The position numbers and the translations under genes are program-made. A stretch of DNA of 64,000 bases from Clostridium massiliamazoniense (GTDB taxonomy: Bacteria > Bacillota > Clostridia > Clostridiales > Clostridiaceae). The first letter of the stretch is position 1, and every line of letters starts with the position of its first letter. Below the pieces are notes generated by a model. That model saw only the letters and a program-made list of their open reading frames with translations. It ran no database searches and was not told where the DNA came from. The stretch is taken from contig NZ_LN879468.1 in assembly GCF_001403635.1 (NCBI RefSeq), forward strand, positions 1,821,501-1,885,500, read 5' to 3'. Below, piece after piece: positions 1 to 64,000 of this stretch.

Positions 1-791
1 AGATTTTGTCTTTTTGCTTCTGAAGACCTCTCCATTTCTATTCTTTCCATTTTCTTTTCAAGAAACATAGAGTAATTTCCTTCATAACTAAACATTCTTC
101 CTCTATCTATTTCTAGAATTCTGTTTGTAACTCTATCTAGGAAATATCTATCATGGGTAATCATAACAAGGGAGCCTTTTCTATTATTTAAATATTCCTC
201 AAGCCATGATATAGTTTCATTATCAAGATGGTTAGTAGGCTCATCTAATATTAAAAGTTCACATGGCTTTATAAGAGCTGAAGCTAAAGCTATTCTTTTT
301 CTTTGTCCTCCAGATAAATTCTTAACTTTAGCTGTAAAATCACTTACTCCTAACTTTGTAAGAACCATTTTAGCTTCACTTTCTAAATCCCATAGATTTA
401 AAGCATCAACCTTTACCTGTAAATTCATTAATCTATTATGTAATTCTTCATTGTTTGGTTCTAAATTTATTCTTTCAAGTGCTTCCTCGTATTCCCCAAG
501 AACCTTCATCTCTTCTGAATTTCCCTTAAAAACTTGTTCTATTACAGTAGCATTTTCATCGTAATCTGGACTTTGAGATAAATATTCTATTCTTACTCTA
601 TTCCCTTTTATTATACTTCCTGAATCTGGCTCATCAATTCCTGCAAGAACTTTTAAAAATGTAGACTTTCCAGCACCATTAACTCCTATTATCCCTATTT
701 TTTCACCATCATTTATCCCTAAAGATATATTATCTATTAAAACTTTCTCTGAAAAACTTTTACTTATATTTTCTAAAGTAATTAAATTCAC
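1..791 (-). CDS. ABC-F family ATPase, Uup/YfmR-like (partial, C-terminus off the left edge)
   Basis: Soluble ABC-F ATPase; these proteins act on the ribosome rather than as transporters. Only the first 263 codons are inside the window. The first nucleotide-binding domain is complete: Walker A GVNGAGKST, signature LSGGQ, Walker B LLILDEPTNHLD and switch ITHDR, followed by the start of the charged linker that joins the two ATPase halves. The start is GTG at 791, chosen because AAGGATGG lies just upstream and no ATG fits. Resemblance to the Uup/YfmR branch is a family judgement from the linker and the domain start; antibiotic-resistance ABC-F proteins cannot be excluded without the second half. 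It is divergent from the gene at 981. Confidence 0.9.
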   Translation of the reverse strand, partial: MNLITLENISKSFSEKVLIDNISLGINDGEKIGIIGVNGAGKSTFLKVLAGIDEPDSGSIIKGNRVRIEYLSQSPDYDENATVIEQVFKGNSEEMKVLGEYEEALERINLEPNNEELHNRLMNLQVKVDALNLWDLESEAKMVLTKLGVSDFTAKVKNLSGGQRKRIALASALIKPCELLILDEPTNHLDNETISWLEEYLNNRKGSLVMITHDRYFLDRVTNRILEIDRGRMFSYEGNYSMFLEKKMERIEMERSSEAKRQN

Positions 792-980
792 AAAAATCCA
801 TCCTTCACTATCAATTTACATACTTAAATAATAACATAGATAGCGTAATTTAAACAAAGTCAATTCGGCAATGATTATATTTATAAAATTCCAACTATCC
901 TAATTCTCAAAATACCTCGTATTTAGTGTATAATAAGTTAAACAAATGAAAATAATTGACTAAAGAGGAGGTTACTAATC

Positions 981-1676
981 ATGGTATTAGTGTTAACATT
1001 TCTTTTATTTATAACATTTTTCTTGATTATAGTTGATTTCTTTACCATACTGTTTAGACTTACTGGAATGCCTATAGAAAAAGCTAGATTCCAAGTTATC
1101 TCTTTACTTACATCAACAGGATTTACAACTAAAGAAAGTGAAATTATAACGCAACATCCAGTAAGGAGGAAATTAGCTGCTTGGCTAATGATTTTTAGTT
1201 ATGCTAGTACAGCAACTATTATATCTTTCTTAATTAAAATATTATCTACAATGGTTTTAAATAAAGAATCTGTAAGTTTTACTCTAGGTTCTATAGTTGC
1301 TTTTATAATCATAGTTTATGTTTTTCAAAAATCATCATTATTAGAAAGAATGGAAAGTTATTTAGAAAGGTTAATAAAAAGCTCACGCCGTTTTGGTGCT
1401 TATTTTGATGATAGAATACTTATAAATATCTCTAGTAAAAAAGGGTATGGAATATTTGATATTTACCTTAGTGGTTCTAGCGACCTTATTGGCAAAACAA
1501 TTTTAGAAAGCAAATTAAAAGATCACGAAATTCAGGTTCTAAACATAGATAAAGGAGATAAATTAATTAATTTCCCATCAATAGACTATGTGTTTTCTAA
1601 ATCAGATAAAATAACAGTTTATGGAAATATAAAAAACATAAATAAATTATTCCGTCATGTTTCAGGGAAAAAATAA
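981..1676 (+). CDS. Membrane protein with C-terminal TrkA-C (RCK_C) domain
   Basis: 231-residue protein. The first half has about three hydrophobic segments (near residues 1-25, 65-90 and 100-115). A basic, amphipathic stretch follows, then a soluble domain from about 145 with the TrkA-C pattern (DIYLSGSSDLIGKTILESKL ... INFPSIDYVFSKSDKITVYG). TrkA-C domains sense small ligands, often nucleotides, in ion transport proteins; no substrate can be read here. The start is well supported by AGAGGAGG nine bases upstream. It stands alone, followed by 174 bases without a clear terminator. Confidence 0.8.
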   Translation: MVLVLTFLLFITFFLIIVDFFTILFRLTGMPIEKARFQVISLLTSTGFTTKESEIITQHPVRRKLAAWLMIFSYASTATIISFLIKILSTMVLNKESVSFTLGSIVAFIIIVYVFQKSSLLERMESYLERLIKSSRRFGAYFDDRILINISSKKGYGIFDIYLSGSSDLIGKTILESKLKDHEIQVLNIDKGDKLINFPSIDYVFSKSDKITVYGNIKNINKLFRHVSGKK

Positions 1677-1850
1677 AAATCTTATTGATTATAATATTAT
1701 TTTCAATATTCAAATTTAATAATTAAACTTTTTATTATATGTTATACTTAATAATGATTTGAAATTACGGGATTTGCTTTAAAATTAATAAGATTTTTTT
1801 AATTTAAATTACATATAAAAAGTTATAACCCATACTTAAAGGAGGTTTTT

Positions 1851-3026
1851 ATGTCTAGTAAATTTTACTTACATAAAGGAAAGAACAAAAGAGCTGAACA
1901 AGGAAGACCATGGATATATATTGATGAAATAAATGAATATGATGGCGACTATGAAAATGGTGATATAGTTGAAGTTTATAACCATAAAGGATACTTTATA
2001 GGAAAAGGTTATATAAATGACCAAAGTAAAATAACTATAAGAATTATGACTAGAGATATAAATGAAGAAATAGATAGAGATTTCTTCCTTAAAAGGTTTA
2101 AAGATGCCTTTGAATATAGAAAAACTGTTATAGATACTTCATCTTGCAGATTCATTTTTGGAGAAGCTGATTTTCTTCCTGGATTAACAATTGATAAATT
2201 TGAAGATTATTACGTTATCCAAATTTCAACTCTAGGAATGGATAAATATAGAGATATAATTGTTGATATACTTCTTAAAGAATATAATGCTAAAGGTATC
2301 TATGAAAGAAGTGACATAAAAACACGAGAAATTGAAGGTTTAGAACAAGTAAAAGGATTCCTTAGCGAACCTTTTGACACTAACGTAGAAATTATTGAAA
2401 ATGGAGTTAAATATATAGTTGACTTAGAAAATGGTCAAAAAACAGGTTTCTTCTTAGACCAAAAAGAAAATAGAGCTGCAATTCATAGAATCTGTAAAGA
2501 TAAAGACGTCTTAGATTGCTTTACTCATACTGGCTCATTTGCCCTAAATGCAGGAATAGCAGGTGCTAAATCTGTTCTTGGTATAGATGTTTCAGAACAT
2601 GCTGTAAATTGTGCTACTAAAAATGCTGAACTTAACGGACTTGAAGATGTAGTTAAATTTGAATGTCATAATGCTTTCAATGTTCTTGGAGATTGGTCTA
2701 GAGAAGGAAGAGAATTTGATGTTGTAATACTAGATCCACCAGCTTTCACTAAATCTAGAAATACAGTAAATTCTGCTATTAGAGGCTATAAAGAAATTAA
2801 CCTAAGAGGATTAAAAATGGTTAAAAAAGGTGGATACTTTGCAACTTGTTCATGTTCTCATTATATGACTGAAGAATTATTAAAAAAGACAGTTGCTGAG
2901 GCTGCTCATGATGCTAGAAGAACTTTAAGACAAATAGAATGTAGAACTCAAAGTTCTGATCATCCAATACTTTGGAATTCAGATGAATCTTATTACTTAA
3001 AATTCTTTATATTCCAAGTGTTTTAA
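1851..3026 (+). CDS. rlmI: RlmI-like class I SAM-dependent 23S rRNA (cytosine-C5) methyltransferase
   Basis: 391 residues. The N-terminal ~80 residues form a PUA-type RNA-binding domain, followed by the EEHEE-like linker and a Rossmann methyltransferase. Visible motifs are GQKTGFFLDQ (about 195), the SAM-binding VLDCFTHTGSFALNAG (about 219), the catalytic region VVILDPPAF (about 291) and a CSCS cysteine motif near 332 typical of m5C enzymes. The family methylates C1962-type positions in 23S rRNA. Length matches the family. The start follows AAAGGAGG closely. A convergent bidirectional terminator at 3035-3080 ends the gene. The gene symbol is by family resemblance. Confidence 0.85.
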   Translation: MSSKFYLHKGKNKRAEQGRPWIYIDEINEYDGDYENGDIVEVYNHKGYFIGKGYINDQSKITIRIMTRDINEEIDRDFFLKRFKDAFEYRKTVIDTSSCRFIFGEADFLPGLTIDKFEDYYVIQISTLGMDKYRDIIVDILLKEYNAKGIYERSDIKTREIEGLEQVKGFLSEPFDTNVEIIENGVKYIVDLENGQKTGFFLDQKENRAAIHRICKDKDVLDCFTHTGSFALNAGIAGAKSVLGIDVSEHAVNCATKNAELNGLEDVVKFECHNAFNVLGDWSREGREFDVVILDPPAFTKSRNTVNSAIRGYKEINLRGLKMVKKGGYFATCSCSHYMTEELLKKTVAEAAHDARRTLRQIECRTQSSDHPILWNSDESYYLKFFIFQVF

Positions 3027-3034
3027 TAGATAAT

Positions 3035-3080
3035 AAAAGAAGAGAGATGTATCTTTTAATTTTGATACTTCTCTCTTTTT
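3035..3080. terminator. Bidirectional terminator between rlmI-like gene and 3097 gene
   Basis: Hairpin AAAAGAAGAGAGATGTATC / GATACTTCTCTCTTTTT with A-rich left and T-rich right flanks, so it can stop transcription from both convergent genes. Confidence 0.8.
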
Positions 3081-3096
3081 ATTATTTAAATACATT

Positions 3097-3624
3097 CTAA
3101 TCTAATATTCTATTAAATTTAAAAACCTTGTTTATCTTAACAAGATAATAAACAACTATAACTAAAGCAATTAATATTACAACAAAATAACCTGGGATGC
3201 TAAATAACACTAAAGTACTTAAATATCTTCTTATCTCTGAAAGAATAAGTACTAACATAGCTGTTCCAATTCCAACCTTTAAAAAGCTTTTTCTATTAAC
3301 TGCATCCTTATTTTTTAGATAAAACAAAACTAAATACGCTGTTGGTATCACTATAAAAGCTGATACTACAGGAGATAATGTAAATGTATAACTCATTTCA
3401 TTTAAAACTTTAATATCAAAAGTTCTAATTCCTAATATGCAATTTAAAGCTGTAAAGAAAGGAATCATTGCTAAAGTTAATATAAACATATCTTTATAGT
3501 CTATTTTTAAAATATCAGTATTTCTAACTGTTATTCCAACTTTTCCTGTTGGTTTTGTTTTACTTTTTCTCGCAATTTTATTTAATTTTTTTCTTTGGTT
3601 TCTCTCTTTAATATCTTTATACAT
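3097..3624 (-). CDS. Hypothetical membrane protein, four predicted helices
   Basis: 175 residues. A very basic N-terminal tail (residues 1-35, rich in K and R) precedes about four hydrophobic segments. I do not recognise a family. AAGGAGG lies about five bases upstream of the ATG, so the start is secure. It is a single gene with its 3' end at the shared terminator; the long upstream stretch 3625-3840 separates it from the helicase gene, which is transcribed in the same direction. Confidence 0.65.
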   Translation of the reverse strand: MYKDIKERNQRKKLNKIARKSKTKPTGKVGITVRNTDILKIDYKDMFILTLAMIPFFTALNCILGIRTFDIKVLNEMSYTFTLSPVVSAFIVIPTAYLVLFYLKNKDAVNRKSFLKVGIGTAMLVLILSEIRRYLSTLVLFSIPGYFVVILIALVIVVYYLVKINKVFKFNRILD

Positions 3625-3840
3625 GTTACCTCCTTAGTTAATTGATTATTAGTATTCTACTTAATAAGTACTTTTATAGTCTCCCATCTTTTTTAGACTT
3701 TCCTCTTATAGAAATACTATTCTTTATCTTAGTTTCTTATATGTTTTTCAAGTAAATGTCCGTACCTTTTTATACATATTCTTTAATTTAACTCGATTAT
3801 ATCATTTTTTTTCCTATAAATTAGAAAGTTCAATTTTTGT

Positions 3841-5598
3841 TTACATTAATATTAAAATATTGTTTATTTCTTCACTTACTCTTAATCTTTCTGTGGTAAC
3901 CCACTCCATATCAAGAGTTAAATTAAACAACTTAGAAAATGAATAGTACATATTTACCTTCTGATAGTAAAGTTCTAATTCATCTAAAGCTCCTGTAAAA
4001 CATTGAGGCTTTGTTAATGTTTTATAATTTAAAATAAATACCTCATCCACATAATTTAAGAAAGTTTCCATTAAAGCATCTTTTGTTATATCAAAAGCTA
4101 CTTTTAATAAATCCCACTGGTCTTCTTCTCTCAATTTATATTTTTTTATTCTATCTAATATTATTAAATAATCAGTTATATCCATTTTTCTATAGTATTC
4201 TAATGCTTCTTTTCTTTCTTTCCATAAAGCTAATTTTTCTTTAAGTGATAAGCCTTTAATTGTTAATATAGCATCTGATGGTCCTACAACTGCTGATGTT
4301 ATATCATCATCCTTATTTTCTATTTTATTCTTTACAAAGTTTTGATTTCCTGTAACTGTAGCAACAAAGCCCTCGTTATATATTCCTTTTCTTCCAGCTC
4401 TTCCTGCTATTTGTTTTACTTCCTGAGAAGTTAAATCTCTTACCTCTTCTCCATCAAATTTTCTAGTATTCATAAAAATTATTCTTCTAATAGGCAAATT
4501 AACTCCCATTCCAATAGCATCTGTACTTATAAGTATTTTACTTTCTTTACTTAAAAACTGTTCATATTGTTTTTTTCTAACTTCTGGAGGTAAATCTCCA
4601 TATATTAAACTTGATTTAACTCCATTTTTTGAATATGTCTGTGCAAGTTCTAAAACTCTTTTTTTAGAAAATAGAACTAAAGCATCCCCTTCTTTTACAT
4701 CATTAATCGTAAAGTTCTTTTCTTCAACTATTAAAGGTGTATTTCTTTCATATTCCTTTATTTCATATTCCTCTCCAATATCCTCTAGTATCTTTATTAA
4801 AAGATTTTTACTACTCATAGCACCACATACATGAATTTCAAAGGCTGGCATTCCTAAAAGAGCTCTACTCCATGCATCACCTCTTTGGTTATCATTTATT
4901 ATTTGTATTTCGTCTATAACTGCTACATCACATATTTTCTTTATATTAGCTTTTTCGATTGTACAACTAGTATGATTAGCACCTTCTTTTATTATTTCTT
5001 CTTCACCAGTAGCTAAATTACATGGCACACCTAAATTATTTAATTTCTCAAAGTTTTCTAAAGCCAATATTCTTAATGGAGATAAATACATTCCACTCTT
5101 TGCTTTTCTAAGTGCATCCATAGCATTATAAGTTTTTCCTGTATTAGTATCACCTAAATGCAAGTAAAACTTTCTCTTTATTTGTCTTGCCTTTATATAT
5201 TCATCTTTGGGATTTTTAGGAAAAGCTCTTTCGAATTCATTAGCTATAAGTTTTGGTATATGTTGTTTAGTTAAAATAGTTATTATCCCTGAATTAACTA
5301 GCTTTTTAAAATTTTCACCTATAACTTCTTCAAAAGTAAAATTACTGTTATTCTTTTTGTTATAATCCTCTAATAAAGCTCTAGAAACATACTCTAAAAG
5401 ACCAGTATAGGCTGTTCTTACTTCAGAAAAATTTTTAAACCCTTCTCTTTCCATTTCATTAAGTAACTCTACCTTTTTTCTTAAAGTTAACTCATGTTCA
5501 AAAAAAGAATTAATTTTTGAATTATAGACTATTTCTTCAATTTTCTTAAGTTGCCCTTGTAATTTTTTAAATTCTCTTTGTGCTGCATTTCTCTTCAA
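3841..5598 (-). CDS. SUV3-like DExH-box RNA helicase
   Basis: 585 residues. Walker A is GDTNTGKT (149-156) and motif II is DEIQ (229-232) in the SUV3-type context VIDEIQIINDNQRGDAWSRA. Motif V/VI is ILISTDAIGMGVNLPI and QIAGRAGRKG (396-405). These match the SUV3 family of ATP-dependent RNA helicases, known from mitochondrial RNA turnover and also found in clostridia. The N-terminal 140 residues are helical and charged with no recognised domain. The start is a TTG with AGAGAGGA about nine bases upstream; the nearby ATG runs into a stop after two codons. Its substrate in bacteria is unknown to me. Confidence 0.85.
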   Translation of the reverse strand: MKRNAAQREFKKLQGQLKKIEEIVYNSKINSFFEHELTLRKKVELLNEMEREGFKNFSEVRTAYTGLLEYVSRALLEDYNKKNNSNFTFEEVIGENFKKLVNSGIITILTKQHIPKLIANEFERAFPKNPKDEYIKARQIKRKFYLHLGDTNTGKTYNAMDALRKAKSGMYLSPLRILALENFEKLNNLGVPCNLATGEEEIIKEGANHTSCTIEKANIKKICDVAVIDEIQIINDNQRGDAWSRALLGMPAFEIHVCGAMSSKNLLIKILEDIGEEYEIKEYERNTPLIVEEKNFTINDVKEGDALVLFSKKRVLELAQTYSKNGVKSSLIYGDLPPEVRKKQYEQFLSKESKILISTDAIGMGVNLPIRRIIFMNTRKFDGEEVRDLTSQEVKQIAGRAGRKGIYNEGFVATVTGNQNFVKNKIENKDDDITSAVVGPSDAILTIKGLSLKEKLALWKERKEALEYYRKMDITDYLIILDRIKKYKLREEDQWDLLKVAFDITKDALMETFLNYVDEVFILNYKTLTKPQCFTGALDELELYYQKVNMYYSFSKLFNLTLDMEWVTTERLRVSEEINNILILM

Positions 5599-5652
5599 TC
5601 TATCTCATCCTCTCTATGGTAAAATTTCTATGATTTTTTTCTTTATTTAAAT

Positions 5653-5703
5653 AAAAAATTAGCTATAGATTTATTAATATTCTTAACAAACTTATAGCTA
5701 ATT
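5653..5703 (-). terminator. Terminator of the TerB-like gene
   Basis: On the minus strand TTAGCTATAAG pairs with CTATAGCTAA over a loop of about 28 bases, followed by TTTTTTATTT. Confidence 0.65.
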
Positions 5704-5750
5704 ATATTCAACTACATTATACTTTTTCCTTTTATAATTGCTGATTTATT

Positions 5751-6164
5751 CTAAAATAATAAATTCGCTTCATTCATAGCATCTTCATGATCTAAAAACT
5801 CATCTTCAGAATATTTATAGAAATAATTTGCATATTTTATTTTTTGAATTCTAGTTATGCCTAAATCTCCTGATATATCCTCTAAAAATTCTACCTCACT
5901 TATTCTATAATCAGAATCTACAAGACCTAATCTTATAAGTTCAAAATAAACTATATTTCTAATTCTCTGACTACTCTTTTTTAATTCATCTAAAGCTTCA
6001 TCTAATGTTAAAACATCCAGCTCATCTTCTATATTCATTTCCTTGAAAAACTTATCAATAAGTTTTTTCTCCTCAATATTAACCTCTTCATCTGCCATGA
6101 CAAATTCAGAAATTAAATGCATAAATGCAATAGCTTCTTCTCTATTCAACTCATTTAAAAACAA
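5751..6164 (-). CDS. TerB-like helical protein
   Basis: 137 residues, acidic and all-helical. The segment FMHLISEFVMADEEVNIEEKKLI followed by a second D-x-D-x-R-I-S-E-x-E helix pattern (LVDSDYRISEVEFLEDISGDLGI) resembles the TerB/DjlA fold, in which conserved acidic residues line a metal-binding groove. No function can be given. The start is TTG with GGGGTG a few bases upstream. It is downstream of comB with a 146-base gap and may be co-transcribed; it has its own terminator. Confidence 0.65.
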   Translation of the reverse strand: MFLNELNREEAIAFMHLISEFVMADEEVNIEEKKLIDKFFKEMNIEDELDVLTLDEALDELKKSSQRIRNIVYFELIRLGLVDSDYRISEVEFLEDISGDLGITRIQKIKYANYFYKYSEDEFLDHEDAMNEANLLF

Positions 6165-6310
6165 AAAAACACCCCATTTAATAAATTTATAGTCAGCCCT
6201 AAATCAAAAATTAATTGTTCTATTTAACTTTTAATTCATTTTCCTAATTTTAATTATATAATTATATTTCTATTAAAGAAATATAATTTTCAACAAATTA
6301 TTCCAATTTA

Positions 6311-7036
6311 TTAATTTTGCATTTTTTTTATAATTCCATTTTCATATTTTAAAATAATATTATAAATATTTTGACTTAAACAATGTTCGATATCCTCTTC
6401 TAAACTCAAAGCTTTTAGAACTTCATAATGCTTTGCATCCTTTAACACATTTCTTAAATTTTTATTACTTTCATAAAAGCTTTTAGAAACTTTACTAATA
6501 TCTGATAAATCACATGTAACTTCTTTAACTACTTCACTTATGATATAACCACCACAAATAAAATCATCCATTGAAAATTCACCATTAGTCCCTGAATTTA
6601 CAATAACAATATCCTTATTAAGTCTTACAAGTTCCTTAGCAATGGCTTTCCCATTTAAAAAAGAGGCAATTAACACAACCTCACCACTATTACAGCTATT
6701 TAATGCTCTAGTTCCATTAGTTGTGCTAAGTACAATAGATTTATTTTTAACTTTTTCTGCTTTGTATTCTAAAGGTGAATTGGTAAAATCAAAGCCCTCT
6801 ATTTTTAGAGCTTGTCTCTCTCCACCTAAAATAACTTCCTTTCCTAAAGAAAGAAGTTCTTTTTTCTTTTCAAAAGCCTCCTCAACGGTAAGAACAGGAA
6901 TTACCTCTTCAGCTCCATTGCATAAAGCAGTTGTAATAACAGATGTTGCCCTCAAAACATCAATAACTACAACAACTTTATTCTCTAATAAAGACTCCTT
7001 TATATAATCTGCTGAAACAATAACATCAATCTTCAT
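6311..7036 (-). CDS. comB: 2-phosphosulfolactate phosphatase family protein (ComB)
   Basis: 241 residues, the usual length of the ComB family. Family signatures are [17 protein letters not shown] near the N-terminus, [25 protein letters not shown], and [12 protein letters not shown]. In methanogens the enzyme removes phosphate from 2-phosphosulfolactate in coenzyme M synthesis. In clostridia the physiological substrate is uncertain, and no other coenzyme M genes are nearby. The ATG follows GGAGGTGG. It lies 27 bases behind the radical SAM gene, so the two form a likely operon. Confidence 0.85.
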
Positions 7037-7063
7037 AAAACCACCTCCATTTTTACCTAAGAT

Positions 7064-7999
7064 TTAGTAACTAAAGTTTTTTCCCTGATATATATCATTA
7101 TCTTCAAGCGCTTTATCTATAGCATTTAAAACTTCCCATTTTTTTAAGCTCCACATAGGTCCTATTAATAGATTTCTTGGAGCATCTCCTGTTAATCTAT
7201 GTACAACCATATCTTGTGGTACTCTTGCTATGCCTTCACAAACTAAATCTATATATTCTTCTTGTGTTAAGAACTTAAGTCTTCCCTCTTCATAGTCCTT
7301 TACCATTCTTGTATGCTTCATTAAATGTAATAGATGAAACTTTATTCCTTGTGCTCCTGATCTAGCTACATAATCAACAGTTTCAAGCATTTGTTCTTTA
7401 GTTTCTCCTGGCAATCCAAATATACAATGGACAACTGTATCTATATTTCTAGATTTAAGTCCTTCCATAGCCTTATCAAATACCTCTAAATCATATCCTC
7501 TATTAAAGCTTCTTGCTGTGTCATTATGTATAGTTTGTAGACCTAGTTCAATCCAAACATAAACCTTTTTATTCATTTCTTCTAATAAATCTAAAACTTC
7601 TTCATTAATACAATCTGGTCTTGTTCCAATAGCTAAAGCAACAACTCCCTCTTTAGCTATAGCCTCTTCATATTTTTCTCTAAGAACTTCAACAGGGGCA
7701 TAAGTATTAGTATAAGCTTGGAAATAAGCTATATATTTTCCTGTCTTCCACTTTTTATTCATCATTATTTTTATATTATCAAATTGTTCTCCAATAGGTT
7801 GAACTCTTTCTCCAGCATAATCCCCTGAACCACTTGAACTACAGAAAGTACATCCACCTTTAGCAACCTTTCCATCCCTATTAGGGCAAGTAAATCCTCC
7901 ATCTAAACTTATTTTAAAAGTTTTTTCACCAAATTTATTTCTCAGGAAATAATTTAAACTATTATATCGTTTTTCTCCCCATCTTGTTTTAGTTTCCAT
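7064..7999 (-). CDS. TIGR01212-type radical SAM protein (YhcC family)
   Basis: 311 residues. The iron-sulfur motif is the variant CPNRDGKVAKGGCTFC, with C38, C50 and C53 instead of the classic CX3CX2C. Further family signatures are GARPDC-like GTRPDCINEEVLDLL, WIELGLQTIH and GLPGETKEQML. The family is widespread; it belongs with the radical SAM enzymes of COG1242, whose reaction is not settled as far as I know. The start is supported by AAAGGATGAG. It is first gene of a probable operon with comB. Confidence 0.85.
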   Translation of the reverse strand: METKTRWGEKRYNSLNYFLRNKFGEKTFKISLDGGFTCPNRDGKVAKGGCTFCSSSGSGDYAGERVQPIGEQFDNIKIMMNKKWKTGKYIAYFQAYTNTYAPVEVLREKYEEAIAKEGVVALAIGTRPDCINEEVLDLLEEMNKKVYVWIELGLQTIHNDTARSFNRGYDLEVFDKAMEGLKSRNIDTVVHCIFGLPGETKEQMLETVDYVARSGAQGIKFHLLHLMKHTRMVKDYEEGRLKFLTQEEYIDLVCEGIARVPQDMVVHRLTGDAPRNLLIGPMWSLKKWEVLNAIDKALEDNDIYQGKNFSY

Positions 8000-8272
8000 G
8001 TAATCTCATCCTTTCATTATTCGTATCTTTAATTAATATATAAATCTGTATTGCAATCTCTTCTCTAATAAAAGTTATATTTAAATCATCTTTTAAACTT
8101 ATCTCATAACTAGCGTCTTCGAGAATTAAGCTTTAGTTTATATCTATTTACAATTTTTAATTTTCTAATCTCCACTACTAACTATGAAATATTATAATAT
8201 ATTTTCATCCTTTTATGAATAAACATAATCTTCCCTTTGTATAAATAATTAAGGTTCAAAAGAACTTTAAGT
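8000..8272. other. Intergenic region between divergent genes
   Basis: AT-rich spacer between the radical SAM gene (minus) and the YkvI gene (plus). A TATAAT at about 8194-8199 could serve the plus-strand gene, but no good -35 is visible. Nothing else recognised. Confidence 0.4.
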
Positions 8273-8302
8273 GCAATGTTCAAGAAAACATAAAATAAAA
8301 AA

Positions 8303-8312
8303 GGAAAGGGGG
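8303..8312 (+). promoter_or_regulatory. Stranded Shine-Dalgarno sequence of the YkvI gene
   Basis: GGAAAGGGGG is the only purine-rich ribosome binding site upstream of the TTG start at 8427, but it lies more than 110 bases away. Between them is the inverted-repeat insert 8315-8418. If the insert and one GAA are removed, the spacing becomes about seven bases. Confidence 0.5.
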
Positions 8313-8314
8313 AA

Positions 8315-8418
8315 GTTACCAAAAAAGTTAAGAACATTGCAATAATAACTTAAATCTAAGATAGAGCATCATAGAAAAACAAAAATAAAATCTTTGATTT
8401 ATCATAAGTTTTGGTAAC
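8315..8418. repeat. Small insert bounded by perfect 10-bp inverted repeats and GAA direct repeats
   Basis: GTTACCAAAA at 8315-8324 and TTTTGGTAAC at 8409-8418 are perfect inverted repeats. GAA flanks both sides (8312-8314 and 8419-8421), as expected for a 3-bp target duplication. The interior holds no ORF. It may be a tiny non-autonomous element or one large RNA hairpin. A second perfect pair, GCAATGTTC 8273-8281 and GAACATTGC 8332-8340, crosses the left boundary, so a pseudoknot-like leader RNA is an alternative. Confidence 0.5.
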
Positions 8419-8426
8419 GAATTAAC

Positions 8427-9473
8427 TTGAAAGATATTAAACAAGTATTTCAAATAGCCACTATCTTCATAGGAACAATAGTTGGGGCTGGTCTTGCTTC
8501 TGGAAAGGAAATTACTCAATTTTTCACTGTTTATGGCTTAAGAAGTGTATTCGGAATAATTTTTACTGGCTTATTTTATATTCTACTATGTTCTGTAATA
8601 TCAAAAATTAGTATAGAAAATAACCTACATTCCTATGGTGAAATGATGTCCACCGTTAGCCCTTTTTTAGGGAAATTTATAGGTTTAATAACTACACTAT
8701 ATCTAGTTTCTAGTGCTTCTATTATTTTAGCTGGTAGTGGTGCTTTAATTAATCAATTTTTTGGAATTCCTAAAATAGTTGGTACCTTAATTATGGCATT
8801 TATAGCAATTCTCATACTTTTTAGAGAAACCAATGGACTTGTTGAAATAAATGCTGTAATAGTTCCAGCATTAACTATTACAATCATTATAATAACTTTA
8901 CTTTATATATTTTTTTCAGGCAATTCCTTAAACATAAGCAACCTTTTATCAATTCCACCTAAAAAAGAAAATGGTTGGGTTATTTCTACAATACTCTATG
9001 CTGGGTATAACATTTTATGCTGTAGTGGTGTAATTGTTCCCATTAGTACAAAATACAAAAGTAAAAAAACTATGCTTAAAGGTATAGCCCTTGGTGCCAC
9101 TATATTAACTTTAATTTGTATTGCTATAAATCTTATGCTTACAGCTAATCAGCCATATATATATGAATATGAAATTCCATTATTATATATTGCTAATAGA
9201 TTTGGAAAACCTGTTCAACTCTTACTTATGGTTATTATTTTAGCTGAAATGTTTTCTACAGAAGTATCTGATATTTTCTCCATAAGTCAAACTTTAAAAC
9301 AAGTCTTTAATATAAAGTTTAAAACAGGAATATTTTTAGTTATGGCTATAGCTTTACCTATTTCTCAAATAGGTTTTTCAAACTTAATAGAAGTTCTCTA
9401 TCCTTTCTTTGGACTAATGAGCTTACTATTTGTATTTCAATGTCTACGATACTTCTTTAAAAATTGCAAATAA
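8427..9473 (+). CDS. YkvI family membrane transporter
   Basis: 348 residues with about ten hydrophobic segments. The N-terminus IATIFIGTIVGAGLASGKEI is the conserved first helix of the YkvI/COG3949 family, distantly related to amino-acid transporters; the substrate is unknown. The reading frame is closed by a stop at 8415, so TTG at 8427 is the only sensible start and agrees with the family N-terminus. That start has no ribosome binding site next to it; the nearest is stranded upstream (8303-8312). The protein itself appears complete. It is convergent with sleC, with palindromic element copy A between them. Confidence 0.8.
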   Translation: MKDIKQVFQIATIFIGTIVGAGLASGKEITQFFTVYGLRSVFGIIFTGLFYILLCSVISKISIENNLHSYGEMMSTVSPFLGKFIGLITTLYLVSSASIILAGSGALINQFFGIPKIVGTLIMAFIAILILFRETNGLVEINAVIVPALTITIIIITLLYIFFSGNSLNISNLLSIPPKKENGWVISTILYAGYNILCCSGVIVPISTKYKSKKTMLKGIALGATILTLICIAINLMLTANQPYIYEYEIPLLYIANRFGKPVQLLLMVIILAEMFSTEVSDIFSISQTLKQVFNIKFKTGIFLVMAIALPISQIGFSNLIEVLYPFFGLMSLLFVFQCLRYFFKNCK

Positions 9474-9517
9474 TTTAGATAATTTGAGACTCTATATAGT
9501 TACTTAAATATAAAAGG

Positions 9518-9817
9518 GGATGTATCAAATTACAGATACCTCCTTTCTGTCTTTTATCTAGCTATATAGGTTCATCATTTATGACCACTCACCTACGTAA
9601 AGAAGCTCTAATATTTTTTCTACAACAGTTTCTAAAATTTCCAAACTCACTTTGTTCAAACAGTGGAAATTTTTTTACGCAACTATTGTTCAAAAATAAA
9701 GAGCTTCTAATACTAGTTCAATGGTCACAGCATTTTGTACCTATATAGCTATCTCGGCAGATGAAAAAAATACATTTATAAATGTAGACTTAATTCAGAT
9801 GCTGATTTGATACATCC
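9518..9817. repeat. Large palindromic interspersed element, copy A (inverse orientation, full length)
   Basis: Ends are GGATGTATCAAAT (9518-9530) and ATTTGATACATCC (9805-9817). Inside, nested arms pair: TAGCTATATAGG with CCTATATAGCTA, then GACCA with TGGTC, AGAAGCTCT with AGAGCTTCT, and AAATTTCC with GGAAATTT around a central loop. The left end folds into a small hairpin (GGATGTATC / GATACCTCC). Read on the minus strand it is nearly identical to copies E (46596) and G (61498). It lies between the convergent YkvI and sleC genes. Confidence 0.85.
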
Positions 9818-9838
9818 CTAAACTGTGACTTAATTCTT

Positions 9839-11161
9839 TTACCATTTGATATGAGGAACATTATTATACTTCTCATTTACTACTGGTGGATAAAATGTAA
9901 GTCTTTCTCCTCTACCCGGTATAATTAATTCTGCTAGTTTCAACACAGCATTATAAATATTAGACATAGAATACCAAGTTGTTCTATCTATTACACCTGT
10001 CTGAGGCAAATTAAAAATACTCTGATAAGTCTTTACTGCATCTGCTGTCTTAGGTCCAAAATTTCCATCAACAATTAACTTAGGAATTTTAGGATAACTT
10101 TTGGAGATTTTATTTAGTTGATCTTGTTTTTTTGCAACATTAGGACCTTTCATGCCTAGAGTTAAAGGAACTCCAGGAAATGATTTAGGATCTCCCTTTA
10201 CTTGTGGTGCCATTTTTAAATTTATAGTATCTCCATAATACTTCCTTAATATCTCAGGAGCTGAATAACCTTGCTGTCCTAAATATTGACTTCCCCATTG
10301 ACTTAACCATCCTGGACAGGTAACAGTAGTTCCATTACAATACTGTGCTAAAAGAGGTTGTGTTTGGCCTTTAACTTGTATAAAAGTATCAAATAGTTCA
10401 TCAACAATGGCACCAATATTCGTAGAAATATTTCTTCCAAAACTAAAAGCTTGATCATAAGCAGTGGAACTTGTTATATTAAAATTCTTTCCTCTTCCTG
10501 TATACCACTCTGTATAAATCCTATTTAAAGTAAAAGAAACAATACAATTTATATTTGCCCTTAATGTACTTTCAGTCCATGTTGGATATATTTCACAAGA
10601 AGCAACATTTTTTATATAATCTCTAAAACTAACAGTATGATTTTTAGCAGTTTTATCATTAGGTACTCCTGCATGAACTGTAATTACTTCTGGAACTAAT
10701 ACATCACTTAATACTGAGAATGTTCCATCTGCATTCAAAGTTTTAATTGGAGCCTCCGGTATTTTCTTTGGAAAATCCCCAACTTGTCTATGTGGTAATA
10801 TTTTTATTACCTCAGGTCCTTCTAAACCATCAGGATCATATTGAAGTCTACATTGTTGAAAGGCAACTCTATCTGGAAAAACCTGAATTCCTTCTATTAC
10901 TAAAGGTCTAAATCCAGGCTTACTAACTTCAATATTATAGGTATAATAAGGTATTAATTCAGGGTCTTCACTAGCTGATATTAACGGTGTTTCTAAAATT
11001 ATTTCATCTGTCATCCCTATATTATTACTATATATTCCTTCATAATTAGTTGCATAATTTCCTTGTTTATCAAATTGACTAACTCTAATCTTTGCTCTAT
11101 ATATGGGTTGTGCTGTATTTCCAAGTAAGCATTGAAATTTCAACTTTCCTTCCCCAGCCAT
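9839..11161 (-). CDS. sleC: Spore cortex-lytic enzyme SleC precursor
   Basis: 440 residues, the length of the C. perfringens SleC precursor. SleC degrades spore cortex peptidoglycan during germination after Csp proteases cut off its propeptide. The junction TFS-VLSDV puts Ser149-Val150 exactly where I recall the mature enzyme starting. A peptidoglycan-binding type 1 domain lies at about 333-400 (LGMKGPNVAKKQDQL ... VDGNFGPKTADAVKTYQ ... TGVIDRTTW). There is no signal peptide; the enzyme is stored within the spore. AAGGAGAA precedes the ATG. The csp protease gene lies directly upstream. Confidence 0.95.
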   Translation of the reverse strand: MAGEGKLKFQCLLGNTAQPIYRAKIRVSQFDKQGNYATNYEGIYSNNIGMTDEIILETPLISASEDPELIPYYTYNIEVSKPGFRPLVIEGIQVFPDRVAFQQCRLQYDPDGLEGPEVIKILPHRQVGDFPKKIPEAPIKTLNADGTFSVLSDVLVPEVITVHAGVPNDKTAKNHTVSFRDYIKNVASCEIYPTWTESTLRANINCIVSFTLNRIYTEWYTGRGKNFNITSSTAYDQAFSFGRNISTNIGAIVDELFDTFIQVKGQTQPLLAQYCNGTTVTCPGWLSQWGSQYLGQQGYSAPEILRKYYGDTINLKMAPQVKGDPKSFPGVPLTLGMKGPNVAKKQDQLNKISKSYPKIPKLIVDGNFGPKTADAVKTYQSIFNLPQTGVIDRTTWYSMSNIYNAVLKLAELIIPGRGERLTFYPPVVNEKYNNVPHIKW

Positions 11162-11222
11162 TAAAATTCTCCTTGAAAAATTTTTACTACAATATTATAT
11201 GAATATAGTAATTCTATGTGAT

Positions 11223-11258
11223 AAACTACACTTAATTCCAATAAATTAAGTGTAGTTT
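11223..11258 (-). terminator. Hairpin between csp and sleC
   Basis: AAACTACACTTAATT pairs with AATTAAGTGTAGTTT; the csp stop codon lies at the base of the stem. The T-run after it is short, so it may be a weak terminator or attenuator that lowers read-through into sleC. Confidence 0.55.
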
Positions 11259-12927
11259 AGATATTTTCAAGAAGCCTCATAGTTTCTTGAAATGAGATAA
11301 CTCCATATCCTTGTTCAATATTTGGATATTTAGTAAACTTACTTCTAATTGCACCTAATTGAATATAATATTTTAACTTACTTCCATAAAGGTCCCTATC
11401 ATGCCCTCTAACAATGCCCCACTCCATAAGAAGTGCTGCAATTCCAGATACCTCTGCTGCTGATAAAGAAGTTCCTGATTTGTAAGTAAACCAATTTCCT
11501 GAAGCTACTAATCTGCTTTCTCCCTTTGAAATAATATTAGGCTTAACTTCAGAATACTCCATCTCCCTTCCAATACTAGAAAAGTCAGATAGAACATAAT
11601 CTTCTCCACAACTCCCTACTGCAATAACTCCTTGACTTACAGCAGGAGAAACTATGGTATCTTCTCTAGTTCCATTAAAAAATCTAGTTTCTTCATTTAT
11701 ACTCCTAGAAATAGGGAACCATAAATCAAATTCATCCTTAAATAGTTCTCTACTAAAGAATTCTATACTCCAAGTCCCATCACTTATATATTCCTCTTTA
11801 CTTTCAAAAAATATTTTTACATATTCTAATTCTTTATCAAATTGATGAAACTCCCTATATACCGCTATTTTTACTTCATCTACGAAAAAACACTTATAAT
11901 CATTTTTACTATTAAATTTAATAAAATTTCCTTTAGGAAAATTTATTTTTATATCTACATTATCTTTTCTCCCTTTTATTAAAGTCATTAATATTCCCTG
12001 TTCTCCTACTGCTACATTCCAACATATTTTATGATTACTTGAAAACAATCCTCTAAAGTGTTTTTCTCTATTTCCATTGTTTCCGACAGAAGAAACTATA
12101 GTTATATTATTTAAACTCCCTATTCTATTTAAATATTCATTTAAAAAATCAGCACTATTACTATTCAAACTTAAATTTATAACTAAGGGCATCTTTAGTT
12201 CTTTGGCTCTATGCACTAAAAATTTTATTCCTTTCATAATTTGAACCTGCCAACTATTATAAAAAACGCCCTCCTTGCCCACTTTAGCCATCAAGATAGT
12301 ACTTTCACTTGCAACTCCATAAAATTCCCTAGGTATTAGACCACCTGCACTTGCAACTGAAGCTACATTAGTTCCATGACCTATTAAATCTCTTTCATCT
12401 AAAAACTCAAATGGATTTTCCTTTAATAAAGCTCTATTAATATAATCTTCATCATAAACTTTATTTTCAACTATATTATAAATATTTTTAATTCTTGTTT
12501 TATTATTAAAATTTTTAAAAGCTGGATGGGTAAAATCTATTCCACTATCAACAAAACCAATCAAAACTCCATTTCCATTCAAATTATACTTATTATCCTC
12601 ATATTCATTTTCAATCTTTTCAAATTCTTCTTCATAGTGAATACTATTATTTCTACCATTTTCTATTCTATAAAATAATGATTTAGGTGGTTCTATAGCT
12701 TCAATACTATTAATATCTTTTAACTTTTCTATATCTCTAATTTTAATAGTTACTATAGCAAACCCTTCATATAAATCTAAAAACTTTGCATTTATTCTAT
12801 CTAATTCCGTGCTTATCTCTTTAGGAGATTCTGTGAAAATAATTATAACTTCAGCAAAAATATCTTCTATTACCTCTTTATTTATGCTATTATTGTTAAT
12901 GTGATTTTTTAAAATCCTTAAATACAA
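11257..12927 (-). CDS. cspB: Csp subtilisin-like germination protease (probably CspB)
   Basis: 556 residues. The subtilase triad is intact: Asp127 in GFVDSGIDFTH, His184 in LIGHGTNVAS and Ser487 in SGTSLSA. An N-terminal prodomain of about 90 residues and a large insert before the serine are typical of Csp. Csp proteases activate pro-SleC at germination. Some C. perfringens strains carry cspA, cspB and cspC; here there is a single gene, which fits the food-poisoning lineages with cspB only. The exact paralog is inferred. The start is uncertain: TTG at 12927 has no close ribosome binding site, while GGGGAG (12949-12954) is ideally placed for an ATA codon at 12942. Confidence 0.9.
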   Translation of the reverse strand: MYLRILKNHINNNSINKEVIEDIFAEVIIIFTESPKEISTELDRINAKFLDLYEGFAIVTIKIRDIEKLKDINSIEAIEPPKSLFYRIENGRNNSIHYEEEFEKIENEYEDNKYNLNGNGVLIGFVDSGIDFTHPAFKNFNNKTRIKNIYNIVENKVYDEDYINRALLKENPFEFLDERDLIGHGTNVASVASAGGLIPREFYGVASESTILMAKVGKEGVFYNSWQVQIMKGIKFLVHRAKELKMPLVINLSLNSNSADFLNEYLNRIGSLNNITIVSSVGNNGNREKHFRGLFSSNHKICWNVAVGEQGILMTLIKGRKDNVDIKINFPKGNFIKFNSKNDYKCFFVDEVKIAVYREFHQFDKELEYVKIFFESKEEYISDGTWSIEFFSRELFKDEFDLWFPISRSINEETRFFNGTREDTIVSPAVSQGVIAVGSCGEDYVLSDFSSIGREMEYSEVKPNIISKGESRLVASGNWFTYKSGTSLSAAEVSGIAALLMEWGIVRGHDRDLYGSKLKYYIQLGAIRSKFTKYPNIEQGYGVISFQETMRLLENI

Positions 12928-12997
12928 ATCTAAAGATTCTATAATAATCTCCCCTTAAATATTACTTAAAGTTATTCTTATATATTTATATTCGAAA

Positions 12998-13113
12998 TAA
13001 TCCACAAAAATTTTCTTTATTATTATCCACAACGCAAAAAAATAAAAGTTATCCACAGAAAAAATATTAATTAATAATTGTGGATAACTTTTCACTTTAT
13101 TTATTGTGGATAA
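12998..13113. promoter_or_regulatory. Symmetric cluster of DnaA boxes
   Basis: Two TTATCCACA boxes start at 13023 and 13049 and two inverted TGTGGATAA boxes at 13079 and 13105. All match the DnaA consensus TTATNCACA perfectly, with start-to-start spacings of 26, 30 and 26. A one-mismatch box TAATCCACA is at 12998. The inner pair extends to AAAAGTTATCCACA / TGTGGATAACTTTT around an AT-rich centre. The cluster lies upstream of csp-sleC and directly after the terminator of the XRE gene. No dnaA or other origin gene is in the window. Confidence 0.75.
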
Positions 13114-13114
13114 A

Positions 13115-13152
13115 AAAAGAGATTTATCAAAATCATCAGATAAATCTCTTTA
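13115..13152 (-). terminator. Terminator of the XRE/S24-like gene
   Basis: AAAGAGATTTATC pairs with GATAAATCTCTTT over a ten-base loop; on the minus strand it is followed by a T-rich run (RC of 13110-13117). Confidence 0.75.
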
Positions 13153-13156
13153 AGTG

Positions 13157-13846
13157 TTAAATTGAAAATTCTATTCTATATAATGTTCCTATAGGTTTTA
13201 TTTCTTTTATGTTTGCAGTTTCAGTTCTCATTGAACCTCCATTGCTTATTAATAATACTTTAGTATTATCTAATTTTTTTATTTGTCTTATAACTCTTTT
13301 ATTATTAAATTCTACTAAAGCAATTGTATTGTTTTCGATTTCTTTTATGCTATAACATAAAGCTAAATCATTTTTTTCTATTCTAAAACCAGTCATATCA
13401 TTTTCTTCAATTTTTAAATAAAAGACCTTATCATGACTATGACCATCTATTTTATTTGAACTCATAGGAAGTTGTTTATGACCTAGAACTTTAGATAAAT
13501 TATAATCATATATTGGAACATTTTTAAGAACTGAACCAAAAGCTTGATTCCAAACTTCATTAACCTCTGTATTTGGCTTTGTAGGTCTCTTAGCTTCTTG
13601 TTCTCTAATTAGAGCTTTTTCTTTAGCTAATTCTTCATCAGTACCCAACATACTAACATCATTTAAATCTACATTTAAAACCTTTGAGATTTTAGAGATT
13701 AAGCTCTCATTTATTATTTTTCTTCCAAGCTCAACATCATTTATAAATTTCTCTGCAACCCCTAGCTTTTTTGCTAAGGCTTTTTGAGTAATTTTTTGAC
13801 TTTCTCTAGCCTCTTTTATACGTTCTCCCACTCTATTTTTGCTCAT
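13157..13846 (-). CDS. XRE-type regulator with a degenerate S24/LexA-like C-terminal domain
   Basis: 229 residues. Residues 8-62 form an XRE helix-turn-helix (RIKEARESQKITQKALAKKL ... VLNVDLNDV). The C-terminal part from about 105 follows the S24/LexA fold. However the catalytic serine of G-D-S-M is replaced (E-N-D-M, Asp150) and the lysine position reads arginine (RVIRQI, about 187), so self-cleavage is unlikely. It may dimerise through this domain instead. The start follows AAGGAA. It overlaps the end of the DUF3783 gene by 14 bases, so the two are translated as one unit. Confidence 0.8.
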   Translation of the reverse strand: MSKNRVGERIKEARESQKITQKALAKKLGVAEKFINDVELGRKIINESLISKISKVLNVDLNDVSMLGTDEELAKEKALIREQEAKRPTKPNTEVNEVWNQAFGSVLKNVPIYDYNLSKVLGHKQLPMSSNKIDGHSHDKVFYLKIEENDMTGFRIEKNDLALCYSIKEIENNTIALVEFNNKRVIRQIKKLDNTKVLLISNGGSMRTETANIKEIKPIGTLYRIEFSI

Positions 13847-14219
13847 GTGTGAAAGTTCCTTTCTTATTAGATTTATGCCATTCTCTTTCCTCTACTAAAT
13901 GTTCAACTAATTGTTCAAAACTCCATTCTATTGAAGTTTCTGTTACAACAGCTAAAATTGGTTTTTTCTTTATAACTCTTTTAGTTAAGTCTATTAATAA
14001 TTTTAATTGCATATCTGGAATAGCATTGAAAACTAATATTTTTTCACCTTTGAATCTATCATTAGGTTCTCCCACCTCATTTTTTTCTGCTAATATATCA
14101 AAAACTTTCATATTTAGCATAGTTTCATTCACTGGAAGTAATTTTATATTAGATTTTTTCATTTTAGCCATTTCTTCTGCATCTAATCCATAAACTAATA
14201 CTTTCTTCTCATTTACCAT
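13833..14219 (-). CDS. DUF3783 family protein
   Basis: 128 residues from the ATG at 14219, which has AGGAGGTGAGA directly upstream; a longer frame exists but lacks a ribosome binding site. The sequence KVLVYGLDAEEMAKMK ... KILVFNAIPDMQLKLLID ... KPILAVVTETSIEWSFEQLVEHL is the DUF3783 pattern, a small alpha/beta protein of unknown role common in clostridia. It overlaps the downstream regulator gene, which suggests a shared function. Confidence 0.8.
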   Translation of the reverse strand: MVNEKKVLVYGLDAEEMAKMKKSNIKLLPVNETMLNMKVFDILAEKNEVGEPNDRFKGEKILVFNAIPDMQLKLLIDLTKRVIKKKPILAVVTETSIEWSFEQLVEHLVEEREWHKSNKKGTFTHEQK

Positions 14220-14257
14220 ATTCTCACCTCCTACTTTTCTCCTTTGGATAACCACTA

Positions 14258-14289
14258 TAATACTTCCACTAAAAAAAATGGAAGTATTA
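14258..14289 (-). terminator. Leader hairpin before the DUF3783-XRE operon
   Basis: TAATACTTCCA (14258-14268) pairs perfectly with TGGAAGTATTA (14279-14289) over an A/T homopolymer loop. It lies about 40 bases before the DUF3783 start and may be an attenuator rather than a true terminator. Confidence 0.5.
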
Positions 14290-14321
14290 CATTAGCTAAC
14301 ACTTCGTAATAATTAGACTAA

Positions 14322-14356
14322 GAATTCAGCGGCAATTTAAAATTTGCCTCTGAATC
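14322..14356 (-). terminator. Hairpin downstream of the cyclophilin gene
   Basis: On the minus strand GATTCAGAGGCAAATT pairs with AATTGCCGCTGAATTC. It lies 20 bases after the ppiB stop. No long T-run follows, but the stem is strong. Confidence 0.55.
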
Positions 14357-14376
14357 AAGTCTTATTTTATTTTTTA

Positions 14377-14889
14377 CTACATTTTTACTACTTCTGGGAT
14401 ATCCTCTGCATTTTCAACAGTTACTTTTAACATAACTTGATCTTCAACTGGTTTATCCATTCTATTTCTTTTAGTTAAAGCAATTTTATCAGCATATTCC
14501 ATTCCTTCAATTACTTTACCAAAAGCTGCATATTCTCCATCTAAATGTGGTGAATTTTCAACCATTATGAAGAACTGACTTCCTGCTGAATCTCTAACCA
14601 TTGTTCTAGCCATTGATAAAACACCTTTTGTATGTTTTAAATCATTTCTAAATCCATTAGCATTGAACTCTCCCTTTATTGTATAGCCAGGGCCACCCAT
14701 ACCTGTTCCTTCAGGGCATCCTCCTTGAATCATGAATCCAGGTATTACTCTATGAAATATCTTTCCATCATAAAATCCTTTTTTTATTAAGCTAACAAAG
14801 TTTGCTACAGTATTTGGGGCTATTTCAGGATATAATTCTGCCTTTATAGTTCCTCCATTGCTTAATTCTATTGTAACTATTGGTTTCAT
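14377..14889 (-). CDS. ppiB: Cyclophilin-type peptidyl-prolyl cis-trans isomerase
   Basis: 170 residues, a single cytoplasmic cyclophilin domain. Active-site patterns are FHRVIPGFMIQGG, the AGSQFFIM loop and DGEYAAFGKVIEGM. It speeds proline isomerisation during folding. There is no signal peptide. The ATG has AAGGAG about eight bases upstream. The gene stands alone between hairpins. Confidence 0.93.
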   Translation of the reverse strand: MKPIVTIELSNGGTIKAELYPEIAPNTVANFVSLIKKGFYDGKIFHRVIPGFMIQGGCPEGTGMGGPGYTIKGEFNANGFRNDLKHTKGVLSMARTMVRDSAGSQFFIMVENSPHLDGEYAAFGKVIEGMEYADKIALTKRNRMDKPVEDQVMLKVTVENAEDIPEVVKM

Positions 14890-15005
14890 AACTCTATTCT
14901 CCTTCCGAGTATAAAATAATTTAATAATATTTCCCTAAGTGATATTATATATTATTTTCATAATGATAGAAATATATAATACTAATTTTTTAAACAATAT
15001 AAAAA

Positions 15006-15037
15006 CAGAGTATTGAATTAACTTAAACAATACTCTG
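15006..15037 (-). terminator. Terminator-like hairpin of the STAS-like gene
   Basis: CAGAGTATTG pairs perfectly with CAATACTCTG over 12 bases; on the minus strand it is followed by TTTTTATA. Confidence 0.7.
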
Positions 15038-15114
15038 CCTTATAACTAGAATAAACATGCTTACTATTCCTTTCTAATACTCCCTCGTCTTCTGTATCTA
15101 ATTAATAAGGACTA

Positions 15115-15381
15115 TTAAAAAGTTGTTCCTTTAACTACTCTTGAATAATCATTTATATTTGATAAATTTTTAACACCAATTTTTGTAATAACAGTATCTC
15201 TTCCAACTTTATTTATTAAATCATTAAATAAACAAGTTAAAAAAGTTGTAGAAACTCTACTTAACCCTTCAAAGTCTAGCTCTACATTTTCTTCTAGGTG
15301 CTTAGTTATAAAATCTCTTAAGACAATAGCATCTTCTACATTAAAATTATCACCTAAAAAGTCTTTAACCTTTATTAGCAT
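15115..15381 (-). CDS. STAS-like DUF4325 family protein
   Basis: 88 residues from the ATG at 15381, preceded by AGGAGGG; a GTG further up lies within the ribosome binding site region and is rejected. The segment ELDFEGLSRVSTTFLTCLFNDLI is the DUF4325 core, a STAS-like fold in which a serine or threonine follows an aspartate-containing strand. Members often occur beside ATPase-like regulators; none is adjacent here. Role unknown. Confidence 0.75.
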   Translation of the reverse strand: MLIKVKDFLGDNFNVEDAIVLRDFITKHLEENVELDFEGLSRVSTTFLTCLFNDLINKVGRDTVITKIGVKNLSNINDYSRVVKGTTF

Positions 15382-15553
15382 ATTATACACCCTCCTATTG
15401 ACCACTATATTTTTAAATTTTCTGAATATTCTCTCTCTAATACTATAATATCAATCTACTTTAATTTTGTCAATAATTTAACAAAGTTTTTTTATATTTT
15501 TTATTTCTTTATTTGCTATTTAGTAAATTTAATGTATTTCAGTATAAAAATAA

Positions 15554-15583
15554 AAGTAAGACTGTATAATCACAGTCCTACTT
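15554..15583 (-). terminator. Terminator of murI
   Basis: AAGTAAGACTGT pairs with ACAGTCCTACTT over six bases; the murI stop codon at 15578 lies within the stem, and TTTTATTTTT follows on the minus strand. Confidence 0.7.
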
Positions 15584-16366
15584 CTCTAATAACTCTTTAC
15601 ATAAATTAATCATTTTATTATTAAGTGAATTATATATTTCTACAGTTCCTCTTTTATCACTCTTATTTAAAAGATTCTTTTCTTCTAACCTTCTTCTTAT
15701 TTCCTTTGATGTACCTAAACTTCCATCTATAATATTAACATTATTTCCTACTACCTTTTTTATTGTTTCTTTTACAAAAGGATAATGTGTACATCCTAAT
15801 ACTATGCTGCTAATCTCCTCATCCTTATATTCATTTAACCTTTCTTTAAGATATAATTCTAAGGCTTCACCTTCTACTTCTCCTCTTTCCACAAATTCCA
15901 TTAATCCTGGACAAGGAAGTGGAACTATATCATCTTCTCGTCTTCCACCTAATCTTTGTACAAGCCTATTGAATTTTCCCTCTGCTAAAGTTACTGGAGT
16001 TGCCATTATTATTATCTTTCCATTTTTTTTTGATTCAACAGCAGGTTTTAAAGCTGGTTCTATACCAACTATAGGTAAATCAGGATAAGCAATTCTAAGT
16101 TTTGCTACAGCAGCAGATGTTGCTGTGTTACATGCCACTACAATTCCCTTTACCCCCTTATCTAATAAATTTTCTACTATATCAAATGAAAGTTTAGCTA
16201 TTTCCTCTGTACTTTTCACTCCATATGGTGCATTTTTTGAATCACCAAAATATATATAATTTTCATTAGGCATAACCTTTATTGCTTCTTTAAGTACACT
16301 TATTCCTCCAACTCCTGAATCAAAAAAACCAATTGGACTTTCTGTACTTATTTCTTTTCTTTCCAT
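15578..16366 (-). CDS. murI: Glutamate racemase
   Basis: 262 residues from the ATG at 16366, which has TAAGGAG eight bases upstream; a longer frame with a hydrophobic leader exists but does not fit the family. MurI makes D-glutamate for peptidoglycan. Visible are [14 protein letters not shown] (Asp and Ser of the active site), VVACNTATS with the first catalytic cysteine and [10 protein letters not shown] with the second. It is a single gene; upstream is the divergent glnA promoter. Confidence 0.95.
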
Positions 16367-16504
16367 ATCGCAATGCTCCTTACTACATATACTAAAAAAA
16401 ATAAAAATCATTAAAACTTCAATAACTATTAAACTTACCAAACATCTTACTTTGACAGTAATTTAAAAACAAGAAACTCATATAAATGTAATCCTATTCA
16501 GTTA

Positions 16505-16533
16505 TTGACTATCATTATCCCTTATGGTAGAAT
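16505..16533 (+). promoter_or_regulatory. Sigma-A-type promoter of glnA
   Basis: TTGACT at 16505-16510 and TAGAAT at 16528-16533 with a 17-base spacer. It implies a 5' leader of about 235 bases before the glnA ATG. Confidence 0.7.
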
Positions 16534-16539
16534 TTTTTT

Positions 16540-16776
16540 AATTATTAAACGAACGAACCTAACTGTAATATATTTGCAAAATATTCGTTTTAATTCTATT
16601 ATTGGAAGGATGTGAATATAGATAATGCTATTGCTTTAGCTTCTATTATAATACTATTAAATTAATTACCATTAAATTAATCTTTTAATCAATTAATTGC
16701 CTTAGGTATGTTTTAGAAGTATATAAATTAGCTAAAAATTAAATATCATTAATATTATAGCACTATCTAAAAAATT
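16540..16776 (+). other. Long untranslated leader of glnA
   Basis: AT-rich leader of about 235 bases. I see no known riboswitch, T-box or terminator/antiterminator pair in it. A purine-rich GGAAGGA at about 16602 is not linked to a convincing ORF. The ATG at 16777 lacks a Shine-Dalgarno sequence. Confidence 0.4.
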
Positions 16777-18678
16777 ATGAATAATGATTTACTTTTTACC
16801 ATACCTAAAAAGTTTCATAAAGAAGAAGACTTAATAAATATTTTCAATAAACACCCAGAAATAAGATTTGTATCACTTGTCGGTATAGATTTAGCTGGTA
16901 ATGATACAGATGAAAGAATCCCTGTTAATATGTTCCTAAGAGATATAGACAATTTCTTATATGGTACTGCAATTCAAACTGATGGCTCTTCTGTTGTCTT
17001 ACCAGGAATAGCAACTCTTAATGACGGTAAGGTTGATATGGTAGCTGATACAAACTCATGTTGGTTTGTAGATTACAACTACGATCTTTTAGATCCTATA
17101 AATTCTAAGCCTATTGGTACAGTTAGAATACCTTGTTTCTTAATACACAATGATACCCCTGTTGATTCTAGAAGAATCCTAAAAAATGCTATAACATTAA
17201 TGGAAGAAGAAATCTCAAAAATTTTATCCAATAATCCTGAAATTCTTTCTGACTATGGAATTAAAGTTGAAGATGTAGAAGAAATATCTCTAACAGCTGC
17301 AACAGAATTAGAATTCTGGGTAAAAACTCCAAATGATAAAGCTCATATTGAAGAACTTACAACTTCCGAAGTACTTCAAGAACAGTACTGGACAAGAACA
17401 AAAGGAAATGTAAGATCTGCAATGGAAGAAACTCTTATTCTTATGGAAAACTACGGTTTTGAACCTGAAATGGGACATAAGGAAGTTGGAGGAGTTAAAG
17501 CAAAATTAGATTCTACAGGACACTTCAATCATATAATGGAACAATTAGAAATAGACTGGAAATATTCATCTGCTTTACAAGCTGCTGATAATGAATTATT
17601 TATAAGAACACTTATAAAAGAGACATTCAGAAGACATGGACTTGAAGTTACGTTCCTTGCAAAACCTATTAGTGGTGTTGCTGGTAGTGGAGAGCACACT
17701 CACTTAGGAATAGCTATGAAACTTAAAAACGGAAAAAGAGTAAACCTATTTAATACTAATGATAAAAATCATTTCTTAAGTAATTTAGGATATGGTGCTT
17801 TAATGGGTATGTTAAAGAACTATGAAATAATGAATCCATTCATTTCATCAACTAACGACTCATTAAAAAGATTAAGACCTGGTTTCGAGGCTCCTATATG
17901 TATAGTTACGTCTCTTGGACAAAGCCCTGAAATTCCATCAAGAAATAGAACTATACTTATTGGATTAATTAGAGATACTCAAAACCCATTAGCTACTCGT
18001 TTTGAGCTTAGAGCTCCAAATCCATTTACTAATACTTATCTTTGTATCGCTGTAAGTTACCTAGCAATGCTTGATGGTATTAGATACGTAGTAAATAACA
18101 AAGTTTCTAAGGATGCTTTATTAAAAGAAATCTCTAAAGAAGCTGGTGAAAAAGCTACTTATTTAGAAGATAGCAGATGCTACCGTTCAGAAGAAAACGT
18201 ATATGAATGTTTCTCTGAAGAAGAAAGAGAAATATTCTTCGGAAAAGCTCCTGCTACTGTTTATGAAAATATAAAAGCTCTAGATGAAGATTTTAGAACA
18301 AAAATATTAAAGAATGATGGTGTTTTAAACGATAAATTAATTAACAGTTTTAAAATATCTGTTTTAAAAAGATGGACAACTGAAATTGTCTATAGAATAA
18401 TACCTGGTTACGCAAAAGAAATAAAATCATTCAAAGAAATTCATTGCTTAGAAAAATCTTTAGACTTAGATATTTCTAATTGGAAGAAGATACAAGATTT
18501 AAGACTTCATATAATGAAAGATTCTATGTCATCAAAGAGTTTATTTACTAGAATAAAAGATGCTATTGAGATAGAAAATTATACTTTAGCTTCTGAACTT
18601 CAAATAGAACTTAATTCTAAAATGGAAGAATTAAGAGAATTATATATTGACTATAAGAGAAATTTATTAGATATATAA
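16777..18678 (+). CDS. glnA: Glutamine synthetase (long form)
   Basis: 633 residues: the usual GS core plus a C-terminal helical extension of about 150 residues. GS joins ammonia to glutamate using ATP. Visible are TDGSSVVLPGI near the N-terminus, the metal and substrate helix AATELEFWVKT, and the active-site stretch GVAGSGEHTHLGIAM. RNRTILIGLIR and FELRAPNPFTN lie in the C-terminal catalytic half. A stop at 16768 fixes the start close to ATG 16777, but there is no ribosome binding site. It is transcribed alone from the promoter at 16505 and ended by the hairpin at 18687. Confidence 0.92.
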   Translation: MNNDLLFTIPKKFHKEEDLINIFNKHPEIRFVSLVGIDLAGNDTDERIPVNMFLRDIDNFLYGTAIQTDGSSVVLPGIATLNDGKVDMVADTNSCWFVDYNYDLLDPINSKPIGTVRIPCFLIHNDTPVDSRRILKNAITLMEEEISKILSNNPEILSDYGIKVEDVEEISLTAATELEFWVKTPNDKAHIEELTTSEVLQEQYWTRTKGNVRSAMEETLILMENYGFEPEMGHKEVGGVKAKLDSTGHFNHIMEQLEIDWKYSSALQAADNELFIRTLIKETFRRHGLEVTFLAKPISGVAGSGEHTHLGIAMKLKNGKRVNLFNTNDKNHFLSNLGYGALMGMLKNYEIMNPFISSTNDSLKRLRPGFEAPICIVTSLGQSPEIPSRNRTILIGLIRDTQNPLATRFELRAPNPFTNTYLCIAVSYLAMLDGIRYVVNNKVSKDALLKEISKEAGEKATYLEDSRCYRSEENVYECFSEEEREIFFGKAPATVYENIKALDEDFRTKILKNDGVLNDKLINSFKISVLKRWTTEIVYRIIPGYAKEIKSFKEIHCLEKSLDLDISNWKKIQDLRLHIMKDSMSSKSLFTRIKDAIEIENYTLASELQIELNSKMEELRELYIDYKRNLLDI

Positions 18679-18686
18679 TCTAAACC

Positions 18687-18752
18687 AAAGAGACTGAATC
18701 AAGGTACCAGCTAATTATTAAAAGCTTATTACTTATTTTGATTTAGTCTCTT
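18687..18752 (+). terminator. Terminator of glnA
   Basis: AAAGAGACTGAATCAA pairs with TTGATTTAGTCTCTT over a loop of about 35 bases, followed by AATTTATTTTT. Confidence 0.7.
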
Positions 18753-18777
18753 AATTTATTTTTAAGAGAGGTTATCA

Positions 18778-19890
18778 ATGCGTCTAGTTCCAATTGAATG
18801 TGTTCGAGAAGGATGTTATTTAGCTAAAACAATCTATGATTCAGATGGAAGAATTTTATTAAGGTGTGGTGCTAAACTTACTAACTCTTTAATTAATAGA
18901 ATTAAAGCTATAAATATTTACTCTCTTTATATTTCTGACAATTACACTCAAAAAGAAATTGATGAGATTATTTCTCCAGAATTGAAACAAAAATCAATAT
19001 TATTAGTTAAAGATGTTTTTACTACCTTTCATAAAATTTCATCAGATCCTGCATTGGCTAATAATTCAAAAAATAAATACAAACTTCTCAAAGAAAAAGA
19101 AAATTATCTACACTCATTAGAAGAATTAGCTGAAGAACTTTATGAAAACATTATATCTAACAAAAATCTTATGATAGGACTTGTTGATATAAAAACAATG
19201 GATGCCTATACTTATCAGCACTCTGTTAATGTAGCCATTATTTCTATGGTTATTGGTGTTGGCTTTAAATTATCTAAAAAAAAGCTCATCGACTTATGTA
19301 TAGGAGCTTTATTACATGATATTGGGAAAATATTTGTTGGAAAAGATATTATAAAAAAACCTGAAAAACTAACAGATGTGGAATTTGAAGCTATAAAAAA
19401 ACACCCCAAAGCTGGATATGATTATATACATAGCAATAATAGTATAAATGCTAACTGTAAAATTGTTATTTTACAACATCATGAAAAAGTTGATGGTACT
19501 GGTTATCCCCGTGGTATAAAGGGTGATGATATAAATCTTCTAGCAAAAATTGTAGCCGTGGCAGATGTATATGATGCCCTTACATCAGATAGACCTTATA
19601 AAAGGGCTATGTGTCCTAATGAAGCCTTTGAATTTATATTATCAAAAGCTGATTCAATGTTTGATTTTGAAGTAACCCAAATATTCTCTAAAGTTTTAAT
19701 ACCGTATCCTAAAGGTTCTCATGTTAAACTTAGCAATGGTGACGTTGCAAAAGTAAAGAAACTTCATCAATACTATCCTCTAAGACCATACTTAGAAATA
19801 ATTGAAAGTTTCGAAAAGAACAAAGTAGGAAAAGTATTAGACTTATCTAAAGAACTTTCAATAGTTATTTCATCTTTTGATTTTAATTAA
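18778..19890 (+). CDS. HD-GYP domain cyclic-di-GMP phosphodiesterase
   Basis: 370 residues. An N-terminal beta-rich segment of about 60 residues (DUF3391-like position) precedes the HD-GYP domain. Metal ligands are visible: His148 (YQHSV), HD at 180-181 (LLHDIGK) and HHEKVDGTGYP at 234-244, with the full GYP motif. Such proteins hydrolyse cyclic di-GMP to pGpG or GMP. No membrane helices, so it is cytosolic. The start ATG follows AGAGAGG. Palindromic element copy B lies just after its stop. Confidence 0.9.
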   Translation: MRLVPIECVREGCYLAKTIYDSDGRILLRCGAKLTNSLINRIKAINIYSLYISDNYTQKEIDEIISPELKQKSILLVKDVFTTFHKISSDPALANNSKNKYKLLKEKENYLHSLEELAEELYENIISNKNLMIGLVDIKTMDAYTYQHSVNVAIISMVIGVGFKLSKKKLIDLCIGALLHDIGKIFVGKDIIKKPEKLTDVEFEAIKKHPKAGYDYIHSNNSINANCKIVILQHHEKVDGTGYPRGIKGDDINLLAKIVAVADVYDALTSDRPYKRAMCPNEAFEFILSKADSMFDFEVTQIFSKVLIPYPKGSHVKLSNGDVAKVKKLHQYYPLRPYLEIIESFEKNKVGKVLDLSKELSIVISSFDFN

Positions 19891-19920
19891 ACTGTGAAAA
19901 AAATAAATATATATTTTCTC

Positions 19921-20134
19921 TCTGCCTTTTAGCTAGCTATATAGGTTCACCATTTGTGACCGCTCACCTACGTAAAGAAGCTCTAACATTTCTTCTCTGG
20001 CAGTTGCTAAAATTTCCAAACTCGTTTCACTCAAACAATGGAAATTTTAGCAACTTTTGATCAGAAATGAAGAGCTTCTAATTACTAGTTAAATGGTCAC
20101 TACATTCTGTACCTATATAGCTATCTCGGCAGAT
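19921..20134. repeat. Large palindromic interspersed element, copy B (inverse orientation, core only)
   Basis: Outer arms TCTGCC and TAGCTATATAGGT match ACCTATATAGCTA and GGCAGA at the other end. The GGATGTATC termini seen in other copies are missing. The inner stem reads GTTGCTAAAATTTCC / GGAAATTTTAGCAAC, 15 perfect pairs, where most copies have a different sequence pair. It lies between the convergent HD-GYP gene and the 20189 gene. Confidence 0.8.
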
Positions 20135-20188
20135 AAAATATATATCTAAATATAAACTAAGACTTAACTTAATTCATTCCCATTATCT

Positions 20189-20455
20189 TTATGAGCATAT
20201 TTTATGTTCACCCTTATTGAATATTTCACATGAATATAATTTACTTCCCATAAAAGGATTGTTATAAGCTAATCGTTCTGCATCTTCATAACTATTAGCT
20301 TGTAATATAAGCGATGCACATCTTCTTTTATATGTTCCTCCCCATAGAACATATTTTGAAGAATCTATCTTTGTATATTTTTCTTTATTTTCTGCTCTAT
20401 ACTTTCTTAAATTTTCATCAACACTATAAGTTATTTTCAATAATACAGTTCTCAT
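20189..20455 (-). CDS. Small hypothetical protein
   Basis: 88 residues from the ATG at 20455, placed seven bases after AAGGAGGG; a TTG two codons earlier would be too close to that site. The protein is soluble and rather basic, with YVLWGGTYKRRCASLILQAN followed by a helix containing YEDAERLAYNNPF. The layout recalls YciI-like or DUF-type alpha/beta domains, but I do not recognise it. It is convergent with the HD-GYP gene. Confidence 0.6.
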   Translation of the reverse strand: MRTVLLKITYSVDENLRKYRAENKEKYTKIDSSKYVLWGGTYKRRCASLILQANSYEDAERLAYNNPFMGSKLYSCEIFNKGEHKICS

Positions 20456-20539
20456 AGCCAAACCCTCCTTACTAATCTACATAATAAATATATTATGTTT
20501 TTCTAATTTTATTACATTATTTCAATTTATTTTTCTTTT

Positions 20540-21151
20540 TTAAGTTAAATCTGTAGCTGCTTTTTTCTTTCTCTTTTTATACTTTCTTTTTTTCTTTTCT
20601 TTTTTAAAGGTAAAGTAGCCTAGGTAAATTCCTATAACATTAAAAAATATTTCATTTATGTCAAATATACCTACTTTTAAAACATATTGTGACAATTCAA
20701 CAGATAGCTCGAGTAATAAGACTATTATTAAAGTTCTTAATATTTCTTCGCTTTTTAACAAGAATCCTATTGGAATAAATAAAACCATATTCTTTATTAA
20801 AAAGAGAAAAAATTCAAAAAAGCTCTTATTTACTGTCTTAAAAGGATTGAGATTAAACCCATTAATATCTCTTTGTAAGCAAAAATTTAAGACAAATAAA
20901 AGTAAGAAATAATAAAACCATATTACATAATAAAAAAAATCAGGTAATTTATTTTCTAATAAGAAATTTAAGACTAAATATATGAAAATCATAAAAGAAA
21001 TCATTATGAATATACTTAATACATCTCTAAAATTTCCTTCAGGTATCCTACTTGGTAAAATATCTGATCCTACAAAGTAATAAGCTAAATAGCCTACCAT
21101 AATAGAAAAAATTATTACCCAAAAGTTATTAAACCTTCCATTACTACTCAT
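20540..21151 (-). CDS. VanZ-like family membrane protein
   Basis: 203 residues with about five hydrophobic segments and a lysine/arginine-rich tail (residues about 182-203). Family signatures are NMVLFIPIGFLL and the helix ELSVELSQYVLKVGIFDINEI with FFNVIG, the Q-x(7)-D-I-x-E-x-x-x-N-x-x-G pattern of VanZ-like proteins. VanZ gives low teicoplanin resistance in VanA strains, but chromosomal members have unknown functions. The ATG follows AGAGGAAG. Confidence 0.75.
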   Translation of the reverse strand: MSSNGRFNNFWVIIFSIMVGYLAYYFVGSDILPSRIPEGNFRDVLSIFIMISFMIFIYLVLNFLLENKLPDFFYYVIWFYYFLLLFVLNFCLQRDINGFNLNPFKTVNKSFFEFFLFLIKNMVLFIPIGFLLKSEEILRTLIIVLLLELSVELSQYVLKVGIFDINEIFFNVIGIYLGYFTFKKEKKKRKYKKRKKKAATDLT

Positions 21152-21259
21152 TTTTTCTTCCTCTTAACTTTACATAATTTATTTCTTGTTATAATTCTAC
21201 CATTTATTGTAAAAAATAATTGGTTTTTTTTGTCTTTTTATTCAAATTTTAATTCAAAA

Positions 21260-21287
21260 AAAAACTATGTCTTTTGACATAGTTTTT
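21260..21287 (-). terminator. Terminator of argF
   Basis: Perfect 12-bp stem AAAAACTATGTC / GACATAGTTTTT with a four-base loop; on the minus strand a run of nine T follows. Confidence 0.85.
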
Positions 21288-21413
21288 AACATATTTTTAG
21301 ACAAATTGTCGTTTTTACATTTCTATACTTTTTCTCATATCCTATTATTTATTGATTTTAAAAATAATTAAGAAATACTTATTTGTATATTTCATTTTTT
21401 TTAATGTTAAAAA

Positions 21414-22397
21414 TTAATTCTTTAAAGTAGCGACCATAATAGCCTTTATACTATGCATTCTATTCTCTGCTTCATCAAATACTACTGAATTTCTACTTCT
21501 AAACACAGCATCTTCCACTTCTCTTATATCAATATTTAAGTTATCTCTAGCATTTTTTGCAGTTTCTGTTGTAAAGTCGTGGAAAGCTGGGAGACAATGC
21601 ATAAATAAAACATCTTTATTTTCTGTTTTTCTTAATATTTCATCAGTTATTTTATAATCTTTTAAAAGTTCTACTCTTTCTAAAATTTTCTCTTCTTCCC
21701 CCATAGATACCCAAACATCAGTATAAATAACATCTGCTCCTTTTATACTTTCAATATCATCAGTTATAATAATTTTTCCGCCTGACTTATTACACTCTTC
21801 CTTAACCCTTTCTAATATATCATTATCTAAAGTTAATTTTTTAGGTCCTAAAGCTACAAATTCCATTCCCATCTTAGCAGCTCCATACATAAGGGCATAA
21901 CTCATATTATTTCTTATATCACCAACAAAAACAAATTTAACTTCCTCTAGAGGTTTATTAATTTTTTCTTCTATAGTCATAAAATCAGCTAAAACCTGTG
22001 TAGGATGGTCAATATCAGTAAGACCATTCCAAACTGGTACTCCTGAATATTTAGCTAAATTCTCTACTAATTCTTGGCTAAATCCCCTATATTCAATACC
22101 ATCATACATTCTACCAAGAACTTTAGCTGTATCCTCTATGGATTCCTTTTTCCCCATTTGTGAGTTAGTTAAATAAGTTACATGAGCTCCTTCATCTAAA
22201 GCTGCCACCTCAAAAGCACATCTAGTTCTAGTGGATGTTTTATCAAATAACAAAACAATATTCTTCCCCTCAAGAGAATTCCCCAAAATCCTCTTTTTCT
22301 TCTTCTCCTTTAATTCATGTGCTAAATCTAATAAATAACGTATTTCCTCCCTATTAAAGTCCATTAAAGAAAGAAAACTTTTTCCCCTTAAATTCAT
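21414..22397 (-). CDS. argF: Ornithine carbamoyltransferase
   Basis: 327 residues, full length. Transfers the carbamoyl group from carbamoyl phosphate to ornithine, giving citrulline. The carbamoyl phosphate site is STRTR (55-59); HPTQVL and the ornithine-site HCLPAFHDF are present. FMHCLP distinguishes it from aspartate carbamoyltransferase. It lies downstream of carAB in the same direction, separated by 200 bases that hold the carB terminator (element copy C), so it probably has its own promoter. The neighbourhood with carbamoyl phosphate synthase suggests a biosynthetic role, but a catabolic one is not excluded. Confidence 0.93.
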
Positions 22398-22515
22398 AAA
22401 AAGACCCCCCTTTTATTTAAATTAAATCTCAATTTATAATATCCCTTAATTATATCATTTTACAAATTTTGGAACAACTTTTTATCAATGATTTTTTCAT
22501 ACAATTCAAAATGAC

Positions 22516-22585
22516 AAACCTATATAGCTAGATAAAAGGCAAAGAAAAGGCAGAAAGGATGTATCTGCAATTTGATACATCCTTT
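22516..22585. repeat. Large palindromic element, copy C (right end only), acting as carB terminator
   Basis: Only the arm AACCTATATAGCTAGATAAAAGGC and the end hairpin remain. AAAGGATGTATC pairs with GATACATCCTTT over eight bases, with A-rich and T-rich flanks; it lies 14 bases after the carB stop and forms a good terminator in either direction. Confidence 0.8.
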
Positions 22586-22598
22586 TCTATCTACTAAA

Positions 22599-25500
22599 TT
22601 ATTTTACTTGGTCTAAATCAAAAACTTCTAAGTCTAATTCATGAACTCCAGCTTTTTGTACATCTACTAATGCTTTTAAAGTATCTAAAGCTGTTATTAC
22701 TCCAATATTTCTTTCTACAGCCGCTCTTCTTATATGGAAACCATCTCTCTTTGAGTCATTTCCCTTTGTTGGAGTGTTTACTACTAAGTCTACTTCCTTC
22801 TTAGTTACAACATCTAATATATTTGGATTTTCTTCATTTATTCTTCTAACTACTTCTGCCTCTATTCCAACTTCTTTTAACTTCTCAGCTGTTCCCTTTG
22901 TTGATACAAAGTTATATCCAAGCTCTGAAAGTCCTTTGGCAATTTCAATAAATTCATCTTTTTGGTGGTCATTTACTGTAGCTAGAATTTTCTTACCTTT
23001 ACTTGTGAACATTCCAGCTGCTATAAATCCTTTATATAAAGCTTCATGTACATTTTTACCTACACCTAAAACTTCTCCTGTTGATTTCATTTCTGGTCCT
23101 AAACTTACCTCAACTCTTGGAAGCTTTTGTGTTGAGAATACAGGTACTTTAACTGATACCATTTCAGGTTCTTTGTATACTCCTGTACCATAACCTAAAT
23201 CTTTTAATTTTTCTCCAAGCATTATTCTAGTTGCAATATCAACTATAGGAACATTACTCACCTTAGAAATATAAGGTACCGTTCTTGAAGCTCTTGGATT
23301 AACTTCTATTACATATAAGTTTCCTTCAAACTCTATGAACTGAATATTTATCATTCCTTTTATTCCTATAGCTAAAGCTAATTTCTCTGTGTATTCTAAT
23401 ATATCTTTCTTTATTTTATCTGATATATTTTGAGCAGGATACATAGTTATACTATCTCCTGAGTGAACTCCAGCTCTTTCTAAGTGTTCCATTATTCCCG
23501 GTATTAATACACTTTCTCCATCTGAAATAGCATCAACCTCTATTTCTCTACCCATTAAGTATTTATCAATTAATATTGGGTTTTTACTATCTTTTTCAAA
23601 GGCATTACTTAAGTAGTGTCTTAATTCCTCTTCATCATGAGTTACTTCCATACCTTGTCCGCCTAATACGAAAGAAGGTCTAACAAGTACAGGGAATCCA
23701 AGTTTAAGTCCCTCTTTTAATCCCTCTTCTACATTCCAAACACCTTTACCTTTAGGTCTAGCAATTCCAAGCTCCTCTAAAAGCTCATCAAATTGTTCTC
23801 TATCCTCAGCTAAATCTATTTGGTCTGATGTAGTTCCTAAAGTTTTTATATTCTTTTCTTTTAAGAATTTAGCTAATTTTATAGCTGTTTGACCACCAAA
23901 TTGAAGAATAACTCCATCTGGATTTTCCTTTTCAATTATATTTAAAACATCTTCTTCTGTTAGTGGTTCAAAATAAAGCTTATCTGATGTATTAAAATCT
24001 GTACTTACTGTTTCTGGGTTGTTATTTATGATTATAGTTTCAATTCCTTGTTCTCTTAAAGATTTTACACAGTGAACTGAAGCATAATCAAACTCAATTC
24101 CTTGTCCTATTCTTATTGGACCTGAACCTATAACTATAACCTTTTTCTTATCACTAACTTCAACTTCATCATACTCATCATAAGTTGAATAATAGTATGG
24201 TGATACTGCATCAAACTCTCCTGCACAAGTATCAACCATTTTATAAACAGCTTTAACGTTCCATATATTTCTTAACTTATAAATTTCCTCTGCACTAACC
24301 TTTAATAAATCTCCAATTGCCTTATCTGAGAAACCTTTTTTCTTTAATCTATATAACCAATCCTTAGTTAGGTTTTCTATGCTCTTACTTGCTAGTTCCT
24401 CTTCTTCTTTTACTATGCCATTAATTTTATCTAAGAAGAATACATCTATTCCTGTTATTCTTGAAACCATATCTATTCTATAGCCTCTTCTAAGCATTTC
24501 AGCTACAGCAAATATTCTTTCATCATCAGGAACTATAACTTTCTCTCTTAGTTCTAACATTGATAGTTTTTTCATCTTTTTATGCTCTAAAGAATACTTA
24601 CCAATTTCTAATGATCTTATACCCTTTAAGAAAGCAGCCTCAAAGTTTGAACCTATAGACATTATTTCACCTGTTGCCATCATCTTAGTTCCTAAAGCTC
24701 TATCAGCAGCTTGGAATTTATCAAATGGCCATTTTGGTATTTTTACAACTACATAATCTAATGATGGTTCAAAACAAGCATAAGTTTTCTTAGTTACTGA
24801 GTTTAATATTTCATCTAAACCATAACCTAGAGCTATTTTAGCTGCCACCTTAGCTATAGGATATCCTGTAGCCTTTGATGCTAATGCTGATGAACGAGAA
24901 ACTCTTGGATTTATTTCTATTACTGCATACTCAAAGGAATTTGGATTTAAAGCAAATTGAACATTACATCCACCTTCAATCCCTACAGCATTTATTATAT
25001 TTATTGATGCTGTTCTAAGCATTTGGTATTCTTTATCTGATAAAGTTTGGCTTGGTGCAACAACTATAGAATCACCAGTGTGGATTCCTACTGGGTCTAT
25101 ATTTTCCATGTTACATACAGTTATGCAGTTTCCTTTAGAATCTCTCATAACTTCATATTCTACTTCTTTCCAACCCTTAACACTCTTTTCTAAAAGAACT
25201 TGACCAATAGTACTTAATTGTAGACCTGAAGCTAATATTATTTTTAACTCATCCTCATTATTAGCTATTCCACCACCAGTTCCACCTAATGTATAAGCTG
25301 GTCTTACTATTACAGGGTATCCGATTTTCTTAGCAAACTCTAATCCTGCTTCAAATTCAGTTATTATTTCACTTTCTATAACAGGTTCGTTGATTCTATT
25401 CATCATATTTCTGAATAGCTCTCTATCCTCACCCTCTTTTATAGATTCAATTGAAGTACCAATAACTTTTACATTATATTTGTCTAATATACCATGATCA

Positions 25501-25808
25501 TATAATTCTACTGCTAAGTTTAATCCAGTTTGTCCACCCATCCCTGCTAAAAGTGAATCTGGTCTTTCCTTAGCAATTACCTTCTCAACATATTCTACTG
25601 TAAGAGGTTCTAAATATATTTTGTCTGCTATCTCTTTATCAGTCATTATTGTTGCTGGATTTGAATTTATTAAAACAACTTCTATTCCTTCTTCTTTAAG
25701 AGATTGACAAGCTTGTGTTCCTGAATAATCAAACTCTGCTGCTTGTCCTATAACTATTGGACCTGAACCTATAACTAAAACTTTTTTGATATCTTTATTT
25801 AATGGCAT
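22599..25808 (-). CDS. carB: Carbamoyl phosphate synthase large subunit
   Basis: 1069 residues, full length. It makes carbamoyl phosphate from bicarbonate, ammonia (from CarA) and two ATP. Two homologous halves are visible, each opening with [19 protein letters not shown] or [22 protein letters not shown]-grasp signatures are [12 protein letters not shown] and [11 protein letters not shown]. The C-terminal MGS-like allosteric domain spans about 930-1069. It starts 12 bases after the carA stop with its own TAGGAGG. Confidence 0.97.
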
Positions 25809-25820
25809 AAACTTTTCCTC

Positions 25821-26873
25821 CTATAATGCATACTTCATGAATTCATCAAAAATATATTCGCTATCCTTAGGACCAGGACATGCTTCTGGATGATATTGAA
25901 CTGAAAATATTGGTAATGCAGTGTGTCTCATTCCTTCTACAGTATTATCATTCATATTAATATGGGTAATTTCCATTCCCTCTGGTATTCTTGAAACATA
26001 ATAACCATGGTTTTGAGCTGTTATATGCACTCTATCATTTATTAAATCCTTAACTGGATGATTTCCTCCTCTATGACCAAACTTTAATTTAGAAGTTTGT
26101 CCACCTAAAGCAAGGGCTAATAATTGATGTCCAAGACATATTCCTACTAAAGGTTTTTTACCTACAATAAGTTTTATTTGCTCTATTACTTCACTTAAGT
26201 CCTCTGGGTCTCCAGGACCATTTGATAAAAACACTAAATCTGGATTAATTGATAGAACTTCTTCTGCACTACTGTTATATGGGAACACTGTTACTTTACA
26301 TCCTCTTTTTGAAAAGTTTTTTATAATATTTGTTTTAATACCAAAATCCATAATTGCTATATGTTTTCCTGTTCCAACAAGGTCGTATTTTTCCTTTGTT
26401 GAAACCTCTGCAACAGCTGTATTGTTTGAAAAACTTGATATTTTAGCCTCTACATCACTTAATGTATTAGCCTCTACTGATATAACACCTTTCATAGTTC
26501 CACTATTTCTTAAGATTTTAGTTAATGCTCTTGTATCTATACCCTCTAATCCAATTATCTTATTTTGCTTTAAATAATTTTCAAGTTCTAACTCGCATCT
26601 GAAGTTATTTGGGTATTCACATTTTTCTCTAACTATAAATCCTTTAACCTTTGGAGAGTTTGATTCCATATCCTCAAGGTTTATTCCATAGTTCCCTACT
26701 AATGGGTAAGTTAATGTTACGATTTGTCCATAATAAGATGGGTCTGTAAGAATTTCTTCGTATCCTGTCATTGATGTATTGAATACTACTTCTCCTACAG
26801 TTTCTTTAATATATCCAAAGGCCTTCCCTTCAAATATAGTACCATTTTCTAATATAAGCTTTGCTTTCATCAC
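25821..26873 (-). CDS. carA: Carbamoyl phosphate synthase small subunit
   Basis: 350 residues. It hydrolyses glutamine and passes ammonia to CarB. The class I amidotransferase triad is visible: Cys in VGICLGHQLLALALGG, and His and Glu in FSVQYHPEACPGP. The N-terminal half carries GYEEILTDPSYYGQIVTLTYPLVGNYG. AGGAGG lies six bases before GTG 26873 and nine before the next codon, ATG 26870; either may be the start. It is the first gene of carAB, behind a PyrR-type leader. Confidence 0.96.
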   Translation of the reverse strand: MMKAKLILENGTIFEGKAFGYIKETVGEVVFNTSMTGYEEILTDPSYYGQIVTLTYPLVGNYGINLEDMESNSPKVKGFIVREKCEYPNNFRCELELENYLKQNKIIGLEGIDTRALTKILRNSGTMKGVISVEANTLSDVEAKISSFSNNTAVAEVSTKEKYDLVGTGKHIAIMDFGIKTNIIKNFSKRGCKVTVFPYNSSAEEVLSINPDLVFLSNGPGDPEDLSEVIEQIKLIVGKKPLVGICLGHQLLALALGGQTSKLKFGHRGGNHPVKDLINDRVHITAQNHGYYVSRIPEGMEITHINMNDNTVEGMRHTALPIFSVQYHPEACPGPKDSEYIFDEFMKYAL

Positions 26874-26953
26874 CTTAGACCTCCTAATATATAGCTAGTA
26901 AAAAACACTTTAAGGGTCTCATTCCAAATGATTATAACGAATTTTAATAAAAC

Positions 26954-27003
26954 AAAAGGTAATAGGAGGATTAAATCATTAGTCTAATCCTCTATTACCT
27001 TTA
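26954..27003 (-). terminator. Leader terminator (attenuator) of carAB
   Basis: On the minus strand AAAGGTAATAGAGGATTA pairs with TTAATCCTCCTATTACCTTTT, followed by GTTTT. It lies 80 bases before carA and downstream of the PyrR-type loop, the usual layout of transcription attenuation. Confidence 0.8.
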
Positions 27004-27084
27004 TATATAAAATTGGAATACGTTAAAATCCAAAGCTATTCTATTTTTAAATGTAATATTGTTGTTTAATAAATCCTTATTCAT
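27001..27084 (-). CDS. Putative 27-residue leader peptide of carAB
   Basis: A short frame begins at ATG 27084, seven bases after AAAGAGG, and ends with TAA at 27001-27003, exactly at the base of the terminator stem. It begins MNKDLLNNNITF. The encoded peptide has no pyrimidine- or arginine-linked pattern that I can read. A ribosome finishing here would cover the first stem arm. Whether it is translated is unknown. Confidence 0.4.
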   Translation of the reverse strand: MNKDLLNNNITFKNRIALDFNVFQFYI

Positions 27085-27099
27085 ATCTATACCTCTTTC

Positions 27100-27115
27100 T
27101 GGCCTCACGGGACCA
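27100..27115 (-). promoter_or_regulatory. PyrR-type RNA binding loop
   Basis: TGGTCCCGTGAGGCCA on the minus strand matches the conserved PyrR anti-antiterminator loop (UCCnGnGAGG) closed by TGG/CCA. With UMP or UTP bound, PyrR would stabilise this loop and allow the terminator at 26954-27003 to form. Confidence 0.75.
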
Positions 27116-27150
27116 ATTTAAAGTGTATTTTTACTAAATTCTTATTTCAA

Positions 27151-27179
27151 ATTGTAATTTAAAATCGTTAAATAGTCAA
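27151..27179 (-). promoter_or_regulatory. Promoter of carAB
   Basis: Minus-strand TTGACT (27174-27179) and TACAAT (27151-27156) with a 17-base spacer, about 35 bases before the PyrR loop. Confidence 0.75.
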
Positions 27180-27306
27180 TATGCTTTTTCAAATTTAGCC
27201 TTATTACAAGAAAAAAACTTTTTGAATTTATCCTAATTTCAGTTAATTTTTTTATAATTATACAAAACCAACTTCTTCATACTTTCCAAAAAAGAACCAA
27301 AAAATA

Positions 27307-27342
27307 CTTAAAGCCCCTAATATCTCTATTAGGGGCTTTAAG
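27307..27342 (-). terminator. Terminator of the C_GCAxxG_C_C gene
   Basis: Perfect 16-bp stem CTTAAAGCCCCTAATA / TATTAGGGGCTTTAAG with a TCTC loop; on the minus strand TATTTTTTGG follows. Confidence 0.85.
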
Positions 27343-27444
27343 CAATTTCAACCTATTTACCTACTTCATTGTCCTATTGAAGCAATTTTAATTATCATAT
27401 ATAGCGAGAAATTTGTCAATTAAATTTTTATTAATTTACAATTA

Positions 27445-27891
27445 TTACGCTAAATTTTCTCTATTTATTATATCTGCAACTATACCAGCAACCTCACCAG
27501 TTATTGATATACATTGCTCCTTATGTTCTCCACATCCCATATCGAATTTTCTAGTTAAAACTCTACAGCATGTACTTTTTCTACTTTCTTTAAATCTATC
27601 ATGTAATTCGGCACTATATTTTAAAGTATCTTGAACTCTTGGGTCCTTACCTTCTTTTCTTCCTGAAACCATACCTAAAGCCATTACTCCTCCTGATACA
27701 GCTCCACAAAGACAACCTGATCTACCTATACCAATTGGAAAACCTGATGCCATTTTTATTACATCATCAGAAAAATCTAATCCATAAGCGTCTTTTATAG
27801 TTTTAACAACTGCCTCTGAACAGAAGAAATCTCCATCTCTATAGTATTTTTCAGCTATTGCAATTACTTCATTTACATCTACTTTACTCAT
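27445..27891 (-). CDS. C_GCAxxG_C_C family protein
   Basis: 148 residues from the ATG at 27891, which lies six bases after AAGGAGG. The family cysteines are visible: FCSEAV, SGCLCGAVSGGVMALG, STCCRVL and MGCGEHKEQC. These proteins probably bind metal or a redox cofactor and often occur near redox enzymes or ModE-like regulators. No partner is adjacent. Function unknown. Confidence 0.85.
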   Translation of the reverse strand: MSKVDVNEVIAIAEKYYRDGDFFCSEAVVKTIKDAYGLDFSDDVIKMASGFPIGIGRSGCLCGAVSGGVMALGMVSGRKEGKDPRVQDTLKYSAELHDRFKESRKSTCCRVLTRKFDMGCGEHKEQCISITGEVAGIVADIINRENLA

Positions 27892-28072
27892 CATAAACCT
27901 CCTTAGTAAATCACTTTCTAAAAGTAAAAACTTAGATGAATGCCAAAATTTCATCTAAGTCCAATCTTCTCCATAAGTACAGTATATACCTTTAATACTA
28001 CAGAAATCAATAAATAATATTTATCTAATAACCTAGGTGTTTAATAAAATCCTTTAAATAATCTTTACTTTA

Positions 28073-28231
28073 TTAATCTTCATCTTCGTCCAAAAATTTT
28101 TCTATATCATCTAAATCATGGTCAGGATTATATTCTTTAGTCTTTCTAACAAGCCTCACAGTTCCTGCAATAACTAAAACAATTAAAATAGCTCCAGCAC
28201 CTAAAGAAATTACAGTAATAACATTACTCAT
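28073..28231 (-). CDS. Small single-span membrane protein
   Basis: 52 residues from the ATG at 28231, supported by GGAGAG. One hydrophobic helix (about residues 4-26) is followed by a basic stop-transfer segment and a very acidic tail ending DDIEKFLDEDED. A longer frame exists upstream but has no ribosome binding site. I do not recognise the family. It lies just downstream of the mpg terminator. Confidence 0.6.
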   Translation of the reverse strand: MSNVITVISLGAGAILIVLVIAGTVRLVRKTKEYNPDHDLDDIEKFLDEDED

Positions 28232-28310
28232 AAAAATCTCTCCATTTAAACCATATAATAATTTATTATATTCAAAGTTCTTTTTAGTTGTGATATTAAC
28301 CGTTAACAAA

Positions 28311-28335
28311 AAAAATAGCCCTAGGGCTATTTTTT
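28311..28335. terminator. Terminator overlapping the mpg stop codon
   Basis: Near-perfect palindrome AAAAATAGCCCTAGGGCTATTTTT. The mpg TAG stop (28327-28329) lies in the stem. Confidence 0.8.
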
Positions 28336-28938
28336 AGAAACATATTTATTACCTTTAATATAATACCTCCAAAGGAAATCCTTTGCTTCCTCTGCATAAT
28401 CTATTCCTATTCTTGTAGTTTCAACTACTTCTCCTACTTTATAATCAAAATCAGCTATGTATAATTCATCGCTACTTAGCATATCTAACTTATTTTCTTC
28501 CATTGTTATATTAAAAGCCTTTGTAAGCTTTGCAGGTCCATTGGTTAATCCCCTTTTTTGAGCATTATTTAGCTCTGTATAGCTTTTTTCAAACCTTCTT
28601 TGACTTAGATACTCAAAATCATTTAAAGGCTCTAAAGCTCTAATTAATACCCCTTCTGCAACGCCTGATTTATTTGTTATAACATTGAAACAATTATGCA
28701 TTCCATAAATAAAATAAACATAAGCCGTTCCAGCTTCATAATATAAAGTTTCAGTCCTTTTTGTTTTCCTTCCACCATAGGCATGACTAGCTTTATCTAT
28801 AGAACCTATATAAGCCTCTGTTTCTACTATTATACCCTTTATTTCTTTGCCCTCTGTTTTTCTCACTAAGACTTTTCCCAATAGATCTTTTGCTACTATT
28901 CTAGCATCTCTATTGAAAAACTCTCTTTCTATTCTCAT
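28327..28938 (-). CDS. mpg: DNA-3-methyladenine glycosylase (AAG/MPG family)
   Basis: 203 residues. It removes alkylated purines from DNA as the first step of base excision repair. Family signatures are [29 protein letters not shown] with the catalytic glutamate, and [17 protein letters not shown]. Single gene; the start is ATG 28938 after GGCGGTG. Ends in the palindromic terminator. Confidence 0.93.
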
Positions 28939-29048
28939 TGAAACACCGCCTAATATATAAATTTTAAGTTTATTTAAATTATGTGTTAAAAATAATTTTA
29001 GTAGTTTTGTAAGTAAAAATCAAACATAATTTTATTTATTTTTATAAA

Positions 29049-29076
29049 AAAAGAAGCCTAAGAATAGGCTTCTTTT
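29049..29076 (-). terminator. Terminator of the first PTS IIC gene
   Basis: AAAAGAAGCCTA / TAGGCTTCTTTT, 12 bp with a four-base loop and a T-run on the minus strand. Confidence 0.85.
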
Positions 29077-29079
29077 AAA

Positions 29080-30381
29080 TTACTCTTCTTGAGCTTTTGC
29101 AGCTTCTATAGCTTCATCTTGAGCTTTTACATCTCTGTCTGCAGCTACCATTACAAATGGAATGTATATAATAATATCTATAACTAATAATATTATTGAT
29201 AATAAAGCACCACGCCATGAGTTAGTAGCTAACCAACCACTTATTATTGGTGGCATTGTCCAAGTAACCTCTAATTGAACTAAAGGTACAAAGTGCCATG
29301 CTAATGCAAAGTAAGCAACAACTGCATTAAATAATGGTATACAGATAAATGGTATTAAGTATATTGCATCAAGACATATTGGTAAACCAAAGATTATTGG
29401 TTCATTTATATTAAAGAGACCAGGTACTCCTGCCAGTTTTGCAAGAGTTAACTGAACTTCACTCTTCCTTTTCCTTGTTCTATTTACTATAAGTATCGCA
29501 ACAATTAAGCAAATAGTCGCTCCAGCTCCTCCAAAGAAGACAAAGGAATTTAGGAATTGGTCATTTACAATATATATTGGTGGTAACCCATCTTTTACTC
29601 TATTCATATTATCTATTGTTAATGGGAATAACACCCCTTGAACAACTGGTAACATCATATTTGAACCATGTAATCCAAAGAACCATAATATTTGAATAAC
29701 AAATATTAAAACCAATACTCCAGGTAAACTACCAACTACCCCTTGTAAAGGTGTTTGTATACTAGTCATTACAAGTTGAGGTATAGTTACATGAATATAA
29801 TGTTGGTATATAGCTTGTACAAGACCTGAAATCCCTAAAATTATAATTGATGGGAATAAAGATGCAAATGATTTTGCAACTGCAGGAGGTACCCCCTCTG
29901 GCATTTTAAATACAAGCTTTGGATTCCCAAGAAGATATGCCATAGCATCCCCAACTATAAGTGCAAGAATAATAGCTAATAATAATCCATCTGTTCCAAA
30001 GAATTGTGTATTTTTTGCTAAATCGCCAAAGAAAATTATAAATGTCGCAACAGATACAAGACCACCAGCTAATCCATCTTTTCCTCTTGATTTAGTTAAG
30101 TTATAAGCAATAGTAAATGCTACAAGTAAACTCATTATAGCATAAGAGCCATTCCATACTGCTGATCCCCAACTCTTCCAATCCTTACCGAATATATGCT
30201 CCATTAATGGTTGGTAACCTGGAATAGCTAAGTTGTTAATTAAGATTGCAAAGGCACCAGCCATAATTATTGGAATTATAGCAATAAAACCATCACGTAT
30301 AGCAGCTAAGTGTTTTTCTCCACCAATTTTAGCGGCAACTGGAATAAAATATTTTTCCATAAAGCCAATGAACTTTTTCAT
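29080..30381 (-). CDS. celB: PTS lactose/cellobiose-family IIC permease (first copy)
   Basis: 433 residues with about ten membrane segments. Family signatures are IRDGFIAIIPIIMAGAFAIL near the N-terminus, MPEGVPPAVAKSFASLFPS, ILWFFGLHGSNMM and the substrate loop GVPGLFNINEPIIFGLPI. It imports and phosphorylates a beta-disaccharide with separate IIA and IIB proteins. No IIA/IIB gene is adjacent, so it must share those at 39317 and 39750. A sigma-54 promoter lies 240 bases upstream. Confidence 0.92.
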   Translation of the reverse strand: MKKFIGFMEKYFIPVAAKIGGEKHLAAIRDGFIAIIPIIMAGAFAILINNLAIPGYQPLMEHIFGKDWKSWGSAVWNGSYAIMSLLVAFTIAYNLTKSRGKDGLAGGLVSVATFIIFFGDLAKNTQFFGTDGLLLAIILALIVGDAMAYLLGNPKLVFKMPEGVPPAVAKSFASLFPSIIILGISGLVQAIYQHYIHVTIPQLVMTSIQTPLQGVVGSLPGVLVLIFVIQILWFFGLHGSNMMLPVVQGVLFPLTIDNMNRVKDGLPPIYIVNDQFLNSFVFFGGAGATICLIVAILIVNRTRKRKSEVQLTLAKLAGVPGLFNINEPIIFGLPICLDAIYLIPFICIPLFNAVVAYFALAWHFVPLVQLEVTWTMPPIISGWLATNSWRGALLSIILLVIDIIIYIPFVMVAADRDVKAQDEAIEAAKAQEE

Positions 30382-30620
30382 TTGTAATCCTCCCTCTTTT
30401 TTTTAAGAAGTAGTCTTTTCTCTCGTTTCTTACACCGATTAATCTGCATATGTTATTATTTTTAAATATGTTTATTATAATTGCTTAAAAGATTTTTTAT
30501 GATACTACTTCTTTTCTTATATTTAATTGTTAATAAAAACAATCAAATATAGATATACTCTTTTATAAAAACCTTTTCAGTTAAACATTATTTAATTGAA
30601 TTTCTACACTATTATTTATT

Positions 30621-30637
30621 AGCAATTGTTATGCCAA
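30621..30637 (-). promoter_or_regulatory. Sigma-54 (-24/-12) promoter of the first IIC gene
   Basis: Minus strand TTGGCATAACAATTGCT: GG and GC are ten bases apart, as required for sigma-54. Compare the promoters at 36688 and 40137. Confidence 0.8.
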
Positions 30638-30698
30638 TTATGAAATTTCTTTAAAATATGTGAAAAGCCATTAAACAACTCAGTCTTATATTTACAGC

Positions 30699-30730
30699 TT
30701 TTACACATTTACTATGTAATCTGTGTAAAA
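30699..30730. promoter_or_regulatory. Palindromic upstream activator site
   Basis: TTTTACACA (30699-30707) and TGTGTAAAA (30722-30730) form a perfect inverted repeat 70-95 bases upstream of the -24 element, a usual distance for a sigma-54 activator. Confidence 0.6.
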
Positions 30731-30901
30731 TTACCTTATAGCACATAAAAATAGCTACACTAACTTAACACAATGTCCCTTTTCATTAATTAATTTTAGA
30801 TACTTTAGTCATAATTATTAATTAATACTTTATTTTTTCTTATATAGTTATACACATAATTATGATAATTTTATTATTAGTACTACATATAAGGGGGATT
30901 T

Positions 30902-31908
30902 ATGAAAATAACATATACAATTACTAAAAAAGAATTTGATCTTGAATACTCTAACTTTTTCAAGCTAAAAAAATAAAATATATGACCTTAAAATTTATTG
31001 ATAAATTTGATGACTCTTCTTCACAAGTTGAATTATTACTATTAAATAACTCAATAAAGGTAACTGAAAATGATACTACTATTGAATTACAATTTCATAA
31101 TATAACTAATTTAATTGTAAGAGATAAATATATTTTTATGAGCACAGACTTTTTATATAAAATATTGCTTCCTATAAATGCATTTGAAAATGATGAAGCT
31201 AGGAATTTTTTTATTAATACAATTAAGTCTAATATGAACAATAACAAAAGAAAAAAATTTACTTATTACAATGAAAATATAATTATGGATTCTAAATATT
31301 CCTATATACTTTTAGTGATTCTTATACCATTTTTATATTCAATTTATATAAACTTTAATTTATTTGACCAAAATTCCTTTAATGAACTTCTATCATCAAT
31401 ACTATTAACTTCATCTGTAATGTCTTTAATAATTTATTTTATCTTTATAAAATTTCAAAAAAAATATATAGAACTAAGAAATCCAGATAATAGCTTTTCA
31501 TTAAGCATAGATAACAATAATATAATAATATCCAATGATAGCTTTCAAACTACTAATAAACTAACTAATATAAACAATGTCCAAGTACTAAAGAAAAATA
31601 TTTATTTTTATAATAAGAAAAATATTTTGTTTAAAAACTTTTTCATACCCAAACTCTACTTTAATAACAAATCAGAGTTATCTACATTTATAAGCTCCAT
31701 AAAACATAAGAAAAATTCTATTAAAATAAAAAAGAACATAATTTTTTATAGTACGTCCTTATTTACACTACTTTTTTCATTAGGTCTTTTAACTCTTATA
31801 GTTCCATATATCTCAGATATAATCGCATCAATTATTTTATTATTGATCTTATTAATTTTTAAAATATTCATGTATATTATAATGTTCATCAGATCCATAT
31901 TAAATTAA
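30902..31908 (+). pseudogene. YcxB-like membrane protein gene with a one-base frameshift in an A-tract
   Basis: An ATG at 30902 with AAGGGGG upstream encodes MKITYTITKKEFDLEY and stops at 30974 after 24 codons. The following 308-residue frame (30982-31908) has no ribosome binding site of its own. Adding one A to the run of seven at 30967-30973 joins both into one protein of about 335 residues. The joined product has two soluble beta-rich halves, each near a pair of hydrophobic helices (about 104-160 and 250-300 of the second frame), like YcxB family proteins. It may be decayed, phase-variable or a sequencing error. Confidence 0.65.
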
Positions 31909-32001
31909 CTTATGCTTTCTAGTAAATTTAATACATTATTGAAAATTTATACATATAACACTATTATAATTAAAATATATTGAATACTAAGGAGGGAATA
32001 A

Positions 32002-32344
32002 ATGAAAAGCTCAAAAAAAGATTTATATAAAAAAAGGCTCTTTCACTGATATAATAAAATCTATTTTAATAGCTTTCATCCTTATATTTATATCTTACTT
32101 TATATTTCCTAGTGATTATTTTAAAGATTTTAATTATGTAAAAACTAATAATATACCAACTATTCAGAGTGAATCAGTTACTTATCGCATAGAGCACGGA
32201 TTTCGTGGCAGTAAATTTATTGTATTAGAAGTAAATGGTTTAGACTTTCGAATAGTAAATAGTGTTGTAAGAAAAAAATTTTTTAAACTCCAAAATACCT
32301 ATAAAATCAAAAAAAAACTATACTATACAATATTTGCCGAATAG
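32002..32344 (+). pseudogene. Small membrane protein gene with a one-base frameshift in an A-tract
   Basis: ATG 32002 follows AAGGAGGG closely, but the frame stops at 32047 after 15 codons. Removing one A from the run of seven at 32029-32035 opens a frame of about 113 codons to TAG 32342-32344 without stops. It has one membrane helix (IIKSILIAFILIFISYFIF) and an extracellular or luminal soluble domain. Not recognised. Second of three A-tract frameshifts in this cluster. Confidence 0.6.
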
Positions 32345-32451
32345 TAAGACAGTAATAAATATAAATTGAATATAAAACCTCTTTAATGTATTTTGATATT
32401 AATATAAAAAATAGTAGACATATTTTGAATAAAGAATGGCTCTGTCTTACT
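32343..32451. other. Inverted repeat in the intergenic region
   Basis: AGTAAGACAG (32343-32352) and CTGTCTTACT (32442-32451) are perfect inverted repeats, about 90 bases apart. No T-run follows; significance unclear. Confidence 0.35.
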
Positions 32452-32551
32452 ACAATTGAATATCTATTTAAAATGATACTATTTAATTGTTCTTTAGACT
32501 CAACCATATATTATCATTGAATTATCTATTAATATGAAGTAAGGAGGTAAA

Positions 32552-33100
32552 ATGAATACTCTTGATAAAAAATCTAAATTAAAAATATTATGGTTAATAC
32601 TTATAACTTTTTTACTTATCTCCAATATATTTAGTATTAACATACTAATTTATAATATTAACCCTAATCTTGTAAAGTGTATAATCTATATTTTAATCTT
32701 TGTTTTGCCAATATTATTTTTTGATTATACAAAATTAAAATATATAAAAAAAATATATATTCCCTTCAGTATTCTATTCTCATTGTTAAGTATTTTTACT
32801 TATAATTTTCTTTTTGCTGGTGAAACTTATTATAAATTTTCATCACCAAATAAAAATAGAACTTTGGTAGTATCAGAAGGAAGAAAAGATTCCTCTGTGC
32901 CTATATCTTTTTATGAGCTAAAATATAAGTTTATTATTAAATACTACGATACGAAATCGGTAACAATAGCAGATAATTACTTTCAGCCATTTGCTGAACA
33001 CTCATATTCAGTAAAATGGTTGGATAACAATTCTGTTATAGTTGATTATTGTGTAAATCCTATGATAGACTCATGGAACACTATAACAATCCAATTCTAA
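32552..33100 (+). CDS. Hypothetical membrane protein
   Basis: 182 residues. Three or four hydrophobic helices in the first ~95 residues are followed by a soluble beta-rich domain. The pattern SPNKNRTL ... VKWLDNNSVIVD resembles that of the neighbouring 33187 product (SPNKDYKV ... VRWINDKTIVIN), so the soluble domains may be related. AAGGAGG is placed well before the ATG. Unlike its three neighbours its frame is intact. Confidence 0.65.
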   Translation: MNTLDKKSKLKILWLILITFLLISNIFSINILIYNINPNLVKCIIYILIFVLPILFFDYTKLKYIKKIYIPFSILFSLLSIFTYNFLFAGETYYKFSSPNKNRTLVVSEGRKDSSVPISFYELKYKFIIKYYDTKSVTIADNYFQPFAEHSYSVKWLDNNSVIVDYCVNPMIDSWNTITIQF

Positions 33101-33106
33101 ATCAAG

Positions 33107-33155
33107 AAAAAGAACCATATAGATAAACAAGCTATATCTTCTATATGGCTCTTTT
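33107..33155. terminator. Bidirectional terminator between 32552 and 33187 genes
   Basis: AAAGAACCATATAGA pairs with TCTATATGGCTCTTTT over a loop of about 16 bases, with A-rich and T-rich flanks, between convergent genes. Confidence 0.75.
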
Positions 33156-33186
33156 ATTAATTAGGTCTAAATCATATTTCTCTCAT

Positions 33187-33545
33187 TTAATCTACTAAAC
33201 GCCAATCATAAACTTCATTTTTAATATTTAATTCCTTGTCGTTTATTACAATAGTTTTATCATTTATCCATCTTACATTAGAATCTTTTTCATGATAAGA
33301 CCAATAAATATTCTTTTTAATTCCTAATTTATTAACTAATTCTCCTCTTATGGCAAAATCAACTGTTGCATTTCCCCCAATTAAGTATAAATTAACTTTA
33401 TAATCTTTATTGGGTGAATGAACTTGAGATATTAATTCTCCCGTTGGTATATTTCTAATAGAATTAGATTTATATATCAGAATGTACATAGCTGGTATAA
33501 GACAGATTATTAAAACTATAATTAATACATATTTTTTCTTTTCAT
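33187..33545 (-). pseudogene. DUF5412-like membrane-anchored protein gene with a one-base frameshift in an A-tract
   Basis: ATG 33545 lies five bases after TAAGGAG but stops after seven codons. Adding one A to the run of six at 33532-33537 joins it to the frame that includes MYILIYKSNS and continues to 33187. This gives about 119 residues: one N-terminal helix (YVLIIVLIICLIPAMYILI) and a domain with SPNKDYKVNLYLIGGNATVD and VRWINDKTIVIN, typical of DUF5412. Third A-tract frameshift of the cluster, here on the opposite strand. Confidence 0.65.
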
Positions 33546-33559
33546 AATTACTCCTTATG

Positions 33560-33860
33560 TAAATTAATTACCAGCTATAATATTAAAACGCTAACTTATT
33601 AAATACAATTAATATACAATTAAATTAATGTTATATTTTAAAAGAATTCTTTTTTAATAGTATGCTCACTTTATGACCTCAACTAAAATTTATTATCTCA
33701 TTGAATCATTCCTATATTTTCTATTTAAAACGTATTTTCTTCCACTATGTAAACTTAATGTACACAAACATATAACCACATAATATAAAATCATATTATA
33801 TAATTAAAAAGAAAACTTAATATCAAATACTCTATTTTTTACATAACAAATAAAATTAAA
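33560..33860. other. Intergenic region without recognised features
   Basis: AT-rich stretch between the DUF5412-like gene and the terminator of the second IIC gene. I see no ORF, hairpin or repeat worth naming. Confidence 0.4.
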
Positions 33861-33865
33861 TATAA

Positions 33866-33898
33866 AAAAGCCCTAGATTTAAAATCTAGGACTTTTTA
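33866..33898 (-). terminator. Terminator of the second PTS IIC gene
   Basis: AAAAGCCCTAGATTT pairs with AAATCTAGGACTTTTT; T-rich on the minus strand. Confidence 0.8.
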
Positions 33899-33904
33899 TA
33901 TTTA

Positions 33905-35194
33905 TTAAGCTATTGAATTTTCTTCTTGTTCAGCTTCTAATTTTAACTCTTGGTTTGTTGCCATTCTTACAAAAGGCATGTAAATAGCTACTGATACAAC
34001 TATACATAATATTGCAACTAAAGCTCCTCTTATTGAGTTAGTTGATAGGAATGCTCCTAATACTGGAGGCATTGTCCAAGCTGTTAGTATTGTAACCTTA
34101 GGCATAAATCCTATTAAAGTTAATACATAAGCTATTGTTCCTGAAACTACTGGTGCTAATACAAAAGGTATTAAGTATATTGGATTTAATACAAGTGGCA
34201 TACCAAATATTATTGGCTCATTTATATTGAAGCAAGATGCTGCTCCACCAATCTTTGCAATAGCCATTTGAGTTTTACTCTTTCTACCAACTAATAAAAT
34301 TGCAATAATTAAAGCAATTGTAGTTCCTGATCCACCCATATTAACAAATGAATCTAAGAATTGGCTGTTTACTATATGCTCTGGAGTCATACCAGCTTGT
34401 ACTGCTGCTGTATTAGCTTCAGTTAATGGTAATAATACTGCACTTATAATTGGTGCTAATATATTTGAACCATGTAATCCAAAGAACCATAATAATTGTT
34501 GTACAATGATTAATATTATTAATCCATAAAAACTTCCTACAACACCTTGTAATGGTGCTTGTATAGCATTAAATAAAGCTTCATGTATGTTATGAATTCC
34601 AACATAACCAAATAATAATTTAGCAAAAGCAACTATTGCTAATATTATAATTGAAGGTATTAAAGCTGCAAATGATTTTGATACTGCTGGAGGTACTCCT
34701 TCAGGCATTTTTACAACTAATTTTGAATTTCCAGATAATTTAACAAATAATTCTGTTACTATTAAAGCAACTATAATAGATACAAATAATCCTGAACCAC
34801 CTAAGTAAGTGTTTGGTATTGAACCATCTGCATTAGGTGTGTAAAGTAGCATTGTTGAACCTAAGGATAACATAGCTGCTGCTAAACCATCTTTTTCATA
34901 GCCTTTAGCTAAATGGTAAGCTATTGTACATGATGCTAATATTGCTAATATTGCAAAGGAACCATTATATATGTTTCCTCCAAAGTCTTTCCAATTTGAA
35001 GGCAACATGGCATTCATCATATTTTGATACCATTTAAAGCCTAAGTTATTTATTAATACTGCAAATGATCCTGCCATTATTAATGGACTTATTGTAACGA
35101 AGCCATCACGAATTGCAACTAAATGTCTTTGACCGCCTATTTTAGCTGCCACAGGAACAAAGTACTTTTCCATGAATTCTAAAAATCTATTCAT
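33905..35194 (-). CDS. PTS lactose/cellobiose-family IIC permease (second copy)
   Basis: 429 residues, closely similar in layout to the 29080 gene: IRDGFVTISPLIMAGSFAVL, MPEGVPPAVSKSFAALIPS, LLWFFGLHGSNIL and FNINEPIIFGMPLVLNPIY. Membrane component for uptake of a beta-linked disaccharide. It follows the GH4 gene by 107 bases that contain a strong hairpin, so expression is probably lower than that of the hydrolase. Both depend on the sigma-54 promoter at 36688. It must share IIA and IIB with the 39-40 kb operon. Confidence 0.92.
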   Translation of the reverse strand: MNRFLEFMEKYFVPVAAKIGGQRHLVAIRDGFVTISPLIMAGSFAVLINNLGFKWYQNMMNAMLPSNWKDFGGNIYNGSFAILAILASCTIAYHLAKGYEKDGLAAAMLSLGSTMLLYTPNADGSIPNTYLGGSGLFVSIIVALIVTELFVKLSGNSKLVVKMPEGVPPAVSKSFAALIPSIIILAIVAFAKLLFGYVGIHNIHEALFNAIQAPLQGVVGSFYGLIILIIVQQLLWFFGLHGSNILAPIISAVLLPLTEANTAAVQAGMTPEHIVNSQFLDSFVNMGGSGTTIALIIAILLVGRKSKTQMAIAKIGGAASCFNINEPIIFGMPLVLNPIYLIPFVLAPVVSGTIAYVLTLIGFMPKVTILTAWTMPPVLGAFLSTNSIRGALVAILCIVVSVAIYMPFVRMATNQELKLEAEQEENSIA

Positions 35195-35238
35195 TTTTTT
35201 CTCCCCCTTGTAAAACGTTTTCTTATCATTCCAAAGTT

Positions 35239-35289
35239 AAAAATTTAGTGTTCATAGGCATTTTTTGCCTATGAACTAAATTTTTTAAC
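35239..35289 (-). terminator. Hairpin between the GH4 and IIC genes
   Basis: AAAATTTAGTGTTCATAGGC pairs with GCCTATGAACTAAATTTT, 18 or more pairs with one mismatch, T-rich on both sides. It probably acts as a partial terminator within the operon or as an RNA stabiliser. Confidence 0.7.
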
Positions 35290-35301
35290 TAATAAACTAG
35301 T

Positions 35302-36636
35302 CTATTTACTAAAATACTCTTTGAATTGTGGTAAATAATCCTTATGAGCTTCTAATAATTCATCTACTAAAGTCTTAGCTAAAGCATCTGATGCTACTAA
35401 TGGATTTACTGTTAAAGCAAGAACTGCTTTTTCATAATTTCCTTCTACCGCAGCTTCAATAACTAATCTTTCAAAAGTTTTAATCTCTTGGATTAATCCT
35501 CTAACTGCTATTGGTAATTCACCTATTTCAACTGGTTTTGGTCCATCCTTTGTGATTACACAAGAAACTTCTACAGCTGAATCATTATCAATCCCCTTAA
35601 TAGCTCCATTGTTTATAGTATCTACAGGTTGAATATCTCTTTTATCATTATAGATAGAAGTTATTAATCTACAAGCTGCATCACTATAATAAGCTCCTCC
35701 CCTTTTCTCTAATTGAGGTGGCTTAATTGCTAAATTCGAATCTTTATATAAATCAAATAAATCCTTTTCTACACCTTTAACTACTTCAGCCCTTGTTTGC
35801 CCCTTTGAAAATTCTTTAAGTTCTTCATCAAGCATCTTATCTCTTTGGAAATAATACTTATGGTATGGACAAGGCATTACACCTAACCCTCTTATAAACT
35901 CTGCATTCCAAGAAAAGTCTGAAATATTCTTAACTATTTGTCCAACTTCCCCTTTCGCTAAAGCTTCTATTAATTCATCGGTTCTATCTTTACCCTTAAC
36001 TGAAACCTTAGTTCCAAATACCATATGATTTAATCCAGCAAATGTCATTTCTAAATCTTTATGTTCCACATTTAAAACTTTTGATGCTGCCATCTCCATT
36101 CCTATTGGAACATTACATAGTCCTATATACTTACCATTTTTTCTAGTACCATATCTCATTAAAGCTTCAGTGACCATTCCTGCTGGATTAGTAAAGTTTA
36201 TTAACCAAGCATCGGGACAAAGTTCACTCATATCTTTATCAATATCTAAGATTACTGGTATTGTTCTTAATGCTTTAAACATTCCACCAGCACCATTAGT
36301 TTCTTGTCCTATAACCCCATGACTTAAAGGAATTCTTTCATCTTTTATTCTTGCATCTAAAAGACCAACTCTCATTTGAGTAGTTACAAAGTCCGCATCC
36401 TTTAAAGCTTCTCTTCTATCTAAAGTTAAATGAACTTCCATAGGTAATCCTGCTTTTTCAACCATTCTCTTAGCAAGATTTCCTACTATATCTAATTTTT
36501 CTTTTCCCTCTTCTATATCAACAAGCCATAATTCTCTTACTGGTAATTCACCGTATCTTTTTATAAATCCTTCAACTAACTCTGGAGTGTAGCTTGAGCC
36601 TCCGCCAATCGTTACTATTTTAATTCCCTTACTCAT
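35302..36636 (-). CDS. Family 4 glycosyl hydrolase, 6-phospho-beta-glucosidase type
   Basis: 444 residues. The N-terminal NAD-binding loop VTIGGGSSYTPELVEGFIKR is typical of GH4. DADFVTTQMRVGLLDAR, INFTNPAGMVTEAL and GLCNVPIGM (metal ligand cysteine) follow. GH4 enzymes use NAD, Mn and an oxidation-elimination mechanism to split 6-phospho disaccharides delivered by a PTS. Substrate may be cellobiose-6-P or chitobiose-6-P. First gene after the sigma-54 promoter at 36688. Confidence 0.9.
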   Translation of the reverse strand: MSKGIKIVTIGGGSSYTPELVEGFIKRYGELPVRELWLVDIEEGKEKLDIVGNLAKRMVEKAGLPMEVHLTLDRREALKDADFVTTQMRVGLLDARIKDERIPLSHGVIGQETNGAGGMFKALRTIPVILDIDKDMSELCPDAWLINFTNPAGMVTEALMRYGTRKNGKYIGLCNVPIGMEMAASKVLNVEHKDLEMTFAGLNHMVFGTKVSVKGKDRTDELIEALAKGEVGQIVKNISDFSWNAEFIRGLGVMPCPYHKYYFQRDKMLDEELKEFSKGQTRAEVVKGVEKDLFDLYKDSNLAIKPPQLEKRGGAYYSDAACRLITSIYNDKRDIQPVDTINNGAIKGIDNDSAVEVSCVITKDGPKPVEIGELPIAVRGLIQEIKTFERLVIEAAVEGNYEKAVLALTVNPLVASDALAKTLVDELLEAHKDYLPQFKEYFSK

Positions 36637-36687
36637 TTGCTTTTCACCTCTCTACACTTTTTCTTTAATTCTTATGCAAATATATAT

Positions 36688-36704
36688 AGCAATAACCATG
36701 CCAA
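36688..36704 (-). promoter_or_regulatory. Sigma-54 promoter of the GH4-IIC operon
   Basis: Minus strand TTGGCATGGTTATTGCT, 52 bases before the GH4 start. The 17-mer is identical to that at 40137-40153; GG and GC are ten bases apart. Confidence 0.85.
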
Positions 36705-36769
36705 AATTAATTTTAGATATAAATTTATTATAATTGGCTATATAACTAACTTTATACACAGTTCACAAC

Positions 36770-36808
36770 TTACACACTTCGACATTTTTTTCGTGCATTT
36801 CTGTGTAA
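36770..36808. promoter_or_regulatory. Upstream activator site of the GH4-IIC operon
   Basis: TTACACA (36770-36776) and TGTGTAA (36802-36808) are inverted; a TATACACA half-site lies at 36753-36760. Distance to the -24 element is about 65-105 bases, like the site at 30699. Confidence 0.55.
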
Positions 36809-36995
36809 TTTGTCAATTTATCGCTCTTTATATTAAAAAATAATCAATAAAAATAAGTATATTTTATTAAATCAATTAATTTGTAATTCATTTTATTTAC
36901 CTGATGGAAATATTAATAATATTTTGTTCATTATTACCATACTTAGGATACAATTTATTAATAAACTTAAGTGTGTAATGAGTAATTAAGCAAAA

Positions 36996-37022
36996 AATAA
37001 GGGGCTGTATAAATCAGCCCCT
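36996..37022. terminator. Short GC-rich hairpin next to element copy D
   Basis: AAGGGGCTG pairs with CAGCCCCTT over the loop TATAAAT. It sits where the left half of the palindromic element would begin in complete copies. Confidence 0.65.
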
Positions 37023-37025
37023 TAA

Positions 37026-37164
37026 CGTGAGTTTGGAAATTTTAGAAACTATTGTAGAAAAAAATATTAGAGCTCCCTTACGTAAGTGAGTGGTCACAAA
37101 TGATGAACCTATATAGCTAGATAAAATACAAAGAGGATGTATCTGTAATTTGATACATCCTCTT
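37026..37164. repeat. Large palindromic interspersed element, copy D (right half only)
   Basis: Starts in the middle of the element (GTGAGTTTGGAAATTTTAGA) and runs through AGAGCTCCCTTACGTAAGTGAG, GTGGTCAC, CCTATATAGCTAG to the end hairpin AGGATGTATC / GATACATCCT (37134-37164). The left half is missing. It lies directly after the stop of the 37201 gene and supplies its terminator. Confidence 0.8.
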
Positions 37165-37200
37165 TTAACTCACTTAAATTTCACCTAAATTAAGCTTTAC

Positions 37201-38289
37201 TTATTTTTTCTCAAAACCAAAACTCATCCATGGTTCAATATAATCTAATAAGAATATTTCTTCTTCAACAATTCTTCCTACTACGCTTGTCTTACCATAA
37301 TTCTTCATATCCTTAATAGCAACTTGTAGTTCTCCTGCATATCTAGTATATAAATCTGAATCAATTAATATATCTCCTCTTTTTATATCCCTAGTATTTT
37401 TAGGAGGGAATGGTGTTCCTTTGTATTTAACTCTACTTTGAGTACTTCTTATCATATATTCTGAAACATCTCCTCTATTAAAGTGATGTTCTTCTAATAT
37501 AATTTTCTTTTCTATTTCTGAAGCTTCATCATATATTTCTACATTTAATGTTATCATTTCTTTATTTAATTCACTTAAAGCTTTTAATTCTTCTTCTGAA
37601 GCAAAAGCATTTGCTATTATAACATCATCTATTAATCCTGTAGCAAATAAATGTTTAGCTTGTACCACTATAGGAAGATTTCTGTGTTCTTCTAAAGTAC
37701 ATAAACCTTCTGATACTGGCCATGGACCATGGTCTGCTGATGGTGAATTAACAAAAGCAGCTGTTCTTATGCCTAAATCTTTAAATTGCTTTGAGCATTT
37801 TATGAAATGCTCATAGGATAATCCAGTATAAATATGTGGATAGAAGTTATGACAACCATATAAATTTTCTTTATTTGGTTGATATGAAAGTATATTATCT
37901 AAATACTTAGTTCCATTACTTACATTAAGCTCTATTTTTAATCCATATTTGTTATATGTCATTATTGCTTCTTCATGTCCACTAAATCCCATATCTAATC
38001 TTATTCCACTTAACCCCATATCAGCAAATAACTTTAGATCATGAATTGAAGCATTTAATCTTTTAAATACTGTTGGATCTAAATCTGCAATAACTTCCAT
38101 TCCTTCTTCCTTAGCAGCATTAAGCATAACCTTAAATTCTTCAACTATTTCTTCAACAGTTTTATCCTCTGCTGATAAAAGACAAGTGAAAATTCTCTTA
38201 AAACCATATTTTCCTGCTAAATGAATATAATCAACAATCTCATTTATTGGTTTGTGATTTGGATAAACTGAAATACCTAATCTTCTCAT
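37201..38289 (-). CDS. MupG/DUF871 family TIM-barrel protein (6-phospho-N-acetylmuramidase type)
   Basis: 362 residues from the ATG at 38289 (GAGG eight bases upstream); a TTG seven codons earlier is less likely. The start RRLGISVYPNHKPINEIVDYI, LSGIRLDMGFSGHEEA, the YGCHNFYPHIYTGLS motif and a C-terminal cyclophilin-like domain (GDILIDSDLYTRYAGELQVA) fit DUF871. The characterised member MupG of Staphylococcus splits MurNAc-6-phosphate-GlcNAc. The gene ends the operon that begins at 40055 and is 21 bases from the kinase gene. Confidence 0.82.
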   Translation of the reverse strand: MRRLGISVYPNHKPINEIVDYIHLAGKYGFKRIFTCLLSAEDKTVEEIVEEFKVMLNAAKEEGMEVIADLDPTVFKRLNASIHDLKLFADMGLSGIRLDMGFSGHEEAIMTYNKYGLKIELNVSNGTKYLDNILSYQPNKENLYGCHNFYPHIYTGLSYEHFIKCSKQFKDLGIRTAAFVNSPSADHGPWPVSEGLCTLEEHRNLPIVVQAKHLFATGLIDDVIIANAFASEEELKALSELNKEMITLNVEIYDEASEIEKKIILEEHHFNRGDVSEYMIRSTQSRVKYKGTPFPPKNTRDIKRGDILIDSDLYTRYAGELQVAIKDMKNYGKTSVVGRIVEEEIFLLDYIEPWMSFGFEKK

Positions 38290-38310
38290 AATCTTTACCT
38301 CACTCTTCAA

Positions 38311-39201
38311 TTAAATAGTTTTTTTATACATATAATAAGCACCCTTAGCAGCTGAAACATTATCATCTATAAATGAAATAACATTTATATTTTCAGATAA
38401 CGCTTTTTCAAAAGCCTCTCTAAATATTCTACTTTTTCTTACAACTCCGCCAACAAGTCCTATAGAACATTTTTCAAATCCTAATTTCTTATAAACATTT
38501 TCCGTAGTCTTAGCTAAAGCTTTTGCTTCATCCTCTAATATTTTCTTAGCTAAAGTATCCCCTTCCTCAGCTAACATTGATACTATAGGCGCCCCTACAG
38601 CAATCTTATCTTTAGAAGATGAATAAACAAAATCTATAATTTCATCAACTTCTTTTATATTAAGCTTTTCCATTAACTTTATAGTTAATTTTGACTTTTC
38701 TAAAGAATTATCATATTCATAAATCATATTTTTAATAGCTTCAATTGATAGTTTATATCCACTACCTTCATCACCAAGCATATGGCCCCAACCACCACAT
38801 CTTGTTGATTTATTTTCTTTAATACCAAAAGCTATAGAACCTGTTCCCGCTATAGTTAATATTCCATCTTCACCTTTTAGCATAGCTCTTAAAGCGAGTT
38901 CCCCATCATTAACAACTACAGGTGTAGTTCCAATTTTTTTATTTATTTCTTCTTTTATAATGTCAATATTATTTCCCGTTTCGGCCCCTGCGATTCCTAA
39001 ATATAGTCCCTTTAAATTTTCTAATCCATATTTATTAGTTAATCCCTTAATAGCATCTACTATATTATTTAATGCCTCTTCTTTTCCGTTAATTAAATTA
39101 GCAAATCCAGTTAGTGATTTATCTAAAGCATTTCCCTCTAAATCGTAAGCCACTGCTTCTGTTTTTGTTCCACCACCGTCTACACCTATAATATAATGCA
39201 T
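38311..39201 (-). CDS. BadF/BadG-type sugar kinase (N-acetylglucosamine/MurNAc kinase-like)
   Basis: 296 residues. ASKHA-fold ATPase motifs: GVDGGGTKTEAVAYD (phosphate 1), LTIAGTGSIAFGI (phosphate 2) and GLVGGVVRKSRIF. GGWGHMLGDEGSGYKLS is typical of GlcNAc and MurNAc kinases of clostridia. It would phosphorylate the unphosphorylated sugar released by the hydrolases nearby. The ATG at 39201 is preferred over a GTG three codons earlier. A hairpin lies between it and the IIA gene. Confidence 0.85.
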   Translation of the reverse strand: MHYIIGVDGGGTKTEAVAYDLEGNALDKSLTGFANLINGKEEALNNIVDAIKGLTNKYGLENLKGLYLGIAGAETGNNIDIIKEEINKKIGTTPVVVNDGELALRAMLKGEDGILTIAGTGSIAFGIKENKSTRCGGWGHMLGDEGSGYKLSIEAIKNMIYEYDNSLEKSKLTIKLMEKLNIKEVDEIIDFVYSSSKDKIAVGAPIVSMLAEEGDTLAKKILEDEAKALAKTTENVYKKLGFEKCSIGLVGGVVRKSRIFREAFEKALSENINVISFIDDNVSAAKGAYYMYKKTI

Positions 39202-39270
39202 ATTATTCACCCACTTTCATTAAAATTCATCATTTAATCTATTATCAACCAATACCCCTTATATACATAC

Positions 39271-39301
39271 AGGCCGCACCAACACCTATTTGGTACAGCC
39301 C
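39271..39301 (-). terminator. Intercistronic hairpin between IIA and kinase genes
   Basis: On the minus strand GGCTGTACCAA pairs with TTGGTGCGGCC including two G-U pairs. No T-run, so it more likely protects the upstream mRNA or lowers read-through. Confidence 0.5.
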
Positions 39302-39316
39302 TCTATGAAGGAAAAA

Positions 39317-39622
39317 TTATTTTGAAGCTAACTTTTCATGTAAGTCTATTATTTCAGCTGCTAAATCTTTAACAACCATTGATGTCATTAAGTGATCTTG
39401 AGCATGTACTAATAATAGTGAAACTTCTACTTTATCTCCGCCAGCTTCTTTTTGAATAAGAGCTGTTTGAGAATGATGGGCTTCACCTAATTGTGTTGCA
39501 GCTTTTTCTACTAATTCTTTTGCTTCTGCAAAACTTCCAGCTTTAGCTAATTGCATAGCTTCCATAGCGTAACTTCTAGCTTCTCCACTATGTATTATAA
39601 GATTCATTATCATTTCTTCCAT
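39317..39622 (-). CDS. PTS lactose/cellobiose-family IIA protein
   Basis: 101 residues, all helical and forming trimers in the family. The phosphorylated histidine is His73 in LLVHAQDHLMT, with Asp76 placed to bind the metal ion. It passes phosphate from HPr to IIB. AGGAG lies about ten bases before the ATG. Second gene of the operon, after IIB. Confidence 0.93.
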   Translation of the reverse strand: MEEMIMNLIIHSGEARSYAMEAMQLAKAGSFAEAKELVEKAATQLGEAHHSQTALIQKEAGGDKVEVSLLLVHAQDHLMTSMVVKDLAAEIIDLHEKLASK

Positions 39623-39693
39623 GTATCTTTCACTCCTCTAAACTCCCTAATTTTAGGCATTACACACATTTATTTAATATATAAAATTTAAAT

Positions 39694-39721
39694 ATAAGGA
39701 AATTCAAGTGAATTTCCTTAT
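39694..39721 (-). terminator. Intercistronic hairpin between IIB and IIA genes
   Basis: Perfect 12-bp stem ATAAGGAAATTC / GAATTTCCTTAT with a four-base loop; no long T-run. Confidence 0.5.
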
Positions 39722-39749
39722 ATTATTTATTTTTAAACTAACTTTAATA

Positions 39750-40055
39750 TTAACCTATTAATTCTAATGCTCTGTTAAGAACTTTTTCACCATTCATAGT
39801 TCCATAAGCTACAGTATCAATAACTTCTACTGGAAGTCCTTTTCCTGCTGTTAAGTCTTGGAATTTTTTTAATAAGAATCTAACTTGTGGTCCTAATAAT
39901 AAAACATCTACATCATCTATTTTATTTTTAGCATCAGCTTCTGCTACTGCTTCTATTGAAACTTCTATACCTTTAGCTTTTGCAGCTGCTTCCATTTTAG
40001 TTACTAATAAACTTGTTGACATTCCTGCTGAACAAACTAATAATATCTTTTTCAT
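39750..40055 (-). CDS. celA: PTS lactose/cellobiose-family IIB protein
   Basis: 101 residues. The phosphocysteine is Cys8 in KKILLVCSAGMSTSLLV. It takes phosphate from IIA and passes it to the sugar bound by IIC. CAGGAGG precedes the ATG. First gene after the sigma-54 promoter at 40137; both IIC proteins encoded in the window probably use it. Confidence 0.93.
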   Translation of the reverse strand: MKKILLVCSAGMSTSLLVTKMEAAAKAKGIEVSIEAVAEADAKNKIDDVDVLLLGPQVRFLLKKFQDLTAGKGLPVEVIDTVAYGTMNGEKVLNRALELIG

Positions 40056-40136
40056 AATTAATTCCTCCTGTATGGTACATAAATTAAATTTATCAATTTA
40101 ATATTTTTCTTTTATTTTTCTTATGCTATATATTAT

Positions 40137-40153
40137 AGCAATAACCATGCCAA
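40137..40153 (-). promoter_or_regulatory. Sigma-54 promoter of the IIB-IIA-kinase-MupG operon
   Basis: Minus strand TTGGCATGGTTATTGCT with GG and GC ten bases apart; identical to the 36688 promoter. It lies 82 bases before the IIB start. Confidence 0.87.
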
Positions 40154-40218
40154 GTTTTTTTTACACATTATTATTACTAAACCTAGTATTTTCCCCATTT
40201 TCCCGTAGTAAAAATATA

Positions 40219-40256
40219 AAAAGGTAGTGTGTTAAAAAATACACACTACCTTTTTA
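40219..40256. terminator. Terminator of the CelR-type activator gene, possibly also an activator site
   Basis: AAAAGGTAGTGTGT pairs perfectly with ACACACTACCTTTT. It ends the regulator gene. The same palindrome contains TGTGT/ACACA half-sites and lies 66-105 bases upstream of the next sigma-54 promoter, where the other two promoters have their TTACACA/TGTGTAA sites. Confidence 0.75.
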
Positions 40257-40273
40257 GTACACAGTTTTAATTA

Positions 40274-43018
40274 CTACATAATATTATTTTTAATCATCTT
40301 TACAATATAAGCTAAGTCATTATCAGCTATATGAATTTCATAATTGACCTCTAATATCTTTAAAGCTTTTCTTATCATTATAAATTCCTTACTATTTCTA
40401 TCTCTATATTCATTAAGTCCATTAAAAGTTGTTTCTTTTCCTCCCTTTTTAAGCTTATCTATTAAGAAACAAAAATGCATTATAATTCCTAGCTTAACAT
40501 CTTCAGCTATACTTATTCCCAAATCACTTTCTATATTATATAAAGCCGTTCTACAATCGTTTATTAAATCATGACAATTTATTGATTTGATTTGACTTTT
40601 TAGTGAATCACCTATATTCAAGTAATTAATTTCTCTGTTAATTAAATTATTTAATTTATCTTGTCCCTCTTTTGTGAATATCTCAGCCGCTGAAATAAAC
40701 GGAATATTTTCTGTATACAGATTAACAGTTCCTACTATAGATAATATAGAATATTGTTCCTTTAACTTCTCTAAATTTCTATAGAATTCATCTTTATCTA
40801 TTATATTCATAGGAATGACTTCTATGAAATCTTCCTTATCTATTTTTTCTTCTATTAATTGCTTTAATTTTTCCGCTGATCCTTCACCTGTAAAACATGT
40901 TGTTACTATAGCTAGCTTTTTATTCTTATATGCAGTAGTATTACTATTTTTTAAACCATATCTATTTATTTCAATACATGAATTATATATAGAATTAATA
41001 TCTCTTCCATTTAGAGCCTTTCTACCAGCTTCAATAACTGCTAAAGTACTAACCATATCTACAGTTCTAGTATTTATTCCTGTTTCTTCTTTTATCATAT
41101 CCCCAAAATTTACTAAGGACCCCATATCAGCAAGGATTATTACACCCTTACCTTCATCTATTTCCTCAACCTTTTCTTTAACAGCATCATACATCACTTC
41201 AGCCTTCATAGTTAAAGGCATATCTAAGGCTTTAACCCAATCATCTTCACCAATTAAAGTGTTTGCAACCTCAACCATACTTGTGGCTGTAGCTCTACCG
41301 TGCATTATTACTAACACTCCAACCTTACTATCATCTTCCTTATATAGCTTATTTGGATTTGTTGCTAGGAACATAGTTATATAACCAATTTCATCTAGTG
41401 ATATTTCTACCCCAAATTTCTTTTCTATAATTCTAGCTATCTCCATTGCTACCATGAATTCATCACTATAGTTAGTTTTTATAGCATTTAACTTAGGATG
41501 ATAAATTTTTCTTCCATTCATTATTCTTTCTATACTTCCTTGAAGATGGAGAGCTAGTCCAAAATAAACTTTTTCATCAAACTCTCTATTTAATCTCTTA
41601 GATGCATAAGCTAAAGAACTTTCTACAATATTTATAATCTTTTCATTTACTATCTTAGATATCTCTTCTTTTCTAAAACTTCCTTTTAAACTACTTATAT
41701 ATTTTCTAAAATATCCTTCTATATCAAGATTTAAAATATCACTTATTTCATTATCTTGTAGTCCTTGTTTTTTTAATTCATCAATTTTGTTTTCGATAAC
41801 TGAGTAAAAATAATCATTTTCTGAATTATTTATATTACTTTCTATTTCTAAATTCTTTTTCTTTGTTTCATCTTTATAGGAAAAACAAATTATATCATCT
41901 AAATTATTAAATAAGACGTCTAATTCAGCTCTGTAATCTTTAAGCTTCATTATTCCTTTTTTTATTCTACCCTGAAGATCATGTTGCTCAACAATTATTA
42001 TATTTTTCAAATTAGATTTATAGTTTAGAAATGCCTTTGCACAACATAATTGTAAATCACTTTTTAATTGTCCTATATTATTTGTACAATCATATAATAA
42101 AAATGAAATTAAAGAATTTTTATTGAAATATATACTTTCTCCAAGTCTTAAAGATTCCGCTCTTATAAATTCTGCTAAAAGCTCATATCTTTCTTTCAAG
42201 CTTCTTTCTCTAAGAGGTGGAAGAATTATAGTCATAGGAATTCTTCTTGTAAATGTCTTAAGTAAATAGGATTTAGGGTCTTCAGTTGTAGCTGCTATTA
42301 TTTGAAGCTTTACACTGATTTGTTTTTCGGTTTCCCCTAAAGGTCTAAAAAATCCCTTATCTATAAAAGTAAATAACATTTCTTGTCCTTGAGGAGATAA
42401 TCTGTGTATTTCATCTAAAAATAAGATTCCTCCATCTGCTTTTTTTAATAATCCATCCCTATCTGCATCTGCCCCTGTAAAAGCTCCTTTTTTCACACCG
42501 AAAATTTGAGCTATAACAAGCTGTGGATTATCAGCATAGTCCGCACAATTGAATCTTACAAAAGGTGCTTTTTCATCTAATATTTGAGACTCTTTAGCAA
42601 AGCTATACATAGCTTCTGCAAACATTGACTTTCCTACACCTGTTTCACCTAAAATTATTGTATGTAGCCCTGTTGGAGGATATAATATAGCTGCCTTAGC
42701 TTGTTGTATAGGCACCTGTAAAGATGAATGTGCCCCTACTAATTCATCTAATGAACTTTCCTTTATTAATTTATCAATTTTATTGGTAGTTAAAACTTCT
42801 TCTTTTTCAATCTTTAATTTTGCTCTTTTTACATTATAAATAACTGGGCGCCCCTCTTTTTTATCTACCTTTCCATCTGCATATAACTTATTTAAGTACC
42901 TACTGATATTGGCTCTATCAAGTCCCATATAATCACTAAGTTCACTTGCAGTTATCCCTTTCTCTTGCTTTTCTTCAAGTTCAATGGCTGCTTTTAGTAT
43001 ATCGTCTATCTTGCTCAT
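40274..43018 (-). CDS. LevR/CelR-type sigma-54 activator with PRD and PTS domains
   Basis: 914 residues. Order: helix-turn-helix (about 1-60), AAA+ sigma-54 activator domain with Walker A GETGVGKS (124-131), the sigma-54 contact loop GAFTGA (178-183) and Walker B ILFLDE (198-203). Then PRD1 (about 460-555, His491 in LALHLQG), an EIIA-mannose-like domain with His573 in IMHGRATA, an EIIB-like segment, and PRD2 with His near 867 (IMHFCFL). PTS-dependent phosphorylation would tune its activity to sugar supply. It should control the three sigma-54 promoters in this window. GGAGGAGC precedes the ATG. Confidence 0.93.
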   Translation of the reverse strand: MSKIDDILKAAIELEEKQEKGITASELSDYMGLDRANISRYLNKLYADGKVDKKEGRPVIYNVKRAKLKIEKEEVLTTNKIDKLIKESSLDELVGAHSSLQVPIQQAKAAILYPPTGLHTIILGETGVGKSMFAEAMYSFAKESQILDEKAPFVRFNCADYADNPQLVIAQIFGVKKGAFTGADADRDGLLKKADGGILFLDEIHRLSPQGQEMLFTFIDKGFFRPLGETEKQISVKLQIIAATTEDPKSYLLKTFTRRIPMTIILPPLRERSLKERYELLAEFIRAESLRLGESIYFNKNSLISFLLYDCTNNIGQLKSDLQLCCAKAFLNYKSNLKNIIIVEQHDLQGRIKKGIMKLKDYRAELDVLFNNLDDIICFSYKDETKKKNLEIESNINNSENDYFYSVIENKIDELKKQGLQDNEISDILNLDIEGYFRKYISSLKGSFRKEEISKIVNEKIINIVESSLAYASKRLNREFDEKVYFGLALHLQGSIERIMNGRKIYHPKLNAIKTNYSDEFMVAMEIARIIEKKFGVEISLDEIGYITMFLATNPNKLYKEDDSKVGVLVIMHGRATATSMVEVANTLIGEDDWVKALDMPLTMKAEVMYDAVKEKVEEIDEGKGVIILADMGSLVNFGDMIKEETGINTRTVDMVSTLAVIEAGRKALNGRDINSIYNSCIEINRYGLKNSNTTAYKNKKLAIVTTCFTGEGSAEKLKQLIEEKIDKEDFIEVIPMNIIDKDEFYRNLEKLKEQYSILSIVGTVNLYTENIPFISAAEIFTKEGQDKLNNLINREINYLNIGDSLKSQIKSINCHDLINDCRTALYNIESDLGISIAEDVKLGIIMHFCFLIDKLKKGGKETTFNGLNEYRDRNSKEFIMIRKALKILEVNYEIHIADNDLAYIVKMIKNNIM

Positions 43019-43197
43019 CTAAAGCTCCTCCAAGTAATAAAAAAAATTTCTTTTACTAATTATTATTATACAATATTTAATTACCTCTTTTACAAAGTAA
43101 AATACCTATTTATCATAAATAATAAATAGGCAAATAAATTGTTAATATTAAATTAATTTATCAAATAAACCATAATATTGCAATAATAATGTTTATA

Positions 43198-43905
43198 TTA
43201 TCTATTTTTTATTCCATTATATATATCAAAAATTTCATTTTTTCCTTTAAAATTCATATAAATATCCCCTTTTGTAGATACTATCTTTAAGTAAGGTCCA
43301 TAGTCTTTTTCTAAATATAAATGGATTCTTTCATTATTCTTAGTTATAAATATTCCCTTCTTATATTTCCCTATAGCACTTCCATTTTCTCTTCTAATAA
43401 CAGGTGGCATTCTATCTACCAAATCTACGGATTTAATTTCCTCATTATTAAGATTTATACCATAAAACCCCTCAATAGCTACTCTCTCCTGCGTTACTTC
43501 AACCTTATTCTTCTCAGTAGAAGCTGCCAAAACTACAATGAAAATAAGTACAGGTATAGCTAAAATCACAGCTAACCCTAATTTTTCACCTTTGCTTTTT
43601 TTATTACTATCAAACCTCTGACAGTAGATGACAGTTCCTATTGTAAGTACAGGTATAAAAATACCTACTAAAGAAATAACCTTCGGAAAATAAGGCTCAA
43701 GTAAAGCAGAAACAATAATAGCACAGCCTATTCCATATAATAAAAAAGATATAATCCGAGCAAGTCCCTTAATATCAACCTTTTCCTTTTCTTCGTCACT
43801 GGCAGTATTATACCCCAAAATAAGCCAATAACATTTAAATTTTCCTATAGCAATTCCCAACCCAAAAAATAAAATACCCATGAAAAAAATAAAAACACCA
43901 CTCAT
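43198..43905 (-). CDS. DUF3784-like membrane protein
   Basis: 235 residues. The first ~75 residues hold helices around the pattern KFKCYWLILGYNTASDEEKEKVDIKGLAR, typical of DUF3784. Two further helices follow (about 78-95 and 110-128), then a soluble beta-rich domain of about 100 residues with PH-like features (KYKKGIFITKNNERIHLYLEK). Function unknown. AAGGGGGA precedes the ATG. Single gene. Confidence 0.75.
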   Translation of the reverse strand: MSGVFIFFMGILFFGLGIAIGKFKCYWLILGYNTASDEEKEKVDIKGLARIISFLLYGIGCAIIVSALLEPYFPKVISLVGIFIPVLTIGTVIYCQRFDSNKKSKGEKLGLAVILAIPVLIFIVVLAASTEKNKVEVTQERVAIEGFYGINLNNEEIKSVDLVDRMPPVIRRENGSAIGKYKKGIFITKNNERIHLYLEKDYGPYLKIVSTKGDIYMNFKGKNEIFDIYNGIKNR

Positions 43906-44040
43906 AAAAATCCCCCTTAACCCACACTTACATTGTAATATTTTTCTTAATATAAATCAAGTATTAATTAACTCTTTTTATAATTATTTTTATTATCTTA
44001 AAAAATATATACAACTATTTGTATTCTTTATTAAAGAAAA

Positions 44041-44080
44041 AAAGACTTAATTCTAGATCAAATCTAAAATCAAGTCTTCT
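44041..44080 (-). terminator. Terminator of the NatAB-like operon
   Basis: On the minus strand AGACTTGATTTTAGAT pairs with ATCTAGAATTAAGTCT (one mismatch), followed by a T-run. Confidence 0.75.
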
Positions 44081-44097
44081 TAATACAAAATTTAATT

Positions 44098-45288
44098 TTA
44101 ACTTCTAAATAAAACACTTTCCTTGTTGAACATATATCTAGCAAGTAACACTGCTAAAACAATATATACTATTGACCAACCAAAGGTTAGTGCCATATGA
44201 ACTGGATTGTATATCCCCACTATTACTTCTTTCATCAGAAGTACATCATTAAATATAGGAATATTAAACAATATTGATGCTGCTCCCTTTGTATCTACAG
44301 CCATTGAAACATATGATATTATCATTGGAGCAAATAGTACAAATCCTAAATAAGTTTGTGCTTCCTTAAATGACTTCGCATATACACTTATGGCAAGTTG
44401 AAGTGCACTAAAGCTTAGAGTTATTAAAATTGATAAAATAGCTATAACTCCTACAGCTCCCCACTCTAACGCCATACCTCCGTTTAGTCTCATCATACTA
44501 TTTGGAACAAAGAAAGCAATTATGACTCCGGCGAGTCCAGATATAGTTGATAGTATTCCCATTACTGTTATTGCACCAAGTTTACCAATTAAAATAGAAC
44601 TTCTACTTGCTCTAGTACTTAACAATGGTTCAAGAGAACCTCTTTCTTTTTCTCCAGCACCTAAATCTGTTGCTGCTGCTATTCCACCTTGTGCAGCATA
44701 AATTAGAACAAACATAGGAAGTAACATAGAAATCATTTGAATTGATTTTGCTGCTGCCTCATTTTGCGCACCAATTCCCATAGATTCTACAGTTACTGGT
44801 TTTAACATTGACTCTTTAACATCCATATTTTTAAGTCTTTTAGAAACAACATCCGTATTATATTCATTAATTAAATTTTCTATACTACCCATAGCAATTG
44901 ATGATTTTTGGCTAGTATTATCAAAGTATATTTTTATTTTTGAACTGCCTTCTTGACTATTTACAGTACTTTCAAAATTATTTGGAATATCTATATAAAG
45001 ATAAATCTCTTCATTATTCAAAGCTTCCTTTGGATTTTGTACTGGTATTATATTTACATTAGGATTAGCTTTAAGCATATTTTCAAGCCCTGTATTTTGC
45101 TCTCCAACTATAGCTATATTAAGTTTTGATGTAACATCTTGTTGATTTCTAGAAAGAGCTGTTCCTATAATAAACATTATTGCTGGGATAAGAATTATTG
45201 GTAGTACTACTGCTGATAAAAATGATTTTCTATCCCTAAGTAAATCTGACATTTCCTTTTTAAAGACTATCCAAGTCATACTATTCAT
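44098..45288 (-). CDS. ABC-2 type permease, NatB-like
   Basis: 396 residues from the ATG at 45288, which has AGGTGGTGA upstream. One helix near the N-terminus, a large external domain (about 45-180) and five helices after about 185 form the NatB/YhaP layout. GEKERGSLEPLLSTRASR is the family motif between helices. With the ATPase upstream it would form an exporter; NatAB of Bacillus expels sodium, but substrates vary. It overlaps the ATPase gene by eight bases. Confidence 0.88.
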   Translation of the reverse strand: MNSMTWIVFKKEMSDLLRDRKSFLSAVVLPIILIPAIMFIIGTALSRNQQDVTSKLNIAIVGEQNTGLENMLKANPNVNIIPVQNPKEALNNEEIYLYIDIPNNFESTVNSQEGSSKIKIYFDNTSQKSSIAMGSIENLINEYNTDVVSKRLKNMDVKESMLKPVTVESMGIGAQNEAAAKSIQMISMLLPMFVLIYAAQGGIAAATDLGAGEKERGSLEPLLSTRASRSSILIGKLGAITVMGILSTISGLAGVIIAFFVPNSMMRLNGGMALEWGAVGVIAILSILITLSFSALQLAISVYAKSFKEAQTYLGFVLFAPMIISYVSMAVDTKGAASILFNIPIFNDVLLMKEVIVGIYNPVHMALTFGWSIVYIVLAVLLARYMFNKESVLFRS

Positions 45289-46015
45289 CTTTATCACCAC
45301 CTATTAATTGAACAAAAATTTCTTCTAAATCATTATTATTATATTTTTCTTTAAGTTCTGCTATAGTTCCAACTTCAACTATATTTCCTTTGTGAATTAT
45401 AGCCACTCTATCACATAACTTTTCTACTTCATACATACTATGACTTGATAATATTACAGCTTTATTTTGAGCTTTACAATTTAAAATAAATTTTTGAACA
45501 GACCTTGTTGCTGAAACATCTAGTCCTGTACTCGGTTCATCAAATAGCATAACCTTTGGATCATGCACTATAGACCTTGCAATTGAAACCTTTTGTTTCA
45601 TTCCTCTTGAGAATTTTCCTGCTGGCTTATCTATATATTCCTCCATAGAAAAGTCCTTTATTAACTTATCTATATTTGCCTTAGCTTCGCTTTTTGATAA
45701 ACCTCCAAGTTGAGCAAAATACATTATATTTTCTCTTGCCGTAAGTCTATCATAAATTCCAACTTCTCCCCCAAATAAAATTCCAATGTTTCTTCTTACT
45801 TCTTCTGGACTTTTATTTATATTATATCCATTAACTATAGCTTCACCTGCTGTTGGTTTAAGCATTGTCGCAATCATTCTTAATGCAGTTGTCTTTCCAG
45901 CACCATTTTCACCAAGAAGCCCTAATATTTCTCCTTCATTTACGTGAAAGCTAATGTCATTAACTGCAGTAAAGTCTTTAAACTTCTTTGTTAAATTTTT
46001 TACCTCAAGTAACAT
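45281..46015 (-). CDS. ABC transporter ATP-binding protein, NatA-like
   Basis: 244 residues. Walker [13 protein letters not shown], signature FSRGMKQKV, Walker [13 protein letters not shown] and the switch histidine in [13 protein letters not shown]. The RGMKQ signature is common in exporters of the CcmA/NatA type. AAAGGAGG precedes the ATG. It is the first gene of the two-gene operon. Confidence 0.92.
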
Positions 46016-46320
46016 TTTATCCTCCTTTATTTATACCAATTTTAAAATAAGATTTAATATACTACTTCTATAATCATCTAAAGCTATTTTTTAATATAAA
46101 ATATATAGTCTTCTTTATTATAATGCTTTCATGAGATATAATCTATTTTATCCATTTATTAGTAAATATAACTTATTTTCTTAATAAATACAACTGTTAA
46201 ATGTAATTTTGTAAATTAATTGAATATTTATTTGATTTCCTATTGAAATTTATTCATTTTTATTATATCATTTCCTTAAATTTACATTTATTTTATTTTG
46301 TAATTGGAGGTTTTATTATT
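46016..46320. other. Divergent intergenic region
   Basis: 305 AT-rich bases between the NatA-like gene and the small gene at 46321. No clear hairpin or operator seen. Confidence 0.4.
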
Positions 46321-46518
46321 ATGTTCGATAAAAATGTAGAAAATTTATTAAAACACTATGAGGCTATGCTTGAATTAAAAAGAAGAGAACTTGAAGAATT
46401 AAAACATGAAAATAACTCTATGTCACCTATTGATAAATCTTTAGAAGCTGCAAAAATATCTGGTCAATCCCAGTATATTAAATTCTTCATTGAAGACTTA
46501 GAAAAACTTGCAAAGTAA
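46321..46518 (+). CDS. Small helical hypothetical protein
   Basis: 65 residues from the ATG at 46321, with GGAGG ten bases upstream; a longer frame adds a hydrophobic stretch without a ribosome binding site. The protein is charged and helical (ENLLKHYEAMLELKRRELEE), probably a short coiled coil. Not recognised. Element copy E lies after it. Confidence 0.6.
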   Translation: MFDKNVENLLKHYEAMLELKRRELEELKHENNSMSPIDKSLEAAKISGQSQYIKFFIEDLEKLAK

Positions 46519-46595
46519 TTAAATACCCTTACTACTTTTTTAAGAGGTAAAATCTAAATCAGTTCTCAGTTTCTGTGCCTTATAAAAAATAAGAA

Positions 46596-46883
46596 GGATG
46601 TATCAAGTTGGCACACTTTGTTTTATATTGCTTTTTTTCATCTGCCGAGATAGCTATATAGGTACAAAATGCTGTGACCATTGAACTAGTACTAGAAGCT
46701 CTTTATTTTTGAACAATAGTTTCGTAAAAAATTTCCACTGTTTGAACAAAGTGAGTTTGGAAATTTTAGAAACTATTGTAGAAAAAATATTAGAGCTTCT
46801 TTACGTAGGTGAGTGGTCACAAATGATGAACCTATATAGCTAGATAAAAGGCAGAAAGGACGCATCTATAATTTGATACATCC
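46596..46883. repeat. Large palindromic interspersed element, copy E (forward orientation, full length)
   Basis: Begins GGATGTATCAAG and ends with the hairpin ATCTATAATTTGATACATCC. In order: TCTGCC, TAGCTATATAGGT, GTGACCA, AGAAGCTCT, ACAATAGTTTC, AAATTTCC, a central loop CACTGTTTGAACAAAGTG, then GGAAATTT, GAAACTATTGT, AGAGCTTCT, TGGTCAC, ACCTATATAGCTA and GGCAGA. Every arm pairs with its mirror. It lies between the convergent 46321 gene and proA. No ORF inside. Confidence 0.88.
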
Positions 46884-46892
46884 TCTTTGTCT

Positions 46893-48137
46893 TTATCTTA
46901 TTTGTCCATTTCCGTAAATTATATATTTACTACTAGTTAATTCTTTTAATCCCATAGGACCTCTAGCATGAAGTTTTTGAGTGCTTATACCTATTTCTGC
47001 TCCAAAGCCAAATTCCCCACCATCAGTAAATCTTGTGGAAGCATTAACATAAACAGCAGCTGCATCAACTTTCTTTAAAAATTCCTCTGAATTAAAGTAA
47101 TTAGTTGTTACTATTGCCTCTGAATGCTTAGTTCCATGCTCATTAATATGTTCAATTGCTTCTTCTAGGCTATTAATAACCTTCACTGAAAGGATATAAT
47201 CTAAGAACTCTGTATAAAAGTCCTCTTCTGTTGCAGCGTCAACCCATGGTACTATTTTTTTAGTTTCAGTACATCCTCTTATTTCCACTGACTTATCCCT
47301 TAAAGCTTCTAAAGCCATAGGTAAAAATTCTTCTGCTACATTTTTATGAACTAAAAGACTTTCTGCTGCGTTACATACACCAGGTCTAGATGTTTTGGCA
47401 TTTATGATTATATTCTTTCCCATTTCTAAATCTGCCTCTGAATCTATATAAATGTGACAATTTCCTGTTCCTGTTTCAATTACTGGTACTGTAGCATTTT
47501 CAACTACGGCTCTAATAAGTCCCGCTCCACCTCTTGGAATTAATAAATCTAAATATTTATTTAATTTCATAAAGGCAGTAGCTGTTTCTCTTGATGTATC
47601 CTCAAGTATTTGCACTGATGCTTTAGGAAGTCCAGATTCTTCAAGAGCTTCTTGTATAATTTCTACTATTTTAATATTAGAATTAAAAGCCTCTTTTCCT
47701 CCTCTTAAAATAACAGCGTTTCCTGTTTTTAAACAAAGTGCTGCTGCATCAGCAGTTACATTAGGTCTAGCTTCATATATTATTCCTATAGTTCCTATAG
47801 GAACTCTTTGCTTTCCTATCTTCAATCCATTTTCCATAAGTTTCATAGATGTAACTTCCCCAACAGGATCATCAAGTTTAACAATATCAGAAACCCCCTT
47901 TGCCATAGACCTTATTCTCTCTTCAGTTAAAGTAAGTCTATCTAAAAGTGATTCTGAAATTCCATTTTCTTTAGCTAAATCTGTATCAATTTTATTAGCA
48001 GCTAATATTATTTCATATTTTTCAACTAATTTTGAAGCAATGTTTTCTAAAGCTTTATTTTTTTCCTTTGAACTTGAATTTCCAAGAATATAAGCAGCTT
48101 TTTTTCCAAGCTCTCCTTTTTTAATTAATTCACTCAT
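46893..48137 (-). CDS. proA: Gamma-glutamyl phosphate reductase
   Basis: 414 residues, full length. Second step of proline synthesis: NADPH-dependent reduction of glutamyl phosphate to the semialdehyde. PIGTIGIIYEARPNVTADAA, the catalytic cysteine in SRPGVCNAAESLL and FTDGGEFGFGAEIGISTQKL are family signatures. The start ATG overlaps the proB stop by one base (TAATG), so translation is coupled. Element copy E lies ten bases after its stop. Confidence 0.96.
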   Translation of the reverse strand: MSELIKKGELGKKAAYILGNSSSKEKNKALENIASKLVEKYEIILAANKIDTDLAKENGISESLLDRLTLTEERIRSMAKGVSDIVKLDDPVGEVTSMKLMENGLKIGKQRVPIGTIGIIYEARPNVTADAAALCLKTGNAVILRGGKEAFNSNIKIVEIIQEALEESGLPKASVQILEDTSRETATAFMKLNKYLDLLIPRGGAGLIRAVVENATVPVIETGTGNCHIYIDSEADLEMGKNIIINAKTSRPGVCNAAESLLVHKNVAEEFLPMALEALRDKSVEIRGCTETKKIVPWVDAATEEDFYTEFLDYILSVKVINSLEEAIEHINEHGTKHSEAIVTTNYFNSEEFLKKVDAAAVYVNASTRFTDGGEFGFGAEIGISTQKLHARGPMGLKELTSSKYIIYGNGQIR

Positions 48138-48952
48138 TACGCTTCTCCCCTTTTACCTAAAAATAAAGTTCCTATTTCTTCTCCATCAACTAATATCTTT
48201 TCTAATATTTCTGGATACTCACCATTTGCAAGAATCATAGAAATACCATTGTTTGTTACTCTTTCAGCAGCTGTTATTTTAGTAATCATCCCACCAGTTC
48301 CTAAAGATGAACCAGCTCCTCCAGCACAACTTTTAATTTCATCATTTATTTCTGAAATTTCTTTTATTAGTTTACTATTTTTATCTTTTCTTGGGTCACC
48401 ATCATAGAATCCATCTATATCTGATAGAATTATTAATAAATCACTTTCAACTAATATAGAAACTATAGCTGAAAGATTATCATTATCTCCAAAATTACAT
48501 ATGTTCTCAATTTCATCTATAGATACAGTGTCATTTTCATTAACAATAGGTATAATTCCTTGTTCTAATAAAGTATGAAAAGTATTGCAAACATTGTTCC
48601 TCATTCTATCATCTTCAATAACATCTCTTGTTAATAATACTTGAGCAACCACATGACCATACTCTGCAAAAAACTTACTATAGATATTCATAAGATGACA
48701 TTGACCAACAGCAGCTGCTGCTTGTTTTCCTCTTATGGTATCTGGTCTCTCCTTAAGTCCTAATCTACTACATCCAACTCCAATAGCTCCTGAAGAAACT
48801 AAAATAACTTCTTTCCCCATATTTTGAATATCAGAAAGAACTCTAGCTAGTTTCTCTATCCTTCTTAAATTGATATTCCCATTACTATGAGTTAAAGTAG
48901 ATGTACCAACCTTAACAACAATTCTCTTTACATCCTTCAAATTCCTTCTCAT
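48137..48952 (-). CDS. proB: Glutamate 5-kinase (short form)
   Basis: 271 residues. First step of proline synthesis, ATP-dependent. Amino-acid kinase motifs: [50 protein letters not shown] and [13 protein letters not shown]. The C-terminal PUA domain of the enterobacterial enzyme is absent, as in many Firmicutes. GGAG is seven to ten bases before the ATG. A stable hairpin lies in its leader (48988-49034). Confidence 0.95.
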
Positions 48953-48987
48953 TACAATAAATCTCCTTTAATTTTGTCTGATGAGTA

Positions 48988-49034
48988 GTATCTATAATCT
49001 TCCAATCCTTATAGGCTTGAAGATAAATAGATAC
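48988..49034 (-). promoter_or_regulatory. Stable hairpin in the proBA leader
   Basis: On the minus strand GTATCTATTTATCTTC pairs with GAAGATTATAGATAC (one bulge or mismatch), with CCTATAAGG in the loop. It lies 36 bases before the proB start. No T-run and no T-box motif. Confidence 0.5.
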
Positions 49035-49197
49035 ACATCCCTAGATAACTTCCACTAAAATTTAACTAAAGTCAAAACTCTATCTAAATTAAGTTTCAGT
49101 TTATAACAAACCATCATACTTTAATTACTACCTACATTATACAATTAATATTTAAAAAATTAAAAGTTAGAATTTAAAATTATATGAAAATAATATT

Positions 49198-50070
49198 TTA
49201 AGTATTAATAAATTCTCCTCCATTTACATGTATAGCTTCTCCTGTTATAAAGGACGCTCCATTAGAAGCAAGAAAAACATAACTTTCTGCAAGTTCTACC
49301 GGTTGACCAGCTCTTCCTATAGCTGTACTTTGACCAAAGTTACTTACATCCTTCCCTTCAAAAGATGATGGAATCAAAGGTGTCCATATTGGACCTGGTG
49401 CTACAGCATTTACTCTTATTCCCCTTTTTGCTAGTCCTTTTGCTAAAGACCTTGTAAATGTTGATAAAGCTCCTTTAGTAGCTGCATAGTCTATTAATTG
49501 TTCATGTCCTCTATAAGAAACTATAGATGTTGTATTGATTATACAAGAACCACATTCCATATACTTAACAGCTCTTTTAGTTAAATAAAATGCACTAAAG
49601 AAATTACTTTTAAAAGTTCTCTCGAATTGCTCATCACTAACTTCTTCAATATCATCACAAACAAATTGCATTGCTGCATTATTAATTAATATATCTATTT
49701 TAGAAAACTTTTCTATGGTTTTCTTAACTACAGACTCACAAAACTCTGGGTCTCCTAAATCTCCAGATAACAATAAACATTGTCCCCCTCTTTCTTCAAT
49801 TAATTTTTTAGTATCATTAGCATCTTCATGTTCATCATAATAAACTATAACAACCTTTGCACCTTCTCTAACATAGGCAAGTGCTACAGCTCTTCCAATT
49901 CCACTGTCTCCTCCAGTTATAATTGCTACCTTATTCTTTAGTCTTTTACCTTCATTTACGTATTCATCTAATTCATAAATAGGTAATGGATTCATCTCTC
50001 TTTCTAACCCCGGTTGCCTATTTTGATGTTGTTTTGGTAACTCGTCAGGGAATAAATGATCTTTTTTCAT
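49198..50070 (-). CDS. SDR-family oxidoreductase (YdaD/YhdF type)
   Basis: 290 residues from the ATG at 50070 (AAGGAGG nine bases upstream). An N-terminal extension LFPDELPKQHQNRQPG is typical of the glucose/ribitol dehydrogenase-like YhdF group often linked to stress. Cofactor motif ITGGDSGIGRAVALAY, NNAA, and catalytic Ser-Tyr-Lys (TSIVSYRGHEQLIDYAATK) are complete. The substrate is unknown. It is the second of two adjacent SDR genes. Confidence 0.88.
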   Translation of the reverse strand: MKKDHLFPDELPKQHQNRQPGLEREMNPLPIYELDEYVNEGKRLKNKVAIITGGDSGIGRAVALAYVREGAKVVIVYYDEHEDANDTKKLIEERGGQCLLLSGDLGDPEFCESVVKKTIEKFSKIDILINNAAMQFVCDDIEEVSDEQFERTFKSNFFSAFYLTKRAVKYMECGSCIINTTSIVSYRGHEQLIDYAATKGALSTFTRSLAKGLAKRGIRVNAVAPGPIWTPLIPSSFEGKDVSNFGQSTAIGRAGQPVELAESYVFLASNGASFITGEAIHVNGGEFINT

Positions 50071-50150
50071 AAAAATAATCCTCCTTAAAAATTCCAAATA
50101 ATTAAGTTTCCTTTTTATTATTCCCCTATATAATTAAATAAATTTTATTT

Positions 50151-50927
50151 TTATTTAATTTCTTTTAATTCCATAGCCTTTTTTTGAATCTTCTTTACTA
50201 TTTTAGAATTTACGACTGTTGGTATAATTTTTGATAAAATTATTGCCACCTTATTCATTATTCCTGGAATTATTATAGCCTTATTTTTATTTAATCCCTT
50301 AAACCCCACTTCAGCCACTACCTTTGCACTCATAGCTACATTTAAATCTCCCTTACCAGCTCTCTTACTAAACTCAGTTTTAGTTGCCCCTGGACATAAA
50401 CATGATACATTTACGCCATAGTCCTTAACTTCTTCTCTTAATGCTGCTGAAAATGATAATACATAAGCTTTAGTTGCATAATAAACACCTATAAATGGTC
50501 CTGGTTGATAAGCTCCAGTAGATGCAACATTTAATATTTTTCCACAACCTCTACTCTTCATCATTTCTAAAATTCCATAGGTCAGCTTACTTAAAGACTT
50601 TATGTTTAAATCAATTATGTTACTATGCTTTTCCCAGCTTATTTCTAAAAATGCACCATTAAATCCTGCCCCAGCATTATTTATCAAAATATCCACATCT
50701 AACTTTCTTTCCCTTATGTTCTTTAAAAGAACATCAACATTATCTAAAATACTTAAATCTAAAGAAAATGTATGTACTTGCACCTTAGTAAAATTGCTTT
50801 TTAATTCTTTTAGTTTTTCTTCATTTCTCCCAACTAATATTAAGTTATAACCATTTTTATAATAAACTTTAGAAAATTCTAGACCTATTCCACTAGTTGC
50901 CCCTGTAATCAAAACATATTTACTCAT
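50151..50927 (-). CDS. SDR-family oxidoreductase (DltE/YqjQ type)
   Basis: 258 residues. Cofactor motif ITGATSGIGLEFSKVYY, NNAGAGFNG and active site VASTGAYQPGPFIGVYYATKAYV. The C-terminal part KAIIIPGIMNKVAIILSKIIP contains a hydrophobic helix seen in the DltE-like group, which suggests membrane association. Substrate unknown. Gap of 80 bases to the next SDR gene; they are probably co-transcribed. Confidence 0.85.
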   Translation of the reverse strand: MSKYVLITGATSGIGLEFSKVYYKNGYNLILVGRNEEKLKELKSNFTKVQVHTFSLDLSILDNVDVLLKNIRERKLDVDILINNAGAGFNGAFLEISWEKHSNIIDLNIKSLSKLTYGILEMMKSRGCGKILNVASTGAYQPGPFIGVYYATKAYVLSFSAALREEVKDYGVNVSCLCPGATKTEFSKRAGKGDLNVAMSAKVVAEVGFKGLNKNKAIIIPGIMNKVAIILSKIIPTVVNSKIVKKIQKKAMELKEIK

Positions 50928-51022
50928 TGCATAGACTCCTCAAATTCCAATTAATACATATATTATATAAATAAATACTCATCTTCTCAAAATTTTTAAT
51001 TTTTACTTATTAGTTTTTATGA

Positions 51023-51028
51023 TATAAT
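51023..51028 (+). promoter_or_regulatory. -10 element of the NCS2 permease gene
   Basis: TATAAT with a TTTTTA 17 bases upstream. Transcription would start near 51035, giving a leader of about 54 bases with an unusually G-rich stretch (51048-51063). Confidence 0.55.
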
Positions 51029-51071
51029 ACCATTGCGTCTCTTGACGTGGGTGGGTGAGGGAGCTTTACAA

Positions 51072-51110
51072 ATGAGGTTCATGAAAGGATGGAAAAATTT
51101 TTTAAATTAA
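51072..51110 (+). CDS. Upstream ORF overlapping the NCS2 permease start
   Basis: ATG 51072 lies eight bases after GAGGGAG, the only strong ribosome binding site in this leader. The frame encodes MRFMKGWKNFLN and ends at 51110, 21 bases inside the permease gene in another frame. It may couple or limit translation of the permease, whose own ATG at 51089 lacks a properly spaced site. Confidence 0.45.
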   Translation: MRFMKGWKNFLN

Positions 51111-52381
51111 AAGAACACAAATCAACATTTAAAATCGAACTAATGGCAGGATTAACGTCATTTTTTGCTTCAATTTATATTGTAGCTGTTAATTCTAGCA
51201 TCTTAAGTGACGGTGGAAAGGAAATGCAACCATTAATAATAGCTACGGTTTTAGCTTCTGTAGTTGGATGTTTATTAGTGGCTTTTTTAAGTAATACACC
51301 ACTTATTACAATGCCTGGAATGGGTATAAATGCTTTATTTACTTACACTGTTATTCAAACCATGGGATTATCATTCTCACAAGCATTAGGAGCAGTACTA
51401 GTTGCTGGAGTATTATTTACTATAGTAGCACTAACACCATTATCTAAATTAATAACTGATGCCATTCCACTATCACTTAAAAGTGCAATAACAGTTGGAA
51501 TTGGATTGTTTATTACCTTTTTAGGGTTACAAAAGTCAGGATTAATTGTATCTGATAGATCTACCCTTGTTAAGTTAGGAAACATAACTAATATTCATAT
51601 ATTAATTTTCCTAGCAACATTGGTTCTTACAGTTATCCTATTTGTAAAAAATGTTCCTGGTAACTTCTTAATATCTATAATATTTGGAACAGTTCTATCT
51701 CTAATTTTTGGAACTATTAAATTTTCAGGTTCAGTTTTTGCACTTCCTGATTTTGCTAGCTACAAAGATTTATTTTTCTCCTTAAGTTTTGATCAATTTT
51801 TAAATCCAAACTTTTGGGTGGCAGCATTTTCATTAGGATTAGTTTTAATATTTGAAAATATAGGTTTATTACATAGTCAAGTTGGTGGATTATTAAATCA
51901 ACCTGAAAAAATACAAAAAGCACTTAATGCAGTTGCACTATCAACAATAGTTTGTAGTTTATTAGGAACAAGTCCAACTGTATCTACAGTAGAAGGTCAA
52001 GCGGGTATAGTATCTGGTGGGAAAACAGGATTAACATCTATTGTAACATCAATATGTATATTACTATCTTTATTCTTTATACCTGTGTTAACAATAATAC
52101 CAAATGCAGCAATAGCACCTATTCTAATAATAATAGGTTCATTAATGATGTCACATATAAAAGATATAAACTTTGAAGATTTTACTGAATGCTTCCCTGC
52201 ATTTATTATAATGATTTTAATACCTTTTACATTTAGTATAGTTGATGGAATGGCTTTTGGATTTATAATTTATCCTATAGTTAAAATAGCAGCTAAAAAA
52301 GGAAAGGATGTTAGTATTCCAACCTACGTAATAGCAGGAATATTTTTAATATACTTCATTCTTACTGCAATGCATATGTAA
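51089..52381 (+). CDS. NCS2 family purine permease (AzgA/PbuG type)
   Basis: 430 residues, about 12 membrane segments. Family patterns: FKIELMAGLTSFFASIYIVAVNSSIL, TMPGMGINALFTYTVI, VALSTIVCSLLGTSPTVSTVEGQAGI (with the TS-x-T-x-x-E substrate motif) and EDFTECFPAFIIMILIPFTFSI. AzgA-like members carry adenine, guanine or hypoxanthine with protons. The N-terminus agrees with the family, so ATG 51089 is right although its ribosome binding site is poor. No purine riboswitch is visible. Confidence 0.9.
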   Translation: MEKFFKLKEHKSTFKIELMAGLTSFFASIYIVAVNSSILSDGGKEMQPLIIATVLASVVGCLLVAFLSNTPLITMPGMGINALFTYTVIQTMGLSFSQALGAVLVAGVLFTIVALTPLSKLITDAIPLSLKSAITVGIGLFITFLGLQKSGLIVSDRSTLVKLGNITNIHILIFLATLVLTVILFVKNVPGNFLISIIFGTVLSLIFGTIKFSGSVFALPDFASYKDLFFSLSFDQFLNPNFWVAAFSLGLVLIFENIGLLHSQVGGLLNQPEKIQKALNAVALSTIVCSLLGTSPTVSTVEGQAGIVSGGKTGLTSIVTSICILLSLFFIPVLTIIPNAAIAPILIIIGSLMMSHIKDINFEDFTECFPAFIIMILIPFTFSIVDGMAFGFIIYPIVKIAAKKGKDVSIPTYVIAGIFLIYFILTAMHM

Positions 52382-52386
52382 AAAAA

Positions 52387-52674
52387 TATGTGGTATATCA
52401 AATTACCCCATATTTTTGTATTACCATTCTGTTGAGATAGCTATTATAGGTACGAAATGCTGTGACTATTGAACTAGTAATTAGAAGCTCTTTATTTCTG
52501 ATCAAAAGTTGCGTAAAGAAATTTCCACTGTTCGAACAAAGTGAGTTTGGAAATTTTAGTAACTATTGTAGAAGAAATATTAGAGCTTCTTTACGTAGGT
52601 GAGCAGTCACAAATGGCGAACCTATATAGCTAGCTAAAAGATAAAAGGGATATATCAAAATTATTGATATATCC
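52387..52674. repeat. Large palindromic interspersed element, copy F (forward, diverged)
   Basis: Core GAGATAGCTATTATAGGTAC through AGAAGCTCT, AAATTTCC, GGAAATTT, AGAGCTTCT to ACCTATATAGCTAGC. Ends differ from other copies: the right end hairpin is GGGATATATCAA / TTGATATATCCC (52648-52674), a changed but still paired version of GGATGTATC / GATACATCC. It lies between the convergent permease and hcp genes. Confidence 0.82.
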
Positions 52675-52711
52675 CCATTTTATTTTTCTATTTTTTATCC
52701 ACAGATTCTTA

Positions 52712-54358
52712 TTAGTCTAAGAATATTTTCATATCTGAATCAACATCAGTGATTCCAGCTATTCCAAAGTTTTCAACTAAAACTTTAGCTACGTTTGGTG
52801 ATAAGAATGCTGGTAATGTTGGTCCTAAGTGAATGTTTTTAACACCTAAGTGTAATAATGATAATAATACTATTACAGCTTTTTGCTCATACCAAGCTAT
52901 GTTGTAGTGTAATGGAAGATCATTTACAGTTTCACATCCAAATACTTCTGCTAATTTTAATGCTATTACTACTAATGAGTATGAATCATTACATTGTCCT
53001 GCATCTAAAACTCTTGGAATTCCGTTTATATCACCTAAGTTTAACTTGTTATATTTGTATTTAGCACATCCAGCTGTTAATATAACTGCATCTTTAGGTA
53101 ATCTTTCAGCGAATTCAGTGTAGTAGTTTCTTGATTTAGCTCTTCCGTCACAACCTGCCATTACGAAGAAGTTCTTAATAGCTCCTGATTTAACAGCATC
53201 TACAACTTGGTCTGCTAAAGCAAGTACTTGATTATGAGCAAATCCACCGATGATTTCTCCTTTTTCTATTTCTGTTGGAGCTGCACATTTCTTAGCATGT
53301 TCAATTATTGCTGAGAAATCTTTGTGTCCATTTTCATCTTGTTCTATGTGAGTTAATCCAGTAAATCCAACTGCTCCAGTTGTGTAAACTCTATCTTTGT
53401 AGCTATCTTTAGGTGGTACTAAACAGTTTGTAGTCATTAATATTGGTCCATTAAAGCTTTCAAATTCTGTTGTTTGTTTCCACCAAGCATTTCCGTAGTT
53501 TCCTACAAAGTGATCATACTTTTTGAATGCTGGATAGTAGTTAGCTGGTAACATTTCACTATGAGTATATACGTCTACTCCAGTTCCTTTTGTTTGCTCT
53601 AATAGTTGTTCCATGTCTTTTAAGTCATGTCCACTTATTAAGATACCTGGGTTATTTCTAACTCCGATATTAACTTTAGTCATTTCTGGGTGACCATAGC
53701 TTTCTGTATTAGCTTTATCTAATAATGCCATACCATCAACACCAAATTTACCTGTTTCTAAAGCTAAAGCAACTAATTCATCTGCTGATAAACTATCATC
53801 TAATGTTTTAGCTAAAGCAACTTGCATAAATCCGTTGATTTCTTCACTTATGTATCCTAATTGTAGTGCATGTTTAAGGTATGCTGATAATCCTTTAAGA
53901 CCATAGATTATAAGTTCTCTTAAACTTCTAACATCTTCGTTTTCAGTTGAAAGAACACCTACTTTAGGAGCTTTTTCTTCCATTTCTTCTCTTGAAGAGC
54001 ATGTCCATGTAGCAGCTTCAGGTAATTTTGATAAATCTCCACCTTTAGCTAAAACTTCTTTCTTTAAAGCTTCTCTTAACTCTAATGCTTCGTTTACTCT
54101 AGCTACAAAAACTTCATTGTCAAAGTTAGCGTTAGTTATTGTAGCAAATAATGATTCTATTATGAATTTATCTACTTTAGCATCAACTATTCCTACTTTT
54201 CTAGCTTCAGTGCTTACTACTGATAAACCTTTACAAGCATATATTAAAAGATCTTGAAGCCCTGCTAAATCTGATGTTTTACCACATACACCTTTAATTG
54301 TACATCCTTTATTTCCTGCTGTCTCTTGACATTGGAAACAGAACATTTTATTATCCAT
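52712..54358 (-). CDS. hcp: Hydroxylamine reductase / hybrid-cluster protein
   Basis: 548 residues. The N-terminal cubane cluster ligands are Cys7, Cys10, Cys19 and Cys25 (CX2CX8CX5C). Hybrid-cluster ligand regions include [49 protein letters not shown] and [11 protein letters not shown]. Hcp reduces hydroxylamine and has been shown to act on nitric oxide in E. coli. AGGAGG precedes the ATG. A palindromic operator lies upstream at a class II activator distance. Confidence 0.96.
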
Positions 54359-54463
54359 GTTAAAATCCTCCTAAAATTTATTTTATTCAAAGTTTTATAT
54401 ATAATTTAATTTCCGATATTCTTTTTAGCTTAGGGAATATTTTCTATCCCCTTTACAATTCTT

Positions 54464-54469
54464 ATTATA
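54464..54469 (-). promoter_or_regulatory. -10 element of hcp
   Basis: Minus-strand TATAAT; no good -35 hexamer, as expected for an activated promoter. Confidence 0.65.
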
Positions 54470-54491
54470 GTAAATCCATATTTATAATTCC

Positions 54492-54505
54492 GTAACAATT
54501 GTTAC
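54492..54505. promoter_or_regulatory. CRP/FNR-family (HcpR-like) operator of hcp
   Basis: Perfect 14-bp palindrome GTAACAATTGTTAC. Its centre is 29 bases from the first base of the -10 hexamer, hence about -41.5 from the start site, the classic class II activator position. This fits HcpR-type control by nitrosative stress. Confidence 0.7.
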
Positions 54506-54773
54506 AGATTATATTTTTTATTTTATTAATTCTATTAAAATTCAAATTATAACTTCTATTTTCTAATATCCTTTTTCACATTTATAGCTAATTACATATA
54601 TAACAAATTAAATAAATATGCATACACAATATTATATTTTATTTAAATATCATATTTATATCGAATATTTATACAAATTTAATAAATTTTTATGCATTTT
54701 ATTATTGATTAAATTAAATTATATTTGTATAATTATGTTATATCTTTAAAATAATTTTAGGGGGGAAAATTTT

Positions 54774-56141
54774 ATGGATGTAAAAAATCAATCAGTGACA
54801 AAGAAATTTTCTTTTGTTCAGATATTAAAATTTATTATTCCATCATTAATAGGTATTCTATTATTCATGGTTCCTATAAACACAGCAGATGGCATGACAA
54901 TTCCTGTTGCTTTCGTTTCTAGTAAAGTTAATGAAATATTAGCTAATCAATTACCATTAATAATTACTATACTAATTTCTACAACTGTAATACTCTCATT
55001 AATAACTAAGCTATTTAAACCTAACTTCATCATGAAAAATAGCTACTTGAATTCTTTATTTAATATAAGCCCTTTGTGGTTTTCAGTAAGACTACTTGGT
55101 GCATTCTTCGTTGTTCTTACATATTTTGAAGTTGGGCCTAACTTTATATTAAGTGAAAATACTGGTGGATTAATTTTAGGTGATTTACTACCATCTCTAT
55201 TTGGAGTTTTTTTATTTGCAGGATTATTACTTCCTTTACTTTTAAACTTTGGACTATTAGAATTTTGTGGAGCTATGCTTACAAAAGTTATGAGACCTTT
55301 GTTCGGATTGCCTGGAAGAGCTTCCGTAGACTGTATAACATCTTGGATTGGAGATGGAACAATTGGAGTTTTACTTACATCAAGACAATATGAAGAAGGG
55401 TTTTACTCTGAAAAAGAAGCTTGTACTATCGGAACAAATTTCTCCGCTGTTTCCATAACCTTTACCTTCATAATAATAGCTCAAGTTGGATTGCAACACA
55501 TGTTCATCCCTTTTTATCTAACAGTTACTTTAGCTAGCATAATTGCAGCAATAATATTACCTAAAATTGGACCTCTAAAAAATAAATCTGAAAAAAACTA
55601 CAATAATCAAGAAAAAAATAATTCAGATGAAATTCCAAAAGGTCATACACCATTTTCTTATGGTGTAGAACTAGCTACTGAAAAAGCTTTAACTAATAAA
55701 GGGCTTCTACCTTTATTAACAGAAGGAGTTAAAAATGTATTAGATATGTGGCTTGGGGTAATTCCTGTAGTTATGGCAATGGGTACAACTGCTTTAATTT
55801 TAGCTGAATATACACCTATTTTTAAAATACTAGGAATACCATTTATTCCGATTTTCTCATTACTTGGAGTTCCAGAAGCTACTGCTGCTGCTCAAACAAT
55901 ATTAGTTGGTTTTGCTGATATGTTTTTACCATCAGTGATGATTTCTAATGTAGCAAATGATATGACTAAGTTTGTTGTTGCATGTGTATCAGTAACTCAA
56001 CTTATCTACATGTCTGAAGTAGGAAGCATATTACTTGGTTCAAAAATTCCTATTAATTTTAAAGAACTTTTTATAATCTTCCTTCAAAGAACATTAATAA
56101 CTTTGCCTATAATAGCTATAGTTGCACATTTGCTATTTTAA
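54774..56141 (+). CDS. YjiH family membrane protein with nucleoside-recognition (Gate) domains
   Basis: 455 residues, about ten membrane segments. The motif SWIGDGTIGVLLTSRQYEEGFYSEKEACTIGTNFSAVSITF and FADMFLPSVMISNVANDMTKF belong to the Gate/YjiH group, related to SpmA/SpmB and nucleoside transporters. The substrate is unknown. It has a long polar loop at about 268-300. TAGGGGGG precedes the ATG. Divergent from hcp across 415 bases. Confidence 0.85.
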   Translation: MDVKNQSVTKKFSFVQILKFIIPSLIGILLFMVPINTADGMTIPVAFVSSKVNEILANQLPLIITILISTTVILSLITKLFKPNFIMKNSYLNSLFNISPLWFSVRLLGAFFVVLTYFEVGPNFILSENTGGLILGDLLPSLFGVFLFAGLLLPLLLNFGLLEFCGAMLTKVMRPLFGLPGRASVDCITSWIGDGTIGVLLTSRQYEEGFYSEKEACTIGTNFSAVSITFTFIIIAQVGLQHMFIPFYLTVTLASIIAAIILPKIGPLKNKSEKNYNNQEKNNSDEIPKGHTPFSYGVELATEKALTNKGLLPLLTEGVKNVLDMWLGVIPVVMAMGTTALILAEYTPIFKILGIPFIPIFSLLGVPEATAAAQTILVGFADMFLPSVMISNVANDMTKFVVACVSVTQLIYMSEVGSILLGSKIPINFKELFIIFLQRTLITLPIIAIVAHLLF

Positions 56142-56215
56142 TGGCACATTATTTTATACTAAATATTTTTCAAAATAAAAAATCTTTTAAGGAAAGTGTC
56201 TCCTTTAGAATAAAA

Positions 56216-56265
56216 GAAGTATTTCAAGGTAGGAATAAAAATTCCACTTTGAAATACTCTTTTTT
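56216..56265. terminator. Bidirectional terminator after the YjiH gene
   Basis: GAAGTATTTCAAGGTAGGAAT pairs with ATTCCACTTTGAAATACTC, followed by TTTTTTA. Confidence 0.8.
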
Positions 56266-56299
56266 ATTTTTTATTAAGCTATCCTATAATTAGAATATC

Positions 56300-56560
56300 T
56301 TAAAATATGTCGTCAATTATTTCATCTTCAAAAAGCTCATCTTCTTCTCTTCTAAGCATTCTATCTTCTAAAATTTCATCTTCCATAAGCTCTTCATCTA
56401 CTATTTCTTCTTGATAAGCTTCTTCTCTTTCAAATTCCATTTCTCTTCTACGCATTTCATCCATTTCTAACTCACGTCTACGCATTTCTTCCATTTCTAA
56501 TTCTTCTCTACGTACTTCATCCATTTCCATTTCTTCAAAAAATCCATCTCTTCCAAACAT
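56300..56560 (-). CDS. Highly charged repeat protein
   Basis: 86 residues, almost entirely Glu, Asp, Arg and Met. Residues about 10-43 are three tandem ten-residue repeats of the form EM-D/E-E-M/V-R-R-R/E-E-L/M, encoded by 30-bp DNA repeats (56440-56530). The C-terminal part is strongly acidic (EDEIIDDIF). A single long helix is likely. AAGGAGG supports the ATG, so it is a real gene. No known family. Confidence 0.7.
   Translation of the reverse strand: MFGRDGFFEEMEMDEVRREELEMEEMRRRELEMDEMRRREMEFEREEAYQEEIVDEELMEDEILEDRMLRREEDELFEDEIIDDIF
56440..56530. repeat. Three 30-bp tandem repeats within the charged protein gene
   Basis: CTACGCATTTCATCCATTTC-type units recur with a 30-base period, with one or a few substitutions per unit. 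They can gain or lose units in frame. Confidence 0.7.
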
Positions 56561-56675
56561 ATTGATTTCCTCCTTAGTAAATGACTAATTAAAATATAAA
56601 ATTTATGTAATTTAGATTAAATTATCTAATAATATATCATCATATATTTCAATAGTCAATAAAATTTATTTAATA

Positions 56676-57095
56676 TTATTGTGCTTTCCATCTAGGCTTT
56701 TTATTAGTCTTATTTATTAAATATAAGGATAAAATCAATGGAATTATAACAACATAATTAGGTAAACTTCTAAATAATACTTTAATAAAATCTATTAATG
56801 ATTTCCCCATATTATCAAAACTAAATATAGCCCAAAATAGATTAAATGGTAATATTAGAATTAGACAAATTGTCATAGCTTTGAGCCAACTTCTATTTCC
56901 TTCGTTCTCATCAGCTTTTCTCCAATATCTTTTATTTAGCAATACTAAATAAATTATTATTAATATAAGCTCGATTAAAAATATAAAATTAAATATAATT
57001 ACGTTATAGCTATAATTTAAAACTAAAGATGATAAAATTATGAAAAATAAAATAATTGATCCAAATAACCCTAATAGATATGCAGATTTTTTCAT
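56676..57095 (-). CDS. Hypothetical membrane protein, four helices
   Basis: 139 residues with four hydrophobic segments (about 5-28, 32-52, 70-90 and 112-130) and a basic C-terminus. GGAAAGGAAAA lies upstream of the ATG. I do not recognise a family and see no functional residues. It is a single gene between the charged repeat gene and hom. Confidence 0.6.
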   Translation of the reverse strand: MKKSAYLLGLFGSIILFFIILSSLVLNYSYNVIIFNFIFLIELILIIIYLVLLNKRYWRKADENEGNRSWLKAMTICLILILPFNLFWAIFSFDNMGKSLIDFIKVLFRSLPNYVVIIPLILSLYLINKTNKKPRWKAQ

Positions 57096-57274
57096 AACAT
57101 ATTTTCCTTTCCATATATTTTTTCAACTATAGTATTTGAAGTTTTCAAGTTAAAATACTATACTCATCTATAAAACATCTATATTTTTATAAAAAATAAT
57201 AAAATGATATATGAAAATTACATAGTTAATAACCTTAACTATCTAAACTTCCATATACCACCTATAATAATTAT

Positions 57275-58570
57275 TTAAAATTCTTCTATTCTTATTAGAT
57301 TATCTATTTTGTTTACAGACTTTAATTCATACAAACTATCAATAGAGCTTATTATATTTGTTTCTTTAGTTAGATATGTTTCAAATACTAGTGTTACATA
57401 CTGTCCTGAGTGTCTCCTTCCTCTTTGAATAACTGAGCGTAAACTAACTTTATTTTCTCCGAAAACTTTTGTTATTTCTCCTAAAACTCCCGGTTCGTCA
57501 ATTACTGTAGCTCTTATATAATATCTACATGTAACTTCACTCATCTCCTTAAATTCTTTTTTCCATAAGTTATTTTTAACTACAGGTATTTTATTTTCCC
57601 CTTCAACATCTTCTTTAATAATAGCAATAATATCACTAACAACAGCACTACCTGTTGGTAAATCACCAGCACCTCTTCCATAAAACATTAATTCTCCTAC
57701 AGCATTTCCTTTTAAGAAAATAGCATTAAAGGAATCATAAACTGCCCCTAAAGGATGTTCCTCTGGTACCATTGTAGGATGTACTCTAAGTTCTAACTTA
57801 TTATCATGGTTTTTCACTATAGCTAATAATTTTATTTTGTATCCAAGTTCCCTAGCATATTCTATATCTAAAGATGATATATTGGTTATGCCTTCTCTAT
57901 AAACATTACTCACATCGACCTGTGTTCCAAAAGATAAGGCAGCTAAAATAGCTAACTTATATTGGCTGTCATATCCATCCACATCTGATGTAGGATCTGC
58001 CTCTGCATATCCTTTTACTTGTGCTTCTTTTAATGCAGTTTTAAAATTAACTTTCTCTAAATCCATTTTACTTAAAATATAATTTGTTGTTCCATTTACT
58101 ATTCCATATAAATTTTCTATTTTATTAGCTGTTAAACTTTCATTTATTCCATTTATTATAGGAATCCCTCCAGCAACACTAGCCTCATATCTAAACATTA
58201 CTCCATTCTCATCTGCTTCTTTGAATAATTCATCTCCTCTTGTAGCTAAAAGCATTTTATTAGCTGTAACTATATGTTTTTTATTTTTTATAGCACTTAA
58301 AATATAAGATTTAGCAGGTTCGATACCTCCCATTACCTCAACAACAACCTTTATTTCATCATCCTCTAATATATCCTTAAAATTTGTTGTTATTAATTCT
58401 TCTGGTATATCTAAACCTCTGTTTTTCTTCTTATCTCTAACTAATATTTTACTAATCTTAACTTCATAACCAGAACGCTTTTCAATTTCATCCTTATTCA
58501 TCTGGAATATTTTCCACACACCTGTACCAACATTGCCCAATCCCAATAATGCAATTTTTACTTTCTTCAT
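57275..58570 (-). CDS. hom: Homoserine dehydrogenase
   Basis: 431 residues from the ATG at 58570, seven bases after GGGGG. Reduces aspartate semialdehyde to homoserine for threonine and methionine. NAD(P) site VKIALLGLGNVGTGV, the catalytic region NGTTNYILSKM ... GYAEADPTSDVDGYD, and a C-terminal ACT domain (about 352-431, VIDEPGVLGEITKVFGENKV) for feedback control. Stands alone, without thrB or thrC. Confidence 0.95.
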   Translation of the reverse strand: MKKVKIALLGLGNVGTGVWKIFQMNKDEIEKRSGYEVKISKILVRDKKKNRGLDIPEELITTNFKDILEDDEIKVVVEVMGGIEPAKSYILSAIKNKKHIVTANKMLLATRGDELFKEADENGVMFRYEASVAGGIPIINGINESLTANKIENLYGIVNGTTNYILSKMDLEKVNFKTALKEAQVKGYAEADPTSDVDGYDSQYKLAILAALSFGTQVDVSNVYREGITNISSLDIEYARELGYKIKLLAIVKNHDNKLELRVHPTMVPEEHPLGAVYDSFNAIFLKGNAVGELMFYGRGAGDLPTGSAVVSDIIAIIKEDVEGENKIPVVKNNLWKKEFKEMSEVTCRYYIRATVIDEPGVLGEITKVFGENKVSLRSVIQRGRRHSGQYVTLVFETYLTKETNIISSIDSLYELKSVNKIDNLIRIEEF

Positions 58571-58699
58571 CATAAATCCCCCTTTTAAATTACTACCCCA
58601 AAATATTAAAATTATATTCAACCTTAATCTAATTATAATAATTCTATTATATATTCTAAATTAATATTTTTCCATATATTTACACTTACAATTAATAAA

Positions 58700-58752
58700 A
58701 AAAAGGAATTAATTAAAAAATTCTTCTTTCTGAATTTTTCTCCTCAATTCCT
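58700..58752 (-). terminator. Terminator of the NSS transporter gene
   Basis: On the minus strand GGAATTGAGGAGAAAAATTC can pair with GAATTTTTTAATTAATTCC around a short loop, then TTTTTTTTATT. Confidence 0.6.
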
Positions 58753-58768
58753 AATAATCAATTATTAC

Positions 58769-60118
58769 CTAAAATAAGGATCCTATAAAAACTATCATTA
58801 TTAAAATAGGTGCTATATATTTTAAATTAAAGATTAATATATTACATAACCCTTCATTTTTTATAAGACCTTTATTAGTTATTTGTTCCACTATTAAATT
58901 TTTATTTATAAAATATCCAACTAAAATAGCAACCAACAATCCGTTTATGGGCAATATAAATAATGATGTTGCCTTATCATAAAAATCAAAAAATCCTAAT
59001 CCCATTATCTTAATATGGCTCAGTACCCCTTCTGGATGGGCAGATAAAGCTGCTAAAGAACCAAATCCCATTACAACTATTATATTAATTACTTGAGCAA
59101 ATTTCCTATTTAACTTTAATTCTTCAGTTAAAGCTGCTGTTAAAACCTCAAATAAAGATAACATTGCCATAGTTGCTGCCATAGCAGTTAATAAAAAGAA
59201 TATTACTGTTAATATACTGCCTCCCGGAATCTCTGAAAAAATTAATGGTATAGTTTCAAATAATAACCCTGGACCACTTGTTGGTTCAAGTCCAAAAGAA
59301 AATACGGCTGGAAATATAGCTAATCCTGCTATTAAAGATACTCCTGTATCAGCTAATGCTACCTTTAATCCTGTTGTAGGTAAATTATTATCATCTGTAT
59401 AATAACTACTATAAGTTATCATTGTACCTGTTCCTATGCAAAGTTTAAAAAATGCTAATCCTAAAGCAGATAAAATTACAGTTAAATTTATTTTTGAAAA
59501 ATCAGGTTTAAGTAAAAATTCTACTCCAGCAAAAGCACCAGGTAAAAACAAACTCCTAATTGCACAAAATATTAATAAGCCTATTAGTACAGGCATTAAA
59601 ATCTTTGTCATTTTTTCTATTCCACTCTTGATACCAAACGCTAATACTCCACAAACCACTAATATAGCTATTAGTTGCCACAATAATGGTGATATAATTC
59701 CTGTGCTTGTTTCCTTAAAAATAGAAGCAACAGAACTAGCATCCATTCCTATAAAAGTTCCCTTTATAGCTTTAAATACATAAGAATAAACCCAACCTGC
59801 CACTACAGTGTAAAAAAACAATATAAATGATGTTGATATTATTCCAAGAACACCTATAGACTTAAAAATTTTCTTATTTGTTAAGGACTTTATAGCTCCA
59901 TAGACATTCTTTCTAGTTCCTCTACCTATTATAAATTCTCCTAATAATACAGGAATCCCTATAATTAATACACAAATAGAATATGTAACAATAAATGCTG
60001 CTCCACCATTTTCACCTGTTATATAAGGAAACATCCATATATTCCCTAAACCTACAGCAGAACTTAAAGTTGCTAAAAACACTGCAATACTAGAAGAAAA
60101 CTTTTCTCTTTCCCCCAT
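58769..60118 (-). CDS. Sodium-dependent transporter, NSS/SNF family
   Basis: 449 residues from ATG 60118 (AGAGGTAGG upstream). The first helix LATLSSAVGLGNIWMFPYITGENGGAAF is the NSS hallmark, with sodium and substrate ligands, and GTGTMITYSSYY and AAMLSLFEVLTAAL-type helices follow. Bacterial NSS members with 11-12 helices import amino acids with sodium. Substrate not readable. It is upstream of hom, with a terminator between. Confidence 0.9.
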   Translation of the reverse strand: MGEREKFSSSIAVFLATLSSAVGLGNIWMFPYITGENGGAAFIVTYSICVLIIGIPVLLGEFIIGRGTRKNVYGAIKSLTNKKIFKSIGVLGIISTSFILFFYTVVAGWVYSYVFKAIKGTFIGMDASSVASIFKETSTGIISPLLWQLIAILVVCGVLAFGIKSGIEKMTKILMPVLIGLLIFCAIRSLFLPGAFAGVEFLLKPDFSKINLTVILSALGLAFFKLCIGTGTMITYSSYYTDDNNLPTTGLKVALADTGVSLIAGLAIFPAVFSFGLEPTSGPGLLFETIPLIFSEIPGGSILTVIFFLLTAMAATMAMLSLFEVLTAALTEELKLNRKFAQVINIIVVMGFGSLAALSAHPEGVLSHIKIMGLGFFDFYDKATSLFILPINGLLVAILVGYFINKNLIVEQITNKGLIKNEGLCNILIFNLKYIAPILIMIVFIGSLF

Positions 60119-60190
60119 CAATTCACCTACCTCTTAAGTTTTATTTTCTAATTATATACTAATTAACTTATAATTTACAATAGGAACATA

Positions 60191-60233
60191 AAAATAGTTA
60201 ATATATATTTATTAAAAATATATATCAACTATT
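60191..60233 (-). terminator. Terminator of the 60265 gene
   Basis: AATAGTTGATATATATTT pairs with AAATATATATTAACTATT on the minus strand, followed by TTTATG. Confidence 0.65.
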
Positions 60234-60264
60234 ACTAAATAATTCTTTATACACTATGAAAATA

Positions 60265-61404
60265 TTACCTAATTATTTTAGACAATCCAAGCTGTTCTGG
60301 TCCAAATAAAAGAGCCCAATCTACCACTGATTCGAACTTCATTTTGCCCCATTTTTCTATAAATATTATACCACCTAAAATATCTTGATTTACTACACCT
60401 ATTATATTACATATTATATGCAGCTCAAATTTTCTATCATTATTTATACTAACAGGATATAAATTAACAATGCCACTTACAGAGCCCTTTACTGGTGCTT
60501 TTAACTTTCCATTTTTGTCATATAAACTATCTAAATATGCTTGTTCCTTATTAGATATATCTAATATAAATTCTGAATTTAATATTCCCACAACCACCTT
60601 AACCCTTTGATTATCTAAATAGGTAACATCAAATTTTAACTTGTTATTAAACTCTTGCCAATCAAAAATTTTCTTAAGCTCTCTATCTATATAACTATAT
60701 ATATAATAAAAATAATATCCTCCACTTCCACCTGATCTCATAGATATTAATATATCAAAATATCCATTTCCTGTGAAATCGTATAATCCAATTTTAGGTT
60801 CAAATCCATAGTTGATATCTAATTTAGTTTTTGCTTTAAAATTTCCATCAACGTCTTCTATTGTTAAAAATAATTCCTGTGCTAATTGATTTCCCTTTTC
60901 ATATTGTTCTGCAATTATACATATCTTAGAACTCTTTTCTAAGGATGTAATATTCCCTTCAGCACATCCTAAAACAATATCTTTATTTGCTAAAACTGTT
61001 CCAAGACCACTTCCTACTACACTTCCTAAATACCCCTTCTCTTTTTTATTACTATCACTATTAGTTTTAGGAACCTTTTCCCAATCTACCTTTGTTCCTT
61101 CTATCTCTATGGGCTTTTTCTTTGTTTGTATTTCCTTGCCTCCAAATAAATCTTGTCTATTAACCACAGCAAAATTGTTTCTACTTGTCATTATAGGATT
61201 ATCTAATATTTCATCACAAACTTCCTTTACGTACCATTCATTACCATCTAAACCAAGTATCATTGTATAATCCCTAGAATTAAAGGTATAATTTATAATA
61301 ATCTCCTCAGATCTATAGCCTTCATCTCTTTGCTTTATGCTCATTATACTCGAATTCCTAGGTAAAAAATTCAAAACTAAATTCTTTAATTGTATGTTAT
61401 CCAT
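60265..61404 (-). CDS. Hypothetical protein, paralog of the 61810 gene (copy 2)
   Basis: 379 residues from ATG 61404 (GAGGG ten bases upstream). It shares with its neighbour an N-terminal domain (NFLPRNS, YTMIL, NEWYVKEV), a low-complexity middle and a C-terminal beta-propeller-like half: GLYDFTGNGYFDILISMRSG, SGGYYFYYIYSYIDRELKKIFD and KGSVSGIVNLYPVSINN. D-x-T-x-N-G-x-x-D-I-L resembles FG-GAP/VCBS calcium loops. No signal peptide. Role unknown; a spore or surface function is only a guess. Confidence 0.7.
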   Translation of the reverse strand: MDNIQLKNLVLNFLPRNSSIMSIKQRDEGYRSEEIIINYTFNSRDYTMILGLDGNEWYVKEVCDEILDNPIMTSRNNFAVVNRQDLFGGKEIQTKKKPIEIEGTKVDWEKVPKTNSDSNKKEKGYLGSVVGSGLGTVLANKDIVLGCAEGNITSLEKSSKICIIAEQYEKGNQLAQELFLTIEDVDGNFKAKTKLDINYGFEPKIGLYDFTGNGYFDILISMRSGGSGGYYFYYIYSYIDRELKKIFDWQEFNNKLKFDVTYLDNQRVKVVVGILNSEFILDISNKEQAYLDSLYDKNGKLKAPVKGSVSGIVNLYPVSINNDRKFELHIICNIIGVVNQDILGGIIFIEKWGKMKFESVVDWALLFGPEQLGLSKIIR

Positions 61405-61497
61405 TAAATAATAACCCTCAAAATAAGTATTAATTCTATATATTATATGTTCCAAATTAATTTTGTGTAATTTTATTTTATTAAATTAAAAACAAGA

Positions 61498-61797
61498 GGA
61501 TGTATCAAATCAGCACCTTAATTTATATTACTTTCACAAATATATTTTTTTCATCTGCCGAGATAGCTATATAGGTACAAAATGCTGTGACCATTGAACT
61601 AGTATTAGAAGCTCTTTATTTTTGAACAATAGTTTCGTGAAAAAATTTCCACTGTTTGAACAAAGTGAGTTTGGAAATTTTAGAAACTGTTGTAGAAAAA
61701 ATATTAGAGCTTCTTTACGTAAGTGAGTGGTCACAAATGATGAACCTATATAGCTAGATAAAAGGCAGAAAGGATGTATCTGTAATTTGATACATCC
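61498..61797. repeat. Large palindromic interspersed element, copy G (forward, full length)
   Basis: Ends GGATGTATCAAAT (61498-61510) and ATTTGATACATCC (61785-61797) are perfect 13-bp inverted repeats; the right end also folds on itself as GGATGTATC / GATACATCC. All nested arms described for copy E are present. It lies between the two paralogous genes, right after the stop of the 61810 gene. Confidence 0.88.
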
Positions 61798-61809
61798 TCC
61801 TAAATTTTA

Positions 61810-63066
61810 TTATTGATTTATTTTTGGAATATAACTAGGTATTACAGTAAACTTAGGATTAACTTTATCTAGCCCATAATTATCTGGAGGTCCATCACCT
61901 CTTATTACTACCCTTTGTTCAAGAATTGCGAACTTATTCTTATCATTATCCCATCCTATTACATATACCAATCCTGCCACTTGGTCATCATCTGCTACAC
62001 CTAAAATATGACTTATAAAATGCAATTGGAATATTCTATTATTATTTATTGATATTGGATATAAGTTTACTATGCCACTTACTGAGCCTTTAGTTGGCTT
62101 TCTTAACTTACATCCGTCATATAATTTATTTAAATATAAAATATCTCTCTGCCTTATATCAACAAAATATTCATAATTCATTACTCCGCCACTTACTCTA
62201 ACAGCATAATTATCTAAATATTCCACGTTATAATTAACATCTCTATTAAATTGTAATGAATCAAAAATTTTAGTTAGTTTATTATCAATATATGAATAAG
62301 CATAATAAATATAGAAGCCTCCACTTTCTCCTGATTGCATTGAAATTAATATATCCTGAACTCCATTTGCAGTTAAATCAAAGAGTCCTATATTAGGATC
62401 ATAACCAAATCTGCTAAGCTTCACTTCATCTTTAAATGTTCCGTTTATAGCTCTTATAGTTAAGTATAGTTCCTTTACAGTTTTCCCATCCTTTTTACTA
62501 TCTCTTTCAACAACACAGACCTTTTCTATTCTTCCTCGTCCTGTAACATTACCATCAATACATTCTAAAACTTTATCTCCTGTCATTCCTGTATAGCCTT
62601 CTTGTGCACCCTTGTTACTTCCTATTAATTCTTCCTTTGGAACTACTTTAACAGGAGTCTTAAAAGGAGCTGTCGTATTCATATGAGGTGCTTGATTCAT
62701 ATTAGATGTCACATTTATAGGCGCTACTGCTCCCGTATTGGATGTCACATTTATAGGAGTTGTTGCCTTCAACATCTTCTTTTCACCTCTGGTTGCCTCT
62801 TCTATTTCTTCCTCCAAGGCATCTCTTATTTCTGTTCTCATTTCGCAAGGTCTCCCACCAAAGGAATCAAATATCTCCTTAATATACCACTCTCCATTTT
62901 CATTTTCTAAAATCATGGTATATTCTCCCGAACGAAAAATATACTCTACGATTACATTTTCTACTTCTTCACCTCTAAAGCCACTCTTCTCAACATCAAC
63001 ATTAACTACCTTAGAGTTCCGTGGAAGAAAGTCGTTGACAAAGTTCATAAGCTCTACGCCATTCAT
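61810..63066 (-). CDS. Hypothetical protein, paralog of the 60265 gene (copy 1)
   Basis: 418 residues. N-terminal domain NDFLPRNSKVVNVDVEKSG with YTMILENENGEWYIKEIF, a middle with two near repeats (PINVTSNTGAVA / PINVTSNMNQAP) and a C-terminal half with GLFDLTANGVQDILISMQSG, SGGFYIYYAYSYIDNKL and KGSVSGIVNLYPISINNN. FG-GAP/VCBS-like loops suggest a beta-propeller. No signal peptide or membrane helix. GAGG precedes the ATG. Not recognised as a named family. Confidence 0.7.
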   Translation of the reverse strand: MNGVELMNFVNDFLPRNSKVVNVDVEKSGFRGEEVENVIVEYIFRSGEYTMILENENGEWYIKEIFDSFGGRPCEMRTEIRDALEEEIEEATRGEKKMLKATTPINVTSNTGAVAPINVTSNMNQAPHMNTTAPFKTPVKVVPKEELIGSNKGAQEGYTGMTGDKVLECIDGNVTGRGRIEKVCVVERDSKKDGKTVKELYLTIRAINGTFKDEVKLSRFGYDPNIGLFDLTANGVQDILISMQSGESGGFYIYYAYSYIDNKLTKIFDSLQFNRDVNYNVEYLDNYAVRVSGGVMNYEYFVDIRQRDILYLNKLYDGCKLRKPTKGSVSGIVNLYPISINNNRIFQLHFISHILGVADDDQVAGLVYVIGWDNDKNKFAILEQRVVIRGDGPPDNYGLDKVNPKFTVIPSYIPKINQ

Positions 63067-63133
63067 AAATTACCTCTATACAATTAATTTAGTATAGTAT
63101 ATGATAAGCCTCCTTAAAATGAAACTTTATTTA

Positions 63134-64000
63134 TTATTTAAATATTTCCTTGGCAATATTTACAGCCTCCTTTGCATCCTTAGAATAATAATCAGCTCCT
63201 ATTATTTCAGCATACTCTGGAGTTAAAACAGCACCACCTACCATTATTTTAGTGTCTATTGCTTCATTTCTAATAGCTTTTATAGTTTCTTCCATACTTT
63301 TCAGAGTTGTTGTCATCAACGCACTAAGACCAACTAATTTAGGTTTTTCAGTTTTGGCTATTTCTAAAATTCTCTCTATAGGGACATCTTTTCCTAAGTC
63401 AATAACCTCATAACCGTAATTTTCTAAAATTACCTTTACTATATTTTTACCTATATCATGGATATCTCCTTTAACCGTAGCTAAAACTATTTTCCCCTTA
63501 CTTATTTTTTCAACATTCTTTTTGCTAAGACTTTCTTTTAAGACTTCAAAGGCAACTTTAACAGTTTCAGCTGATCTTATTAATTGTGGTAAAAATATTA
63601 TTTCTTTTTCATATTTATAGCCTACTTCATCTAATGCTGGAATTAGATAATTATTAACTATAGATAATTCATCTGTATTTTTTAATAATTGCTTTGTAGC
63701 TTCTCTTATATCCTCCTTAAGACCTTTTATAACCATAACTTTCAAATCTGTAACCTCATTACCGTCCTTTTTAGGTTCATTGTCGCTTTTTTCTATAGCA
63801 TAAGCCTCTATATACTTTTCAGCTCCAACATCTTCATTATTTAAAACTCTATAAGCTCTTATTACATCCATCATTCCTTCTGAATTTGGATTCATTATAG
63901 GCAAATCTAATCCAGCCCCTAATGCTAAAGCAAGGAAACTTTCATTTATTAATGCTCTATTTGGCAATCCAAAAGAAATATTAGAAACCCCCAATAAGGT
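63134..64000 (-). CDS. metH: Methionine synthase MetH, C-terminal part (5' end off the right edge)
   Basis: 289 codons are visible, open to the window edge. LLGVSNISFGLPNR is the end of the pterin-binding (methyltetrahydrofolate) domain. Then comes the helical cap domain and the cobalamin domain with VKGDIHDIGKNIV (DxHxxG lower axial ligand), VGLSALMTTT (SxL) and MVGGAVLT (GG). There is no C-terminal activation domain: the protein stops after the B12 domain, as in other anaerobic or short forms. It transfers methyl groups from methyl-folate to homocysteine. Confidence 0.92.
   Translation of the reverse strand, partial: TLLGVSNISFGLPNRALINESFLALALGAGLDLPIMNPNSEGMMDVIRAYRVLNNEDVGAEKYIEAYAIEKSDNEPKKDGNEVTDLKVMVIKGLKEDIREATKQLLKNTDELSIVNNYLIPALDEVGYKYEKEIIFLPQLIRSAETVKVAFEVLKESLSKKNVEKISKGKIVLATVKGDIHDIGKNIVKVILENYGYEVIDLGKDVPIERILEIAKTEKPKLVGLSALMTTTLKSMEETIKAIRNEAIDTKIMVGGAVLTPEYAEIIGADYYSKDAKEAVNIAKEIFK

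Follow-up and report, generated by a model that had tools for sequence, protein, structure and literature searches.

Integron attC sites are imperfect palindromes that lie just behind stop codons, are conserved in structure more than in sequence and are recombined as folded single strands. The EFAR repeats of Enterococcus faecalis, which we take to be probably the same as Efa-1, are said in the work of Venditti et al. (2007) to be inserted at stem-loops and to keep parts of the target stems. Bacteria are well known to harbour small palindromic mobile elements (PMC2229807), and the nearest system described in that paper is YPAL (RU-2) of Yersinia, an element of 168 bp that is not A+T-rich, has target duplications of 3-26 bp and has targets that span or adjoin dyad symmetry. 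In PMC2267715, Efa-1 is 163 bp long, and C. perfringens and C. tetani have stem-loop families of 31-93 bp, the type I families Clop-1 (93 bp, C. perfringens) and Clot-1 (74 bp, C. tetani) among them. AT-rich terminator-like stem-loops near stop codons are described as general in low-GC Firmicutes in PMC1590033.

The 64-kb stretch of Clostridium DNA analysed here (the window; G+C 28.5%) carries copies of a hairpin of approximately 250-300 bp with a conserved apical loop and conserved internal boxes, which occurs many times per genome with a strong bias to gene 3′ ends. It is like attC in being an imperfect palindrome behind stop codons whose structure is conserved over sequence; by description it differs in conserving its apex and boxes and varying in its outer arms. 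The hairpin shares with EFAR a palindromic and non-coding nature, while its length of 250-300 bp, its conserved apical loop and boxes and its family-wide occurrence set it apart by description. Like Clop-1 and Clot-1, it is a stem-loop family of Clostridium; those two are much shorter, and since the comparison is by description either may equal part of the hairpin element. The likeness to YPAL (PMC2229807) extends to palindromic form, intergenic position, the existence of filled and empty sites and perhaps targets near dyad symmetry, as at one clean site, whereas the Clostridium element is A+T-rich in the window and no duplication was seen for it, in contrast to the 168 bp and 3-26 bp duplications of YPAL. 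Rfam gave no match in the window at the gathering threshold. For 12 family loci searched at E ≤ 5, it returned tRNAs lying beyond the element; all other matches were below threshold, some of them over hairpins and including microRNA models at 26-29 bits where the threshold is 90. Literature searches of open-licence PMC texts found no paper describing the hairpin family. Both results agree with an earlier sequence-only reading of the window, in which the element was not recognised as a named family. The family appears to be large and undescribed.

All seven places that the sequence-only reading had assigned to palindrome copies were recovered when each copy was compared with the window by blastn, five of them holding full copies (A, B, E, F and G) and two truncated ones (D and C). 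With copies oriented so that the apical loop reads CTGTTTGAAC..GTGAGTTT, A and B lie on the minus strand and the other five on the plus strand. Copy A (9518..9817, −) is a full hairpin between convergent ORFs, with its terminator-like end at 9518 facing the ORF that ends at 9473. In copy B (19900..20160, −; outer limits judged from sequence), a full core stands between AT-rich outer arms of its own that are complementary to each other, and the right end points to the ORF that ends at 19890. Copy C (22509..22585, +) is the right end only, a terminator-like hairpin near the carB stop codon, and copy D (37024..37164, +) is the right half only, near the stop codon of a MupG-like gene. The remaining three are full hairpins on the plus strand: E (46596..46883) behind proA, F (52387..52674) with convergent genes on either side (permease, hydroxylamine reductase), and G (61498..61797) next to the stop of ORF 61810-63066. 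Identities by blastn were 94.7% over 300 bp for A and G, 94.7% over 264 bp for E and A, and 90.4% over 302 bp for E and G, so that the description of these three as almost identical is somewhat strong. B (80-86% identity to other copies) and F (83-87%) are diverged, as had been said. The longest ORFs within the seven copies are 21-55 aa. The ProA encoded in the window is closest to that of Clostridium mediterraneense (80%) and then C. tarantellae (75%) among the 40 loci listed. A GC-richer palindromic terminator-like sequence (GGGGCTG..CAGCCCC) at 36996-37025 adjoins the broken end of copy D.

The complete copies had been credited with 13-bp terminal inverted repeats. Copies A and G have these ends (GGATGTATCAAAT/ATTTGATACATCC) without change; in E the left one has one mismatch to GGATGTATCAAAT, F carries a variant with two mismatches, and the outer arms of B are unrelated to the 13-bp ends and yet complementary to each other. 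At the right end of A, E and G stands a small hairpin, GGATGTATC..GATACATCC, whose sequence is changed in E and which is terminator-like when read from the neighbouring gene. Both truncated copies, C and D, have lost the far side and retain the gene-facing right end with its 13-bp sequence. A search of the window for the terminal pattern with up to 2 mismatches gave 12 matches against 3.3 expected, a number reached in 0 of 100 shuffles. That a whole copy folds as one hairpin was borne out for E and G, the copies covered by shuffle-controlled folding, with z scores against dinucleotide shuffles of −10.4 (G, plus strand), −9.8 (G, minus strand) and −11.8 (E). We also built a covariance model, R1, from 22 sequences with 41 pairs; the E-values it gives are approximate, and the sequences used in training match it by construction. 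With filters off, R1 found the five full copies of the window at E ≤ 5e-21, all five being training sequences, and gave nine weaker matches (E 0.001-0.8), five on the opposite strand of full hairpins and four at other places. The modelled core spans 46677..46807 (+) in E, where it comprises the internal boxes and the apical loop CTGTTTGAACAAAGTGAGTTT, and 61590..61721 (+) in G. Its near-invariant apical signature is CTGTTTGAGCG-N-AGCGAGTTT between CGTTAAGAA and TTTAG. A second short stem-loop insert (GATTTATAGAAATC..CACATCTCAG..CTGAGATGT) is nested in the right arms of L087, L113, L129, L140 and L154.

In all seven window copies the terminator-like right end faces a stop codon at a distance of 10-45 bp (45, 31, 14, 37, 10, 38 and 13 bp for A to G). 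In G, the gene-facing hairpin of terminator type occupies 61769..61800 (−), and similar sites are present at 46855-46886 (E) and 52646-52676 (F). Between 46 and 62 kb, 14 terminator-like sites were found, compared with 4.2 ± 2.0 in shuffles, and the top five came from G, E and F. The bias extends to 128 cores, 5 of them in the window: a right-hand ORF was present for 125, and it ended toward the element in 98 of these. The ORF contexts were convergent in 71 cases, −− in 26, ++ in 17, divergent in 10 and incomplete in 4, a count in which ORFs were called by length and pair members and orthologous loci were counted separately. In genomes G098, G099 and G100, the distance from the core to the end of the right ORF is often constant, and the terminal sequence ..CATTAAAAATGTCGTAATATTT is often followed at once by the stop codon of the right gene. 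As TAG or TAA already stands at the start of the terminal repeat, the stop may have been brought by the element, or the element may have settled behind an existing stop. At G098C2:369413 the gene of the relative ends with a different stop at the same codon place, in an alignment that is not clean.

The family occurs far beyond the window, which disposes of the condition named as refuting the sequence-only reading, namely occurrence there only. With the best 16 or fewer candidates scored per genome, R1 matched 78 of 200 Clostridiaceae genomes at E ≤ 1e-6, with a best E ≤ 1e-12 in 60 of the 78. Across the phylum, 7 of 299 sampled genomes matched with weaker scores, at most 72 bits, and six loci inspected from six of these seven all had the apical motif by a loose pattern. 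The exact apical pattern was present in 8 of 398 phylum genomes, and a reversed control pattern in none of the rows. With copy G as query and the best three candidates of each genome, blastn gave matches at E ≤ 0.001, many near chance, in 30 of the 206 family genomes. The standouts were G098, G099, G100, G144 and G152, with 32, 40, 24, 9 and 8 matches, respectively, among the best 40 or fewer candidates scored. In the genus of C. mediterraneense, 0 of 7 genomes matched by blastn, and two of that genus (G004 and G005) do match the covariance model. Iterated nhmmer over related loci and the window gave 134 cores; 59 cores were found in 1,192,837 bp of three related genomes. Exact scans of genome and viral contigs for the window-type pattern gave nothing informative, nor did blastn against plasmids (window, G100, G144 and two out-of-family queries) or against phages (window and G100 queries). 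The apical pattern occurred in three viral contigs, of which L282 folds as such a hairpin, L283 does so partly and L284 does not.

In G098-G100, the stretch between the terminal repeats of a single hairpin is 249-255 bp long in 11 of 15 TIR pairs. Among 97 loci of these genomes there are also 31 inverted pairs. Each is a composite of about 790 bp, consisting of a hairpin, a middle of about 380 bp and a second hairpin; 13 composites align, with a mean column identity of 82%. Two composites, L112:563-1500 and L154:826-1504, carry a passenger ORF between the hairpins (116 aa; open frame of 155 codons).

The element has several features of bacterial MITEs, being short, non-coding, bounded by terminal inverted repeats and present in many copies. 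Eight units had an apparently empty relative: one clean, one less clean, three that are or resemble remnants and three not cleanly aligned. The cleanest difference is at G099C16:56190, where G098 and G100 both have uninterrupted flanks and lack the element. This element is shortened at both ends and lies directly after the poly-T of a terminator hairpin that we take, from its sequence, to be T-box-like; other sites are less clear. G100C4:388751 is absent from G098, less cleanly, with 136 bp of other sequence in its place. The 'empty' sites of G099C19:66587, G098C2:108700 and G098C2:154160 are or resemble core-deleted remnants of which mainly the arms are left, and those of G098C2:369413, G099C26:24747 and G099C26:34892 could not be aligned cleanly. 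In these eight occupied/empty comparisons, most of them not clean, no clean target-site duplication was found. Many insertions must be old because their sites are common to G098, G099 and G100, while seven equal-score matches in G181 and five in G018 suggest, by score alone, recent amplification. The many copies, the insertion differences with their one clean case and the equal-score matches within one genome agree with the description as a non-autonomous mobile element. No autonomous copy with matching ends was found in 1.19 Mb when terminal repeats were paired over distances of up to 6 kb, the largest paired-repeat distance being 791 bp. No transposase or recombinase was found among 10 neighbouring ORFs, 7 of which belong to other families and 3 to no family. 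The flanking ORFs 8427-9473, 60265-61455 and 61810-63066, called genes by length only, had no Pfam match.

The sequence-only reading had also offered a family of structured RNAs, which is borne out in structure alone. The stems do covary, with double changes in 36 of 41 pairs. In 104 hairpins there were 780 double-change cells, and Watson-Crick cells numbered 8383 against 7218 ± 23 in row shuffles, an excess that is weak by itself because row shuffles ignore relatedness. In 24 comparisons of orthologous loci we counted 139 double changes where about 11 were expected. Omission of five comparisons of low identity, which may be independent insertions (L104/L139 twice, L119/L133, and L086 with L157 and with G098C2:122630), left 19 comparisons with 78 double changes. 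Among the closest orthologues, the arms had 22 G-U, 23 A-C, 28 other mismatches and 9 compensated cells, so that broken pairs outnumbered compensated ones by 73 to 9 with both directions counted; this preponderance also fits ordinary compensatory selection. In order to compare the two strands, we used the 19 comparisons in both directions and only pairs predicted on both strands. The arms then showed G-U 58, A-C 59, other mismatches 108 and compensated 150. An apparent G-U bias of 108:51 in the 24 orthologous comparisons was rejected as a product of one-strand folding. Over 125 copies, G-U (581) and A-C (547) were likewise similar (Wilcoxon P 0.43). Apical stems favour G-U (18 versus 5 A-C), and the count in 13 copies of G144 is asymmetric (GU 36, AC 6). 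The equality of G-U and A-C in the arms points to pairing at the DNA level or to a need for pairing in both strands. These counts suggest that the arms are paired as DNA and that the apex has a possible separate role, which, given the G-U excesses in apical stems and G144, may be one as RNA.

In 246 kb of G144 we found 37 inverted repeats whose arms reach 30 bp or more. From these, 33 were hand-picked for examination, leaving out three with short loops (arms 32-40 bp) and one of 33 bp. Eleven have the hairpin-family core, twenty a second core by alignment, and two something else. The second core is TwoAYGGAY (RF01731) by Rfam, in 6 of 6 copies in the two stretches searched (48-57 bits; gathering threshold 43). 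It resembles the hairpin family in G144 in lying within long matched arms, often at gene ends, and differs in core sequence; by Rfam score it is a separate family. Arms in G144 are 47-133 bp long. At nine loci, one arm contains 17-42 bp of the coding 3′ end of the neighbouring gene, which is mirrored in the other arm with 0-3 mismatches. Arm-to-arm matches at these nine loci are 93-100% (e.g. 108/109, 120/121 and 92/92; worst 82/88), compared with 74-90% for the 15 longest arm matches between different loci. Of eight of the nine mirrored-end genes searched, four are over the curated NCBIfam cut-off (HydE, heavy-metal P-type ATPase, DJ-1 glyoxalase III and an SLAP-domain protein); the other four have matches that fall short of it. 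The two convergent ORFs at C20:38608 share their last 11 residues. Beside L088 the homologues of the rhomboid gene end too variably to show where the mirrored end came from. In 1.04 Mb of contigs from G098, G099 and G100 there were four such long-arm repeats, and in the window none.

The explanation we favour, which we hold to be moderately probable, is that of a non-autonomous palindromic element (EFAR/YPAL-like) that lies at gene 3′ ends and has its arms rewritten through fold-back copying of DNA. Because conservation falls on the loop and the unpaired boxes, the element would be mobilised in trans, probably as folded single-stranded or cruciform DNA. The gene-facing end would work as an intrinsic terminator, so that insertions behind stop codons would be tolerated and kept. 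During replication, a nascent strand may fold back on the hairpin and be extended on its own arm, which would re-match the arms and sometimes copy the 3′ end of the adjacent gene, inverted, onto the far side. Such copying, which we infer from a pattern in the sequence of one genome (G144), would explain why arms match each other better than they match other copies and run into unique coding sequence. A wider proposal, in which a Bacillota-wide class is mobilised in trans, recognised as folded DNA and renewed in its arms by fold-back synthesis that writes inverted host gene ends, is tentative and in our estimation rather doubtful.

An account without fold-back synthesis would have an EFAR/YPAL-like element insert into terminators or stem-loops and keep parts of the target stems as outer arms, as EFAR reportedly does. 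The sites at gene 3′ ends, one just after the T-box-like terminator, and copy B with its own outer arms argue for it, and YPAL targets span or adjoin dyad symmetry (PMC2229807). Insertion into existing stem-loops leaves the mirrored codons unexplained, however: nine G144 loci have coding 3′ ends mirrored in arms of 47-133 bp, while the 246 kb contain only three short-loop long inverted repeats that could be targets, with arms of 32-40 bp. We regard this account as unlikely. Covariation, 3′-end location, terminator-like ends and the G-U excess in apical stems and G144 would all suit a structured RNA of the 3′ UTR (a bidirectional terminator, an RNase III site or a protein-binding RNA) spread by duplication, but the equal G-U and A-C changes in the arms and the lack of an Rfam family at threshold make this quite improbable. 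A neutral, decaying MITE whose arm pairing reflects shared ancestry only would account for the truncated and core-deleted copies and for the predominance of pair-breaking changes in closest orthologues; with double changes at orthologous loci so far above chance, we consider it very improbable. If the explanation by fold-back copying is true, one of the commoner intergenic repeats of Clostridiaceae, unlisted in Rfam, shapes the 3′ ends of many genes, and its matched arms and mirrored coding ends document, in natural DNA, fold-back synthesis at palindromes, which is otherwise known chiefly through small mutations. The conserved apex would be a handle for finding the enzyme that moves the element.

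Three further ideas about the G144 arms were rejected. The arms are not wholly locus-specific, as 112 of 528 arm pairs match at E ≤ 1e-3; locus specificity is confined to the outer part that holds the gene end. Arm length is not set by the distance to the stop codon (r 0.20, P 0.16 in all 29 rows with a plus-strand left gene); an earlier r of 0.61 (P 0.0016) came from 23 rows chosen for stops near the arm end. Loss of SbcCD as the cause of the long palindromes was also rejected, since all 12 genomes have an SbcD above the curated cut-off; the SbcC model also matches all 12, in none of them above its cut-off. The TwoAYGGAY RNAs of G144 (L223-L236, e.g. L229:18043-18426 and L234:9793-10202) lie in near-perfect inverted arms of about 55-128 bp, often at gene ends, and their core had a blastn match in 1 of 200 family genomes (best four candidates each). 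Finally, at L090, L091, L092 and L101 of G144, GGGGACGGTTAACAAATAATT and its inverse flank several elements as another short palindromic repeat, which we presume may be a CGTC-tagged REP-like sequence.
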